Shown: one piece after another, positions 1 through 48,039 of the stretch | Numbering within the stretch: position 1 is the stretch's first letter | Layout: each line of letters begins with the position of its first letter | Assembly: GCA_020718845.1 (NCBI GenBank) | Contig: DYRG01000020.1 | Span: 1 to 48,039, forward strand | Direction: 5' to 3' | DNA from: Thiomargarita sp. | GTDB taxonomy: Bacteria; Pseudomonadota; Gammaproteobacteria; Beggiatoales; Beggiatoaceae | Length of the DNA: 48,039 bases | The notes under the pieces: model-generated | What the model was told of the DNA's origin: nothing | Seen by the model: the letters and a program-made list of their open reading frames with translations, nothing else | The model's database searches: none | Program-made: the position numbers and the translations under genes

Positions 1-2
1 GT

Positions 3-1229
3 TTGCGCGCTTATGATAAAAATAGCTTATTACCTAATCCTAATGATGGGTTAGTCGCTTATTATCCGTTTAATGGCAATGCTTTGGATGAAAGTGGGAA
101 TGGGAATGATGGAACGGTTTATGGGGCTACTTTGACCAAAGATAGAAACGGCAAAGTAAATAGTGCTTATAGAGTTGGTAATGAAGGATATATTGTAATA
201 GACCATAGTTCTAGTTTAGATATAACTAGTGACACTGGTTTTACAATTATTGCTTGGATAAACCGTGATTCAGCGCAGCCTAGTGGGTATCCAACAATTG
301 TAACAAAACATACAGGAGAACAAGAACAACTCTTGCTTTCTCTTCAAGATGGCTATTTAAGATTTTGTTCTCAGAATTGTTTAATAGAAGCAAATAACTG
401 GTCTTTTATAGCAGTTACAAATGATAATGGTCTTGCTAAATACTATTTGAATGGAAAATTGGTTGGCACATTAACTGGCTACAATACACCTCATACAACA
501 GCGAATGTTGCTATCGGTAGACAATTGTATGGCGGAGGAGCATGGAGATACTCTGGACTTGTAGATGACATCTATATTCACAACCGCGCCCTAACCGAAG
601 CCGAAATCAAACAACTTTACGAAACCACAGAGTCTAAAATAAACCAAGCGCCGCTTGCAAGTTTTAAGAGCAACTTAGCGGATAAAGTGGTAACAGTTGA
701 TGCAAGTTTATCCAATGATCCCGACGGAACAATTCAACGTTATGAATGGTTAAGTTCGGACGGTCAAATGAAAAGCGGCAAAACCGCAACTTTTACATTT
801 GAAAAAGCAGGTGATTATACGATTACATTAACCATTACTGATGATAAAGGAACAACCTCTCAAGCAGTCAAAAATGTTTCTATTCAAAGTGGTGTTATAA
901 TCGTAGAAAATTGCACGAATGCAACGATTACAAATTGTCGAGCAAGTTTCTCATTTGAAACGGGTGAATTATGTATTCCTTGCGTGAGCGTTCCAACGGC
1001 ATTAGGTGAACAAATTTACGCCGCTGAAATGAAACAGCTAAACCCATTACAATTAGGATTTGAAGTCAATCCGTTAACCTTGAAACCGCATAATTTCAAA
1101 GACAGTTGTTTAGCAACTTATTCTGGAATGTTAAATGTTCCATGCGTTCAAGTCGGAACAACCTCTTACAATGTTGATTTCATTCAACGCCCAGAAAGTT
1201 TAATCTTCGACGTGAGCAACGTCCGCTAA
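3..1229 (+). CDS. LamG- and PKD-domain surface protein, 5' end missing
   Basis: The frame is open to the window edge and begins with a TTG that is probably internal, so this is the C-terminal 408 residues of a larger protein. Residues about 17-207 form a LamG/concanavalin-like lectin domain (start GLVAYYPFNGNALDESGNGN, end LVDDIYIHNRALTEAEI). Residues about 215-295 form a PKD domain (VDASLSNDPDGT, GDYTITLTITDD). After that come two copies of a short Cys-containing unit (about 315-357 and 372-404), each with a core like G-x-L-x-[IV]-P-C-V. Such domain sets are found in exported adhesion or carbohydrate-binding proteins; the ligand is unknown. A terminator follows at once. The domain calls are firm; the function is inferred. 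Confidence 0.8.
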   Translation: MRAYDKNSLLPNPNDGLVAYYPFNGNALDESGNGNDGTVYGATLTKDRNGKVNSAYRVGNEGYIVIDHSSSLDITSDTGFTIIAWINRDSAQPSGYPTIVTKHTGEQEQLLLSLQDGYLRFCSQNCLIEANNWSFIAVTNDNGLAKYYLNGKLVGTLTGYNTPHTTANVAIGRQLYGGGAWRYSGLVDDIYIHNRALTEAEIKQLYETTESKINQAPLASFKSNLADKVVTVDASLSNDPDGTIQRYEWLSSDGQMKSGKTATFTFEKAGDYTITLTITDDKGTTSQAVKNVSIQSGVIIVENCTNATITNCRASFSFETGELCIPCVSVPTALGEQIYAAEMKQLNPLQLGFEVNPLTLKPHNFKDSCLATYSGMLNVPCVQVGTTSYNVDFIQRPESLIFDVSNVR

Positions 1230-1230
1230 A

Positions 1231-1268
1231 AAAAAGACTGGTAGTCCTTAAAGGATTGCCAGTCTTTT
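1231..1268. terminator. Bidirectional rho-independent terminator
   Basis: An inverted repeat with arms AAAAGACTGG and CCAGTCTTTT, plus an inner GTCCTT/AAGGAT pairing, sits between two convergent genes. It has A-rich and T-rich flanks on both strands, so it can stop transcription of the LamG gene (plus) and ilvA (minus). Confidence 0.85.
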
Positions 1269-1289
1269 AAAATCTCGCCGCACAAACAT

Positions 1290-2807
1290 TTAGCTTAAAA
1301 AAAGTTGATACACGGGGTTTTGATCTTCTTCCCAATGTGGATAATTCAAATGATTTAAAAAGGTTTCAAAAACTTCTTTGTCTTGATCAGGAAATTGTAT
1401 GCCCATCAATACTTTACCGTAAGCAGCGCCGTGATTTCTATAATGAAATAAACTAATATTCCAACGTTGTCCCATTTCTGTTAAAAAATGCAATAATGCG
1501 CCCGGGCGTTCGGGAAATTCCACGCGATAGAGGTGTTCATTCAAAGACTTATGCGAATGTCCACCAACCATGTGCCGAACGTGGGTTTTTGCCATTTCAT
1601 TGTCGGTCAAATCAACCACCGGATAATCTTTTTCGGTAAGTTTTTGAATTAAACGCTCTTTTTCTTTCAAACCTTGCTCGCCCAATCGCACGCCCACAAA
1701 CACTTGCGCGTCCCGATCATCGGCATAACGATAGTTAAATTCGGTAATCGTGCGCTGTCCCAAAGTGTGGCAAAAAGTGCGGAAACTCCCTGATTTTTCA
1801 GGAATTGTCACCGCCATAATCGCTTCGCGCTGTTCGCCAACTTCGGTACGTTCTGCAACGTGTTGTAATCGTTCAAAATTCATATTTGCGCCGCTCGCAA
1901 TCGTGATAAGCGTTTGATTTTTAATCTCATTTTTTGCAACGTATTCTTTCAAACCCGCCAACGCCAACGCCCCAGCTGGTTCGGTGACAACCCGCGTCGC
2001 TTCAAAAATATCTTTAATTGCCGCACAAATTTCGTCAGTATTTACCAAAATCACTTCGTCGACATAATTCTTAGCTAATTCAAAGGGTTCTTTGCCGATT
2101 TGTTTCACCGCCACGCCGTCCGCAAAAATCCCCACTTGCGGCAAAATCACCCGCTCATTCGCTCGCAACGCCGCATCTAAACACGCCGCATCATCGGGTT
2201 CAACACCAATAATTTTGATTTCTGGGCGCACATATTTGACGTACGCCGCGATCCCAGCAATCAACCCGCCACCGCCCACCGGCACAAAAATCGCGTGAAT
2301 ATCGCCGCTGTGTTGTTGCAAAATCTCCATTCCAATCGTGCCTTGACCCGCGATCACTTCTGCATCATCGTAAGGATGAATATACGCAAGCCCTTGTTCT
2401 TCCGAAAGTTTTTTGGCGTGCGTACCCGCATCATCGTAACTATTTCCGTGCAAAATAATATCCGCACCCCATTGTCGAACCGCATTCACTTTAATGTCGG
2501 GGGTCGTTTTGGGCATGACGATTAATGCTTTAATTTTCAACTTATTAGCCGCTAAAGCCACGCCTTGCGCATGGTTTCCAGCAGATGCTGCAATTACACC
2601 TTTCGCTAAAACCTCCGCCGACAAATGCGCTATTTTATTGTAAGCTCCTCTCAATTTGAAAGAAAAAACCGGTTGTTGATCTTCACGTTTGATATAAATG
2701 TTGTTATGCAATCTTTTTGATAAGTTGCTCGCTAAATCCAAATCGGTTACTTTTGCCACATCATACACGCGGGCTTGCAAAATTTTCTTTACATACGAAG
2801 TCAGCAT
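1290..2807 (-). CDS. ilvA: Threonine ammonia-lyase, biosynthetic
   Basis: Deaminates L-threonine to 2-oxobutanoate, the first step of isoleucine synthesis, in the cytoplasm. At 505 residues it has the length of the long biosynthetic form. The PLP lysine is K51 in SFKLRGA, and the phosphate-binding glycine loop PVGGGGLIAG lies near residue 180. Two ACT-like regulatory domains follow from about residue 325 (VTIPEKSGSFRTFCHTLG and VEFPERPGALLHFLTEMG), which in this family bind isoleucine or valine. The ATG start at 2807 is the first reasonable one. It is a single gene here, 15 bases downstream of the cation efflux gene on the same strand, so the two may be co-transcribed. Confidence 0.95.
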   Translation of the reverse strand: MLTSYVKKILQARVYDVAKVTDLDLASNLSKRLHNNIYIKREDQQPVFSFKLRGAYNKIAHLSAEVLAKGVIAASAGNHAQGVALAANKLKIKALIVMPKTTPDIKVNAVRQWGADIILHGNSYDDAGTHAKKLSEEQGLAYIHPYDDAEVIAGQGTIGMEILQQHSGDIHAIFVPVGGGGLIAGIAAYVKYVRPEIKIIGVEPDDAACLDAALRANERVILPQVGIFADGVAVKQIGKEPFELAKNYVDEVILVNTDEICAAIKDIFEATRVVTEPAGALALAGLKEYVAKNEIKNQTLITIASGANMNFERLQHVAERTEVGEQREAIMAVTIPEKSGSFRTFCHTLGQRTITEFNYRYADDRDAQVFVGVRLGEQGLKEKERLIQKLTEKDYPVVDLTDNEMAKTHVRHMVGGHSHKSLNEHLYRVEFPERPGALLHFLTEMGQRWNISLFHYRNHGAAYGKVLMGIQFPDQDKEVFETFLNHLNYPHWEEDQNPVYQLFLS

Positions 2808-2822
2808 TTTTTTACTCTTTTT

Positions 2823-3716
2823 CTATCGTGGAGAAATAATATCATGAACAATCGATTGTTCTTCGGGTTCAACATGGATCGTTACTTCAATATCCGGTAA
2901 TGCAGTTTCTAAAGCTAATTCTATTCGATCACAAATCTCGTGCGCGATAACAACTTGCATGGTTGCGGGAACAACTAAATGAAACTCAATAAAACGTTTT
3001 TTTCCAGCTTGACGAGTTCTCACATGATGGACTTGCAATGCACCCGTCATTTCACGAGAAATCACTGTTTTAACAATAGATAAATCCTCTTTATTCATGG
3101 ACTTATCCATTAAACTATCAACCGAATCTTTTAATAAATTCCAACCCATCCACAAAATATGAATTGCCACGCCCATTGCTAATAAAGGATCAAGTATCCA
3201 CCAACCTGTCAACCATGCTAATCCAACCCCAAACCAAATCCCAATTGAAGTAATCACATCGCTTAAAATGTGTAATCCATCAGCTTTCAAAGCGGGCGAT
3301 TGTAATGCTTTAGATTGTTTCAACAGAAACCACGCCAGAAATCCATTCATTAAAGAAGCCACAAAAGAAACCATTAACCCAATCAAAGGGGCTTCTAATG
3401 CCATTGGATTTAACAAACGAGAAACTGCTTCATTAATGGTTGCTAAGGCAGCAACCCCAATCAACATACTTTCTAAAATTGCTGAAAAATATTCCGCTTT
3501 GCTATGCCCAAAAGGATGTTCTTGATCCGCTGGTTGATGTGCAATTTTTAAAGCAATTAACATTGCCGCCGCCGCTGCGACATTTACAAATGATTCTAAT
3601 GCGTCGGAATATAAAGCAACTGAACCCGTCAACCAAAATGCAATCCATTTGAAAATCAGCACCACTACGCCAACTGCTAAACTAATCATCCCTGCTTGTA
3701 AAGCATTTTTTAACAT
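2823..3716 (-). CDS. Cation diffusion facilitator family transporter
   Basis: A 297-residue inner-membrane proton-coupled divalent metal exporter of the CDF family, related to FieF. It has about six membrane segments. Metal-site motifs include D38-ALES in segment 2, DQEHPFGH between segments 2 and 3 and HILSD in segment 5. A cytoplasmic C-terminal domain follows with His residues in HHVRTR, IEFHLVV and TIHVEPEE. The usual DxxxD of segment 2 reads DALES here, so the second aspartate is a serine; this is a subfamily variant and makes the substrate (Zn, Fe or Mn) uncertain. It ends 15 bases before the ilvA start on the same strand. Confidence 0.88.
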   Translation of the reverse strand: MLKNALQAGMISLAVGVVVLIFKWIAFWLTGSVALYSDALESFVNVAAAAAMLIALKIAHQPADQEHPFGHSKAEYFSAILESMLIGVAALATINEAVSRLLNPMALEAPLIGLMVSFVASLMNGFLAWFLLKQSKALQSPALKADGLHILSDVITSIGIWFGVGLAWLTGWWILDPLLAMGVAIHILWMGWNLLKDSVDSLMDKSMNKEDLSIVKTVISREMTGALQVHHVRTRQAGKKRFIEFHLVVPATMQVVIAHEICDRIELALETALPDIEVTIHVEPEEQSIVHDIISPR

Positions 3717-3740
3717 ATAAAAGATTTCCTTTCTTTACGC

Positions 3741-3770
3741 TTGACAACTAAAATCCTCTGGCGTTATTAT
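3741..3770 (+). promoter_or_regulatory. Sigma70-type promoter for bamE
   Basis: TTGACA at 3741-3746 and TATTAT at 3765-3770 are separated by 18 bases. The bamE start codon is 43 bases downstream, preceded by an AAGGA ribosome-binding site. The -35 box is a perfect consensus. It lies in the gap between divergent genes. Confidence 0.7.
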
Positions 3771-3812
3771 CAAAGTATTTTTCTCATTACCCTCTTTTAA
3801 GGATAAAATTTT

Positions 3813-4172
3813 ATGTTAAGAATCATAGTGTTATGCTTTGTTTTTATAATGTCTGGCTGTGTTTATAAAATCGACATTCAACAAGGCAATATCGTAACGC
3901 AAGAAATGTTGAGTAAATTAGAACTCGGCATGACTAAACAAAAAGCCCGATTTGTGTTGGGAACGGCTTTGTTACAAGATATGTTTCATCAAAATCGTTG
4001 GGATTATTTCTATAGCGTTCAGAAACATTTAGAAATCCCTCAACAACGTCATATTTCTTTACTTTTTGAAAAGGATATTTTAGTCGCAATTAATGGCGAT
4101 GTTCCTGATGATTTACGCAATAAATTACCAAGCGTTACACCAAAAGTTGAGAAACAAGAACCGTTATTGTAG
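3813..4172 (+). CDS. bamE: Outer-membrane assembly lipoprotein BamE (SmpA/OmlA)
   Basis: A small 119-residue lipoprotein of the Bam complex, which inserts beta-barrel proteins into the outer membrane. It has a signal peptide ending in a lipobox with the acylated cysteine at C16 (IMSGC). The SmpA/OmlA fold is recognised by VTQEMLSKLELGMTKQKARFVLGTAL, followed by the typical aromatic strand NRWDYFYSV. The length matches the family. It is a single gene with its own promoter and a downstream hairpin. An AAGGA site 10 bases upstream of the ATG supports the start. Confidence 0.93.
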   Translation: MLRIIVLCFVFIMSGCVYKIDIQQGNIVTQEMLSKLELGMTKQKARFVLGTALLQDMFHQNRWDYFYSVQKHLEIPQQRHISLLFEKDILVAINGDVPDDLRNKLPSVTPKVEKQEPLL

Positions 4173-4206
4173 AAACTCAATTTTTATGTTTATTTAATGA
4201 GAAATA

Positions 4207-4239
4207 AAACCTAGTAGATTCCAAAAACCTGCTAGGTTT
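4207..4239. terminator. Hairpin terminator between bamE and era
   Basis: Arms AAACCTAGTAG and CTGCTAGGTTT pair over 11 positions with one G-T type mismatch and an 11-base loop. A T-rich stretch follows on the minus strand and a shorter one on the plus strand, so it could serve both convergent units. Confidence 0.7.
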
Positions 4240-4306
4240 ATATTGAGATATTTTAGCTTTATTTCTTCAAAAAATCTAACATTGATCTTAAATCTTCAAC
4301 TTGTTT

Positions 4307-5194
4307 TTATTCGGAATAACCTAATTGTCGTAAGGCGCGGTCGTTGTCTGACCAATCGGCTTTGACTTTGACCCACAGTTGAAGAAAGACTTTTTTATCC
4401 AAAAGTTTCTCAATATCTTGGCGGGCTTGTGAACCAATTTTTTTGAGCATTAAACCACCTTTTCCTATCACAATGGCTTTTTGTCCGTCGCGTTCAACCC
4501 AAATCAATCCAGAAATCTTTGTTATATTTTGTTCCTCAACAAATTGCTCAATTTCAACTGTCGTTTGATAAGGGAGTTCTTCACCCAATAATAACATTAG
4601 TTTCTCACGAATTAATTCCGCCACTAAAAAGCGTTCACTCTTATCAGTTAATTGATCTTCAGAAAAGATAAAATCGTTTTCTGGCAAACGTGAAATGATT
4701 TCTTGTTCTAATCCATCTAAATTATCGTGATCTTTCGCGGACAAAGGACAAATCGCGGCAAAATTGTATTTTTCGGTCATTTTTTGTAAAAAAGGCAACA
4801 AACGCTCGCGGGGAGAAATTTTGTCAACTTTATTGACCACTAAAATAACGGGGACTTTATTGTTTTTTAAGCGTTGTAAAACCCACTCATCTTCGTCGCG
4901 CCATTGCATTCCTTCAACCACAAATACAACTACATCAACATCTTGCACAATACCGAGTGCATTTTTATTCATGATGCGATTGAGGGCTTTTTGAGGTGAA
5001 ACTTGCAAACCAGGTGTATCGACAAAAATTAATTGTTGCGTTTCTAACGTCTTGATTCCTAAAAGATTATGACGGGTTGTTTGGGGTTTTGGCGAGGTAA
5101 TGCTGATTTTTTGCCCTAACAGCGCATTTAATAACGTTGATTTGCCAACATTCGGTCGACCGACGATGGCAATGTAGCCAGATTGAGTATTCAT
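4307..5194 (-). CDS. era: GTPase Era
   Basis: A 295-residue Ras-like GTPase that binds the 3' end of 16S rRNA and helps 30S subunit maturation. G1 GRPNVGKS is at residues 12-19, G3 DTPG at 59-62, G4 NKVD at 121-124 and G5 SAK follows. The C-terminal KH RNA-binding domain has the signature VIGKGG. It is the last gene of the lepA operon; its ATG overlaps the rnc stop by four bases (ATGA), which implies translational coupling. Length and motifs are those of a complete protein. Confidence 0.97.
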   Translation of the reverse strand: MNTQSGYIAIVGRPNVGKSTLLNALLGQKISITSPKPQTTRHNLLGIKTLETQQLIFVDTPGLQVSPQKALNRIMNKNALGIVQDVDVVVFVVEGMQWRDEDEWVLQRLKNNKVPVILVVNKVDKISPRERLLPFLQKMTEKYNFAAICPLSAKDHDNLDGLEQEIISRLPENDFIFSEDQLTDKSERFLVAELIREKLMLLLGEELPYQTTVEIEQFVEEQNITKISGLIWVERDGQKAIVIGKGGLMLKKIGSQARQDIEKLLDKKVFLQLWVKVKADWSDNDRALRQLGYSE

Positions 5195-5895
5195 GCGGCG
5201 CGATCTCGTGTGGATATTTTTTGAAGTAAATCAAGGGCTTGAGCGGCGGCAACTTGTTCGGCATGACGACGACTATTCCCTTCACCATAAGTAGGTTTTT
5301 CTAAACCCGTGACGTGACATTCGATGGAAAAATGCTGTTCGTGCGGATTGCCAACAACGGTAAGCACTTGATAACGTGGAAGTTCTAAACGTCGGGCTTG
5401 TAAATATTCTTGCAAACGGGTTTTCGCGTCTTTGGACTCTTTGAGGTCTAATTTGAGCAATTTTTCGGCAAATAAACGGCTAATTAGTTGTTTTACTTGA
5501 TAAATTTCGTTATTTGCATCTAAATAAACCGCGCCGACGATGGCTTCAAACGCATCAGCCAAAATGGATGCGCGCCGCCAGCCACCGCTTTTTAATTCGC
5601 CGCCGCCTAAACGTAATTCGCCGCCTAATTTAAGCTGTGTGGCGATTTCTGCGAGGGTTTCTTCTTTCACTAAATCAGCGCGCAAACGAGTGAGTTGTCC
5701 TTCATTTGCAGAAGGGAAACGAACGAAGAGCAACTCAGCCATGACATACGTTAAAATTGCATCGCCGAGAAATTCTAATCGTTCGTTGTTGGGAGTTCCG
5801 AAACTTCGGTGGGTTAAAGCTACCGTCAATAGAGAAACATCATTGAAACGGTAGCCTAAAACTTGACTTAAACGAGAGAAACTATCTGATTTCAA
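5191..5895 (-). CDS. rnc: Ribonuclease III
   Basis: A double-strand-specific endoribonuclease that processes rRNA precursors and structured mRNAs. It has 234 residues. Catalytic and metal residues sit where they do in E. coli: E38, E41 and D45 in NERLEFLGDAIL, D114 and E117 in LADAFEAIVGAVYLD. The C-terminal double-stranded RNA-binding domain (KTRLQEYLQARR to the AEQVAAAQALDLL helix) is intact. It overlaps DUF4845 upstream and era downstream by four bases each. Confidence 0.97.
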   Translation of the reverse strand: MKSDSFSRLSQVLGYRFNDVSLLTVALTHRSFGTPNNERLEFLGDAILTYVMAELLFVRFPSANEGQLTRLRADLVKEETLAEIATQLKLGGELRLGGGELKSGGWRRASILADAFEAIVGAVYLDANNEIYQVKQLISRLFAEKLLKLDLKESKDAKTRLQEYLQARRLELPRYQVLTVVGNPHEQHFSIECHVTGLEKPTYGEGNSRRHAEQVAAAQALDLLQKISTRDRAA

Positions 5896-6263
5896 AGTCG
5901 CACTTCTTCATTAAACTTTACGGTAACAAAAATGTTTTTGAAAATAGGCGCTTCACGGAAATAACTTACCACGAGAAACTTATCATCTGACACTTGTTTA
6001 AATTGGAAATGTTCTTTGAAATTATCAGCATTAATGCTACGAACATCGCCCACTTTATACAACAAATCCAATGTTTTGCGTTGAATATCCTCTTTGCTCA
6101 TATTTTTAGCGTCGGCACTTTTCAATTGATTAACCGACCGCATTACGCCATTAAATTCTGAGTACATTGGAATGACTTTCAAACCAATTAAAACAAAGAA
6201 ACCCACTGACGATAATATGATCATCCACATCATCATTCCAGCACCACGTTGAGAGTGTTTCAT
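5892..6263 (-). CDS. DUF4845 family membrane-anchored protein
   Basis: A 123-residue protein with one N-terminal membrane helix (MMMWMIILSSVGFFVLIGLKVIPMY region), preceded by a short pilin-like basic segment (MKHSQRGAG), and a small soluble domain beyond it. Family DUF4845 is regularly found between lepB and rnc in gammaproteobacteria, exactly as here. Its function is unknown. An AGAGGA site lies about 10 bases before the ATG, and the stop overlaps the rnc start by four bases. Confidence 0.9.
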   Translation of the reverse strand: MKHSQRGAGMMMWMIILSSVGFFVLIGLKVIPMYSEFNGVMRSVNQLKSADAKNMSKEDIQRKTLDLLYKVGDVRSINADNFKEHFQFKQVSDDKFLVVSYFREAPIFKNIFVTVKFNEEVRL

Positions 6264-6282
6264 AGTGTAATATCCTCTTGAT

Positions 6283-7191
6283 TTACTTAAGAATTGTACC
6301 TAAACGAGACCAATCAATTCCAATATTTGACCAATCCCAGTTCATCCAAATAAAAAACGCCCGTCCAACCAAATTTTCTTCTGGCACCATTCCCCAATAA
6401 CGGCTATCTCGGCTATTATCGCGGTTGTCGCCTAAAACGAAATAATTGTCTTTCGGAACGCGCTCGATGCGTAGCATTCCCGCCCGTGTTGGCGAATCGG
6501 CTGGTAACATAAGCTGTTGATTTTCAGACCAATAATAACCCGCCACGCGAGGATTACCCGGTCCAGTCAACATTTCATGTTTTGCAGTTGGGGGCAATTG
6601 CTCGATGAATCTTTCGCCGCCCGTCATACTGCTACCTTGCCCCACGCCTTTGTAAATACCCAAACTTTCGCGTTGCACCGCTTCGCCATTCACATATAAT
6701 ATGCGGGTTAAATAATTATATTCAATTTTGTCGCCCGGCAAACCAATAATTCTTTTAATGTACGGGATTTTAGGGTCTTGCGGATAACGAAACACCACAA
6801 TATCACCACGTTTAGGTCTATTGATTTCAAACAACTTCCAATTTAAGACGGGCAAACGCAATCCGTATTCATATTTGCTCACTAAAATGAAATCGCCGAC
6901 TAATAAAGTTGGCATCATCGAACCTGAAGGAATTCTGAAAGGTTCAACAATAAATGATCTTAAAATCAACACAATTAAGAAAACAGGAAACAAAGATCGT
7001 CCAAAATCAACCCATGCTGGAACAGTTTCAATTTGAGCAATTTGTTCTTCGGGGGCATTTTCTGGCAAACCCGATAATAAACGTTTTCTTTTGGGTGCGA
7101 GTTTAATTTGATCATACGCCCAAACTAATCCCGTCAAACCCGTTAAAATGATTAAAATTAACGCCAAATCTGTAAATTTCGACCAATCCAT
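6283..7191 (-). CDS. lepB: Signal peptidase I
   Basis: Membrane-bound serine protease that removes Sec and Tat signal peptides on the periplasmic side. It has 302 residues, with two N-terminal membrane helices at about 8-25 and 64-82. The catalytic serine is S91 in PSGSMMPT and the general base is K146 in YIKRIIGLPGD, nearly the same numbering as E. coli S90/K145. The conserved GDNRDNSRDSRYWG box is near the C-terminus. Its ATG shares one base with the lepA stop codon, so translation is likely coupled. Confidence 0.97.
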   Translation of the reverse strand: MDWSKFTDLALILIILTGLTGLVWAYDQIKLAPKRKRLLSGLPENAPEEQIAQIETVPAWVDFGRSLFPVFLIVLILRSFIVEPFRIPSGSMMPTLLVGDFILVSKYEYGLRLPVLNWKLFEINRPKRGDIVVFRYPQDPKIPYIKRIIGLPGDKIEYNYLTRILYVNGEAVQRESLGIYKGVGQGSSMTGGERFIEQLPPTAKHEMLTGPGNPRVAGYYWSENQQLMLPADSPTRAGMLRIERVPKDNYFVLGDNRDNSRDSRYWGMVPEENLVGRAFFIWMNWDWSNIGIDWSRLGTILK

Positions 7192-8990
7192 TATTTCTCA
7201 CCTTTTCCAGTGCGTAAAATCGCTAAAAACGCATCTTGGGGAATATTTACCGATCCAATTTGTTTCATGCGTTTCTTCCCTTCTTTTTGTTTCTCTAAAA
7301 GTTTTTTCTTACGAGTAATGTCGCCACCGTAACATTTCGCTAACACGTTCTTTCGCATCGCTTTTACGGTTTGTCGAGCGATGATATTTCCTCCGATCGC
7401 CGCTTGAATTGCAATATCAAACATTTGACGCGGAATAACTTCTTGCATTCTTTCTGCAAGTTCTCGACCTTTGCTCATGCTTTGCGCTCGATGTACAATT
7501 ACCGATAACGCATCAACTTTGTCGCCGTTAATTAAAATATCTAATTTCACCAAATCCGCAGGTTGAAAACGTAAAAACTGATAATCCATCGACGCATAAC
7601 CTCGACTCACTGATTTCAAACGATCAAAGAAATCCAACACCATTTCACTCATTGGCATTTCATAATCTAAAGAAATTTGCGTTCCCGCATAATGTAATTT
7701 CTTTTGAACGCCGCGCTTTTCTTCACATAATTTGATGACATTTCCCAAATAATCGGGCGGTAATAACAAACGCGCTTCGATAATCGGTTCTCTAATTTCT
7801 GCAATGTGATTGACGGGAGGAAGTTTAGCGGGATTATCCACCATTAAAATTTCGCCACTATTGGTTTCAACTTCATAAATAACGGTTGGCGCAGTTGTAA
7901 TCAAATCTAATTGATATTCTCTTTCTAAGCGTTCTTGGACAATTTCCATGTGTAACATGCCCAAAAAACCACAACGAAATCCGAAACCTAGCGCGGTCGA
8001 GCTTTCTGGTTCGAAATACAACGCCGCGTCGTTCAAACGCAGTTTTCCTAACGCTTCACGAAACGCTTCATAATCATTTGCATCAATCGGATACATTCCG
8101 GCAAATACGCGCGGTTTAATCGCTTGAAAACCGGGTAAAGGTTGTTCAGCAGGTTTATCAACGCCCGTTAAAGTATCCCCGACTGGCGCGCCGTTAATGT
8201 CTTTAATTCCCGCAATCACAAAGCCGACTTCGCCCGCCGTTAATTTTTGAGTGTGAGTCATTTTTGGCGTAAAAACCCCAACCTTATCAACCTGTTCTTT
8301 GCGTCCGGTCGACATAATTTGGATTTTTTGTCCGATGTTAATTTCGCCATTCACCACTCGAACCAACGACACCACGCCCAAATAATTATCAAACCACGAA
8401 TCAATAATTAACGCTTGCAAAGGTGCATTTGGATCACCTTCGGGCGGTGGCACACGAGCAATAAGTTGTTCTAATAACTCATTGATTCCTATGCCAGTTT
8501 TTGCGCTGACTTTTAAAGCATCGTGCGCTTCGATGCCGATCACATCTTCAATTTCTTGACAAACTCGGTCGGGTTCGGCGGAAGGTAAATCGATTTTATT
8601 TAAAACGGGAACGACTTCTAAGCCTTGATCGAGCGCGGTGTAACAATTCGCAACGCTTTGTGCTTCAACGCCTTGCGCGGCATCGACTACTAATAATGCA
8701 CCTTCGCACGCCGCCAACGATCGCGACACTTCATAAGAAAAATCAACGTGTCCGGGGGTATCAATAAGGTTTAGGTGATAAATGATGCCGTCTTTGGCTT
8801 TGTAGCGTAAAGTAACGCTTTGGGCTTTGATGGTGATGCCGCGCTCACGCTCAATATCCATCGAATCAAGGACTTGCTCGGACATTTCGCGGTCGGTCAA
8901 GCCGCCACACAACTGAATAAACCGATCGGCGAGTGTGGATTTGCCGTGATCGATATGTGCGATGATGGAAAAATTGCGGATATGCTTCAT
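7191..8990 (-). CDS. lepA: Elongation factor 4 (LepA) GTPase
   Basis: A 599-residue ribosome-associated GTPase that affects initiation or back-translocation under stress. GTPase motifs are AHIDHGKS near the N-terminus, DTPGHVDF and [13 protein letters not shown]-like domains II, III and V follow. The LepA-specific C-terminal domain with [25 protein letters not shown]-type sequence is complete. It is the first gene of the operon lepA-lepB-DUF4845-rnc-era; the upstream gap holds a TATAAT box. Confidence 0.97.
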
Positions 8991-9030
8991 GAAAACTCGG
9001 CGTTAAGTGCAAGAAATTATCAAACATATT

Positions 9031-9036
9031 ATTATA
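9031..9036 (-). promoter_or_regulatory. Probable -10 box for the lepA operon
   Basis: On the minus strand GGTTATAATAAT contains a perfect TATAAT about 40 bases before the lepA start. No good -35 box is placed 16-18 bases upstream; the best is TTAGAA at 15 bases. The rest of the gap 8991-9256 shows nothing else apart from the ppc hairpin. Confidence 0.4.
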
Positions 9037-9211
9037 ACCTACTTTATCAATTTCTAAAATACCAACTTAGGATTTTCGATTGAGATAGAAAAAGAAAATG
9101 CAAATGTAAGGTTTGTTTAAGCTCAAATAAATTACCAAATAAAATCAAGCAACTTATTCGTAAATTATAGTTCTAAAAAATGTTATTTATACCATTGCCA
9201 AAATATACAAA

Positions 9212-9244
9212 TTGATAATGCTAAAATCTCATTAACATTATCAA
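9212..9244 (-). terminator. Weak hairpin downstream of ppc
   Basis: A perfect nine-base stem TTGATAATG/CATTATCAA with a 15-base loop starts about 12 bases after the ppc stop codon on the minus strand. It is followed by an interrupted T-rich stretch. The stem is AT-rich, so termination may be weak. Confidence 0.4.
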
Positions 9245-9256
9245 ATTTATATAATT

Positions 9257-12016
9257 CTAGCCCGTATTACGCATTCCCGCAGCAATTGCATTAATAGTTC
9301 TTAAAAGCGGAGAAAGCCATTGCTCTGCTTCGTTGCTCGGTAAGTTTCTCACTCTTTTCAAAAGCATGACTTGAATGTGATGTAAAGGCTCTAAATACGG
9401 ATTTCGATGCGCTTGTGCTCTCGCAGAGAAATAATTATCTCCTAACAAATGTCGTTGCCCTGTAATGTTCAAAATTTGCATCACACAACGTTGATATTCA
9501 TCATTTACGATTTGAAATATCTTTTTACTTTCAGGATGTTGCGATAATTCAGCGTAACTTTTTGCAATCGCCATATCGGACTTATTTAATGCCGATTGCA
9601 CATTATCCAATAAATTACGAAAAAACGACCATTCTTGATACATTTTTTGTAATCGCGCTAAACGTTCTGGTGCATTATCTCGCCATTTCTCCAATGCAAA
9701 CCCTAAACCAAACCACGCGGGCACAGTTTGTCGAGATTGTGCCCACGCAAATCCCCAAGTAATTGCTCTAATTGATCCTTTACCTCGATCACCACTTTTT
9801 CTATAACTTGGGCGAGAACCAATATTTAATTGCGCAATTTCATTCACGGGTGTTGCATCGTAGAAATAATCCATCATACCCGTTGTTTGCTCAGTAAATT
9901 GACGATAACTTTCTTCTGAAAAACACGCTAACGCATCCATAATTCCAAGAAAATCAAGACGTTCTGGTTGCATTGGCTGAAACGTTGTTAAGGTTGCTTG
10001 TAATAACGCCGTTGTACCAATTGTTAATTCATAAACGGCGGTTTCTGGATAACTATATTTGAAAGCAACTACTTCACCTTGCTCAGTGATTTTGATTTCT
10101 CCAGAAACCGTTTGAGGTGGTTGCGCTAAAATCGCTTGATGGGTCGGACCGCCGCCGCGTCCAACCGTGCCGCCGCGTCCGTGAAATAAACGCAATGTAA
10201 CATCTCTTCCAGCGGCAATTTGATGCAAACGTTTCTGTGCTTCATATAATTGCCAATGCGCTGCTAAAATACCACCGTCCTTTGCCGAATCTGAATACCC
10301 CAACATGATTTCTTGAACATCACAACATGATTTCAATAAATTACGATAAATTGGTAAATCAAATAACGACGACATTACGCTTTCACAATGTTTCAAATCT
10401 TCAACGGTTTCAAATAACGGTGCAATGCGTAAATGCTCAGTTAAACCTGCTTGATGTGCTAAGACTAAAACCTCTAAAACATGGCTTGCAGAATGTGCCA
10501 TTGAAATAATATAACTTCCTAATGCATTCTCACTTACTTGTTGACGAACTTGCGCAATCGCAAAAAAGAGTTCAATGACATCTTTTTCGTTGGGTTCAAA
10601 TAAATCTAAATCAATTTGTAAAGGCGATTTTTCTAAAACTTCAGAAAGTAAAGTTAATTTTTGAATCTCAGATAACTCATTGTAATTATTTGATATTTTA
10701 TAAATTTCAAATAATTTACTCACCGCTTTGGTATGACGCAAAGATTCTTGACGTAAATCTAATCTCGCCAAATGAAATCCAAACGTTTCGACTAAACGCA
10801 TTAAATTCTTCAAACGACCTTTTGCAGATTCTGGATCGTTGTTCTCAATCAATGAATCATAAATCAATTGCAAATCCGCATACAGTTCTTTTGAATTTTT
10901 ATATGCTGCGGGAGAGAGATTAAAAGACTGATCTTGTAAAACATTTTGTATGGCTTCTCGACGCAATTTCAAACGTTCAACCATATAACGCAATTTGTGA
11001 CGATAAGGCTCTGATCCTCGATGGTAAGCAAATTGAGTTCTTTTATCTTCAGAAAAGGCATTTGCATCATTTTCTAAACTCTCCAGAAATGCGTTACTGA
11101 AACCACAAAATGCTTTAGAATGTGTGAGCAAACGCGACAAACTTTCTAATCTCGTCAAATAAGTTTCTGTAATTGCCTGATGTTGCTGACGTAATGCTAA
11201 AACGGTTACTTTTGACGTAACATTCGGATTTCCATCACGATCTCCTCCCATCCACGATCCAAAATGCAAAATAGACGGCATTTCAAACGTCGCGTCGGGA
11301 TAGATTTTTGTTAATGCAGTTTCCGCATCTCGATACAAACGCGGCACTGCTTGAAATAAACTTTCTTTAAAGAAACGCATACCATTATTGATTTCATCTT
11401 CGGGTCGCAAACGATTAGTGCGTAATTCATTGGTGAACCATAACAAACGGATATGACGAAGAAGGATTTTTTCTAATTCAACTGGCAAACCATCTTTGAT
11501 ATGATCGTTAGTAACTTCATCAAGTTTTTCAAAGACATGGCGTAAAATTTCTTGAACCGCACGACGGCGAGATTCGGTAGGATGCGCAGTGAAAACGGGC
11601 GTATAAGCACTTTTGTTTAAGAGAGCTTGAAGGGTTTCTGCGTCGATGTTTTTTGATTTGAATTGCTCAAAACAAGCCTCAAAAGATTCTGCCCAATTTT
11701 TGCGTTTGCGCAATTGATAGAAAAATTGTTCTTCAACGACATTAAATAAGCTAAAATATAAATTAAATGCCCGAATCACGTTGGTTAGGCTATTTGCGTC
11801 TAAATGTTCGATAGTTTTCAACAAAGTAATGCGGATTTCCGCGTCTTTGTGACGATGTAAATTGACAAATCCAGCGCGTAAAAATTCAACTAATTCATAG
11901 ATTTGTGAACCCGCTTGTTCTCGAATCACCTGTCCGAGCAATTTTCCGAGCAATTTGACGCGGCTGCGCGATTCACGTTCATAAATTTCTGCTTGCGTTT
12001 CTAAGGGTATTGACAT
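9257..12016 (-). CDS. ppc: Phosphoenolpyruvate carboxylase
   Basis: Carboxylates phosphoenolpyruvate with bicarbonate to oxaloacetate, refilling the TCA cycle. It has 919 residues, slightly longer than E. coli (883). The catalytic histidine is H145 in VFTAHPTESRRR. The substrate segment GGDRDGNPNVT and the glycine-rich loop FHGRGGTVGRGGGPTH are intact, and the C-terminus MRNTG is the usual allosteric-site end. It is a single gene transcribed away from lysA. The start follows a GAGGA site. Confidence 0.97.
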   Translation of the reverse strand: MSIPLETQAEIYERESRSRVKLLGKLLGQVIREQAGSQIYELVEFLRAGFVNLHRHKDAEIRITLLKTIEHLDANSLTNVIRAFNLYFSLFNVVEEQFFYQLRKRKNWAESFEACFEQFKSKNIDAETLQALLNKSAYTPVFTAHPTESRRRAVQEILRHVFEKLDEVTNDHIKDGLPVELEKILLRHIRLLWFTNELRTNRLRPEDEINNGMRFFKESLFQAVPRLYRDAETALTKIYPDATFEMPSILHFGSWMGGDRDGNPNVTSKVTVLALRQQHQAITETYLTRLESLSRLLTHSKAFCGFSNAFLESLENDANAFSEDKRTQFAYHRGSEPYRHKLRYMVERLKLRREAIQNVLQDQSFNLSPAAYKNSKELYADLQLIYDSLIENNDPESAKGRLKNLMRLVETFGFHLARLDLRQESLRHTKAVSKLFEIYKISNNYNELSEIQKLTLLSEVLEKSPLQIDLDLFEPNEKDVIELFFAIAQVRQQVSENALGSYIISMAHSASHVLEVLVLAHQAGLTEHLRIAPLFETVEDLKHCESVMSSLFDLPIYRNLLKSCCDVQEIMLGYSDSAKDGGILAAHWQLYEAQKRLHQIAAGRDVTLRLFHGRGGTVGRGGGPTHQAILAQPPQTVSGEIKITEQGEVVAFKYSYPETAVYELTIGTTALLQATLTTFQPMQPERLDFLGIMDALACFSEESYRQFTEQTTGMMDYFYDATPVNEIAQLNIGSRPSYRKSGDRGKGSIRAITWGFAWAQSRQTVPAWFGLGFALEKWRDNAPERLARLQKMYQEWSFFRNLLDNVQSALNKSDMAIAKSYAELSQHPESKKIFQIVNDEYQRCVMQILNITGQRHLLGDNYFSARAQAHRNPYLEPLHHIQVMLLKRVRNLPSNEAEQWLSPLLRTINAIAAGMRNTG

Positions 12017-12071
12017 CGTGCGTTCCTCTTGTGAAGGGTAATTTCCCTTGTAGGGTTAAGGATTAGTGACT

Positions 12072-12099
12072 TTGCGAAAAACAATAACTATGATATAAC
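12072..12099 (+). promoter_or_regulatory. Possible promoter for lysA
   Basis: TTGCGA at 12072-12077 and TATAAC at 12094-12099 are 16 bases apart, 27 bases before the lysA ATG. The match is moderate. The site lies in the 110-base gap between divergent ppc and lysA. Confidence 0.35.
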
Positions 12100-12126
12100 A
12101 CTTTTTTGGAATTGTAGAAAGCAACT

Positions 12127-13377
12127 ATGGAAACTTTTAATTACAAAAACGGCGTACTTTACGCAGAAAACGTGAATTTACAAGAGGTTGCAGCCCAATA
12201 TGGCACGCCTTGTTATGTGTATTCTCAGTCCGCAATTGAGGAAAATTGGCGCGCTTTTGATACGGCTTTAGGTGAGCAACCGCATTTGGTTTGTTATGCA
12301 GTAAAAGCTAATTCAAACCTTTCTATTTTGAAAACTTTAGCGGATTTAGGATCGGGATTTGATTTGGTTTCTGGTGGTGAATTAGAACGGGTTTTATTAG
12401 CGGGAGGAAAACCTCAAAATATTGTATTTTCTGGGGTTGGAAAATCTCGTGCAGAAATTCAACGCGCTTTAGAAGTCGGGATTGGTTGTTTTAATGTCGA
12501 ATCGCCTAATGAACTTCAACAAATTCAATTGGTTGCGCAATCATTAAATACACAAGCCCCGATTTCTATTCGTGTTAATCCAGATGTGGATGCACAAACT
12601 CATCCTTATATTTCAACGGGTTTGAAACAAAACAAATTTGGTATTGAAATCGACAAAGCTCTTGCGTTATATCAAACAGCGAGCAACTTGCCTAATATTC
12701 AAATCATTGGTGTAGATTGTCATATCGGTTCTCAATTAACTAATTTATCGCCGTTTTTAGATGCGTTAGATCGGGTTTTAAATTTGATTGATCAATTAGA
12801 TAAAAATAACATTAAAATCAATCACTTGGATATTGGCGGAGGTTTAGGCGTTCGATATCGAGATGAAACGCCGCCGCAAATTAGTGAATATGTAAATGCG
12901 ATTAAAGCAAAATTAGGAAATAAATCCTATAAGTTGCTCATCGAACCTGGTAGAGCAATTGTTGCAAATGCGGGGATTTTATTGACTAAAATTGAGTATT
13001 TGAAAGAGGGTTCTGATAATAAACATTTTGCAATCATTGATGCAGCAATGAATGATTTAATTCGTCCATCTTTATACAGTGCTTGGCAGAACATTATTCC
13101 TGTGAAACAAAACGATTTGCCAGCTCAAAATTATGATGTTGTTGGACCGATTTGTGAAACGGGAGATTTTTTAGGAAAAGATCGTGTTCTTTCGATCCAA
13201 GAAAATGATTTGTTAGCGATTTGTTCTGCGGGAGCATACGGATTTGCGATGAGTTCTAATTATAACAGTCGACCGCGTGTTGCAGAAGTATTTGTCAAAG
13301 GTGAGGAACATCGTTTAATTCGACGCAGAGAAACTTTTGAAGAGTTGGTTTCTACAGAAATATCTTTTTTGAAATGA
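12127..13377 (+). CDS. lysA: Diaminopimelate decarboxylase
   Basis: Decarboxylates meso-diaminopimelate to L-lysine, the last step of lysine synthesis. It is a 416-residue PLP enzyme of fold type III. The cofactor lysine is K60 in CYAVKANSNL. The HIGSQ motif, the glycine-rich phosphate loop GGGLGVRY, EPGRAIV and the substrate-binding Cys/Glu pair in GPICETGDFLG are all present. Its last four bases overlap the start of the next gene (ATGA), giving a two-gene operon. Confidence 0.97.
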   Translation: METFNYKNGVLYAENVNLQEVAAQYGTPCYVYSQSAIEENWRAFDTALGEQPHLVCYAVKANSNLSILKTLADLGSGFDLVSGGELERVLLAGGKPQNIVFSGVGKSRAEIQRALEVGIGCFNVESPNELQQIQLVAQSLNTQAPISIRVNPDVDAQTHPYISTGLKQNKFGIEIDKALALYQTASNLPNIQIIGVDCHIGSQLTNLSPFLDALDRVLNLIDQLDKNNIKINHLDIGGGLGVRYRDETPPQISEYVNAIKAKLGNKSYKLLIEPGRAIVANAGILLTKIEYLKEGSDNKHFAIIDAAMNDLIRPSLYSAWQNIIPVKQNDLPAQNYDVVGPICETGDFLGKDRVLSIQENDLLAICSAGAYGFAMSSNYNSRPRVAEVFVKGEEHRLIRRRETFEELVSTEISFLK

Positions 13378-14474
13378 AAAGATTACAAAAAAATACAATA
13401 ACAGAGAATGTAGATTATAAATCTATATTTCTCTATTATTTCAAATTTTTACCATTTATTTTGGTATTTTTTTTAAATGGCTGCGCGCAAATTTCTTATT
13501 ATTATCAAGCAGTTGAAGGGCATTTAGATATTACACAACGCATAAAACCTTTGGATGAAGTAATTGCATTACCAGAAACCTCGCCGTCTTTACGACAACA
13601 ATTACAACAAGTTCAACAAATTCGCCAATTTGCAATAGAAACATTACAATTACCTGATAATGAAAGTTATACGCAATATGTCGATTTACAAAGAAAATTT
13701 GTAGTTTGGAATGTGTATGCTGCGCCGCGTTTTTCTTTGACAGCAAAACAATGGTGTTTTCCAATAGTGGGTTGTTTGAGTTATCGAGGTTATTTTTCAT
13801 CAGAACCCGCTTTCTCAGAAGCAAATGAACTAAAAAAAGAAGGATTTGATGTGTATGTTGCTGGGATTAGAGCTTATTCAACGTTAGGGTGGTTTGCCGA
13901 TCCGTTATTAAATACCATGTTATCTAAAGAAACTTGGCAATTAGCAGCGTTAATTTTTCATGAAAAAGCCCATCAATTATTATATGTTCAAGATGATTCA
14001 ATATTTAATGAATCTTTTGCATCCGCAGTTGAGGAAATTGGTGTGCAATTATGGTTAAAACAGCAAGGAACTTCAAAACATTTTGAACAGTTTTTGATCT
14101 CAAAACAACGCAATCAACAAATGATTTCTCTTGTTTTAAAAACCAAAGAAAAACTGGCGGAACTTTATAAACAAAAAATCTCAGAAATTGAAATGTTAAA
14201 ACTAAAAAATACGCTTTTGGAAGAATTACAAAAAGATTATAAAAAACTAAAAGAAACGGAATGGAAGAACTATCAAGGATATGATCATTGGTTTGCGGAA
14301 GTGAATAATGCAAAATTGCTTTCAGTGGCAATGTATGAAGAATATGTGCCAGCATTTAAGAAACTTTTTGAAGAAAATCAGCGGGATTTTAAGAAATTTT
14401 ACGATCAAGTTCATTTATTAGCGGCATTGCCTAAAAATGAACGTGATCATAAATTAAACGAATTAAATCAATAG
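13374..14474 (+). CDS. Predicted lipoprotein zinc aminopeptidase (COG4324 type)
   Basis: A 366-residue exported protein with an unusually long N-terminus (about 22 residues before the hydrophobic core), then a lipobox with C37 (FLNGC). The family signature ISYYYQAVEGHLDI follows the cysteine directly. A zincin-type motif H196-E-K-A-H200 is followed by E213 in FNESFASAVEE, which fits a gluzincin. The C-terminal third is rich in charged helices. It belongs to the predicted aminopeptidase family COG4324; substrate and role are not established. It overlaps lysA by four bases. Confidence 0.82.
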   Translation: MKRLQKNTITENVDYKSIFLYYFKFLPFILVFFLNGCAQISYYYQAVEGHLDITQRIKPLDEVIALPETSPSLRQQLQQVQQIRQFAIETLQLPDNESYTQYVDLQRKFVVWNVYAAPRFSLTAKQWCFPIVGCLSYRGYFSSEPAFSEANELKKEGFDVYVAGIRAYSTLGWFADPLLNTMLSKETWQLAALIFHEKAHQLLYVQDDSIFNESFASAVEEIGVQLWLKQQGTSKHFEQFLISKQRNQQMISLVLKTKEKLAELYKQKISEIEMLKLKNTLLEELQKDYKKLKETEWKNYQGYDHWFAEVNNAKLLSVAMYEEYVPAFKKLFEENQRDFKKFYDQVHLLAALPKNERDHKLNELNQ

Positions 14475-14475
14475 A

Positions 14476-14730
14476 TTATTTAGCATCAATCGCTTGTTTT
14501 TGAGTTGCTTCTTCTTTTTTCATAACGCCTTCGACTTGTTTTGCTTTTTCTAAAGCATCTGGTTGAGCAATCGGATTAGAAGTTTGAGGTTGAACTACTG
14601 CTGGTGGTTGAGCAACTGGATTTGAAATTTCGGGTGTAACCACTTTTATATCACTTTCAGGGGCTTTGTCGCAAGCAACCGCGCTTAATGCAATGGCACT
14701 AATAAAAGCTAATTTAATAATATTGTTCAT
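14476..14730 (-). CDS. Small Pro/Gln-rich lipoprotein
   Basis: An 84-residue protein starting at an internal ATG preceded by GGAGAAATATT, which is a better start than the longer frame. A signal peptide of about 17 residues ends in the lipobox SAVAC, so a lipid-anchored periplasmic protein is predicted. The mature part is low complexity: PVAQPPAVVQPQTSNPIAQP repeats the element NP-[IV]-A-Q-P, followed by a charged tail. No family is recognised. Its stop codon lies one base from the stop of the convergent peptidase gene. Confidence 0.7.
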   Translation of the reverse strand: MNNIIKLAFISAIALSAVACDKAPESDIKVVTPEISNPVAQPPAVVQPQTSNPIAQPDALEKAKQVEGVMKKEEATQKQAIDAK

Positions 14731-14763
14731 AATATTTCTCCAGAAATTAAATGTAAAAGATAT

Positions 14764-14798
14764 AAAAAAAGCCTTATTTTTATCAAACAAGGCTTTTA
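14764..14798 (-). terminator. Rho-independent terminator after the 85-residue membrane protein
   Basis: On the minus strand AAAAGCCTTG and AAGGCTTTTTTT form a stem with an AT-rich loop and a seven-T tail. It lies 20 bases after the stop of the gene at 14818-15075 and before the lipoprotein gene, which therefore probably has its own promoter. Confidence 0.85.
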
Positions 14799-14817
14799 AG
14801 TCTATACTAAAAAATCA

Positions 14818-15075
14818 TTATGCGCAAGTTTCAAAAACATCTGATTTGCCAGGAATGAATAACATGATCAACGTGCTAATGAAACCTAACATTCCGCCGC
14901 CTAATAATAAGAAACCAGCATACCAAAAGAACGCGGGTAAGAAATCATACACGCCACCTTGAGGAAGAAGGGCTAAAATCGCGGGCATCATGATTTGTAA
15001 TGCAATACCTGCGGCAAATGCAAACACGGTAACGCTAACGGCTTGCTTTAAGTTTTCACAACTAAAAATTTTCAT
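14818..15075 (-). CDS. Small two-helix membrane protein, unknown
   Basis: An 85-residue protein with two strongly hydrophobic segments, about residues 13-36 and 46-73, separated by a short loop QGGVYDFLPAFFW. The second helix contains GGGML. There are Cys residues near both ends (C6 and C84). No family is recognised. It has a CGGAGATAG ribosome site, a near-consensus promoter with a palindrome, and its own terminator, so it looks like a real monocistronic gene under specific control. Confidence 0.7.
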   Translation of the reverse strand: MKIFSCENLKQAVSVTVFAFAAGIALQIMMPAILALLPQGGVYDFLPAFFWYAGFLLLGGGMLGFISTLIMLFIPGKSDVFETCA

Positions 15076-15105
15076 AACTATCTCCGAGTGAATTAAGTAT
15101 ATCAG

Positions 15106-15142
15106 TTAGCGCTAATATATCACTGTTTATAATTTTGTGCAA
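15106..15142 (-). promoter_or_regulatory. Promoter and palindromic operator of the small membrane protein gene
   Basis: On the minus strand TTGCAC (15137-15142) and TATATT (15114-15119) are 17 bases apart. A perfect ten-base palindrome TTAGCGCTAA (15106-15115) overlaps the -10 region. It is flanked on both sides by TATATCA in direct orientation. The layout suggests a repressor site. Confidence 0.65.
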
Positions 15143-15362
15143 GTGCAACATTTGAATATTTTAATATTAGCAAATGCTTATTTATAATAAAATCAAATAA
15201 TTATCCTAAAATAATAATTTTATCAATCTCTTTAATGGCTTACCATTAAAAATATAAAAAATATCTTATAATCAACGAATTACATATTAAAAATAAATCT
15301 TGACATCCGAAAATTATTTTGCAACATCTTTGCGGTGATACAGTAAAATTCCTATTAGTAAT

Positions 15363-15406
15363 AAAGAAACTCATAAAATATAAATTCATACTTTATGAGT
15401 TTCTTT
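15363..15406. terminator. Long perfect hairpin, possible terminator
   Basis: Arms AAAGAAACTCATAAA and TTTATGAGTTTCTTT are perfect complements over 15 bases with a 14-base loop. It lies in a 412-base gap (15076-15487) with no gene, about 80 bases beyond the stop of the FKBP gene. A second terminator for that gene is one role; the end of an unannotated plus-strand RNA is another. The rest of the gap is AT-rich with no convincing open frame. Confidence 0.55.
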
Positions 15407-15439
15407 ACTATATTATCCATTACATTTGAAATAAAAACT

Positions 15440-15474
15440 AAAAAGATAACGCTGAGAAAAAACGTTATCTTTTT
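15440..15474 (-). terminator. Rho-independent terminator of the FKBP gene
   Basis: Arms AAAAAGATAACG and CGTTATCTTTTT pair perfectly over 12 bases with an 11-base loop. It starts 13 bases after the stop codon on the minus strand and has A/T tails on both sides. Confidence 0.85.
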
Positions 15475-15487
15475 GAAATGTTTTTTA

Positions 15488-15811
15488 TTATTCGACGGAG
15501 AGCAATTCTACTTCAAATAATAATGTCGAATTTGCGGGAATAACGGGAGGAAAACCACGCGCACCATAACCTAATTCGGGAGGAATGGTTAATTTACGAA
15601 CGCCGCCAACTTTCATGCCTGCAACCCCTTGATCCCAGCCACTAATTACTTGTCCCACGCCTAATTTAAACGTAAAACCTTGTCCACGATCACGAGAACT
15701 GTCAAATTTTGAGCCGTTGGTTAATGTGCCCACATAATGCACGGTGACTCGTTTGCTGCTGACTGCTTCTGCGCCCGTTCCAACCGTTACGTCTTCAATG
15801 CCTAAACTCAT
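15488..15811 (-). CDS. FKBP-type peptidyl-prolyl cis-trans isomerase
   Basis: A compact 107-residue single-domain FKBP with no signal peptide, so cytoplasmic. Typical active-site stretches are [41 protein letters not shown] and [11 protein letters not shown], with the aromatic and Asp residues that line the FK506 pocket. It catalyses prolyl isomerisation in folding proteins. It is a single gene with its own terminator. Confidence 0.94.
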
Positions 15812-15900
15812 GTTTCATTCCTCATTTCAAATAAAAAGTTGAACAGATTTGCAGCTTTTTAGAATTATGTCAAGCGTGCATCTTTTGAAATCGTAGTTGC

Positions 15901-17082
15901 TCAATTAAATTCACCCTCATCAAATGCCGCGCAGAAATGCTGCCAATCGTTTTTAACTTGTTGATGATAATCCTTAACATATTCAAGCAACGGGATTTGC
16001 CAATCAGTGCGTTCACCAAATGCCATCCATTCATCGATAATTGCTGCACCTTTCCAACCACCCGTTCTCAAATGAGCAGAAGCGACTAACATTCCCATTG
16101 CTTGCAATACTTTTTCTAATCGGCTGAATTTACCGTCCCACAAATCTAAATGCAACCGATCCTGCGTGGGTAAAAGTTCTTTTAAAGTATAAGATCGTTC
16201 CTCTATTTCAAGTGCGCTAAAAAAAGCTGGTGCAACTGCTTGCGCATGACATTGCACAGAAATCACTCGTTCGGCTTCGTTTTTCCATTGAGGTTGTTCT
16301 AAAATAGGTTTTAAAGATGAACCTTGTTGATATTTTAAATCTAATAAATAATGTCCGTCTTTGCTTCCTTTTCCATGAATTAAAATTGCATAACGTTCTA
16401 ATCCTAAACTTCCTGTTCCAGCGATACGTTTTGCAATATCTAATACTTTGAAAAACTTAGATTTTTCTTGAGTTTCTCCAAATTGATGGATTGCTTGTTC
16501 TACTGTTTGATAGTCTTCTTCAGAAACCGCTAAAGTTTTCTTTCCATCAATTTTAAGTTTGCCTTTTTCAGTGCGTTGATCAATAAAATCTACACGCGAA
16601 CGATTCTTTAAATCTTTTAAGAGTTGTTTAATCATTCCTTTCGCGGTACTTCTTTCTAACCACAACGCTTTTCCAGACCTTAATGTTTGAATATAATGTT
16701 GAAGAAAATGTTCACATAATTTTAACGCATCATTGTGAGAAACATTTAAGGTTTCTGCACCAATTAAAACACTCGTGAGAAATCGAGCTAATTCCCATGT
16801 GCAAGGTGCTAAAATCGTTTCATCAAAATCATTCAAATCAAAATAAACTAATCGATTATTGGCTTTGTAAGTTCCAAAATTTTCTAAATGTAAATCGCCA
16901 CAAATCCATGCGGCAGGCACTTGATTTAAAAAGGTTTCTTGCGGATAATCTTCATAAAATAAATGGCAAGTTCCTCTCAAAAAAACAAACGCATCGCGTC
17001 GCATGGCTTGGTATTTTAACGTTAAACGTTCGGGATCACGACCTTGATTAAAGTCTTGAATTCGTTGAATTAATGTACTCAT
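15901..17082 (-). CDS. DUF2252 family protein, kinase-like
   Basis: A 393-residue protein of family DUF2252. The start chosen is the ATG at 17082, because the GTG of the longer frame is part of its ribosome site AGAGGTG. The segments WICGDLHLENFG and VYFDLNDFDE resemble the catalytic HxDxHxxN and DxD motifs of aminoglycoside-phosphotransferase-like kinases, and RTGGWKGAAIIDEW lies near the C-terminus. Function is not established. The 194-base gap upstream holds no recognised site. Confidence 0.85.
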   Translation of the reverse strand: MSTLIQRIQDFNQGRDPERLTLKYQAMRRDAFVFLRGTCHLFYEDYPQETFLNQVPAAWICGDLHLENFGTYKANNRLVYFDLNDFDETILAPCTWELARFLTSVLIGAETLNVSHNDALKLCEHFLQHYIQTLRSGKALWLERSTAKGMIKQLLKDLKNRSRVDFIDQRTEKGKLKIDGKKTLAVSEEDYQTVEQAIHQFGETQEKSKFFKVLDIAKRIAGTGSLGLERYAILIHGKGSKDGHYLLDLKYQQGSSLKPILEQPQWKNEAERVISVQCHAQAVAPAFFSALEIEERSYTLKELLPTQDRLHLDLWDGKFSRLEKVLQAMGMLVASAHLRTGGWKGAAIIDEWMAFGERTDWQIPLLEYVKDYHQQVKNDWQHFCAAFDEGEFN

Positions 17083-17285
17083 TATAAACACCTCTTTCTT
17101 TTGTTAATGTCAATAAACATTCAGAATAGCAGCTTTATATTACTATTTATGAACATTTCACAAAAAATTTTCTTTTTAAAGATGAAAATATTATCTTTTT
17201 AATATTAATCAGCCCCTTTTTCTTCTATCAATTTTCTCGTTTCTTTTGAGAGTAATTCTCCCTATTCATCCGCGTAGGTTTTATT

Positions 17286-17930
17286 TTATATGTGAGCAAT
17301 CCACGTTTGAATAGTTTCTCGTAAATGGGGAAGAAAACCATGAAAGAAATGATCGGCTTCTTCAATCATTTCAAAATGCGGTGCGGGTTGTAATGTTCCA
17401 ACCCAATCAATTACCGTCGGCGGAGAAACCACCGTATCATTTCCACCTTGCACAATTAAAGTTTTGGTTTCTTGAGAGATAACCCCTTGATAATCCCAGC
17501 GTTCGACGGCGGGTGCGATTAAAATTAAACGTTCTGGCTTTACTTTTTCATGCGCTTGAAACGCCACAAAACTTCCAAATGAAAAACCCGCTAACCAAAG
17601 TTTTTTAGTTGAATAATGTTGTTGTAAATAATTGATTAAAAAGACTAAATCTTCACTTTCACCAATGCCTTGATCAAATGTTCCGGTGCTTTTTCCAATT
17701 CCTCGAAAATTAAAACGCACCGTGATTGCACCTAAGTTTCTCAATGTCGACGTTAAAATATACACCACTTTGTTATCCATCGTTCCTCCAAATAAAGGAT
17801 GCGGATGACAAATCACTGCAAGGGTTTTTAGTTCAATAGCATTTTGAGGAAATCCAATCCGAGTTTCTATGATTTGACCCGTCGGCATGGTAATTAATAA
17901 CGTTTCTTCTTCAGAGGGGTGTTTATTCAT
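17286..17930 (-). CDS. Alpha/beta hydrolase (COG2945 type)
   Basis: A 214-residue single-domain serine hydrolase. The nucleophile is S117 in AGFSFGS, the likely acid D165 in QGGNDTVV and the base H194 in EADHFF. The N-terminal CHPHPLFGGTMDNK and FNFRGIGKSTG are hallmarks of this small subfamily. Substrate unknown. It is the last gene of a three-gene minus-strand unit and overlaps the ferredoxin gene by four bases (ATGA). Confidence 0.88.
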   Translation of the reverse strand: MNKHPSEEETLLITMPTGQIIETRIGFPQNAIELKTLAVICHPHPLFGGTMDNKVVYILTSTLRNLGAITVRFNFRGIGKSTGTFDQGIGESEDLVFLINYLQQHYSTKKLWLAGFSFGSFVAFQAHEKVKPERLILIAPAVERWDYQGVISQETKTLIVQGGNDTVVSPPTVIDWVGTLQPAPHFEMIEEADHFFHGFLPHLRETIQTWIAHI

Positions 17931-18241
17931 GATGGGATTCTCAACCGTTCAACTACTCGATTCTTCACTAAATGTTCATCAATAATATCATCAATATCGC
18001 TTTGATCGACATAAGTGTACCAAGTTGCTTCTGGATAAACGACCATAACAGGTCCGTGCTCACAACGATTCAAACAGCCCGCCGTATTAATGCGTACTTT
18101 TCCACTTCGAACTAAACCTAATGATTTTGCACGAGATTTTGCATGATCTCGCATTGATTGAGCATTATGTTGCTCACAACATTGCTCACCGTCGTCGCGT
18201 TGGTTGTTACAGAAAAAAACATGATAAGTGTAATAGCTCAT
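17927..18241 (-). CDS. Thioredoxin-like [2Fe-2S] ferredoxin
   Basis: A 104-residue protein of the Shethna-type ferredoxin family (COG3411). Cluster cysteines are C11, C21 or C22, C56 and C60; INTAGCLNRCEHGP is the typical second half and YHVFFCNNQ the first. It transfers electrons in the cytoplasm; its partner is not evident. It lies 14 bases after the regulator gene and overlaps the hydrolase gene, so all three are probably one operon. Confidence 0.92.
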   Translation of the reverse strand: MSYYTYHVFFCNNQRDDGEQCCEQHNAQSMRDHAKSRAKSLGLVRSGKVRINTAGCLNRCEHGPVMVVYPEATWYTYVDQSDIDDIIDEHLVKNRVVERLRIPS

Positions 18242-18255
18242 TTCAAATCACTTTC

Positions 18256-19014
18256 TTAGATGATAGATAATAAAGAAGATGGGTTTTGATAAGGTTCATA
18301 ACCCGCTAACTCATATAAGGCTGACAAATCACTTACTTTTAATTGTTGGTGTTGAAATTCTAAAACACCTTGTTTTGCCAATAAACGTAATGTTCTATTC
18401 ACATGAACGGGTGTTAAACCTAAAGTATCTGCAATATCCTCTTGGGTAATGGGGAGAAAGATATTTTCAATTGATCCTTGCTCATATAATTTAATACGTT
18501 CGTAGAAATCCAGAAATAAAAATGCAATGCTTTCTTGAGCACTTCGATGAGAAATTGACGTTTGATATTCATAATAACGCGCCGACAATAACGCTAATTG
18601 AGTGGTAAATTGCGGCATATTTTCCATAATTTCAATTATGCTGCGTCGAGGAAAACTGCATAAAATTGAAGGAGTTAGGCTTTGCGCAGAATGATTCATC
18701 GGACTATTCAGATCGGATTGCAAACTAATGAAATCTCCGGGCAACGCATAACGCAAAATATGGCGTTTTCCCGTGCGCAAAGTTTTATAAAGCATCACCC
18801 AGCCGTTATAAAGCAAATAAAATTGCCCCTGCACGTCGCCTTGACGATAAAGGTGGGTTTTAGGCTGCAAAGTCGTGGGTTTGTTGCGCAACCGTTGGAG
18901 GCGGTTTAACAGGGCTTCCGGCACGCCGCTACAAGGCGAATAATCTCGAATCGCACAGTGGTTGCAATCGGGCATCGGATAATGAACATAACGGGATTTT
19001 AAGCGTGCCAACAT
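18256..19014 (-). CDS. Crp/Fnr family regulator with FNR-like cysteines
   Basis: A 252-residue transcription factor. Residues about 45-130 form the cyclic-nucleotide-binding-like sensor domain (LYRQGDVQGQFYLLYNGWV), a dimer helix follows, and residues 188-214 form the HTH (ITQEDIADTLGLTPVHVNRTLRL). The N-terminus carries C17-x2-C20-x7-C28, and C119 lies in the sensor domain, resembling the four [4Fe-4S] ligands of FNR. The spacing differs from FNR (C-x2-C-x5-C). The recognition helix reads HVNR rather than the ExxSR of FNR, so the DNA target should differ. Oxygen or redox sensing is inferred. Confidence 0.85.
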   Translation of the reverse strand: MLARLKSRYVHYPMPDCNHCAIRDYSPCSGVPEALLNRLQRLRNKPTTLQPKTHLYRQGDVQGQFYLLYNGWVMLYKTLRTGKRHILRYALPGDFISLQSDLNSPMNHSAQSLTPSILCSFPRRSIIEIMENMPQFTTQLALLSARYYEYQTSISHRSAQESIAFLFLDFYERIKLYEQGSIENIFLPITQEDIADTLGLTPVHVNRTLRLLAKQGVLEFQHQQLKVSDLSALYELAGYEPYQNPSSLLSII

Positions 19015-19183
19015 AATCTGATAATTCTAACATAAGATAAGTTTTTTCACTAATCACTTTTTTATTCTCATTAGTTATTTTTCACAAACGTCCACCTTTG
19101 GAATAATTGTCATGAATTTAACTAAAATAGGAATGAGAAAGAAATCATCAACATTGTCGCATTATTATTATAAGTTGTTTGAT

Positions 19184-19229
19184 TTTAAATAAAGAAACAC
19201 TCCATTATTGAGGCATTTCTTTATTTAAA
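19184..19229. terminator. Distal hairpin after nrdB
   Basis: Arms TTTAAATAAAGAAA and TTTCTTTATTTAAA are perfect complements over 14 bases, and an inner CTC/GAG pairing extends the stem. It sits beyond a first hairpin after nrdB, in the 277-base gap before the regulator gene, and may act as a back-up terminator. Confidence 0.6.
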
Positions 19230-19230
19230 A

Positions 19231-19253
19231 TTCCTATGCTAAAAACATAGGAA
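19231..19253 (-). terminator. Rho-independent terminator of nrdB
   Basis: A perfect eight-base stem TTCCTATG/CATAGGAA with a seven-base loop, followed on the minus strand by TTTTAAAT. It starts about 38 bases after the nrdB stop. Confidence 0.7.
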
Positions 19254-19291
19254 CTTATAAAATGAAAATGATTTGGAAAGTTAAAAGAAAA

Positions 19292-20419
19292 TTAATCCCA
19301 AACTAACACGCTGCCAGTTCGATAATCGCGGACGCGCCCTTCAAAGAAATTAACTTCTTGTTTTAATTCATATTCTGACAACCAAGGCATCGGATGTTCC
19401 CGAACTCCAAAACTCGGTGGTAAATCTAAGGTTTTCAATAACATATCGCCCATAAATTGCGCAAAAGCAACGTAGTTTTTCACCGACATTCCCACAATTC
19501 CGCCATTTGGCATCGTTGCTTGTCCGTAAGCACTTTCTAATTTCACCGCTTCGTCGACAATTCCTCTCGCGCGTTCTTGCATTTTTCTATCCCACAGTTG
19601 CGGGTTTTCTCTAATGATTTGGCGAATCAACCAACGTCCATTAATTGCATGAAGATTCTCATCACGCCAAATGTATTGATATTGTTGGGCGGTGTTTCTC
19701 AATTTTCCTTGACGCGCCAATGCAAAAATTTGAGAAAATCCTAATGGAAAAAACAAATATTCAAATGCGTAATAACTTATTAAATCTTCCAATAAAGCTC
19801 GACTGGCTTCCATACTTCCAGCGGGCGCATCGATGTTCACTACATTATTAGTAAAGGCTAAATTCCAATTAAGTTTATTCACTAATTCTGGAACGTCTTG
19901 ATATAAATTGAAAATTTGCCCTTGACCTTGTTCATCCAAACCAAAGGATTCTAATATAAAAAAATACGATTCAATATGATTAGCTTCCTCTGCCATTTGC
20001 CAACGCAAATATTGACGCATTTCATTTGCCGTGATTTGAGATAAAATCGCATTATCTAAATTGTCTGGCACTAAATTATCCGATGCCGTCAAATACGAAA
20101 TATTACACTTAAATAACCAACTTTCTTCTTCAGTTAAAATGCCAGTATTCCATTGAACTTTATCGTCGCCCATTGCAATATCATTAGGTGTCCAGAAATT
20201 ATGTCGTGCACTCAAAAAGCGTTGTCGAACATCGGGATATTTTAAAGGAACGGGTTGTCGCACATCGTAACCTTTTCCTCCAATAATTTTAATTGAATCG
20301 GGATGCGGCGTGCCTCGTCCAATTGTGACAGGTTCTAAACTCGCGGAAGAATAAGTCGTATTTTTGTTATAACGGCGGGCGGGTGTAAATGCGCTTGTCG
20401 GTTCGTCAAAACTCAACAT
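19292..20419 (-). CDS. nrdB: Ribonucleotide reductase class I, beta subunit
   Basis: The 375-residue R2 subunit holds the diiron-tyrosyl cofactor for ribonucleotide reduction. Counting from the chosen ATG, ligands are D114, E145, H148 (AEEANH), E220 (FEYLFF), E254 and H257 (RDENLH), and the radical tyrosine is Y152. The spacings match E. coli D84, E115, H118, Y122, E204, E238 and H241. The longer frame would begin at a TTG inside the ribosome-binding region; the ATG at 20419 has AGGAG upstream. The alpha-subunit gene is not adjacent. The 258-base gap upstream shows no clear site. Confidence 0.95.
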   Translation of the reverse strand: MLSFDEPTSAFTPARRYNKNTTYSSASLEPVTIGRGTPHPDSIKIIGGKGYDVRQPVPLKYPDVRQRFLSARHNFWTPNDIAMGDDKVQWNTGILTEEESWLFKCNISYLTASDNLVPDNLDNAILSQITANEMRQYLRWQMAEEANHIESYFFILESFGLDEQGQGQIFNLYQDVPELVNKLNWNLAFTNNVVNIDAPAGSMEASRALLEDLISYYAFEYLFFPLGFSQIFALARQGKLRNTAQQYQYIWRDENLHAINGRWLIRQIIRENPQLWDRKMQERARGIVDEAVKLESAYGQATMPNGGIVGMSVKNYVAFAQFMGDMLLKTLDLPPSFGVREHPMPWLSEYELKQEVNFFEGRVRDYRTGSVLVWD

Positions 20420-20698
20420 GAAAACGGTACTCCTAAACAATAAAATGCAAAGATATGAATGTGAGCATTTTACCTGATTTTGAGTTTCTCTGCTTCGCTA
20501 TTTATTGAGCAAAATCAAATGGTTAAGTTAATTTCTACCCTTTCAAGACCTTAGCGCAACCGCTTCATTCGACTTAGAAAAGCGGCTTTATCCACTTTTT
20601 TAAAATGGTTAAAACCAAAAATTTTTCCTGTTCAAAATAAAAAATAAGAAAAATGCTTAATTAAATGTAATATCGCTTATATAACGTAAATTTGCTGA

Positions 20699-21946
20699 TT
20701 ACATTTCTAATGAGTTGAAATAACGGGTTTCTATGATGATTTCCATTTCACAAGAACCGTCATCGAGAAAGGTTTCTTTTAAGATTTGACCAAACTCATG
20801 AAAATGCGCACGGAGTTTTTGGTTTTGTGGAGAAATGGTAATGGTGCGGTGTTCAAATTGGCGCGGTAATCTTTCAATTAACGCTTGCAATAACAAATCA
20901 CAACCCTCGCCTGTTACCGCCGACAACCAAATTCTTTGAGGAAAATTGCTTTCATCGTATTCAATTCTGGGGGTTTCATTTAATTGATCTATTTTGTTAT
21001 AAACCACGATTTGTGGGATTTCATTTGCTCCGATTTCTTTTAGAACTTTATCAACTTGTTCAATACGTTGCTGACGTTCAGGATCAGCACAATCCACCAC
21101 ATGAATTAAAACTTCCGCCAAACGAGTTTCGTCGAGCGTTCCTCGAAAAGCCGCGACCAAATCGTGCGGTAATTGCTGCACAAATCCCACCGTATCCGCG
21201 ATAATTAAGGGTGTTTTGTTAGGTAATTCAATGCGTCTTAATGTGGTGTCGAGCGTCGCAAAGAGTTGATTTGCAACGAAAACTTCTGCGTTTGTTATGC
21301 GATTGAATAACGTAGATTTTCCAGCGTTTGTATAACCCACTAATGAAACAACGGGGATTTCTGCGCGAGAACGGGCGCGGCGACTTTGGGTGCGTTGGCG
21401 AGAAACTTTTTCTAAACGCGCTTCGATTTGTTCGATGCGTTTGGCGATTAAACGACGGTCGGTTTCTAATTGGGTTTCACCAGGTCCGCGCATTCCGATC
21501 CCGCCACGTTGACGTTCTAAATGCGTCCACCCGCGAATCAAGCGGCTCGACAAATGTTTAAGCTGGGCTAATTCGACTTGCAACTTGCCTTCAAACGACC
21601 GAGCACGTTGCGCAAAAATATCTAAAATTAATTCGGTTCGATCAATGACTCGGCAATTCAATTCTTTCTCTAAATTGCGAGATTGGACGGGATTTAAACG
21701 GTGATTGAATAAAACTAATTGGGCTTGATGAGTTTCAATAGCTTGTTGAATTTCCTCAATTTTTCCTGAACCAATAAAAGAGCGAGAATCTGGTGTTTCT
21801 CGACTGCCTTCGATGGTCACGCAAGGAATCGCACCTGCGGCGGTTGCTAAATGAGAAAACTCTTGAATATCAGGCACATCCGCCTCACGTTTGAGACGGA
21901 TGCTGACCAAAATAGCTTGTTCTCCAGCGCGAGGACGCTCTAACAA
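20699..21946 (-). CDS. hflX: GTPase HflX
   Basis: A 415-residue ribosome-associated GTPase that splits stalled 70S ribosomes after stress. The N-terminal HflX domain ends in the coiled segment with GPGETQLETDRR; G1 is GYTNAGKST, G3 DTVGF and G4 NKID. The start is a TTG: a GAGGA site lies 8 bases upstream, and the first residues (LLERPRAGEQ) align directly with the start of E. coli HflX, so no ATG is needed. It follows hfq by three bases in the miaA-hfq-hflX operon. Confidence 0.95.
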   Translation of the reverse strand: MLERPRAGEQAILVSIRLKREADVPDIQEFSHLATAAGAIPCVTIEGSRETPDSRSFIGSGKIEEIQQAIETHQAQLVLFNHRLNPVQSRNLEKELNCRVIDRTELILDIFAQRARSFEGKLQVELAQLKHLSSRLIRGWTHLERQRGGIGMRGPGETQLETDRRLIAKRIEQIEARLEKVSRQRTQSRRARSRAEIPVVSLVGYTNAGKSTLFNRITNAEVFVANQLFATLDTTLRRIELPNKTPLIIADTVGFVQQLPHDLVAAFRGTLDETRLAEVLIHVVDCADPERQQRIEQVDKVLKEIGANEIPQIVVYNKIDQLNETPRIEYDESNFPQRIWLSAVTGEGCDLLLQALIERLPRQFEHRTITISPQNQKLRAHFHEFGQILKETFLDDGSCEMEIIIETRYFNSLEM

Positions 21947-21949
21947 CGA

Positions 21950-22204
21950 TTAATCCTCAAGTGGTGTGCTGCCATTTTTCTCATCGGCGACCGCATATTT
22001 GACATTCCGCGCAGGAACAATCGTAGAAATCGCGTGTTTGTAGACCATTTGGCTAACGGTATTTCTCAACAAAATGACAAATTGATCAAAAGATTCAACT
22101 TGTCCTTGTAATTTAATTCCATTCACTAAATAGATAGAAACTGGAATGCGTTCTTTACGCAAAGCATTCAAAAAAGGGTCTTGGAGACTTTGAGCTTTGT
22201 TCAT
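21950..22204 (-). CDS. hfq: RNA chaperone Hfq
   Basis: An 84-residue Sm-like protein that forms a hexameric ring and pairs small RNAs with mRNAs. Q8, the Sm1 motif [16 protein letters not shown] and the Sm2 motif [10 protein letters not shown] are all conserved. The C-terminal tail is short (about 15 residues). A GGGGAAG ribosome site precedes the ATG. It lies between miaA and hflX as in most gammaproteobacteria. Confidence 0.98.
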
Positions 22205-22219
22205 ATTAACTTCCCCTCA

Positions 22220-23152
22220 TTATTGTTTAGTTGTTAAGAAACTTGAAATGACATTTGAAACTTGTTGTATTAAATCAGATGCTTCACTATCAAACCATTG
22301 TGCGTTTTGTTCGGCGCGTAACCATGTTAATTGACGTTTGGCTAATTGTCGAGTTGCGATGATGCCACGTTCAACCATTTGAGGATAATCCCACTCGCCC
22401 GTTAAATAGTGCCAAACCTGTCGATACCCCACCGATCTAATGGCGGGACTCTCCAAATTCAAATCTGATCGTTGAAATAATTGTTTAACTTCGTCGATCA
22501 ATCCCGCGTCCAACATTGTTTCGAAGCGTTGCGCGATCCGTGAACGTAAAACCTCACGATCTTGGGGCGCAACGACCAATTTTAAAACATGATGGCGGTC
22601 AATGTACGATGTTTTCTGACGAAACAACGCAGACATCGGTTGAGCGGTCAATTCGCAGACTTCGAGGGCGCGCTGAATGCGTTGCTGGTCATTTTTATTA
22701 ATACGTTGAGCCGCCTCTGGATCAAGCGTTGCCAAACGAGAATGCAACGCCGCCCAGCCAATTTCTTGGGCTTCTCGCGCCAAACGCTCTCGAATTTGCG
22801 GATCGGCGGCGGGCAAATCTGATAAACCTTGTTGCAATGCTCGAAAATACAAACCCGTTCCACCGACTAATAACGGGATTTTTCCTTTATTTTCAATGAG
22901 TTGGATAAGAGCTCGTGCGTCTTCTGCAAAGCGCGCAGCCGAATAACTTTCTGCTGGATCACAAATATCGATCAAATGATGCGGGGCTTTTGCTAGTAAT
23001 TCGGGCGACGGTTTTGCAGTGCCGATATTCATACCCTTATAAACCAACGCAGAATCTACACTGATGATTTCAAAGGGAAATTTTTCAAGCAATCGCACCG
23101 CCAAATCCGTTTTTCCCGACGCAGTCGGTCCCATCAAAAAAACAATCGACAT
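22220..23152 (-). CDS. miaA: tRNA dimethylallyltransferase
   Basis: Adds a dimethylallyl group to A37 of tRNAs reading U-starting codons, the first step to ms2i6A. The chosen ATG at 23152 gives 310 residues and puts the P-loop GPTASGKT at the N-terminus as in the family; the longer frame would start at a GTG. Other motifs are DSALVYKGMNIGTAKP, GGTGLYFRAL and the C-terminal TRQLAKRQLTWLR. It is the first gene of miaA-hfq-hflX. The mutL gene that often precedes miaA is absent; a restriction-modification gene lies there instead. Confidence 0.96.
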   Translation of the reverse strand: MSIVFLMGPTASGKTDLAVRLLEKFPFEIISVDSALVYKGMNIGTAKPSPELLAKAPHHLIDICDPAESYSAARFAEDARALIQLIENKGKIPLLVGGTGLYFRALQQGLSDLPAADPQIRERLAREAQEIGWAALHSRLATLDPEAAQRINKNDQQRIQRALEVCELTAQPMSALFRQKTSYIDRHHVLKLVVAPQDREVLRSRIAQRFETMLDAGLIDEVKQLFQRSDLNLESPAIRSVGYRQVWHYLTGEWDYPQMVERGIIATRQLAKRQLTWLRAEQNAQWFDSEASDLIQQVSNVISSFLTTKQ

Positions 23153-23220
23153 AATCTTATCACAAAGTAATCCGTAGAAATTATTAAACACTCAAACGTA
23201 AAAACAATCAAGGAAATTAA

Positions 23221-26200
23221 TCAATTAGAATTACTCATTTTGCTCATCGATGAAAGATTATCAAAGGTTTCTACGATGCGAACGGTTTCTACAGAAACTC
23301 TACAAACACGACCTAACAAATCAATCACTTGTTCTTTATAATCTGCAAAACAATAATTATTAAATTTCTCTGCAATTGTCGCATCTTTGGGGGTTTTTTC
23401 TTTGTATTGATCTAAAACCCATTCTAACGCGCTGCGATTTCCCAATTTGTAATCCCATGCTTCATTTGGAACGCCACTTAATTGCGTATTTTCATCTAAA
23501 ATAATTACGCCATTTATTTTATCGGCTTTTAATTTAACTTTAGGGAGTTTAGTGATTTCTGAATCAAAGCGTTTCAAAGGATATTTTTCAACGCTTTCAT
23601 AATTCAAATGTAAATCCATTAATTCTTTACCTAAACTCGCCCATTGCTCAAATTTTTCGTACAAAGGAATGCGAGGAAATTCCCGCTTTAAATTTTGCTC
23701 ATATTTCTCACGATAGTTTGGATCATGCAATACCGCATACACATAATTAAATATCCGTTCTTTTGTAATTTCTGGATTGTTATAATGCTTTTGAAATAAC
23801 TCCAATGCCCAATCTGTTATATTTTCCTGTTGATTTCCTTGTTTGTCGTAAATATAAAGAGGTAGGCATTGATTATCACCTAAAAAATGTAAATCAGAAA
23901 TGATATTAGATGCAAAATACCTTAAATCTTTTCCGTTTGTATTTACGTTTAAAATAAAATTATTTTTATCTAAATTTCCTCCAAACATATCATAATGATT
24001 TTGGGTTAATCTATCACTTAGTAAGTTTTCTGCATAATAAAAATTTTTTACAAATGGTCTATAATTTGATTTTATTATTAAGTTTTTATCAAATTTAAAA
24101 GAAAGGTTGCGATTAAAAATAGATTTTAAAGATTCACTCCATTTTATTTGTTCATTCCAACTATAATCTTGCTTATTTAATAATTTGTTATAAATATTTA
24201 TAATAAAATTGACTTTTTTTTCTAAATTATTTTTATCAAAATCATAAACCCATTCATCTCTATTTGTAACAACACCATTTGAAAATAATTTAAAAATGGC
24301 TTTCTCATTGTTTCCTAATTTTACTTCTTTATCACAAACGGGAATTAAAGCATCAAAATCATTATCTGATTGATTAATCCAATTATTTTGATTATCAGGA
24401 GCGATTAAATCAAATGCAAAGTTAATTCTATTTTCAGAAAGCCAATTTAATTTTTCTCTCTTTAGCATTTCATCGGGTAAAGATAAATAGTAAATTTGGC
24501 AGGGCTTCTTTTGTAAAGAAAGACTTTTCTTTTTAACTAAAAACATAAATGCCACGCCCGTTTGGATTCCAAAAACGTTATGTGTTGTTCCCGCAATTTT
24601 TGGATTAGCTCTTACATCGCTTTTTGTGTCAATAATATAAGCAAAATCAAATTCTTGTTTAATACATTCTCTAAATCCATCAAATGATTTTGCATTGATA
24701 AATGAATTATTAGTAACAAAAGAGATTATCCCTTGTCCTTTATTTATTTTATCATTACTAATTCGATCACTTGCCCAGCGATAAAAACGTGAATACATAT
24801 CATAGACTTTAGTTTTCTGAGCTTTGCTTGCTTTAATGTAAGTCTTTTTTATTTGCTCATCGACAATTTTATATACGCGATTTTTATTATTATCGTTCTC
24901 ATTTTGTTGGTTAGCATTGTAAGGCGGATTACCAATAATCACGCTAATTTGTTGCTCATTTTGTTTTTTAATGCGAGTGGTATTTTCAACATTAAAACCA
25001 ATACCCTCAATTTCAATATTTACTCCTTCAATACCAAAACCTGCATTATCTAAAGTATCTACCCAACAAAGATTATTAAATTTATAATCGGGATCGGATA
25101 TTTTATTGTGTTTAAAATATGCCTGCATTTTTTGTTGATAGGTATATTCGATGTTTAGGTTTGCAATGTAATAAGGTAATAAACCTAACTCATTACAAAA
25201 AATATCGTTTTTATATTTAAATTCTAGTTTGTCATGTGGTAAGTAATCAATTAGGTCACAAATATATGTACCTGTACCAACACAAGGGTCGAGGATTTTA
25301 ATATTTTCATCGGCGAGAGTTGCATTAAAATGTTTCTTTAGTAAATCCTCAACACTTCTGATTTGAAATTTAACAATTTCGTGTGGGGTATAAATAATCC
25401 CCATTCTATCTGCCGCTTTATTGTTATAGACATTATAAAAGTTTTCGTAAAATGCTTTCAAAAAGGCTTGTTTATCATGATAATTAACGATTTTAATCGC
25501 GTACTTTTTAATGGTATCATAATAACTTTGAATGCCAGAGAGCGTTTCTCGTTTTTTTGTGTTATCTCCAAATAGAGTAGATTCTAATTCATATAATTTT
25601 TCAGCAATATTATTTTTTTTATGGATGTTAGCATCATCAAAGATACTCATAAAAATTTCTTCGGTTAAAATGTGTTGCAAAAGCATTTCATTAACATCGC
25701 CAATTGAGATATTTGGATTAATACTTTTTTCACAAATACTAAGGAATTTTTGACGCGCCTCTGTAAATGATGAGTTTATTTGTTCAGTAAGCGAGATTTT
25801 TTGATTAACCATTTCTAAAATTACGGGTAGAGAATCTTTAAATTTATCCATTGCCTCATAAAATTCTCTAACTTCTTTAGACTTAAAAGTTATAAATTTA
25901 GTTAGTAATTTATCTAAATTTTCTCTTTCATTTAAAGAGCATTGAAAACATCGTATTCCCTCTTGATATAAAATAGCATCTTTGTCATCTTGAAATAAGG
26001 TATTACTTAATGGATAACCCGCCGCGATTTTATCAATAATTTCATTTTCTAAATGAACATTTGCTTTAGATTCCCAATAGCCAAAGTCAATTAAATTATT
26101 ACAAATAGTTCCGTCTGGTTGTATATTTTGCCCTTGTGCATTTTTAATAGTTTTTTCATCAACAAGAAATAGTTCATCTTTATTTTTAGCACAATATTTA

Positions 26201-26310
26201 CTAAGTAAATTAGCAAAATGTCGTCGAATAGCTAACTCATGATCAACCCCGCCATGAATCTTTGTATTTATTACTTCCTTTTCATATTCTTCAATATCTT
26301 GAATGGACAT
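23221..26310 (-). CDS. Single-chain restriction-modification enzyme, type ISP-like without helicase
   Basis: A 1029-residue protein combining nuclease and N6-adenine methyltransferase. A PD-(D/E)xK-type nuclease is suggested at the N-terminus by P65-D66 and E80-S-K82 (GYWESKAN). A helical linker follows to about 300. The methyltransferase begins with YTPHEIVKFQ; motif I is ILDPCVGTGTY (339-349) and motif IV is NPPY (461-464). The C-terminal half should be the target-recognition region, ending in LGNRSALEWVLDQYKEKTPK, typical of the type ISP (LlaBIII-like) specificity domain. No DEAD/DEAH helicase is present, so the layout is like type IIG. The gene is visibly more AT-rich than its neighbours, which suggests transfer. 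Confidence 0.88.
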   Translation of the reverse strand: MSIQDIEEYEKEVINTKIHGGVDHELAIRRHFANLLSKYCAKNKDELFLVDEKTIKNAQGQNIQPDGTICNNLIDFGYWESKANVHLENEIIDKIAAGYPLSNTLFQDDKDAILYQEGIRCFQCSLNERENLDKLLTKFITFKSKEVREFYEAMDKFKDSLPVILEMVNQKISLTEQINSSFTEARQKFLSICEKSINPNISIGDVNEMLLQHILTEEIFMSIFDDANIHKKNNIAEKLYELESTLFGDNTKKRETLSGIQSYYDTIKKYAIKIVNYHDKQAFLKAFYENFYNVYNNKAADRMGIIYTPHEIVKFQIRSVEDLLKKHFNATLADENIKILDPCVGTGTYICDLIDYLPHDKLEFKYKNDIFCNELGLLPYYIANLNIEYTYQQKMQAYFKHNKISDPDYKFNNLCWVDTLDNAGFGIEGVNIEIEGIGFNVENTTRIKKQNEQQISVIIGNPPYNANQQNENDNNKNRVYKIVDEQIKKTYIKASKAQKTKVYDMYSRFYRWASDRISNDKINKGQGIISFVTNNSFINAKSFDGFRECIKQEFDFAYIIDTKSDVRANPKIAGTTHNVFGIQTGVAFMFLVKKKSLSLQKKPCQIYYLSLPDEMLKREKLNWLSENRINFAFDLIAPDNQNNWINQSDNDFDALIPVCDKEVKLGNNEKAIFKLFSNGVVTNRDEWVYDFDKNNLEKKVNFIINIYNKLLNKQDYSWNEQIKWSESLKSIFNRNLSFKFDKNLIIKSNYRPFVKNFYYAENLLSDRLTQNHYDMFGGNLDKNNFILNVNTNGKDLRYFASNIISDLHFLGDNQCLPLYIYDKQGNQQENITDWALELFQKHYNNPEITKERIFNYVYAVLHDPNYREKYEQNLKREFPRIPLYEKFEQWASLGKELMDLHLNYESVEKYPLKRFDSEITKLPKVKLKADKINGVIILDENTQLSGVPNEAWDYKLGNRSALEWVLDQYKEKTPKDATIAEKFNNYCFADYKEQVIDLLGRVCRVSVETVRIVETFDNLSSMSKMSNSN

Positions 26311-26482
26311 AAGTGGTTTTTAAAGTTGTGAAAAAATGGATTAAGCATTTTAACGCTTTCGAGAAATAAGTGTACAAAAAATTTCCTTAAAATGTAATTC
26401 AACACATCGATCTCGTTGAGAATTGCTGTTCTTCAAGATATTTGAGATAATTCATCGCTTTAACAATGAATTGGAAAATAAC

Positions 26483-26737
26483 ATGGTAAATGTATTAATG
26501 TACGCAACCAAACAATGCCCTTATTGTGTGCGGGCGGAAAGATTATTGCAGCGAAAAGGGGTGGCGTTTGAAAAGATTTTGCTCGACGACAAACCTCAAT
26601 TAATGCAAGAAGTCATAGCAAAAACAGGACGTTACACCGTTCCACAGATTTTTATTGGCACAACTCATGTGGGAGGTTATGATGACTTGGCGGAGTTGGA
26701 TAGCGCGGGCGAATTAGACCCATTATTAGCCATTTAG
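26483..26737 (+). CDS. grxC: Glutaredoxin 3
   Basis: An 84-residue dithiol glutaredoxin that reduces disulfides with glutathione. The start is the ATG at 26483, which gives the family's N-terminus VNVLMYATKQCPYC with active cysteines C12 and C15. The glutathione-binding TVPQIFIG and GGYDDLAELD are intact. It is a single gene. The 223-base gap that follows, up to the OmpA-like gene, holds only a weak promoter-like TAGAAT and no open frame. Confidence 0.95.
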   Translation: MVNVLMYATKQCPYCVRAERLLQRKGVAFEKILLDDKPQLMQEVIAKTGRYTVPQIFIGTTHVGGYDDLAELDSAGELDPLLAI

Positions 26738-26960
26738 CGATAAAGTGTGGCATTCTTACGACACGCTGTTGTAATCAAATACAAAAACCTAGACGACAAC
26801 CGATCTTTATTGGTAGAATAGGGCGTTAAGGCTGGTATGCAATCAAAAAGTGTATCAGCAACGTTAGTCAGAGCCCCTCGGCAAAATAAACACCCCAAGC
26901 TGAAGCCTGTACTTTATGTGCTCGTCAAGTCTTATTAACTTTACAGGAAGGAATGTACCT

Positions 26961-27818
26961 ATGCCAAAATTTTACGGTCGTCACTTGTTGTTGGGCGTCG
27001 CTGTTGCTGCGTTGCTTAACAATCCAGTGTTTGCAGATGAAACCAAACCTCAAGCCTTATTCGATGCCGACGGTAAAGCCGTTAAAGCGTCTGATGATTC
27101 TTGTGTCACTACTCCCGCTTTTCCCAGAACTGAAAAACTGAAAGATTGCGGCGATCAAACGTGTAAATTCGAAGCCCCCAAAGGCACCGATGCTAAATTC
27201 CTCGATAAAGAAGGTTGTGCCCTCGATAGCGATAACGACGGCGTGCCTGATTATCAAGACAAATGCCCTCACAACACCCCCGAAGAAATCTCCAAAGGCG
27301 TGTACAAAGATGGCGATAAAATGGGTTGTCCTATCGACTCTGATGGTGACGGCGTGCCCGATTACAAAGATCGTTGCCCCAACACACCACCTAATACCCC
27401 CGTTGACGAATTTGGTTGCCCGCCTGAAGTCACCGAATACCGTACCGTGTTAAGCGCACAAGAAGGCATGGTTAATTTCGACTTCAACAAAGCTAACTTA
27501 CGTCCAAAAGGCGTTGAAGCGATTGATAGATTAGCTAAATTTATCGTCGAAGACCCCGGTCATTTGAAAGAAGTCGTGGTTGAAGGTCACACCGACTATA
27601 AAGGTTCTGAAGCATACAACCTCTCACTTTCTCAAAAACGTGCACAATCTGTCGTGGATTATTTGATCAAGAAAGGCGTGCCTAAAGACAAAATTTCAGC
27701 CGTTGGTAAAGGTAAAGGTAGCCCAGTTGCGGGTACTGTTACCAAACAAACCACCGAGCAAATGGCACAAAACCGTCGTGTGGAAATCATCATCCGCAAA
27801 ACCAATGCTCAAAAATAA
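26961..27818 (+). CDS. OmpA-family protein with thrombospondin type 3 repeats
   Basis: A 285-residue exported protein. The start is the ATG at 26961 after AGGAAGGA. A signal peptide ends at about A25 (NPVFA). Two calcium-type TSP3 repeats follow: DSDNDGVPDYQDKCP at about 89-103 and DSDGDGVPDYKDRCP at 126-140. Residues about 168-280 form the OmpA peptidoglycan-binding domain (VNFDFNKANL, VEGHTDYKGSEAYN, NRRVEIIIRK). There is no N-terminal beta-barrel, so it probably links peptidoglycan to another partner. The gene uses more C-ending codons than its neighbours, which fits high expression. A strong terminator follows. Confidence 0.93.
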   Translation: MPKFYGRHLLLGVAVAALLNNPVFADETKPQALFDADGKAVKASDDSCVTTPAFPRTEKLKDCGDQTCKFEAPKGTDAKFLDKEGCALDSDNDGVPDYQDKCPHNTPEEISKGVYKDGDKMGCPIDSDGDGVPDYKDRCPNTPPNTPVDEFGCPPEVTEYRTVLSAQEGMVNFDFNKANLRPKGVEAIDRLAKFIVEDPGHLKEVVVEGHTDYKGSEAYNLSLSQKRAQSVVDYLIKKGVPKDKISAVGKGKGSPVAGTVTKQTTEQMAQNRRVEIIIRKTNAQK

Positions 27819-27850
27819 TAGACTTCGTTTCTAACGATTTTCTATGATGA

Positions 27851-29548
<1,698 letters not shown>

Positions 29549-29567
29549 ATTTCTCAAGGAGAGAAAA

Positions 29568-29954
29568 ATGTATCACTTTAACGTTTCTGTTGATTTACCT
29601 TTTGAAGATGCAAAAGCCAAATTTCTTGCTGCATTACACGCAGAGAAACTTGGTATTGTTAGTGAAGTTAATGTTCAAGCAATTATGCAGAACAAAATGG
29701 GGATTTCAATTCCACCTTATTTAATATTAGGCGCGTGTGCACCTTCTTTAGCAAAACAGGTATTAGATGCGGATTTGAACGCGGGAGCATTATTACCTTG
29801 CAACGTGGTTTTATATCAAACCGCTGACGGCAAAGTAGAAATCGCTGTTATGAATCCTGAACCCGTATTAGGTTTAGCAAATAATCCTCAAATAGATCAA
29901 GTAGCTATCCAAGCAAAAGCTATTTTAGAACGTGTTTGTAATTCACTGAAATAA
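29568..29954 (+). CDS. DUF302 domain protein
   Basis: A 128-residue soluble protein covered by one DUF302 domain (FNVSVDLPFEDAKAKFLAAL, LGACAPSLAKQVLDADLNAG, LLPCNVVLYQ). It has no signal peptide. The ATG at 29568 follows AAGGAGAG. The function of the family is unknown; many members sit near thiol or sulfur metabolism genes. Here it follows pgm closely and shares its terminator, so the two are probably one operon. Confidence 0.88.
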   Translation: MYHFNVSVDLPFEDAKAKFLAALHAEKLGIVSEVNVQAIMQNKMGISIPPYLILGACAPSLAKQVLDADLNAGALLPCNVVLYQTADGKVEIAVMNPEPVLGLANNPQIDQVAIQAKAILERVCNSLK

Positions 29955-29960
29955 TTATAA

Positions 29961-30001
29961 AATATTGCTCTCATAAAAATTATTTGAGAGCAATATTCTT
30001 C
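29961..30001 (+). terminator. Rho-independent terminator after DUF302
   Basis: Arms AATATTGCTCTCA and TGAGAGCAATATT are perfect over 13 bases with an 11-base loop, six bases after the stop codon. It separates the pgm unit from the CHASE2 operon. Confidence 0.8.
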
Positions 30002-30135
30002 AAAATAGAGGTAATCTTATAAAAACGCTATAAGTGAGTATTTGTTTCATTTGCAGATGGAGAAATATAATTTTGAATAATGAAACGTACAACTATATCA
30101 AAAAAACTTGATTAAAAATTATAGGAAATGATGCA

Positions 30136-31608
30136 ATGAAATATCTATACATATTGAAACCTCGTTGTGATTTTTCAAAACACGAATGGTTACGGAGCTT
30201 ATTGATTAATTTTATATTAGCAATAACAACCATGTTTGTTTTATCGCAATGGTTTGCTGAAAATATTTTGTTTCTGGCACTTCAAGATTCGGTTATGTTT
30301 TGGGGAAGTGATTCCGTTTCTGAAATTAATGGAAAACCAATAGATAGAATGGCGTTAATTCACATCGATGAAACAACACATCGGGAATGGGGATCGCCGC
30401 TTTTAACACCGCGAGATCATTTAAAGCAACTGATAGAACAAGCTGTTAAACAAGGGGCAAAAACAATTGCCGTTGATATTGATTTGGCATGGTCAGCAGA
30501 TGGTTGTATTCATGGTGGAGAGAAAATAGCGTGTCCAATCACAGATAAACAAAGCGAAGAAACGTTAGGACTTTATTTGAAAAACTTAAATGAAAGTAAA
30601 GAACCAAACACGCCGATTGTGATTTTAACCCGTTTGTATCGTTATCCCTTAAAAAATAATCAACTTGATTCAAATAATTTTTTAGAAAGAGCCCCCTCAT
30701 TTTTAGATCAATGGTTACAAGAAGAAAAGAACGTTTTTTGGGCATCGACTTTCTTTGTGCCGAGTGAGGATCGAGTATTAAGACATTGGCGTTTAGCACC
30801 TTTAATTTGTGAAAACAATCATTTGAATGTTGTTCCATCAGCCGCATTATTGGCGACATTAGCGCAATTATCAGATAATCCTCAATTTGTTTTACAAGAT
30901 ATGAAAAGAAAATGGAATACTTGGGCAGAACAATATTCGTGTGATTCATCACAAGGAAATGATTTGAAGCAACTTTGTCAAAAAATGGATTGCAATGATT
31001 TGAAAGTGACGTTGCCAGCGCATGAACATTGGCGAGAAAAGGCTTCAGAAATCTATTTACAAGCCGTTAAAATAAAAGAAAAAATTATTTATCGGTTTGC
31101 ACCAATGGATAAGATAAAAGATCAACGAATTAGTTTAATTGATACTTATTCAGTCAATAACTTTTTAGAACAGAAACCAGATTTAAAAGATCAATTGGTA
31201 TTTATTGGAGCAACGCACTCTTTAAGTGGAGATCGTCATCCGATTCCCATTCGTAAAAAAGAAGTGGACGGGGTGTATGTTTTAATGAATGCAACGGATA
31301 CTTTATTGCGCATTGGTCATTTAAAGGAACTTCCAAAGGAAGGGACTATTGCTTTAATTATTTTTACCGTAATGATTACAGCATTAGTTTTTACGTTTTA
31401 TGAAACCATGACGGCGTTTTGGTTAGCCACGATTTTAAGTAATGTAGTACTTTATTTGTTAGGAGCAATTTTATTACGTTCGGGATTTGAGATACAAGTT
31501 GCACTGCCACTTTTGACATTGAACTTTGTGCTTATGTTGTGGCATTATATTGAGAATTTTAAAGAGTTTCATCATCGAGTAAAAGGAAAGCAGCATCATG
31601 AACACTAA
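30136..31608 (+). CDS. CHASE2 sensor membrane protein without output domain
   Basis: A 490-residue protein. A membrane segment at about 20-40 is followed by a large periplasmic CHASE2 domain to about residue 395 (MALIHIDETTHREWG, GAKTIAVDIDL, LKDQLVFIGATHSLSGDRHPIPI, VDGVYVLMNATDTLL). Three membrane segments follow at about 403-473. In other proteins CHASE2 is coupled to a kinase, cyclase or diguanylate cyclase after these helices. Here only about 18 residues, ending in HHEH, remain after the last helix, so a separate partner must take the signal, if any. An AGGAAATG site precedes the ATG. It overlaps the next gene by 11 bases. Confidence 0.88.
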   Translation: MKYLYILKPRCDFSKHEWLRSLLINFILAITTMFVLSQWFAENILFLALQDSVMFWGSDSVSEINGKPIDRMALIHIDETTHREWGSPLLTPRDHLKQLIEQAVKQGAKTIAVDIDLAWSADGCIHGGEKIACPITDKQSEETLGLYLKNLNESKEPNTPIVILTRLYRYPLKNNQLDSNNFLERAPSFLDQWLQEEKNVFWASTFFVPSEDRVLRHWRLAPLICENNHLNVVPSAALLATLAQLSDNPQFVLQDMKRKWNTWAEQYSCDSSQGNDLKQLCQKMDCNDLKVTLPAHEHWREKASEIYLQAVKIKEKIIYRFAPMDKIKDQRISLIDTYSVNNFLEQKPDLKDQLVFIGATHSLSGDRHPIPIRKKEVDGVYVLMNATDTLLRIGHLKELPKEGTIALIIFTVMITALVFTFYETMTAFWLATILSNVVLYLLGAILLRSGFEIQVALPLLTLNFVLMLWHYIENFKEFHHRVKGKQHHEH

Positions 31609-32539
31609 AAAAAGTTTATTTTTAGCACTTTTATGGAGTATTTCTAATTTTTCAATTGCTTGTGATTTAACGATTGCAAAGATTCAATGGCATGAAAAAT
31701 TATTAAATAATATCAGTGTATTGCGAAATGGTAAAACACATTTCATTACTGAAAAAGATCGTGAATTATGTCGTGGCGATCAACTCACCGTTCCTCAACA
31801 AGCTGTGCCAGTCACGATTTGGTATTACAGTGAATCTCCTAATAAAGAAGAAATCATAGTACCAACCACTAATTATCAACTTCGAGAACTTAAAGAACCT
31901 TGTGGAATGTGGTGCAAAGTCGAAGATAAAATTGTTAGTTTGGTGGATAAATTAACTAAAGCAATTAAGCCTAAAACAGAAAGATTTACTTCTAGTTCTA
32001 GTAAAGGTCCTAAGCCTGCCATTATTTTAGAGGATGACATATTATTAACGAGCGTAGCAACACGAGGTAATGATGAGAATAAACCTGTGTTTATGCCGTT
32101 AAGTGCAGGAAAATCAAAAAATGCACCGTTTTTTTTATTTACTAATGAAGGAAAAGTTAATCTATTTTGGCATAATGGAAAGCCTCCTTTTCAAATCATT
32201 TTACAAGATAATAACGGTAATGAATTATCGCGGTCAGAAACAAAGCAACGTGAGTGGGCTTTTATTCCTAGCACGTTTGAAGTCGGAACGATTTATCATT
32301 TGATTATAAAAGATCAATTAAATCAATCATATAGTTCAAAAATTGAATTTACCGTTCCGCCGTTACCCATTGATTCTAAAGCAGATAAATTCACATTATT
32401 TGCGACCTTATTACAACAAGAAAAACTCAAAGGAAACTCCAAAAATTGGCGTTTAGAAATTTATCGCCAATTGCTTGCTTTACCAGACAGTCCAGAAAAA
32501 CAAAATTTTCTCGACCATTTAATTGCCGATGATTTTTAA
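31598..32539 (+). CDS. Exported protein of unknown family in the CHASE2/CHAT operon
   Basis: A 313-residue protein with a signal peptide ending near IAC22; the context is a poor lipobox, so it may be a free periplasmic protein. Residues about 25-85 (VLRNGKTHFITEKDRELCRGDQLTVPQQAVPVTIWYY) vaguely resemble the gene-expression-type FecR beta domain or the DUF928 proteins that accompany CHAT genes in cyanobacteria; this is a weak impression. A middle region (about 165-260) looks like an Ig-type beta fold. No catalytic motif is seen. It is translationally coupled to the CHASE2 gene and ends 13 bases before the TPR-CHAT start. Confidence 0.7.
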   Translation: MNTKKSLFLALLWSISNFSIACDLTIAKIQWHEKLLNNISVLRNGKTHFITEKDRELCRGDQLTVPQQAVPVTIWYYSESPNKEEIIVPTTNYQLRELKEPCGMWCKVEDKIVSLVDKLTKAIKPKTERFTSSSSKGPKPAIILEDDILLTSVATRGNDENKPVFMPLSAGKSKNAPFFLFTNEGKVNLFWHNGKPPFQIILQDNNGNELSRSETKQREWAFIPSTFEVGTIYHLIIKDQLNQSYSSKIEFTVPPLPIDSKADKFTLFATLLQQEKLKGNSKNWRLEIYRQLLALPDSPEKQNFLDHLIADDF

Positions 32540-32552
32540 AAGGAGAACAATC

Positions 32553-35500
32553 ATGAAGCATTTTTTATTGGTTATTTTGTGCTTGTTTTCATTTTCAGTA
32601 CAAGCACCTAGACCTCCTATCGAAGAAATTAAACACCAAAAACTCAAAACTGATAGCAACTTACTGTGGAAATATCTTCGACAAAATCGCTTCAAAGATG
32701 CTTTATCGTTAGCAGAACAAAACTATGAACTACTAAAAAGTTTATTAGGTGAAAAGCACCCTGACACTATTACGAGTCTCATAGCGTTGGCAGGGGCTTA
32801 CTACAAGTCAGAGCGTTTTATTGACTCTCTTCCACTTAAAGAAAAAATTTATTTATTGGATAAAGAAATATTAGGCGAAAAACACCCTGAAACACTTATT
32901 AGTCTCGATAATTTGGCACTAAATTATCTTAAATTAAACCGCTTATCTGAAGCACTAGTACTTAATGAACAGTCCTTCGCCTCATTTAAAGAAGTTTTAG
33001 GAGAAAAACACCCCGATACCCTACAAAGTCTTAGTAATTTAGCAGTAATTTATAACAAATTAAAACGACATGATAACGCATTGCTCTTTGATCAGAAAGC
33101 CTACATTTTGAGAAAAGAAATAATGGGTGAAAAGCACCCACATACATTAGAAAGTCTTAATAACTTAGCTGCTAGTTACTGTAGCATAAATAATTGCACG
33201 GAAGCACTGCCTCTTGCACAAAAAGCTTACACATTGCGTCAAGAAATATTAGGAGAAAGACATCCCAGAACTCTTTTTAGTCTTGATTTATTAATTTCAA
33301 TTTATGAAAAATTAGGCAATTTTAAAGAAACATTACCTCTTAATAAGCAAATATATAAATTAAAAAGTAAAACTCTCGGAGAAAAACATCCTGATGTACT
33401 TGCAAGCCTTCAGAAGGTGGCATCAAACTATATTGATTTAAACTTCCTTGAGGATGCGCTATTGCTTAATAAACAAATTTATGAAATGCGAAAAGAAATA
33501 TTTGGTGAAAATCATGTTGATACTCTTGATAGTTTAGATCAATTAGTAGTCAACTATCAAAAACTTGGCTATTTTAAATATGCAATACCTCTAAGTGAAA
33601 AAGCATATGCTATTAGAAAAGAGAATCAAAAAGAGCTTTCAATTGAACGATGTCTTTCTAGACCAAATGATGAGTGGTGTTCTTCAGACTCAAAGATTCT
33701 AATTGATAATTTATTAATTAAAAGCCTAAATAACCTAGCAACAAGTTATGAGTATTTACATTATTTTACAGATGCGCTAACTCTTCGTGAGAAGATTTAT
33801 GCTGAAACTAAATTACTGTATGGCGAGAAAAATTTGAACACTATTGTTACGCTAGACAATCTAGCAACAGCTTACACTAATTTACACCGTTCTATAGAAG
33901 CATTACCTCTCCGTAAACAGGCATATGCATTAGCAACGCAAGTATTAGGAGAAAGAAATTACCATACTCTCATAAGTCTAGATAATTTAGCAGCAGCTTA
34001 CTCTAAGTTAAACAATTTTGTAGAAGCACTTCCCCTACATGAAAAGTCATACACCTTATTCAAGGAAATATTGGGAGAACACCACCCAGACACCCTTATG
34101 AGTCTTCACAATTTATCGGCGATCTATAACTCGTTAGGTCAGGAAACAAAAGCACTTTCTCTTGGGAAGAAAGTCTATGCACTAAAAAAAGAAATTCTAG
34201 GGGAAAAACATTCTAGCACATTGAATAGCCTTACTCAGTTAGCTTACTACTACCAAAGTGTAAATCAAGTTGAACAAGCTATTATTCATTTTGAAAAAGC
34301 ACTGGAAAGTGTAAATAAACAACAAATCTACTTAAATCTAACAATACTGTATCTTTCTCAACGTAACATTAAAAAAGCCTTTTTTACAGTAGAAAGAGGA
34401 AAATCACGAAACTTATTAGCAGAAATGGCTCGAAAATTTGCAATTAATCATGCAGGATTGAGTGGTAAGGAAATCAACCAACATGAAAATTTAATTTCCA
34501 CGATTGGTAAATTAGATGAAATGATTTCAAAAACTGAAGAATTAGAAAAACGTTTAAGTTTGCGTCCTGAACACACCCGTTTAAATCAAGAATTAGCAGA
34601 ATCATCACATCGACAATTAGCAGATAAATATGTTGAATATCGTCAACTAAATGCAGTAGAAACTGCTAGTTTGGAAGAACGCTTAAATCTTCGCGCTGAA
34701 TATACTCGTTTAAATCAAGAGTTAGCAGAATTACATCAACAATTAAGTGATAAATACCCAAAATACCGCCAATTGAATGCAGTAGAAATTGTCGATGCTG
34801 AAAAAGGTAAAGATTTATTGCCTGAAAATGGATTATTTGTTAATTATTTAATTGGAGCAAAAAATCATTTATTAGCCTTTATTCTTGACAAAGAAGGTGG
34901 ATTAGAAAGCTATGATTTAGGAGAAATCCCCAATTTGGAACAAACTATCGAAGCTTATCGTAAAACTTTAGGTGTTGGTGGTATTCTAAACCTAAGAGGC
35001 AATGGTTTGTATGTTTATGAATTGGAAGATGGGAGTTTCACAACGGCAACAGATGCTCCAGAAAATTCTCGTAAGTTAGGAGAAGAAGATGAAGGATTAA
35101 TTGGAGCATATTTGAGCAATAAATTATTAATTCCTTTAAAAGATTCTTTAAGTGAAAAAGAACGGTGGATTATTTCTCCCGATGGGGCGTTGGCATTATT
35201 ACCTTTTGAAACCTTGCCTTTTAATCAACAAATGGTGATTGAACAACACAGCGTGAATTATGTGCAATCATTATCAGTGTTAAATTTGCTTAAACAACGT
35301 CAAGCCGCGTATCAAAGTCAAACCGACCGCCAATCCTTATTAGCAATGGGCGCGGCACGTTATGAAAAACCTAATCAAATCTCAAATAAAATAGAAATAA
35401 ATGCTTTTGAAATCAGTGCACGATTAAAACAAGGTGCATCTGATCAACAGTCTTTAAATCAACTCGTTGCCATGCAACAAAAAGAATGGAAAAACTTACC

Positions 35501-36062
35501 CGCCTCTGAAAAAGAATTACAAAATTTAGAAACACTCTTTGAGAAAGAAAAACCGCTCATTCTACGCAAAGAAAAAGCCAGCGAAAGTCATTTATTAGAA
35601 CTCAATAAACAACGGGTTTTAACAAACTATCGTTATTTATTATTTTCTACGCACGGCTATTTTAGCCCGATTCATCCCGCCTTATCGGGCATCGTTTTAG
35701 ATCAACTCCACACGCCCGCCCCCACCGATGGCTACATCAACGCCGCCGAATGGGTTGGTTATGATTTACGAAGCGATTTGATGGTGTTGTCGGCGTGCGA
35801 AACAGGTGTGGGACAAACCAGCGGCGACGGCGTTTTAGGTTTGCCTTATGCTTTATATGTCGCTGGAAATACGAATACGTTATTGACTTTATGGACAATT
35901 TTAGATGAAAGTACCGCCGAATTTATGCGTCGTTTCTTTAGTCGTTTGCAACAAGGCGAAAATCATGTCGATGCTTTAACTTCAGTGAAACGCGAGTTTC
36001 TCAAAGAAAACAAATACCGCAATCCTTTACATTGGGCAGCTTTTATTCTTTACGGCATTTAA
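32553..36062 (+). CDS. Exported TPR-CHAT caspase-like protein
   Basis: A 1169-residue protein starting at the ATG at 32553 after AGGAGA. A signal peptide (LLVILCLFSFSVQA) directs it out of the cytoplasm. From about residue 40 to 620 there are at least eleven kinesin-light-chain-like 42-residue TPR units marked by GE[KRN]HPxTLxSLxNLA. One unit is interrupted by an insert with C367 and C376. A coiled coil with an internal duplication (about 640-745) leads to a C-terminal CHAT domain (about 770-1169), with the caspase-like dyad H1034 in FSTHGYFSP and C1082 in LSACETGVG. CHAT proteins are clan CD peptidases, some of them active proteases. Target unknown. It is the last gene of the CHASE2 operon. 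Confidence 0.92.
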   Translation: MKHFLLVILCLFSFSVQAPRPPIEEIKHQKLKTDSNLLWKYLRQNRFKDALSLAEQNYELLKSLLGEKHPDTITSLIALAGAYYKSERFIDSLPLKEKIYLLDKEILGEKHPETLISLDNLALNYLKLNRLSEALVLNEQSFASFKEVLGEKHPDTLQSLSNLAVIYNKLKRHDNALLFDQKAYILRKEIMGEKHPHTLESLNNLAASYCSINNCTEALPLAQKAYTLRQEILGERHPRTLFSLDLLISIYEKLGNFKETLPLNKQIYKLKSKTLGEKHPDVLASLQKVASNYIDLNFLEDALLLNKQIYEMRKEIFGENHVDTLDSLDQLVVNYQKLGYFKYAIPLSEKAYAIRKENQKELSIERCLSRPNDEWCSSDSKILIDNLLIKSLNNLATSYEYLHYFTDALTLREKIYAETKLLYGEKNLNTIVTLDNLATAYTNLHRSIEALPLRKQAYALATQVLGERNYHTLISLDNLAAAYSKLNNFVEALPLHEKSYTLFKEILGEHHPDTLMSLHNLSAIYNSLGQETKALSLGKKVYALKKEILGEKHSSTLNSLTQLAYYYQSVNQVEQAIIHFEKALESVNKQQIYLNLTILYLSQRNIKKAFFTVERGKSRNLLAEMARKFAINHAGLSGKEINQHENLISTIGKLDEMISKTEELEKRLSLRPEHTRLNQELAESSHRQLADKYVEYRQLNAVETASLEERLNLRAEYTRLNQELAELHQQLSDKYPKYRQLNAVEIVDAEKGKDLLPENGLFVNYLIGAKNHLLAFILDKEGGLESYDLGEIPNLEQTIEAYRKTLGVGGILNLRGNGLYVYELEDGSFTTATDAPENSRKLGEEDEGLIGAYLSNKLLIPLKDSLSEKERWIISPDGALALLPFETLPFNQQMVIEQHSVNYVQSLSVLNLLKQRQAAYQSQTDRQSLLAMGAARYEKPNQISNKIEINAFEISARLKQGASDQQSLNQLVAMQQKEWKNLPASEKELQNLETLFEKEKPLILRKEKASESHLLELNKQRVLTNYRYLLFSTHGYFSPIHPALSGIVLDQLHTPAPTDGYINAAEWVGYDLRSDLMVLSACETGVGQTSGDGVLGLPYALYVAGNTNTLLTLWTILDESTAEFMRRFFSRLQQGENHVDALTSVKREFLKENKYRNPLHWAAFILYGI
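34542..34787 (+). repeat. Tandem duplication inside the TPR-CHAT gene
   Basis: Two units, 34542-34670 (43 codons) and 34671-34787 (39 codons or more), encode nearly the same helical sequence. The first starts LEKRLSLRPEHTRLNQELAE and the second LEERLNLRAEYTRLNQELAE; both end in YRQLNAVE. It lengthens the coiled coil between the TPR array and the CHAT domain. The copies differ at many silent positions, so the duplication is not very recent. Confidence 0.85.
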
Positions 36063-36087
36063 ACTTTAAAATAGGATTTTTCTTAAA

Positions 36088-37611
36088 ATGTTACGATCAT
36101 TAAGTGTAGTAGGAAGTTTGACGTTGTTATCACGAATTTTGGGATTTGTGAGGGATATTGTAATTGCAACTTTATTTGGAGCAACCGCTGGGGCTGATGC
36201 GTTTCTGGTGGCGTTTAAAATTCCTAATTTTATGCGAAGATTATTTGCGGAAGGTGCGTTTTCTCAAGCATTTGTTCCCGTATTAAGTGAATATAAGAAC
36301 AACTCTCCCGAAAAAGTCCAAAGTTTAATCGATCACGTTGCGGGAACATTAGGGTTTATTTTAATCATTTTAACGGTGTTAGGAATTGTTTTCGCCCCGT
36401 ATTTGATTATGTTATTTGCACCTGGGTTTGTCGATGAGCCACATAAATATCAACTTGCCGTCGATATGTTGCGCATTACATTTCCTTATTTATTGTTTGT
36501 TTCATTGACGGCATTTGCGGCGGGCATTTTAAATTCATACGATCATTTCTCATCGCCCGCTTTTAGTCCAGTGATTTTAAATTTGTGCATGATCGCGGCT
36601 GCATTAGGATTTAGTCAATATTTTCAAGAACCTATTTTAGCTTTAGCATGGAGTGTGTTAATTTCTGGAATTTTACAATTTGTATTTCAATTGCCGTTTT
36701 TATCTAAATTGCATTTAATGCCCGTTCCTCGATTAAAAAAAGAACAAGATGAAGGCGTTAAAAAGATTTTAAATTTAATGCTTCCGGTTTTATTTTCGGT
36801 TTCTGTGGGACAAATCAGTCTTTTAATTAGCACCTTAATGGCATCATTTCTAGTCACTGGAAGTATCGCATGGTTATATTATGCGGATCGGTTATTAGAA
36901 TTCCCGATTGGGGTATTTGGTGTGGCGTTAGCAACGGTGGTTTTACCAAGGCTTTCTGGGTTAGCCGCTAGAAATGCCCAAGAGGATTATAACAAAACCT
37001 TAGATTGGAGTTTAAAATGGGTTTTTTTAGTGGGCGTTCCAAGCACTTTAGGGTTAATTTTTCTTTCAAAACCGATATTTGTGACGTTGTTTTATCGCGG
37101 GCAATTTGGATTAAATGACGTTGAAATGAGTGCGCAAGCATTAATGGCGTATAGCATTGGTTTGTTAGGCTTTGTTTTAATTAAGATTTTAGCATCGGGT
37201 TTCTTTGCACGACAAGATACTAAAACTCCCACCAAAGTCGCTTTTATTTCAATTGTGAGCAACATTGTTTTAAATTTTGTTTTAATTTGGTCTTTAAAAC
37301 ACGTTGGATTAGCCTTAGCAACTGCATTGGCGGCGATTTTAAATGCGGGTTTATTGTATTTCTATTTACGCAAACAAAACGCATTTCAACCATTAAAAGG
37401 TTGGGGATTGTTTTTGGGAAGAATTACGATTGCAAGTGTGGTAATGATTGCTTTGTTAATATGGTTTGTACCCGTATTAGAAAATTGGTTGCAATGGGGA
37501 AGTGGAATGCGATTTCTACAATTAGGAATTTGGGTTTGTTCTGCAATGATCGTTTATTTTTTTATGTTATGGATCAGTGGGTTGCGTTTTAAGACGTTAT
37601 TGCGACCTTAG
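36088..37611 (+). CDS. murJ: Lipid II flippase MurJ
   Basis: A 507-residue inner-membrane protein with about 14 helices that flips lipid II to the periplasm for peptidoglycan synthesis. The N-terminal LRSLSVVGSLTLLSRILGFVRD and FKIPNFMRRLFAEGAFSQAFVPV are diagnostic, with the essential arginines in RDI and RRLFAEG. It begins 25 bases after the TPR-CHAT stop on the same strand and may be read from the same transcript, though its function is housekeeping. Confidence 0.97.
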   Translation: MLRSLSVVGSLTLLSRILGFVRDIVIATLFGATAGADAFLVAFKIPNFMRRLFAEGAFSQAFVPVLSEYKNNSPEKVQSLIDHVAGTLGFILIILTVLGIVFAPYLIMLFAPGFVDEPHKYQLAVDMLRITFPYLLFVSLTAFAAGILNSYDHFSSPAFSPVILNLCMIAAALGFSQYFQEPILALAWSVLISGILQFVFQLPFLSKLHLMPVPRLKKEQDEGVKKILNLMLPVLFSVSVGQISLLISTLMASFLVTGSIAWLYYADRLLEFPIGVFGVALATVVLPRLSGLAARNAQEDYNKTLDWSLKWVFLVGVPSTLGLIFLSKPIFVTLFYRGQFGLNDVEMSAQALMAYSIGLLGFVLIKILASGFFARQDTKTPTKVAFISIVSNIVLNFVLIWSLKHVGLALATALAAILNAGLLYFYLRKQNAFQPLKGWGLFLGRITIASVVMIALLIWFVPVLENWLQWGSGMRFLQLGIWVCSAMIVYFFMLWISGLRFKTLLRP

Positions 37612-37631
37612 ATAATATTTTATTTCTGCCG

Positions 37632-37901
37632 TCAAAACAACAACGCATGAATTATCCACATAATTATCCATATTACAAAGACTACGATAGGAATGAACAA
37701 ATGAGCAAATGGCATCATATAACCTGGATTACCATGAGTCATCTTTTCAACATACACAAATAATACAAAATTGAGAGCAATTGCAATGAGCGGCGGTGGA
37801 TAATTCACGCCTTTTTGAGAATGAAGAAAATGGCGAATAATGATCGATGATAAGGCTAATAAGGTGGGTGCAAATATCCACAATAGGGATTTAATATACA
37901 T
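37632..37901 (-). CDS. Small membrane protein, unknown
   Basis: An 89-residue protein with hydrophobic stretches at about 5-24, 37-53 and 66-88, and a loop with HGNPGYMMPF. No family is recognised. The ATG is preceded by no clear Shine-Dalgarno site, and the start lies directly beside a strong hairpin. The opposite strand has no good frame. It is convergent with murJ, 20 bases away. Confidence 0.55.
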   Translation of the reverse strand: MYIKSLLWIFAPTLLALSSIIIRHFLHSQKGVNYPPPLIAIALNFVLFVYVEKMTHGNPGYMMPFAHLFIPIVVFVIWIIMWIIHALLF

Positions 37902-37904
37902 TTC

Positions 37905-37957
37905 AGTAGTGATATAAAAATGAGAGAAACTCGGTAATTATATCACTACTTTTTTTT
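37905..37957 (+). terminator. Strong plus-strand terminator
   Basis: Arms AGTAGTGATATAA and TTATATCACTACT are perfect over 13 bases with a 20-base loop and run into eight Ts on the plus strand. The nearest plus-strand gene is murJ, 294 bases upstream, so its transcript would run antisense through the small membrane protein gene. On the minus strand the hairpin lies after the TolC-family gene without a T tail. Confidence 0.75.
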
Positions 37958-37964
37958 ATAAAGA

Positions 37965-39278
37965 TTATTGAGGATTTTTCGCGGCGGATTCGGGTAAAGG
38001 CTCTATTTTTAAAGTGGGTAATAAACGACCTGTCGCGGCTAATAAACGATAAATTCCAAAAGACTCTGTGTAACGTGCTGAAATTAAAGCAGATTTTGCA
38101 TTATATAATTCGCTTTCAGAATCAAGCACATCCAATAAACTGCGTTGTCCGAGTTTGAATTGTTGTTTGTAAGAATCCGTGACGGCTTCTGCTGAAAAAA
38201 CCTGTTGTTGTAGATAATTCAAACGCTTACCGACGGTTTGCAACGCATTCCACGCCAAGCGCGTTTCTTCTTCCAACGCCCGCTGCGCCCGCGTTAAATT
38301 TTCTTTTGCCAAATTCAAACGCTCGGCGGTTTCTTTCAAACGGGCTTGGTGCGCCCCGCCTTTATAAAAATTATAACGCAATTTGAGCATCGCTCGCGCA
38401 TCGTCGTTCTTGTATTCAATGCCGTCTAAGTTCTTGTTTTTAGAGGCTTCTAATTCCAAATCCAAACGCGGCATCATCGGTGAACGGGCTTGCGCGTGAG
38501 CGGCTTGAGCGGCTTCTAACTCCGCTTGAAATGCCTTTAAAGTCGGATGTTGCGGAATTAAAGCTATCGCCATCTCACTGTTTTTAGGGAGATTTTCACG
38601 AATTGCTTGATGTTCGGGAGAAATCAAATTCTTTGGCAATTCGCCGACCACTTTCAAATAATTTGCTTCCGCATCTAAAACAAAACCTGAAGAATATTCT
38701 AAGTTCGACGATGCTAATGCTTCACGACTTTCGGATTGTTGAACGTCTGCTTTGCGACCCGCCCCTTGTGTAAATAACTCGTTGATTTGTTTGCGAGTTT
38801 TTTGATGAATGACCAAATTATCTTTTGCTAATTCTGCTAATTCATGACGACGAAAATATTCTAAAAATACTTCAATCGCTTTTAAACCGATGCTTTCACT
38901 GCTTTCTTGAACACGCCACGCCGCTGCGTCGAGTTTTGCGGCACGTTTTAAAGATTCGTTTCGAGTGTCAAAACCATCAAAAAGCATTTGCGTTAAAGTC
39001 AAACTCGCTTCTTGGCGATCCAAATCAATCGCGCCGCCTTTGCGAGAAAAAGTCGTGTAATTGTCGCTGCGCTGTTTGCCATACCCCGCTTGCAAATCAA
39101 TCGACGGCAAATAACCCGCTTGGGCTTGGCGTAATTCGTGATCCGCCGCCAAGCGCGTGCTGACGCTAATTCGCACATCGGGATTGGTTTCTAAGGTTTT
39201 TTTCACCACATCGACCAACGTATCTGCGCTCGCGTGTGTGAAGCATAACATCATGAAAAAACTTAATTTTTTTTTCAT
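37965..39278 (-). CDS. TolC-family outer-membrane channel protein
   Basis: A 437-residue outer-membrane efflux protein. The start is the ATG at 39278; the TTG of the longer frame overlaps the previous stop and is part of the GAGG ribosome site. A signal peptide (to about HASA) is followed by two repeated outer-membrane-efflux domains of helical hairpins (ETNPDVRISVSTRLAADHELRQAQAGYLPSIDLQ style in the first; LKAFQAELEAAQAAHAQARSPMMPRLDLELEASKN style in the second, broken up here only in part). It trims to the usual C-terminal LLAATGRL. It starts 11 bases after the FecR-RTX gene, so it is probably the exit channel for that protein's type I secretion. Confidence 0.9.
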   Translation of the reverse strand: MKKKLSFFMMLCFTHASADTLVDVVKKTLETNPDVRISVSTRLAADHELRQAQAGYLPSIDLQAGYGKQRSDNYTTFSRKGGAIDLDRQEASLTLTQMLFDGFDTRNESLKRAAKLDAAAWRVQESSESIGLKAIEVFLEYFRRHELAELAKDNLVIHQKTRKQINELFTQGAGRKADVQQSESREALASSNLEYSSGFVLDAEANYLKVVGELPKNLISPEHQAIRENLPKNSEMAIALIPQHPTLKAFQAELEAAQAAHAQARSPMMPRLDLELEASKNKNLDGIEYKNDDARAMLKLRYNFYKGGAHQARLKETAERLNLAKENLTRAQRALEEETRLAWNALQTVGKRLNYLQQQVFSAEAVTDSYKQQFKLGQRSLLDVLDSESELYNAKSALISARYTESFGIYRLLAATGRLLPTLKIEPLPESAAKNPQ

Positions 39279-39289
39279 TATTCCGATCC

Positions 39290-42200
39290 TCAAAAAATAA
39301 ATTGCGTGCTAATGTTTTGATTAATCAGCAAATGCGCCGAACCCATTGAATAATCTGTATAATTTATTCCACCAAGCGCGATTAAACCCGCATTTGTCCA
39401 GCCTTGTCCCGCCGAAGTCACCGAACTTCCCGCGCCGCCGTCGACGATTAATTGTCCAGCATCTGAAAGACTTAGCACATCATTTGCGCTTAATGTCAGC
39501 ACATTTCCCGCGCCCAAATCGATGCGATCAATCCCAGACAATTGCATATTTTGACCCGCCGGCGCACTTTGATTCGCAATAAGATCAAAATACGCGCCAG
39601 TCGTGTTTAATTTCAAAACGTCTTCGCCTGCGCCACCGCTGATATTCACTATCCCATTGTTTGGATTGAATAAAAAGGTATCGTTGCCCAATCCACCGAT
39701 TAATTGGTCGAACCCGTCGCCGCCATCAATCGTGTCGTCGCCCGCGCCGCCGTCGATGAGGTCATTCCCCGCGCCGCCCGTGAGGGTATCATTTCCACCA
39801 AGCCCGTATATCACATTGTTTTGCAAAGGATTTCCTGTTAAAACGTCATCCCCTTCCGTTGCGGTTTGAATGTTTTTGGGATTTAACGTGACGTGCGCCG
39901 AACCTGTCGCGCCGCTCAAAGTTTGTACTTGATAATCAAAGCCTAACGCGGATTGTGCCATGTTTCCATCAACATACACCGCGACATCGTTTCCGTAAAG
40001 TTGGGCTTGCACGCCGTCGCTTAAATTGGCTAACCCAATGATTTTTAAGCCAATTCCTGAATCATTCGCAAATAATTGATCCGCTGGGATTAAAAACGGC
40101 GTGTTCACTGATGCGTCGACAATGTCATCCGCTGCAATTTGCGGTAAAATTAAATTAATTGAACGACTTACACTATCCAATTCCTCACCGCCACTTTCTG
40201 CCGCCGCTTGATCATCGTACAAACTAAATGAAATGGTTTTTGTGCCAGCGGTTGGCATCGTTGAACCCATAAAAGCATTGTAAGATACTGATTGTATTAG
40301 ATTTTCTAAAGCACTTTGTCCCACTGCGCCATCAAAACTTAAAATAATCAAATTCGGGGTTGCAGTTAAAATAGTCGCCGCACCGTTATTTGAAATATTA
40401 AGTTGCTCACCTGTTGACAAACCACTTGCTTCAATTCTCAAATACCGAGTTTCTCCCGCTGGTGCATACGCCATATTGCTAATAAATGCTTGATTATCAA
40501 CATTTATTGCGGGAAAATTAACCGTATATTGTAATAATGTGCTTGCTTGTGGTAATTCAATAAAATGCCCCGTTAATTGCACATCAATCGCCACTTTTCC
40601 AATCTCTTGATTACCCGCATCATCTTCAAGAACATATTCAAATTCCGCTAATCCATTGAAATCTTTATCGGGCGTAAATATGATTTGATCATTCACCAAT
40701 TCAACCGTCCCATTTAAAGGATTTTGCACTGCTGAAATATCTGCAATTACTTCTGTTGGAATAATATCATTTTCTAATAAATCTATAGATGAAATTTGTA
40801 ATACCGTGTTAGTTAGTGTTATTAACGCATCAGGAATCGCTTGTAATATTAGTTTTTCCTCGATGGGAGGAATCGGTTTTTCCTCGATGGGTTGTTGCGC
40901 TTCAATTTGTACCTTTGCTTCAATTGGAACATCAGCACCACTTCCATCAGAAACATAATAAGTAAAAGATAAACTTTGTCCGCCCAAATCATTGGTAAAA
41001 CTTGCTTTCAAACTTGCATTATCAACGATAGACCAATTTCCTTGTGAAGGGAAATCAACACGAGTAATGCTTAATTTGTCACCATCGATATCGTGCATAA
41101 CAGCTAATAAAACATCTTGTTTAATTTCAAGTTGTTGCCCTGCTTTAATATTAAAAGAAAGCGATTTTTTTGTAATGGGCAAATCATTAACTGCTTGGAT
41201 TTCAATTTCTATAAATGCGGGTGGACTTAATAATTGCTGACCATCGTTTGTTGTTTGAGCAACTTGATAAGCAAAATAAACTTTACCGTTGTAATTCATT
41301 TCTGGGAAAAAGAGGATTTCGCTATTATTTTGATTTAATTCAAGTTTTCCATGCGTTAAATCACCTAAATTCGGATCAAACTCCATTGACGAGGCAATTC
41401 TTATAACGGAAAGTTTAGTTAAATCAAGGGGTTCTTTTATATCTGGATTATAAGCTAATTTCAATAGTTCTTCTGTTTTAAGACTAAAAGGTGTGTCTTC
41501 CAAAATAAAGGCTTTGTAATTAGCTGCAATAAGTGAATCTTCAACTGGTAAAATATTCACTTCAATATTGACATCACCTAATTCAGAAGAGTGCAAATAA
41601 AACGTATCTATTCCAAAGAAATCTTTATGCGGAGTGTAGACCAAAGTATCCTCTTTGAGTTCTACAGTTCCATTCTCAGGTTGTTTTAAATTACTAATCG
41701 TTCCTTTTGTTGGTAAAATTAAAGGATGATCCTCCAAAACAGTGAATTTTCCTTCAACAGGCGGCGACGGTGGAGGTTCTTTGCTACCTGTTTGAGGATT
41801 GTCGTTAGTATTTTTTTCTTGTTCTAAAGGTCTTGTATTATTTCCATTCAGAGGTGGCGACGGGATAAATGATCCTTCTTGATTTTCGTTATGTCTTTGA
41901 AGATCGGGTTGTCCATTCAGCGGTGGTAAATCTGTTGTACTTTTTCCGCGAGTCGATGAGGGAACATCTCGTTCAGTAACAAAGCTTTGCTGGTGTGGAG
42001 GAGGCGGCAGATCGTGGACATCGCCTTTTCCTTCAGAGCCTGTTTTGGGTTGAGCCGCTTGGGGATTGGGTGGATTTGTTGAATTGTTGAGGATGCCTTG
42101 CGGGTTGTGCGATGAGTCGGGCGATTGCTGATTGAGGGGCGAGAGAAAATTACGGATTTGTTGTGCGGATTCGTTATTGACCACTTCAGAACGCGAATTT

Positions 42201-42973
42201 TCGACAGGCGTGTTGGGAATTTCGATCTTGGTGTGAGGCTTATAAATAGTAATATTTTCAAGATGATAGTTAGATCGCACTTCGATCACGCCCGTTGAAT
42301 GCAAAACGGTGGTGTTGCCGTCTTCGTCGACTTGCCCGTCGATTTCACTGCCGCGAATCCCGATAGTTGCGGACGGGGTTTTTAAAATGGTGTGCGTTCC
42401 TTCGTTTTTGTCGGCGATTGCCCCGCTGATAAATCTAAAAATTCCCATAAAAATGTTCGATTCGAATTTTCCGCCGACGGTTGCGGGATCGAAATCGTAA
42501 GTTTCTAAACTCGCTTTGGATTGCGGACCGAGTTGAAAAACCGTTCCATCTTTTAAAGTAATTTTTAAATAAGTCTTTGATCCAGTTGAGATTGTATCGT
42601 GCAAATACACGGGATCGTTCACATTTAAAGTGCGTTCTTTGCCGTCGTTCACCGCTTTCGCAGGACCTTCGACCACCAAACTCACTTTTCCGATCATTTT
42701 CGGAACATCTGCTGCTGAAATAACATTATTATCAGCCACTTGGACGTTCATTGGCGGATAAATAATGTCGATTTGCGACAAATCGATGGTTTCACCCGAC
42801 GTGGTTTTTAAAATCGGCGGCGGATCACTTTTAAAAAAATCCGCGATTCGATGCGTTTCTCCAAAAGCCTTAATAATCAAATCATTACCAATGCGAGCAT
42901 ATTGCGCATTAGTTGAAGTTGCGAAATCAGGCACTTTCACCGTATTTTTTTCAGAAATTTGAGGCGCGTACAT
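39290..42973 (-). CDS. FecR-, cadherin-like- and RTX-domain giant surface protein
   Basis: A 1227-residue protein without a classical signal peptide. Residues about 85-240 form a FecR domain (LNVNDPVYLHDTISTGSKTY, DGTVFQLGPQSKASLE, TPSATIGIRGSEIDG). A Pro/Ser/Asn-rich linker runs to about 410. Several cadherin-like/VCBS-type modules follow to about 800 (NGTVELKEDTLVYTPHKDFFG and NGTVELVNDQIIFTPDKDFNG are matching units). A further beta-rich region leads to RTX calcium repeats at about 1040-1115 (GLGGNDTLTGGAGNDLIDGG). The C-terminus FIF-type end fits a type I secretion signal. It is followed by a TolC-family gene; no ABC exporter or membrane-fusion gene is nearby. AAGGAG precedes the ATG. Confidence 0.9.
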   Translation of the reverse strand: MYAPQISEKNTVKVPDFATSTNAQYARIGNDLIIKAFGETHRIADFFKSDPPPILKTTSGETIDLSQIDIIYPPMNVQVADNNVISAADVPKMIGKVSLVVEGPAKAVNDGKERTLNVNDPVYLHDTISTGSKTYLKITLKDGTVFQLGPQSKASLETYDFDPATVGGKFESNIFMGIFRFISGAIADKNEGTHTILKTPSATIGIRGSEIDGQVDEDGNTTVLHSTGVIEVRSNYHLENITIYKPHTKIEIPNTPVENSRSEVVNNESAQQIRNFLSPLNQQSPDSSHNPQGILNNSTNPPNPQAAQPKTGSEGKGDVHDLPPPPHQQSFVTERDVPSSTRGKSTTDLPPLNGQPDLQRHNENQEGSFIPSPPLNGNNTRPLEQEKNTNDNPQTGSKEPPPSPPVEGKFTVLEDHPLILPTKGTISNLKQPENGTVELKEDTLVYTPHKDFFGIDTFYLHSSELGDVNIEVNILPVEDSLIAANYKAFILEDTPFSLKTEELLKLAYNPDIKEPLDLTKLSVIRIASSMEFDPNLGDLTHGKLELNQNNSEILFFPEMNYNGKVYFAYQVAQTTNDGQQLLSPPAFIEIEIQAVNDLPITKKSLSFNIKAGQQLEIKQDVLLAVMHDIDGDKLSITRVDFPSQGNWSIVDNASLKASFTNDLGGQSLSFTYYVSDGSGADVPIEAKVQIEAQQPIEEKPIPPIEEKLILQAIPDALITLTNTVLQISSIDLLENDIIPTEVIADISAVQNPLNGTVELVNDQIIFTPDKDFNGLAEFEYVLEDDAGNQEIGKVAIDVQLTGHFIELPQASTLLQYTVNFPAINVDNQAFISNMAYAPAGETRYLRIEASGLSTGEQLNISNNGAATILTATPNLIILSFDGAVGQSALENLIQSVSYNAFMGSTMPTAGTKTISFSLYDDQAAAESGGEELDSVSRSINLILPQIAADDIVDASVNTPFLIPADQLFANDSGIGLKIIGLANLSDGVQAQLYGNDVAVYVDGNMAQSALGFDYQVQTLSGATGSAHVTLNPKNIQTATEGDDVLTGNPLQNNVIYGLGGNDTLTGGAGNDLIDGGAGDDTIDGGDGFDQLIGGLGNDTFLFNPNNGIVNISGGAGEDVLKLNTTGAYFDLIANQSAPAGQNMQLSGIDRIDLGAGNVLTLSANDVLSLSDAGQLIVDGGAGSSVTSAGQGWTNAGLIALGGINYTDYSMGSAHLLINQNISTQFIF

Positions 42974-43078
42974 ACCAATGTTCTCCTTATGTTTCTCAAC
43001 ATCATCATGCCGTGTTTTGCTTTAAAAAAAAAGAATTTTCCCGATAAAATGCGTACTTAGCACGGCAAACGGTTAAAC

Positions 43079-45388
43079 TTAGTGGCGTTTATTTTTTTTC
43101 GCTTTCTCAAAAGCCTGTGCAAAAGCGTTACCAAAATTATCGGGCGTTTCTTGTTTTACAACTCGTCCAGTTTTGGCGGGCGTTTTTGTTATATCGGTGA
43201 TTTGATCTCGAGCCTGTTCATTCAAACGCATGGTTAGAGCAACTCGTTTGCGTTTCAAATCAATTTCCATCACTTTTACTTTCACCACATCGCCCGCTTT
43301 AACGATTTCACGCGGGTCTTTCACAAATTTATCAGAAAGTGAGGAAATATGCACTAATCCATCTTGATGAACTCCAATATCTACAAATGCGCCAAAATTC
43401 GTGACATTTGTAATCACGCCTTCTAAGATCATATCGAGTTTCAAATCTTCTAATTTTTCAACGCCTTCTTGAAAGGAAGCGGTTTTAAACTCAGGTCGAG
43501 GATCACGCCCTGGTTTATCTAATTCTTTCAAAATATCTAAAACCGTCGGCAAACCAAAGGTTTCATCGGTAAATTCTTGCGGTTTTAACGTTTTTAGAAA
43601 GGTCGAATCACCAATCATACTTTTGAGTGATTTTTGAGTTTTCTTCGCAATTCTTTCTACCACTGGATAGGCTTCTGGATGCACCGCAGAACCATCTAAC
43701 GGATTCTCTCCATTGTTAATGCGTAGAAATCCCGCCGCTAATTCAAATGTTTTCGCGCCCAAACGAGGTATTTTTAAAAGTTCTTTACGATTTTTAAACG
43801 CTCCATTTTGATTGCGATATTCGATGATTTTGTTCGCTAAAGTGTTATTCAATCCAGAAACCCGTGTTAATAAAGAAACTGACGCAGTATTTACATCCAC
43901 TCCAACGGCATTTACACAATCTTCAACCACTGCATCTAAACTTCGCATTAACGCATTTTGATTTACATCGTGTTGATATTGACCCACGCCAATCGATTTT
44001 GGATCAATTTTCACTAATTCTGCTAAAGGGTCTTGTAATCGTCTTGCAATAGAAACTGCGCCCCGAATTGTGACATCTAAATCAGGAAATTCTTTGGCAG
44101 CTAATTCCGAAGCTGAATATACTGATGCTCCCGCTTCTGAAACCACTAATTTTTGTAAATTCAAATCGGGATGACGTTTAATTAAATCATTCGTTAAACG
44201 ATCTGTTTCTCTTGAAGCAGTTCCATTTCCAATGCTCACCAATTCAATATTATATTTTTTCGCTAACAACGCTAAAACTTTAATCGAATCATCCCATTGG
44301 TTTTTAGGGGCGTGCGGATAAATTACCCCGTGTTCAACCATTTTTCCCGTCACATCAATGATGGCGACTTTCACCCCAGTTCTTAACCCGGGGTCTAATC
44401 CAATCGTTGGACGTGCACCCGCAGGTGCTGCTAATAATAAATCTTTTAGATTTGCAGCAAAAACTTTAATCGCTTCGGTTTCTGCGGATTCTCGCAATTG
44501 CATAAACAATTCTACTTCAAAATGAGTGCGTAATTTGATTTTCCAACACCAACGGACGCTTTCCAATAAAAACCCATCAGCGGGACGATTTTGTTGAGCA
44601 ATCTTGAAATAATTTGCAATATAATTTTCGCAATATCCCATTTCTGTAGATTTAAGATTTTCAGCATTGTCATTCTCTAATAAATTGAGAGATAAAATGT
44701 TTTCATTTCTTCCACGAAATAACGCCAATGCTCGATGTGAAGGAATGTTTTTGATTTGTTCTTTATAATCAAAATAATCGGCAAATTTTGCGCCTTCTTC
44801 TTCCTTTTTATCGGCAACTTTTGAAACGATAATTCCATTATCCCACAAATATTGCCGTAATTCTCCCAATAAAGGTGGTTCTTCGGCGAATTTTTCCATG
44901 AGAATTTGTTTTGCCCCTTCCAACGCGCTTTTAATATCATTAATGCCTTTGTCTGCATTGATGTAATTAAGCGCAAGTTCTTCGGGAATTAAAAGAGGAT
45001 TTTCTAAAAGAGATAGTGCTAAAGGTTCTAATCCAGCTTCTCGAGCAATTTGAGCTTTGGTTCGACGTTTGGGTTTATAAGGTAAGTACAAATCTTCTAA
45101 AATCGTTTTGGTATCGGTTTGTTCGATTTGTAATTGTAATTCGGGGGTGAGTTTGCCTTGTTCTTCAATGCTTTTAAGAATTGCAACTTTACGTTCTTCT
45201 AATTCTCTTAAATAACGCAACCGTTCTTCTAAGTTTCGTAATTGTGTGTCATCTAATGTACCCGTGACCTCTTTTCTATAACGAGAAATGAAAGGAACGG
45301 TTGCACCTTCATCTAACAATTGTACTGCGGCTTGCACTTGACGGGGAAATACTGATAGTTCCTCAGCAATTCTTTGAATAATATCCAT
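43079..45388 (-). CDS. tex: Tex family RNA-binding transcription accessory protein
   Basis: A 769-residue protein with the Tex order: N-terminal helical domain ([33 protein letters not shown]), a YqgF/RNase H-like domain ([18 protein letters not shown]), a helix-hairpin-helix region ([22 protein letters not shown]) and a C-terminal S1 RNA-binding domain ([34 protein letters not shown]). It binds nucleic acid and affects transcription; its exact role varies. It is a single gene divergent from purD. Confidence 0.95.
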
Positions 45389-45497
45389 TTATTGATACCT
45401 GTAACTAAAATAACTTAATGCTCTCATTGTACGACTTAGCGGCTAAAAATGCTATGATAAGAAATGACCTTTTTTAATTTAAGTTGAGGAAAATGAA

Positions 45498-46778
45498 ATG
45501 CAGGTTTTGATTATTGGGAGTGGTGGGCGTGAACACGCGCTGGCATGGAAAGTTGCGCAATCGTCAAAAGTATCACAAGTCTTTGTTGCACCTGGAAATG
45601 TTGGCACTGCAACCGAGCCAAAAGTGCAAAATATTGCCATTAGTGTTGAAAATATCGATGAACTGGTTCTTTTTGCCAAAAATCATGCAATCGATTTAAC
45701 CATCGTCGGACCTGAAATCCCGCTTGTTTTGGGCGTTGTCGATGAATTTCAAAAGCAAGGGTTACGTTGTTTTGGACCGACTCGAAACGCCGCACAATTA
45801 GAGGGTTCGAAGGCATTTACCAAGGATTTTCTAGCCCGTCATCAAATTCCAACCGCCGAATACCAAGTTTTTACAGAAATCTCCCCCGCCATCGACTATT
45901 TAAAATCCCGCAATTTTCCGATTGTCATTAAAGCCGACGGTTTAGCGGCTGGAAAAGGGGTCATTATCGCGCAAACCTTTGAAGAAGCTGAAAAAACTGT
46001 TAAAGATATGCTCGACGGCAATGCGTTTGGAAATGCGGGTCATCGCGTGGTGATTGAAGAATTTTTGGTCGGCGAAGAAGCCAGTTTTATTTGCATGGTC
46101 GATGGCGAAAATGTGTTGCCGCTCGCCACTTCGCAAGACCACAAAGCCCGCGATGACGGCGATTTAGGACCAAATACGGGGGGAATGGGCGCGTATTCGC
46201 CTGCGCCAGTGGTCACGCCAGACATTCATCAAAAGGTAATGAATACAATCATTTACCCAACCGTGCGCGGTATGGCGGCGGAAGGTAATCCTTACACGGG
46301 ATTTTTATATGCGGGCTTAATGATTGATTCTCAAGGAAATTCTAAAGTTTTAGAATACAACTGTCGATTTGGCGATCCCGAAACCCAGCCGATCATGATG
46401 CGTTTGAAATCGGATTTGACGGATTTGTGCAATGCCGCGCTTGATAAAAAATTATCAAAAATATCAGCGTGTTGGGATAAAAGAGCGGCAGTTGGCGTGG
46501 TTTTAGCGGCGGGCGGTTATCCAAATGATTACGAAAAAGGCTTGCCAATTCAATTGTCTAGCGAAGAATTGAATGAAAAGAAAATTTTTCATGCAGGCAC
46601 GGCGATGAAAGATGATCAACTTGTAACCAATGGCGGACGAGTTTTATGTGCGTGTGCATTAGGAGAAAATGTTAGTCAAGCACAGAAATATGCTTATGAA
46701 TTAGTTGATAAAATTCATTGGAAAGATATGTTTTGTCGACGTGATATTGGTTATCGAGCGATTGCAAGAGAGAAATAA
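45498..46778 (+). CDS. purD: Phosphoribosylamine-glycine ligase
   Basis: The ATP-grasp enzyme that joins glycine to 5-phosphoribosylamine, the second step of purine synthesis. It has 426 residues. N-terminal IIGSGGREHALAWK, the family's GPEIPLVLGVVD, the ATP-grasp segments VIKADGLAAGKGV and EEFLVGEEAS, and GPNTGGMGAYSPAPVV are present. GAGGAAAA precedes the ATG. purH is not adjacent. Confidence 0.97.
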   Translation: MQVLIIGSGGREHALAWKVAQSSKVSQVFVAPGNVGTATEPKVQNIAISVENIDELVLFAKNHAIDLTIVGPEIPLVLGVVDEFQKQGLRCFGPTRNAAQLEGSKAFTKDFLARHQIPTAEYQVFTEISPAIDYLKSRNFPIVIKADGLAAGKGVIIAQTFEEAEKTVKDMLDGNAFGNAGHRVVIEEFLVGEEASFICMVDGENVLPLATSQDHKARDDGDLGPNTGGMGAYSPAPVVTPDIHQKVMNTIIYPTVRGMAAEGNPYTGFLYAGLMIDSQGNSKVLEYNCRFGDPETQPIMMRLKSDLTDLCNAALDKKLSKISACWDKRAAVGVVLAAGGYPNDYEKGLPIQLSSEELNEKKIFHAGTAMKDDQLVTNGGRVLCACALGENVSQAQKYAYELVDKIHWKDMFCRRDIGYRAIAREK

Positions 46779-46788
46779 TTATTTTCTC

Positions 46789-46824
46789 AAAAAAGCCCGA
46801 TTTTCATTTGAATTGGGCTTTTTT
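46789..46824 (+). terminator. Rho-independent terminator of purD
   Basis: Arms AAAAAAGCCC and GGGCTTTTTT with a 16-base loop that can pair further, ten bases after the purD stop, running into a T tail. The 240 bases after it, up to the receptor gene, are AT-rich with no clear promoter or riboswitch. Confidence 0.9.
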
Positions 46825-47064
46825 AATCTGAAATAATCTTGCCAAACTAATCATGAGGTTATATGATACCTGCTGAGTAAAATTAAGTTACTAGCAATTA
46901 AAACAATTTATAAATTTACTTTTTCAATTTGAAACTCATTTTAGTTCAAATTATGATATTTTCACTTTTACGTTGTTGTTATAAATTATAAGTATAAAAG
47001 CACTGCCTACTTTTAAAGAACCTATAATAATTTATTTTAATCACACTATAGCGAGTGGAGTGCC

Positions 47065-48021
47065 GTGAAAACATTTTTATATTCTCTTGTGTTAAGCTGT
47101 GTAAGTATAACCACTAATACCGTAGCACAAACGGTTAAGGATTTGCGTGATCTTTCTCTTGAAGAACTTATGAATATAGAGGTTTCTGTTAGTTCAAAAA
47201 CGAGAGAAAAAAGTCTAAGAGAAAGCCCTGGTATTATTTCAGTTATTACTTCTGAAGATATTGCCAATAGCGGTGCAAGAGATTTGATTGATGTTCTAAA
47301 TTTAGTTCCAGGGTTTAATTTTGGCGTTGATGTTTTCAATGTCGTCGGAGCTGGTATTAGAGGAAATTGGGCATTTGAAGGCAAGATGCTTTTGCTGATT
47401 GATGGTATTCAAATGAATGAACGCAATTATGGCGCGTTTGTATTGGGAAATCATTATCCAATGGAACATATTGATAAGATTGAAATTATTCGAGTACCTG
47501 GTTCGGTTATTTATGGTGGTTTTGCTGAGTTAGGGGTTATTAACATCATTACTAAAAGTGCAGAAAAAATTGATGGTACACAAATAAATCTTACGCATGG
47601 ACAAATGCAAAGAAATGTTGGACGGCAAAACCTTAGTTTTATGCACGGAGAAACCCTAAAAAATGATTTAAAAGTAAGCGCAGCAGGGTATGTTGGAAGA
47701 GGACAAAGAAGTGATGAGCCTTATAGTGATTCAATAGGTAATACCATTTCAATGAATAATAATAGTTCGTTAAATCCGCATTTCATTAATATAGGGCTAA
47801 AGTATGGAAATTTTAACAGTCGTTTATTAATTGATAATTATAGAATAACTAGTGGTGAAGGTTACGGTTTACTTTCTGATTCTTTGTGTCCAACGCTATG
47901 TCGAATGGATTTTAAAACATGGTCTTATCAAGCAAAATATACTAAAGCACTAGCGGATAACTTGAAACTAACTATTGACTCAGGGGTAGTGATGCAAAAT
48001 GTAGTGATAAGATATATTTAA
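47065..48021 (+). CDS. TonB-dependent receptor, N-terminal part; frame stops early
   Basis: A GTG start with GGAG upstream opens a 318-residue frame. A signal peptide ends near VAQ22, then LRDLSLEELMNIEVSVSSKTREK leads into the TonB plug domain (SPGIISVITSEDIANSGARDLIDVLNLVPGF, MEHIDKIEIIRVPGSVIYGG). Barrel strands begin at about 180. Full receptors have 600 residues or more, and the stop TAA at 48019-48021 falls within the barrel. Frame 3 (from 47988 onward) stays open to the window edge, so a frameshift is likely. Either the gene is broken, or a sequence error or programmed shift is present. Its ligand cannot be told. Confidence 0.75.
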   Translation: MKTFLYSLVLSCVSITTNTVAQTVKDLRDLSLEELMNIEVSVSSKTREKSLRESPGIISVITSEDIANSGARDLIDVLNLVPGFNFGVDVFNVVGAGIRGNWAFEGKMLLLIDGIQMNERNYGAFVLGNHYPMEHIDKIEIIRVPGSVIYGGFAELGVINIITKSAEKIDGTQINLTHGQMQRNVGRQNLSFMHGETLKNDLKVSAAGYVGRGQRSDEPYSDSIGNTISMNNNSSLNPHFINIGLKYGNFNSRLLIDNYRITSGEGYGLLSDSLCPTLCRMDFKTWSYQAKYTKALADNLKLTIDSGVVMQNVVIRYI

Positions 48022-48039
48022 AGAGCGGCAAGGTACGCA

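What the first reader, a model, noticed from the sequence alone, without database searches (positions are those of the whole stretch)
23221..26310. Type ISP-like restriction enzyme lacking the helicase
The chain has an N-terminal PD-(D/E)xK signature (D66, E80, K82), methyltransferase motifs (motif I at 339-349, NPPY 461-464) and a type ISP-like C-terminal specificity end, but no SF2 helicase. That layout should cut near a bound site as type IIG enzymes do instead of after translocation. It sits where mutL often lies, upstream of miaA, and is clearly more AT-rich than its surroundings.
Basis: partly seen in the sequence, partly recalled or inferred. Interest (0 to 1): 0.5.

Follow-up and report, generated by a model that had tools for sequence, protein, structure and literature searches.

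The report
DrdV-type single-chain restriction-modification enzyme
The gene encodes a one-piece bacterial DNA-cutting and DNA-marking enzyme of an already known type (close to DrdV), ordinary in itself, but its family turns out to be broken again and again at one loop, with toxin-antitoxin genes lodged in the break, including in a sister copy in the same genome.

Summary
In detail: an intact 1029-aa ORF lies on the minus strand at 23221-26310, with D66/E80/K82, motif I 339-349 and NPPY 461-464 as stated, and no helicase. It is a full-length relative of DrdV, a solved Type IIG enzyme of the same length (phmmer E 1.7e-271; Foldseek E 8e-89, 43-44% identity). Residues 1-144 fold as the DrdV nuclease (Z 23.2). 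The match to Type ISP enzymes starts only at residue 186, and mutL has not been displaced.

Outside the window is something less ordinary. In 29 related loci, one of them in this genome (contig C32), the gene is split at the loop between window residues 592 and 604, a predicted beta-hairpin of the methyltransferase; 14 other breaks are scattered. In 26 of the 29, small same-strand ORFs, mostly toxin-antitoxin families, sit between the halves, often with overlapping stop/start codons. Both halves stay under purifying selection. Trees need at least 10-13 changes between split and fused. I found this in no paper searched. The window gene is the unsplit sister of such a copy. No activity, target or assembly was tested.

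The parts
23221..26310 (-). Whole gene, 1029 aa, DrdV-type IIG restriction-modification enzyme
   Evidence: intact ORF; phmmer to 7lo5 (DrdV) E 1.7e-271 over 1-1014; Foldseek E 8e-89; PADLOC IIG model 1-1023
25879..26310 (-). Residues 1-144: PD-(D/E)xK nuclease domain
   Evidence: AF2 of residues 1-175, mean pLDDT 92.2; DrdV chain 7lvv_C Z 23.2, rmsd 1.2 over 141 residues; BpuSI Z 11.3
26065..26115 (-). D66, E80, K82: nuclease triad
   Evidence: D, E and K present in 77 of 77 fused relatives (window included); in 25 split ones D 23, E 24, K 24, the rest gaps
25483..25878 (-). Residues 145-276: helical linker and ISP-like coupler
   Evidence: Pfam ISP_coupler 165-276; helices in the model
24481..25458 (-). 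Residues 285-610: N6-adenine methyltransferase
   Evidence: Pfam N6_Mtase; motif I at 25264-25296 and NPPY at 24919-24930
24499..24531 (-). Residues 594-604: hairpin loop between strands 586-593 and 605-610; the point where 29 related loci are split
   Evidence: AF2 secondary structure; split positions
23317..24300 (-). Residues 671-998: Type ISP-like C-terminal specificity domain
   Evidence: Pfam Type_ISP_C E 1.8e-92

Best explanation
The gene is a single-chain Type IIG restriction-modification enzyme of the DrdV kind. The C-terminal domain together with the methyltransferase reads an asymmetric site; the methyltransferase marks one adenine in it; the N-terminal PD-(D/E)xK nuclease cuts at a short fixed distance downstream, without ATP and without translocation, probably only when several site-bound copies assemble, as described for DrdV. 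Shown here: the sequence relationship, the predicted folds and the intact catalytic residues. Inferred from DrdV: methylation, cutting distance and assembly. Unknown: the target sequence and whether the enzyme is expressed.
For: Full-length match to DrdV at the same length, E 1.7e-271; Foldseek to 7lo5 E 8.3e-89, 43-44% identity, TM 0.72-0.75; PADLOC IIG model end to end. The nuclease domain alone: AF2 pLDDT 92.2, DrdV Z 23-24 and BpuSI Z 11.3. Triad, motif I residues and NPPY present in 77 of 77 fused relatives, window included. No helicase family; the LlaBIII match joins window residue 186 to LlaBIII residue 749. Against the own-genome split copy dN/dS is about 0.27 for the N half and 0.42 for the C half (dN 0.242, dS 0.911; dN 0.295, dS 0.702). 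DrdV's activity is in print.
Against: No activity or methylome data. The promoter-like sites in the region are no more than shuffles give (21 against 20.2), so expression is not shown. The recognition part is variable in the family, so DrdV's target must not be assumed. The AF2 model is weak at 426-440 and 466-475.
Confidence: 0.93

Rival explanations
1. A Type ISP enzyme that lost its helicase by deletion and keeps at most methylation.
For: Coupler and C-terminal domain are the Type ISP Pfam families; LlaBIII and LlaGI are the next structural matches at 26-27% identity.
Against: The N-terminal 185 residues match DrdV, not LlaBIII; 77 of 77 fused helicase-free relatives keep the nuclease triad; helicase-free relatives occur in many phyla.
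Confidence: 0.03
2. A methyltransferase with a silent nuclease, kept for gene regulation rather than defence.
For: None direct; it is a solitary gene with a methyltransferase.
Against: The triad is complete, its fold is confidently predicted and it is invariant in fused relatives.
Confidence: 0.04
3. For the family-level pattern: the split relatives are genes destroyed by toxin-antitoxin insertion and are now decaying.
For: Of 29 split loci, seven carry a further break: L089, L124, L163, L174, L177 and L178 and L167, whose N half is in two ORFs. Three have no ORF in the gap: L098, L142, L152.
Against: 29 breaks at one loop against 14 scattered; N halves dN/dS 0.024-0.145 in 12 pairs and C halves 0.18-0.43 in the 11 pairs with a value; split points agree across deep clades; 26 of 29 C halves begin with the same A-x-I-x-Y start.
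Confidence: 0.2

Closest known systems
DrdV (Deinococcus wulumuqiensis 479; PDB 7lo5, 7lvv), Type IIG
   Same: Length 1029, full-length homology, domain order, nuclease fold, methyltransferase motifs
   Different: 43-44% identity; C-terminal recognition part diverged, so target unknown
Type ISP enzymes LlaBIII and LlaGI (4xqk, 5ffj)
   Same: Coupler, methyltransferase and C-terminal specificity region from residue 186 on
   Different: No SF2 helicase-like ATPase; N-terminal region not matched in sequence
BpuSI (3s1s) and MmeI (5hr4), other single-chain IIG/IIL enzymes
   Same: Same general layout; BpuSI nuclease fold Z 11.3
   Different: About 10% identity; Foldseek E 3e-10 and 4e-9 only
Defence genes embedded in Type I systems (DarTG2 between hsdS and hsdR, PMC12255303; PrrC in EcoPrrI, PMC12707154)
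   Same: Toxin or toxin-antitoxin genes lodged inside a restriction operon; analogue of the split relatives, not of the window gene
   Different: There the guests sit between whole genes; here they sit inside what is one gene, and one domain, in the relatives

Membership tests
Type IIG, DrdV kind | Full-length homology to DrdV | tested here: met
   E 1.7e-271 over 1-1014; Foldseek E 8e-89
Type IIG, DrdV kind | N-terminal PD-(D/E)xK nuclease with intact triad | tested here: met
Type IIG, DrdV kind | N6-adenine methyltransferase motifs in the same chain | tested here: met
   motif I and NPPY, Pfam N6_Mtase
Type IIG, DrdV kind | No helicase or ATPase domain | tested here: met
   no such family at E up to 1; length 1029 aa
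Type IIG, DrdV kind | Cuts at a fixed short distance from an asymmetric site, several copies assembled, and methylates an adenine in it | not testable with these tools
   known for DrdV only
Type ISP | SF2 helicase-like ATPase in the chain | tested here: not met
Type ISP | Coupler plus ISP C-terminal specificity domain | tested here: met
Type ISP | Mrr-family N-terminal nuclease | tested here: inconclusive
   no sequence match before residue 186; LlaBIII nuclease not among the rows shown, which excludes nothing

The most novel reading that the evidence does not exclude
The DrdV-type family has one privileged break point, a beta-hairpin loop of the methyltransferase (window 24499-24531). There the gene has been split, or rejoined, many times independently, and toxin-antitoxin modules of unrelated families have been lodged between the halves. 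The halves are kept as a two-subunit enzyme, nuclease-methyltransferase plus a separate specificity protein, re-forming the methyltransferase sheet across two chains. The lodged module makes the locus addictive or guards it, and the free specificity gene is easier to exchange. The window gene is the unsplit sister of such a unit (C32: UPF0175 plus a PIN-like ORF) in the same genome.
Probability: 0.6. Interest if true: 0.65.

Novelty: new member of a known kind. Interest (0 to 1): 0.42.

Why it matters
The window gene itself adds one more DrdV-type enzyme with an unread target, useful mainly to enzyme catalogues. The family pattern would matter more. If the halves work together, nature has repeatedly turned a one-piece enzyme into a two-piece one at a single loop, which gives a ready split site for engineering and a route from one-piece to separate-specificity systems. 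It also gives a clean case for asking whether toxin-antitoxin modules guard restriction genes. This genome holds both forms, C61 fused and C32 split, as a natural comparison.

Tried and rejected
Displacement of mutL: rejected; mutL is at C73, and it was the nearest upstream ORF in none of the 30 miaA loci read (26 with a readable upstream ORF, 4 without). An empty site for the insertion next to miaA was not found, for want of a close relative.

Re-fusion of the window gene from a split ancestor: attractive, because it groups with the C32 split copy (SH-aLRT 99) inside a five-row set whose other four rows are split. It is not supported: holding the four split rows together without the window is not rejected (p-AU 0.357), parsimony ties, and the window loop keeps a Cys, as do 55 of 76 other fused ones.

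A phage origin: the 4 viral-contig hits and 2 phage records (residues 187-1014 only, 30.5%) do not point to one. A plasmid relative (Geminocystis pGM04) is fused, with a Fic gene downstream. Promoter and terminator scan: at shuffle level. Predicting the target sequence was not tried.

Sampling limits: the search profile A1 was built from four split C halves, which favours split loci, so the counts are not frequencies. Pfam counts for cargo and control come from 'alignments' of unrelated ORFs used only as containers; for the control 25 of 45 families are shown, so a family with one member may be hidden. Candidates listed that I did not fetch (for example G651:C12 and G359:C262, open frames 585 and 511 aa) are not classified. 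L098 is a doubtful split (its C ORF starts late). Dropped before counts: L001, L008 and L182 as duplicates, and one of L002/L003 (same locus). The N tree left out L089, L124, L152 and L163 (short N parts). The C tree left out L039, L174, L177 and L178 and added four C halves without a paired N half (L059, L060, L166, L168).

Full report
The observation. The ORF is on the minus strand, 26310 down to 23221, 1029 aa, intact. Pfam finds the Type ISP coupler, an N6-adenine methyltransferase and the Type ISP C-terminal specificity domain, and no helicase. PADLOC's best model is a Type IIG enzyme, matched end to end.

What it is. The closest solved protein is DrdV (7lo5, 7lvv), matched from residue 1 to 1014 at E 1.7e-271. 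The match to LlaBIII and LlaGI begins only at residue 186. AlphaFold2 with 50 relatives gives mean pLDDT 83.2; Foldseek puts DrdV first (E 8e-89, 43-44% identity), then LlaGI and LlaBIII at 26-27%. Residues 1-175 predicted alone reach pLDDT 92.2. They match the DrdV nuclease at Z 23-24, BpuSI at 11.3 and, lower and less certain, HsdR, NucC and EcoRV. The triad, motif I residues D341 and G345, and NPPY are present in 77 of 77 fused relatives, window included.

How it most likely works. By homology to DrdV, which recognises CATGNAC and cuts 10 and 8 bases downstream in a multi-copy assembly (PMC10201449, passages; PMC6430315, passage): an asymmetric site is read by methyltransferase and C-terminal domain together, one adenine is methylated, and unmodified DNA is cut nearby without ATP. 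The layout without a helicase is known; [quoted passage not shown] The target here is unknown.

Setting. The gene lies upstream of miaA-hfq-hflX. mutL is elsewhere, and the nearest upstream ORF was mutL in none of 30 miaA loci read, four of which had no readable upstream ORF. The gene is 28.4% GC against 38.1% for the rest of the window, but the other family copies measured in this genome are similar at 29-32%. One search found five further contigs of this genome with matches (C32, C68, C98, C111, C74); C68 and C98 are probably two ends of one gene at a contig break.

A finding outside the window. The nearest copy in the same genome, on contig C32, is not one gene. Its nuclease-methyltransferase part ends at the equivalent of window residue 592, its C-terminal part starts at 604 with its own ATG, and two ORFs sit between: a UPF0175 protein (88 aa) and a 148-aa PIN-like protein (Pfam PIN E 0.022, below the cut-off). 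UPF0175 and DUF433 are predicted antitoxins of PIN toxins in PMC2701414 (passages). The stop-to-start gaps are 1, -1 and 1 bases.

I looked for more with a profile of four such C halves: 42 genomes of the family, a scan of 84,980 genomes of which the best 80 loci were kept, 194 genomes of the class of a cyanobacterial locus, 295 genomes of the class of a Cytophagales locus and 369 of the own class. Stretches were read and classified by script. Result: 76 distinct complete fused genes besides the window, and 29 distinct split loci: 7 in the own family, 12 in named records (Methylococcales, cyanobacteria, Bacteroidota and one doubtful deltaproteobacterial MAG) and 10 in the cyanobacterial draw. 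All are split at the same place. Among the genes found in two or more ORFs, 29 breaks fall at this loop and 14 elsewhere. In the AlphaFold2 model the place is the loop between strands 586-593 and 605-610, which I read as inside the methyltransferase rather than at a domain border.

What lies in the break. In 26 of 29 split loci there is at least one same-strand ORF of 50 aa or more between the halves. Of 66 such ORFs, Pfam gives PIN 8, DUF2281 6, DUF433 6, DUF4258 4, MqsA 4, ParE 3, HicA 2, UPF0175 2, GIY-YIG 2, and single XisH, XisI, DUF5615, PIN_2, PemK, VapB, RhuM/Fic, DUF3800 and DUF2971, plus a few weaker overlapping matches (some ORFs match two families; single checks). Calling DUF2281, DUF433, DUF4258, DUF5615 and XisH/XisI toxin-antitoxin-like rests partly on recall. 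Four of the 26 show no family I would call toxin-antitoxin: L039 (no family), L062 (DUF2971), L088 (GIY-YIG), L090 (DUF3800). As a control, 65 ORFs within 1500 bases downstream of 50 fused genes gave a different mix: 25 of 45 families shown, no PIN among them, PemK 2, and HigB, HicA, Gp49, Zeta and DarT one each. So toxin-antitoxin genes also occur near fused copies, but the break is far richer in them. The first ORF begins within 25 bases of the N-half stop in 24 of 26, and the C half begins within 25 bases of the last ORF in 20 of 26 (read, where ORF starts are the earliest possible codon).

Is it function or decay? In split pairs dN/dS is 0.024-0.145 for N halves (12 pairs) and 0.18-0.43 for C halves (11 pairs with a value of 12 tried); synonymous sites are near saturation in several. 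In the group L164/L165/L167 the N halves are 98-99% identical while the C halves are 70-78% and the cargo differs, so cargo and specificity turn over between conserved ends. 26 of 29 C halves begin with the pattern A-x-I-x-Y near the new start, seen in only 4 of 76 fused ones, which mostly have Cys in the loop (55 of 76). Against: seven split loci carry another break (L089, L124, L163, L174, L177 and L178; L167) and three have no ORF in the gap.

How often did it happen? On the N-half tree (102 rows, 25 split) split and fused interchange at least 13 times, 11 forced by well-supported branches; on the C-half tree (106 rows, 29 split) 13 and 10. One single split clade is rejected (p-AU 2e-156). 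Both are quick trees under LG+G4, and the N tree came with a warning about long branches. The direction of change is not shown. The two halves group differently (for example C32 with the window by N half, with a Cytophagales split copy by C half), which points to exchange of the specificity half.

What is in print. Paper searches answered: (ten). Passages read describe toxins or toxin-antitoxin pairs between whole restriction genes: DarTG2 between hsdS and hsdR (PMC12255303), PrrC within a Type IC locus (PMC12707154), HEPN families and RhuM/Fic near restriction genes (PMC3710099), and a general hypothesis of coupled immunity and suicide (PMC3506569). None of the passages read describes a one-piece Type IIG gene broken at one loop by such modules. 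Most subscription papers are not in the library; the DrdV structure paper did not appear in the listing, and PMC12255303 cites a preprint on embedded defences (reference list) that I have not read.

Verdict. The split, cargo-bearing relatives are the part worth following; the window gene is their intact sister and a useful control.

Noticed in passing
G000:C32:39782-43538 (L002, L003): Own-genome paralogue split at the hairpin loop, with a UPF0175 ORF and a PIN-like ORF between the halves.
   Followed up: yes
L040 (G018:C11, N half near 58778) and L059 (G018:C11, C half near 904717): Two halves about 845 kb apart on one contig; the C half follows an AbiEi/AbiEii pair, and the N half is followed by a short PIN-like fragment.
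   Followed up: partly
L042 and L060 (G020): N half and C half on different contigs, no partner next to either.
   Followed up: no
L102 and L149 (Bacteroidota): Genes broken near residues 253-317, possibly a second break point or just frameshifts.
   Followed up: no
L067: Gene in two ORFs overlapping by 4 bases at residues 476/482, right after NPPY.
   Followed up: no
small matches, e.g. G017:C320:5393-5692; also L094, L108, L138: Short orphan pieces of the C-terminal end lie near fused copies, possibly scars of exchanged specificity halves.
   Followed up: no
L099 (1395 aa) and L175 (1389 aa ORF): Relatives with about 370 extra residues at the C end and several hundred at the N end respectively.
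   Followed up: no
G000:C68 end and G000:C98 start: Probably one further family copy (36-48% identity) cut by a contig break.
   Followed up: no
window 32523-36062: Long repetitive protein that looks, from memory, like TPR repeats with a CHAT peptidase end; not searched.
   Followed up: no

Follow-up and report, generated by a model that had tools for sequence, protein, structure and literature searches.

What might a CHASE2 receptor accomplish when it carries no recognisable cytoplasmic output domain and is encoded together with an exported protein and a caspase-like peptidase? This question is raised by three genes in the 48,039-nucleotide stretch of Thiomargarita sp. DNA that we analysed (the window), which the initial annotation had described as an operon coupled by overlap or short spacing and as a possible module for envelope sensing and proteolysis. 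The relevant features are as follows.

29961 to 29997, no strand assigned: inverted repeat of 18 nt, lying between the operon and the gene before it, a possible transcription boundary

30136 to 31608, plus strand: effector-less CHASE2 receptor subunit, 490 aa (PF05226 match, transmembrane scan, clade of effector-less CHASE2s)

31598 to 32539, plus strand: exported partner, 313 aa, MID family (family alignment, signal-peptide-like N-terminus, co-diversification with CHASE2)

31667 to 31885, plus strand: FecR-like N-terminal domain of the partner, about residues 24-96 (hhalign to a FecR alignment)

32027 to 32359, plus strand: Ig-like beta-sandwich domain of the partner, about residues 144-254 (AlphaFold2 model, Foldseek, VIA)

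32387 to 32527, plus strand: C-terminal three-helix region of the partner, about residues 264-310 (AlphaFold2 model, moderate confidence)

32553 to 36062, plus strand: exported TPR-CHAT protein, 1169 aa (PF12770, TPR_12, signal-peptide-like N-terminus)

35652 to 35654, plus strand: CAC codon of catalytic His1034 of the CHAT domain, in FSTHGYF (invariant in aligned homologues)

35796 to 35798, plus strand: TGC codon of catalytic Cys1082 of the CHAT domain, in VLSACETG (invariant in aligned homologues)

The three open reading frames are confirmed at these coordinates, all on one strand, and the proposed coupling holds. The CHASE2 gene overlaps the partner gene by 11 bp, and a gap of 13 bp, within which AAAAGGAGAA precedes the ATG, separates the partner gene from that for the TPR-CHAT protein. 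We read the latter from the ATG at 32553, the longer TTG start at 32523 being unnecessary. The trio is present as a single copy in its genome. Because murJ starts 25 bp downstream of the TPR-CHAT gene with no terminator in between, it may be co-transcribed with the trio.

The CHASE2 protein matches PF05226 at 67.3 bits (cut-off 26.3) over residues 35-416. A hydropathy scan places transmembrane segments at residues 19-37 near the N-terminus and at 403-421, 429-447 and 450-468 near the C-terminus, which yields a layout of one membrane span, a periplasmic CHASE2 domain, three further spans and a tail of about 22 residues. Pfam returned CHASE2 only, with no cytoplasmic kinase, cyclase or GGDEF/EAL domain in the window protein, and the CHASE2 proteins of family loci included in our tail scan end in tails of 0-49 aa. 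The partner-associated CHASE2s form a single clade (support 0.978) with a private cysteine pair, Cys225 and Cys269, present in 23 and 24 of 26, respectively, versus none of eight effector-bearing CHASE2s. The two other CHASE2 proteins of the same genome bear a cyclase or a kinase. These comparisons place the window protein in a receptor lineage that keeps its membrane topology without a cytoplasmic output domain.

The 313-residue protein had been called unknown and exported. Export remains the best reading, with a signal-peptide-like N-terminus apparent by hydropathy in the window protein and, by a crude script, in 47 of 51 family members, but the protein is not without recognisable parts. Although searches of Pfam and NCBIfam with it gave no match, its alignment with FecR by hhalign is significant (probability 94%, P 1.1e-7, score 55), and reversed or shuffled versions of its N-terminal domain score about 14 or less versus 39 for the real domain. 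The window protein does not reach the Pfam gathering score for FecR (PF04773), and this family is absent among those listed for 40 members; we therefore call the domain FecR-like rather than a member of PF04773. The second domain, with a tyrosine-corner motif F-x-x-G-x-x-Y, appears to be an Ig-like sandwich: in an AlphaFold2 model built from seven input sequences (pLDDT 64.5), Foldseek finds the DUF3244 Ig-like fold as its best match (E 4e-4), and VIA gives Z values of 5.4-6.6 against Ig-like domains. The motif NWRLEI(Y/W)RQL marks the helical C-terminal region. Within the partner's subfamily, C58, C102 and C106 are conserved in 9-10 members, which fits an oxidising compartment.

Members of the partner family occur in 25 of 43 Beggiatoaceae genomes and are very rare in other lineages. 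A single-sequence search of genome contigs with the 313-aa protein found no match, and a closer family profile recovered six named Beggiatoaceae loci. Outside this group, the profile found one further gammaproteobacterial CHASE2-partner pair (L120); the other matches were weak, and those scanned with Pfam included four FecR proteins and one Ig-like protein that adjoins a CHASE2-cyclase.

Does the trio merely reflect chance? We counted neighbours for 55 family genes at 54 loci, with the window excluded. A CHASE2 gene lies within 3 kb of 28 of these genes (0.5 expected; Poisson P 5e-39), a CHAT gene lies within 8 kb of 28 (4.0 expected; Poisson P 4e-15), and one or the other is near 39. Thus the genes are adjacent far more often than chance would allow, as the initial annotation required of its module. 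Where each flank extends for at least 6 kb, which holds for 18 family genes, CHASE2 is a neighbour of 11, CHAT of 12 and both of nine. For half of the family genes no CHAT gene is visible, partly because contigs end. That half of the loci lack one neighbour is all that speaks for chance adjacency, which the counts refute and the distance correlations described below contradict; we give it a negligible probability.

The three genes are not equally bound to one another. Pairwise distances of CHASE2 and partner correlate with r 0.91 over 26 loci and with r 0.85 among 22 within-genome pairs, while those of partner and CHAT give r 0.65 over 21 loci and approximately zero over eight within-genome pairs. 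Judged by these distances, paired evolution of CHASE2 with its partner is clear across many relatives. The conserved unit by this measure is the CHASE2/partner pair, and CHAT is a looser third member whose link is nonetheless real. The interpretation offered in the initial annotation is partly supported.

This asymmetry would fit an alternative in which CHASE2 and partner are a self-sufficient two-gene receptor that passes its output to another protein, such as a separate kinase, and the adjacent TPR-CHAT gene serves a separate function in the envelope. Several loci carry CHASE2 and partner without CHAT, some family members adjoin a soluble response-regulator/histidine-kinase protein without CHASE2, and published CHASE2 partners serve kinases and cyclases (PMC5192318, PMC4439547). 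However, this arrangement does not account for 28 nearby CHAT genes where 4 are expected, nor for their operon-like spacing, which is 13 bp in the window and 71-255 bp at loci L025, L026, L032, L034 and L098. Moreover, it leaves the family CHASE2s, which carry no output domain themselves, in need of one. We regard this alternative as rather unlikely, though deserving of serious attention.

The third protein matches PF12770 at 176.7 bits (cut-off 24) across profile positions 7-288 of 289, and it carries 9-11 TPRs (TPR_12, 265 bits). The dyad noted previously, H1034 and C1082, is invariant across eight aligned homologues. It is also found in 21 of 22 CHAT proteins adjoining the partner family; the remaining one lacks aligned residues at those positions. 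The protein is thus predicted to be a peptidase with an intact His/Cys dyad. Hydropathy shows a signal-peptide-like stretch at its N-terminus, and the same crude script finds such N-termini in 21 of 29 CHAT proteins. Proline is disfavoured at position +1 by signal peptidase I. Export processing of the window protein is less certain because a proline comes directly after its A-x-A site (VQA|PRP), where the sequence in close relatives is AQA|A or VQA|T. From the sequence, cleavage at SFS|VQA seems likelier, or else the protein remains anchored. A PDZ-TPR-CHAT relative at one family locus fits a periplasmic protease.

Two other roles for such a protease deserve mention. CHAT effectors are known from conflict systems of multicellular bacteria (PMC10907252), and the genomes considered here hold up to 42 CHAT genes, which could suggest a defence or programmed-death system with CHAT as the killer protease. 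PADLOC models match none of the three proteins, however, no STAND, MoxR or effector-associated domain was seen next to the operon, and the proteins appear exported, so that we consider this very unlikely. Alternatively, the module might mature or shed a secreted surface protein of the two-partner-secretion (TPS) or RTX type, with CHAT doing the processing. TPS exoprotein genes occur near four of 54 family loci and beside other CHAT genes, and the window contains, about 2 kb downstream, genes for a FecR/cadherin/RTX protein and for a TolC-type protein. Yet the RTX/TolC pair is on the opposite strand and is not seen beside the partner family at other loci, and the window's own genome gave no TPS exoprotein match. 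This processing role is improbable in our estimation.

We favour, at slightly better than even confidence, the interpretation that the operon encodes an envelope receptor-protease module, wherein an inner-membrane CHASE2/partner receptor has a periplasmic TPR-CHAT protease as its output. Its composition and pairing are evident from the comparisons above; the complex, its activation and its substrate we infer. Given the paired evolution of CHASE2 and partner in many relatives, it is plausible that a CHASE2 sensor signals to a protease outside the cytoplasm. CHASE2 and partner would form a receptor facing the periplasm, and their complex would be altered by ligand binding or by some envelope change. 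The protease might then dock on this complex through its TPR superhelix, with the Ig domain and C-terminal helices of the partner as candidate surfaces, and docking would free or localise the CHAT protease to cleave a periplasmic, outer-membrane or surface protein. In this way the signal would arrive at an enzyme beyond the cytoplasm with no need to pass through the membrane.

How novel is this arrangement? The initial annotation knew of no system of this make-up, and we found no description in the literature of an effector-less CHASE2 with an exported TPR-CHAT protein. In contrast, exported FecR or Ig partners of CHASE2 are already known (PMC5192318, PMC4439547). In build and neighbourhood, the nearest described counterpart of the partner is Magnetospirillum MtxA (MGR_0208, PDB 4Z29), encoded beside a CHASE2-adenylate cyclase. 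In that system (PMC4439547), MtxA is likewise exported, similar in size and composed of an N-terminal domain (structure unsolved), an Ig-like domain and a helical C-terminal end; its C-terminal domain is TPR-like, whereas that of the partner is helical in the model, its CHASE2 neighbour bears a cyclase, and the available text mentions no CHAT gene. A partner profile search of PDB chains gave no chain named MtxA at E <=10, so likeness in sequence was not found, and 4Z29 is absent among the matches listed by fold searches, which are uninformative at this model quality (pLDDT 64.5). In the Burkholderia BiofilmReg operon (response regulator, LysM-FecR protein, CHASE2 histidine kinase), an exported FecR-domain protein is also encoded with a CHASE2 receptor, but the output is a kinase, the partner has LysM with no Ig domain described, and there is no protease (PMC5192318).

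DUF928 (PF06051) proteins of Beggiatoaceae are also exported and adjoin CHASE2 or TPR-CHAT genes, occurring with CHASE2-cyclase or CHASE2-GGDEF-EAL genes or divergent from TPR-CHAT genes; unlike partner-linked CHASE2s, the CHASE2s linked to them bear output domains. A profile comparison between the partner and DUF928 gave no significant similarity (hhalign P 0.069), and no DUF928 Pfam match was obtained for the window protein or among families listed for 40 members. The weak alignment is collinear across the final Ig strands and a helix bearing W-(E/D)-A.

Two precedents concern the protease. Craspase, of type III-E CRISPR systems, includes the TPR-CHAT protein Csx29, whose protease activity is controlled by its partner complex (available text of PMC9729208). 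Csx29 shares with the window protein the order TPR then CHAT and the His/Cys dyad, but it acts with the RNA-guided nuclease gRAMP/Cas7-11, whereas the window protein has a signal-peptide-like N-terminus; phmmer gave no sequence match to PDB chains, and no Cas7-11/gRAMP gene is among the annotated window genes. In Trichodesmium, CHASE2 is likewise tied to a caspase-fold protease, but as a CHASE2-metacaspase fusion, a single protein of family C14 rather than CHAT, with no exported partner mentioned (PMC2853523).

The factors recognised by CHASE2 are not known (PMC5192318), and deletion of mtxA gave no phenotype (PMC4439547). An output-less CHASE2 lineage with a co-evolved exported partner and a frequent caspase-like protease makes CHASE2 ectodomain contacts biochemically testable. 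More tentatively, and with somewhat less than even confidence, we suggest that a class of CHASE2 receptors has abandoned cytoplasmic output, controls a periplasmic caspase-like protease via a dedicated FecR-Ig partner, and has multiplied in giant and filamentous sulfur bacteria into several copies that co-evolve. If so, a number of the abundant CHAT genes in Beggiatoaceae would gain a regulated role in the envelope, rather than an assumed role in death.

The three open reading frames of the operon proposed in the initial annotation were all reproduced at the coordinates first assigned to them, and murJ begins 25 bp past the last:

30136-31608 (+), CHASE2 gene
31598-32539 (+), gene for the 313-residue exported partner protein (MID, also the name of its family)
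32553-36062 (+), TPR-CHAT gene
36088-37611 (+), murJ

The proposed coupling likewise holds, with an 11-bp overlap between the CHASE2 and MID genes and a 13-bp gap before the TPR-CHAT gene that contains a ribosome-binding-like sequence, AAAAGGAGAA. An 18-nt inverted repeat separates the operon from an upstream gene that appears DUF302-like when read from sequence, without a database match. No terminator was seen in the 25-bp gap preceding murJ, which is possibly co-transcribed with the TPR-CHAT gene. Further downstream, the gene for a TolC-type outer-membrane protein (37965-39293, -) adjoins one whose 1227-aa product combines FecR, Big_9/cadherin, and RTX repeats (39290-42973, -); these are probably an exporter and its type I secreted surface protein.

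A MID-family profile found 75 matches in 25 of 43 genomes of Beggiatoaceae, whose members among the named loci include Thiomargarita, Parabeggiatoa, and Marithrix. Matches occurred in 2 of 369 sampled Gammaproteobacteria, one being the window's own 2.98-Mb genome, and a search of 398 Pseudomonadota returned, besides the window, only weak partial matches. The adjacency predicted for this grouping recurs elsewhere: at 54 loci outside the window, carrying 55 MID genes or pieces, CHASE2 lies within 3 kb of 28 and CHAT within 8 kb of 28, and 39 have one or the other nearby. For the 18 MID genes flanked by 6 kb or more in each direction, CHASE2 is nearby in 11, CHAT in 12, and both in nine. Gene counts and genome sizes predict only 0.5 (CHASE2) and 4.0 (CHAT) chance occurrences (Poisson P 5e-39 and 4e-15). 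These P values overstate independence, as the loci were drawn from the stronger matches and some are related by descent, yet a very large excess remains. At two Pfam-scanned loci (L067, L034), where no CHASE2 gene is visible, MID adjoins a response-regulator/histidine-kinase gene of ~480 aa, and three more (L068, L069, L071) look the same as judged by gene size. In another proteobacterium (L142, 2912-6229, +), a WD40-caspase (Peptidase_C14) with a signal-peptide-like start adjoins a weak MID-family match, possibly a parallel with a different caspase family.

MID, originally described as unknown, matches nothing in Pfam, NCBIfam, or PADLOC, but it is FecR-like by profile-profile comparison and Ig-like by model. 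Alignment of 40 members reveals a signal peptide, an N-terminal motif finishing L-x-x-G-D-x-I-x-V, middle motifs L-x-W-x-G-G-K-x-P-Y and L-x-x-G-x-x-Y, and a C-terminal W-x-x-E-A-Y-Q-Q. Whole MID matches FecR domains with 94% probability (P 1.1e-7, score 55); its N-domain alone scores 39, compared with 14 when reversed and at most 13.7 in 40 column shuffles. An AlphaFold2 model (seven sequences, pLDDT 64.5) predicts an N-domain of beta structure, then an Ig-like sandwich, and three helices at the C-terminus. Foldseek ranks a DUF3244 Ig-like fold first for it (E 4e-4). By VIA, many Ig-like domains match at Z 5 to 6.6, which for the modeled structure shows a common Ig-like fold and nothing more specific. 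Cysteines at window MID positions 58, 102, and 106 are retained in 9 to 10 of 10 sequences of its subfamily.

CHASE2 and MID distance matrices correlate strongly (r 0.91, 26 loci; permutation P 0.0005, the floor of 2000 permutations), and the correlation over within-genome pairs (r 0.85, n=22) goes beyond what species history alone can account for. Correlations are lower for MID with CHAT (r 0.65, 21 loci; r ~0 within genomes, where eight pairs are too few to decide) and for CHASE2 with CHAT (r 0.57, 16 loci). Therefore, the three-gene unit first envisaged stands as a tight CHASE2/MID pair with CHAT as a frequent but looser third member.

CHASE2 is the sole Pfam domain of the window's receptor (67.3 bits), and a hydropathy scan indicates 1+3 transmembrane segments followed by a ~22-residue tail; tails of the other scanned MID-locus CHASE2 proteins span 0-49 residues. 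The genome's two remaining CHASE2 proteins carry a cyclase or a Ser/Thr kinase. Among the scanned MID loci, L101 encodes two CHASE2 proteins, one of which has its CHASE2 domain in duplicate. In a tree with a small, hand-chosen set of eight effector-bearing CHASE2 proteins, 26 single-domain MID-locus proteins, including the window's, form one clade (support 0.978); Cys225 is present in 23 and Cys269 in 24 of these 26, but neither occurs in the eight. A CHASE2 protein with an exported FecR-Ig partner but no cytoplasmic output would signal either through an unlinked membrane partner or to a target outside the cytoplasm. We regard the first route as rather unlikely. We lean slightly toward output outside the cytoplasm, for which the natural candidate is the exported TPR-CHAT protease encoded alongside.

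Precedents exist for such partners. A FecR-LysM protein accompanies a CHASE2-kinase in Burkholderia, with a reduced version in Pseudomonas (PMC5192318), and MtxA accompanies a CHASE2-cyclase in magnetotactic bacteria (PMC4439547); CHASE2 genes can thus have an exported partner. The domain order described there for MtxA (N-domain, Ig-like, TPR-like helices) resembles that of MID, although sequence searches found no relation between them. Beggiatoaceae DUF928 proteins (L104-L121) lie beside CHASE2-cyclase or CHASE2-GGDEF-EAL genes, or divergent from TPR-CHAT genes, and are a parallel CHASE2-partner arrangement; their homology to MID was tested and is not significant. Among the open-access journal papers searched, only a cyanobacterial metacaspase survey was relevant to CHASE2 and CHAT together, and none linked TPR-CHAT with the periplasm.

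PF12770 matches the window's CHAT domain end to end. Its dyad, His1034/Cys1082, is intact as originally read, being invariant across eight aligned CHAT proteins and present in 21 of 22 MID-locus CHAT proteins (the 22nd has no aligned residues there). The signal peptide assigned to the protease fares less evenly: a crude script, several of whose misses start at doubtful start codons, found signal-peptide-like N-termini in 21/29 CHAT, 47/51 MID, and 15/18 DUF928 proteins, but processing of the window's protein is uncertain because a proline follows VQA. One CHAT relative (L035) has an extra PDZ domain ahead of its TPRs. Near another CHASE2/MID pair (L081, 12678-16073, +), a CHAT protein's N-terminal ALVIGNSNY resembles, by eye, a caspase p20 start. 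Some Beggiatoaceae genomes (G017, G405, G406, G033, G016) encode 30 to 42 CHAT domains.

The TPR region of the protease may dock onto the CHASE2/MID receptor. In Craspase, the protease activity of TPR-CHAT is under the control of a partner complex that switches it (PMC9729208), so partner-controlled activation is a reasonable expectation here. The trio is a real, conserved gene module, in which the CHASE2-plus-exported-partner arrangement known elsewhere is joined to an exported caspase-like protease.
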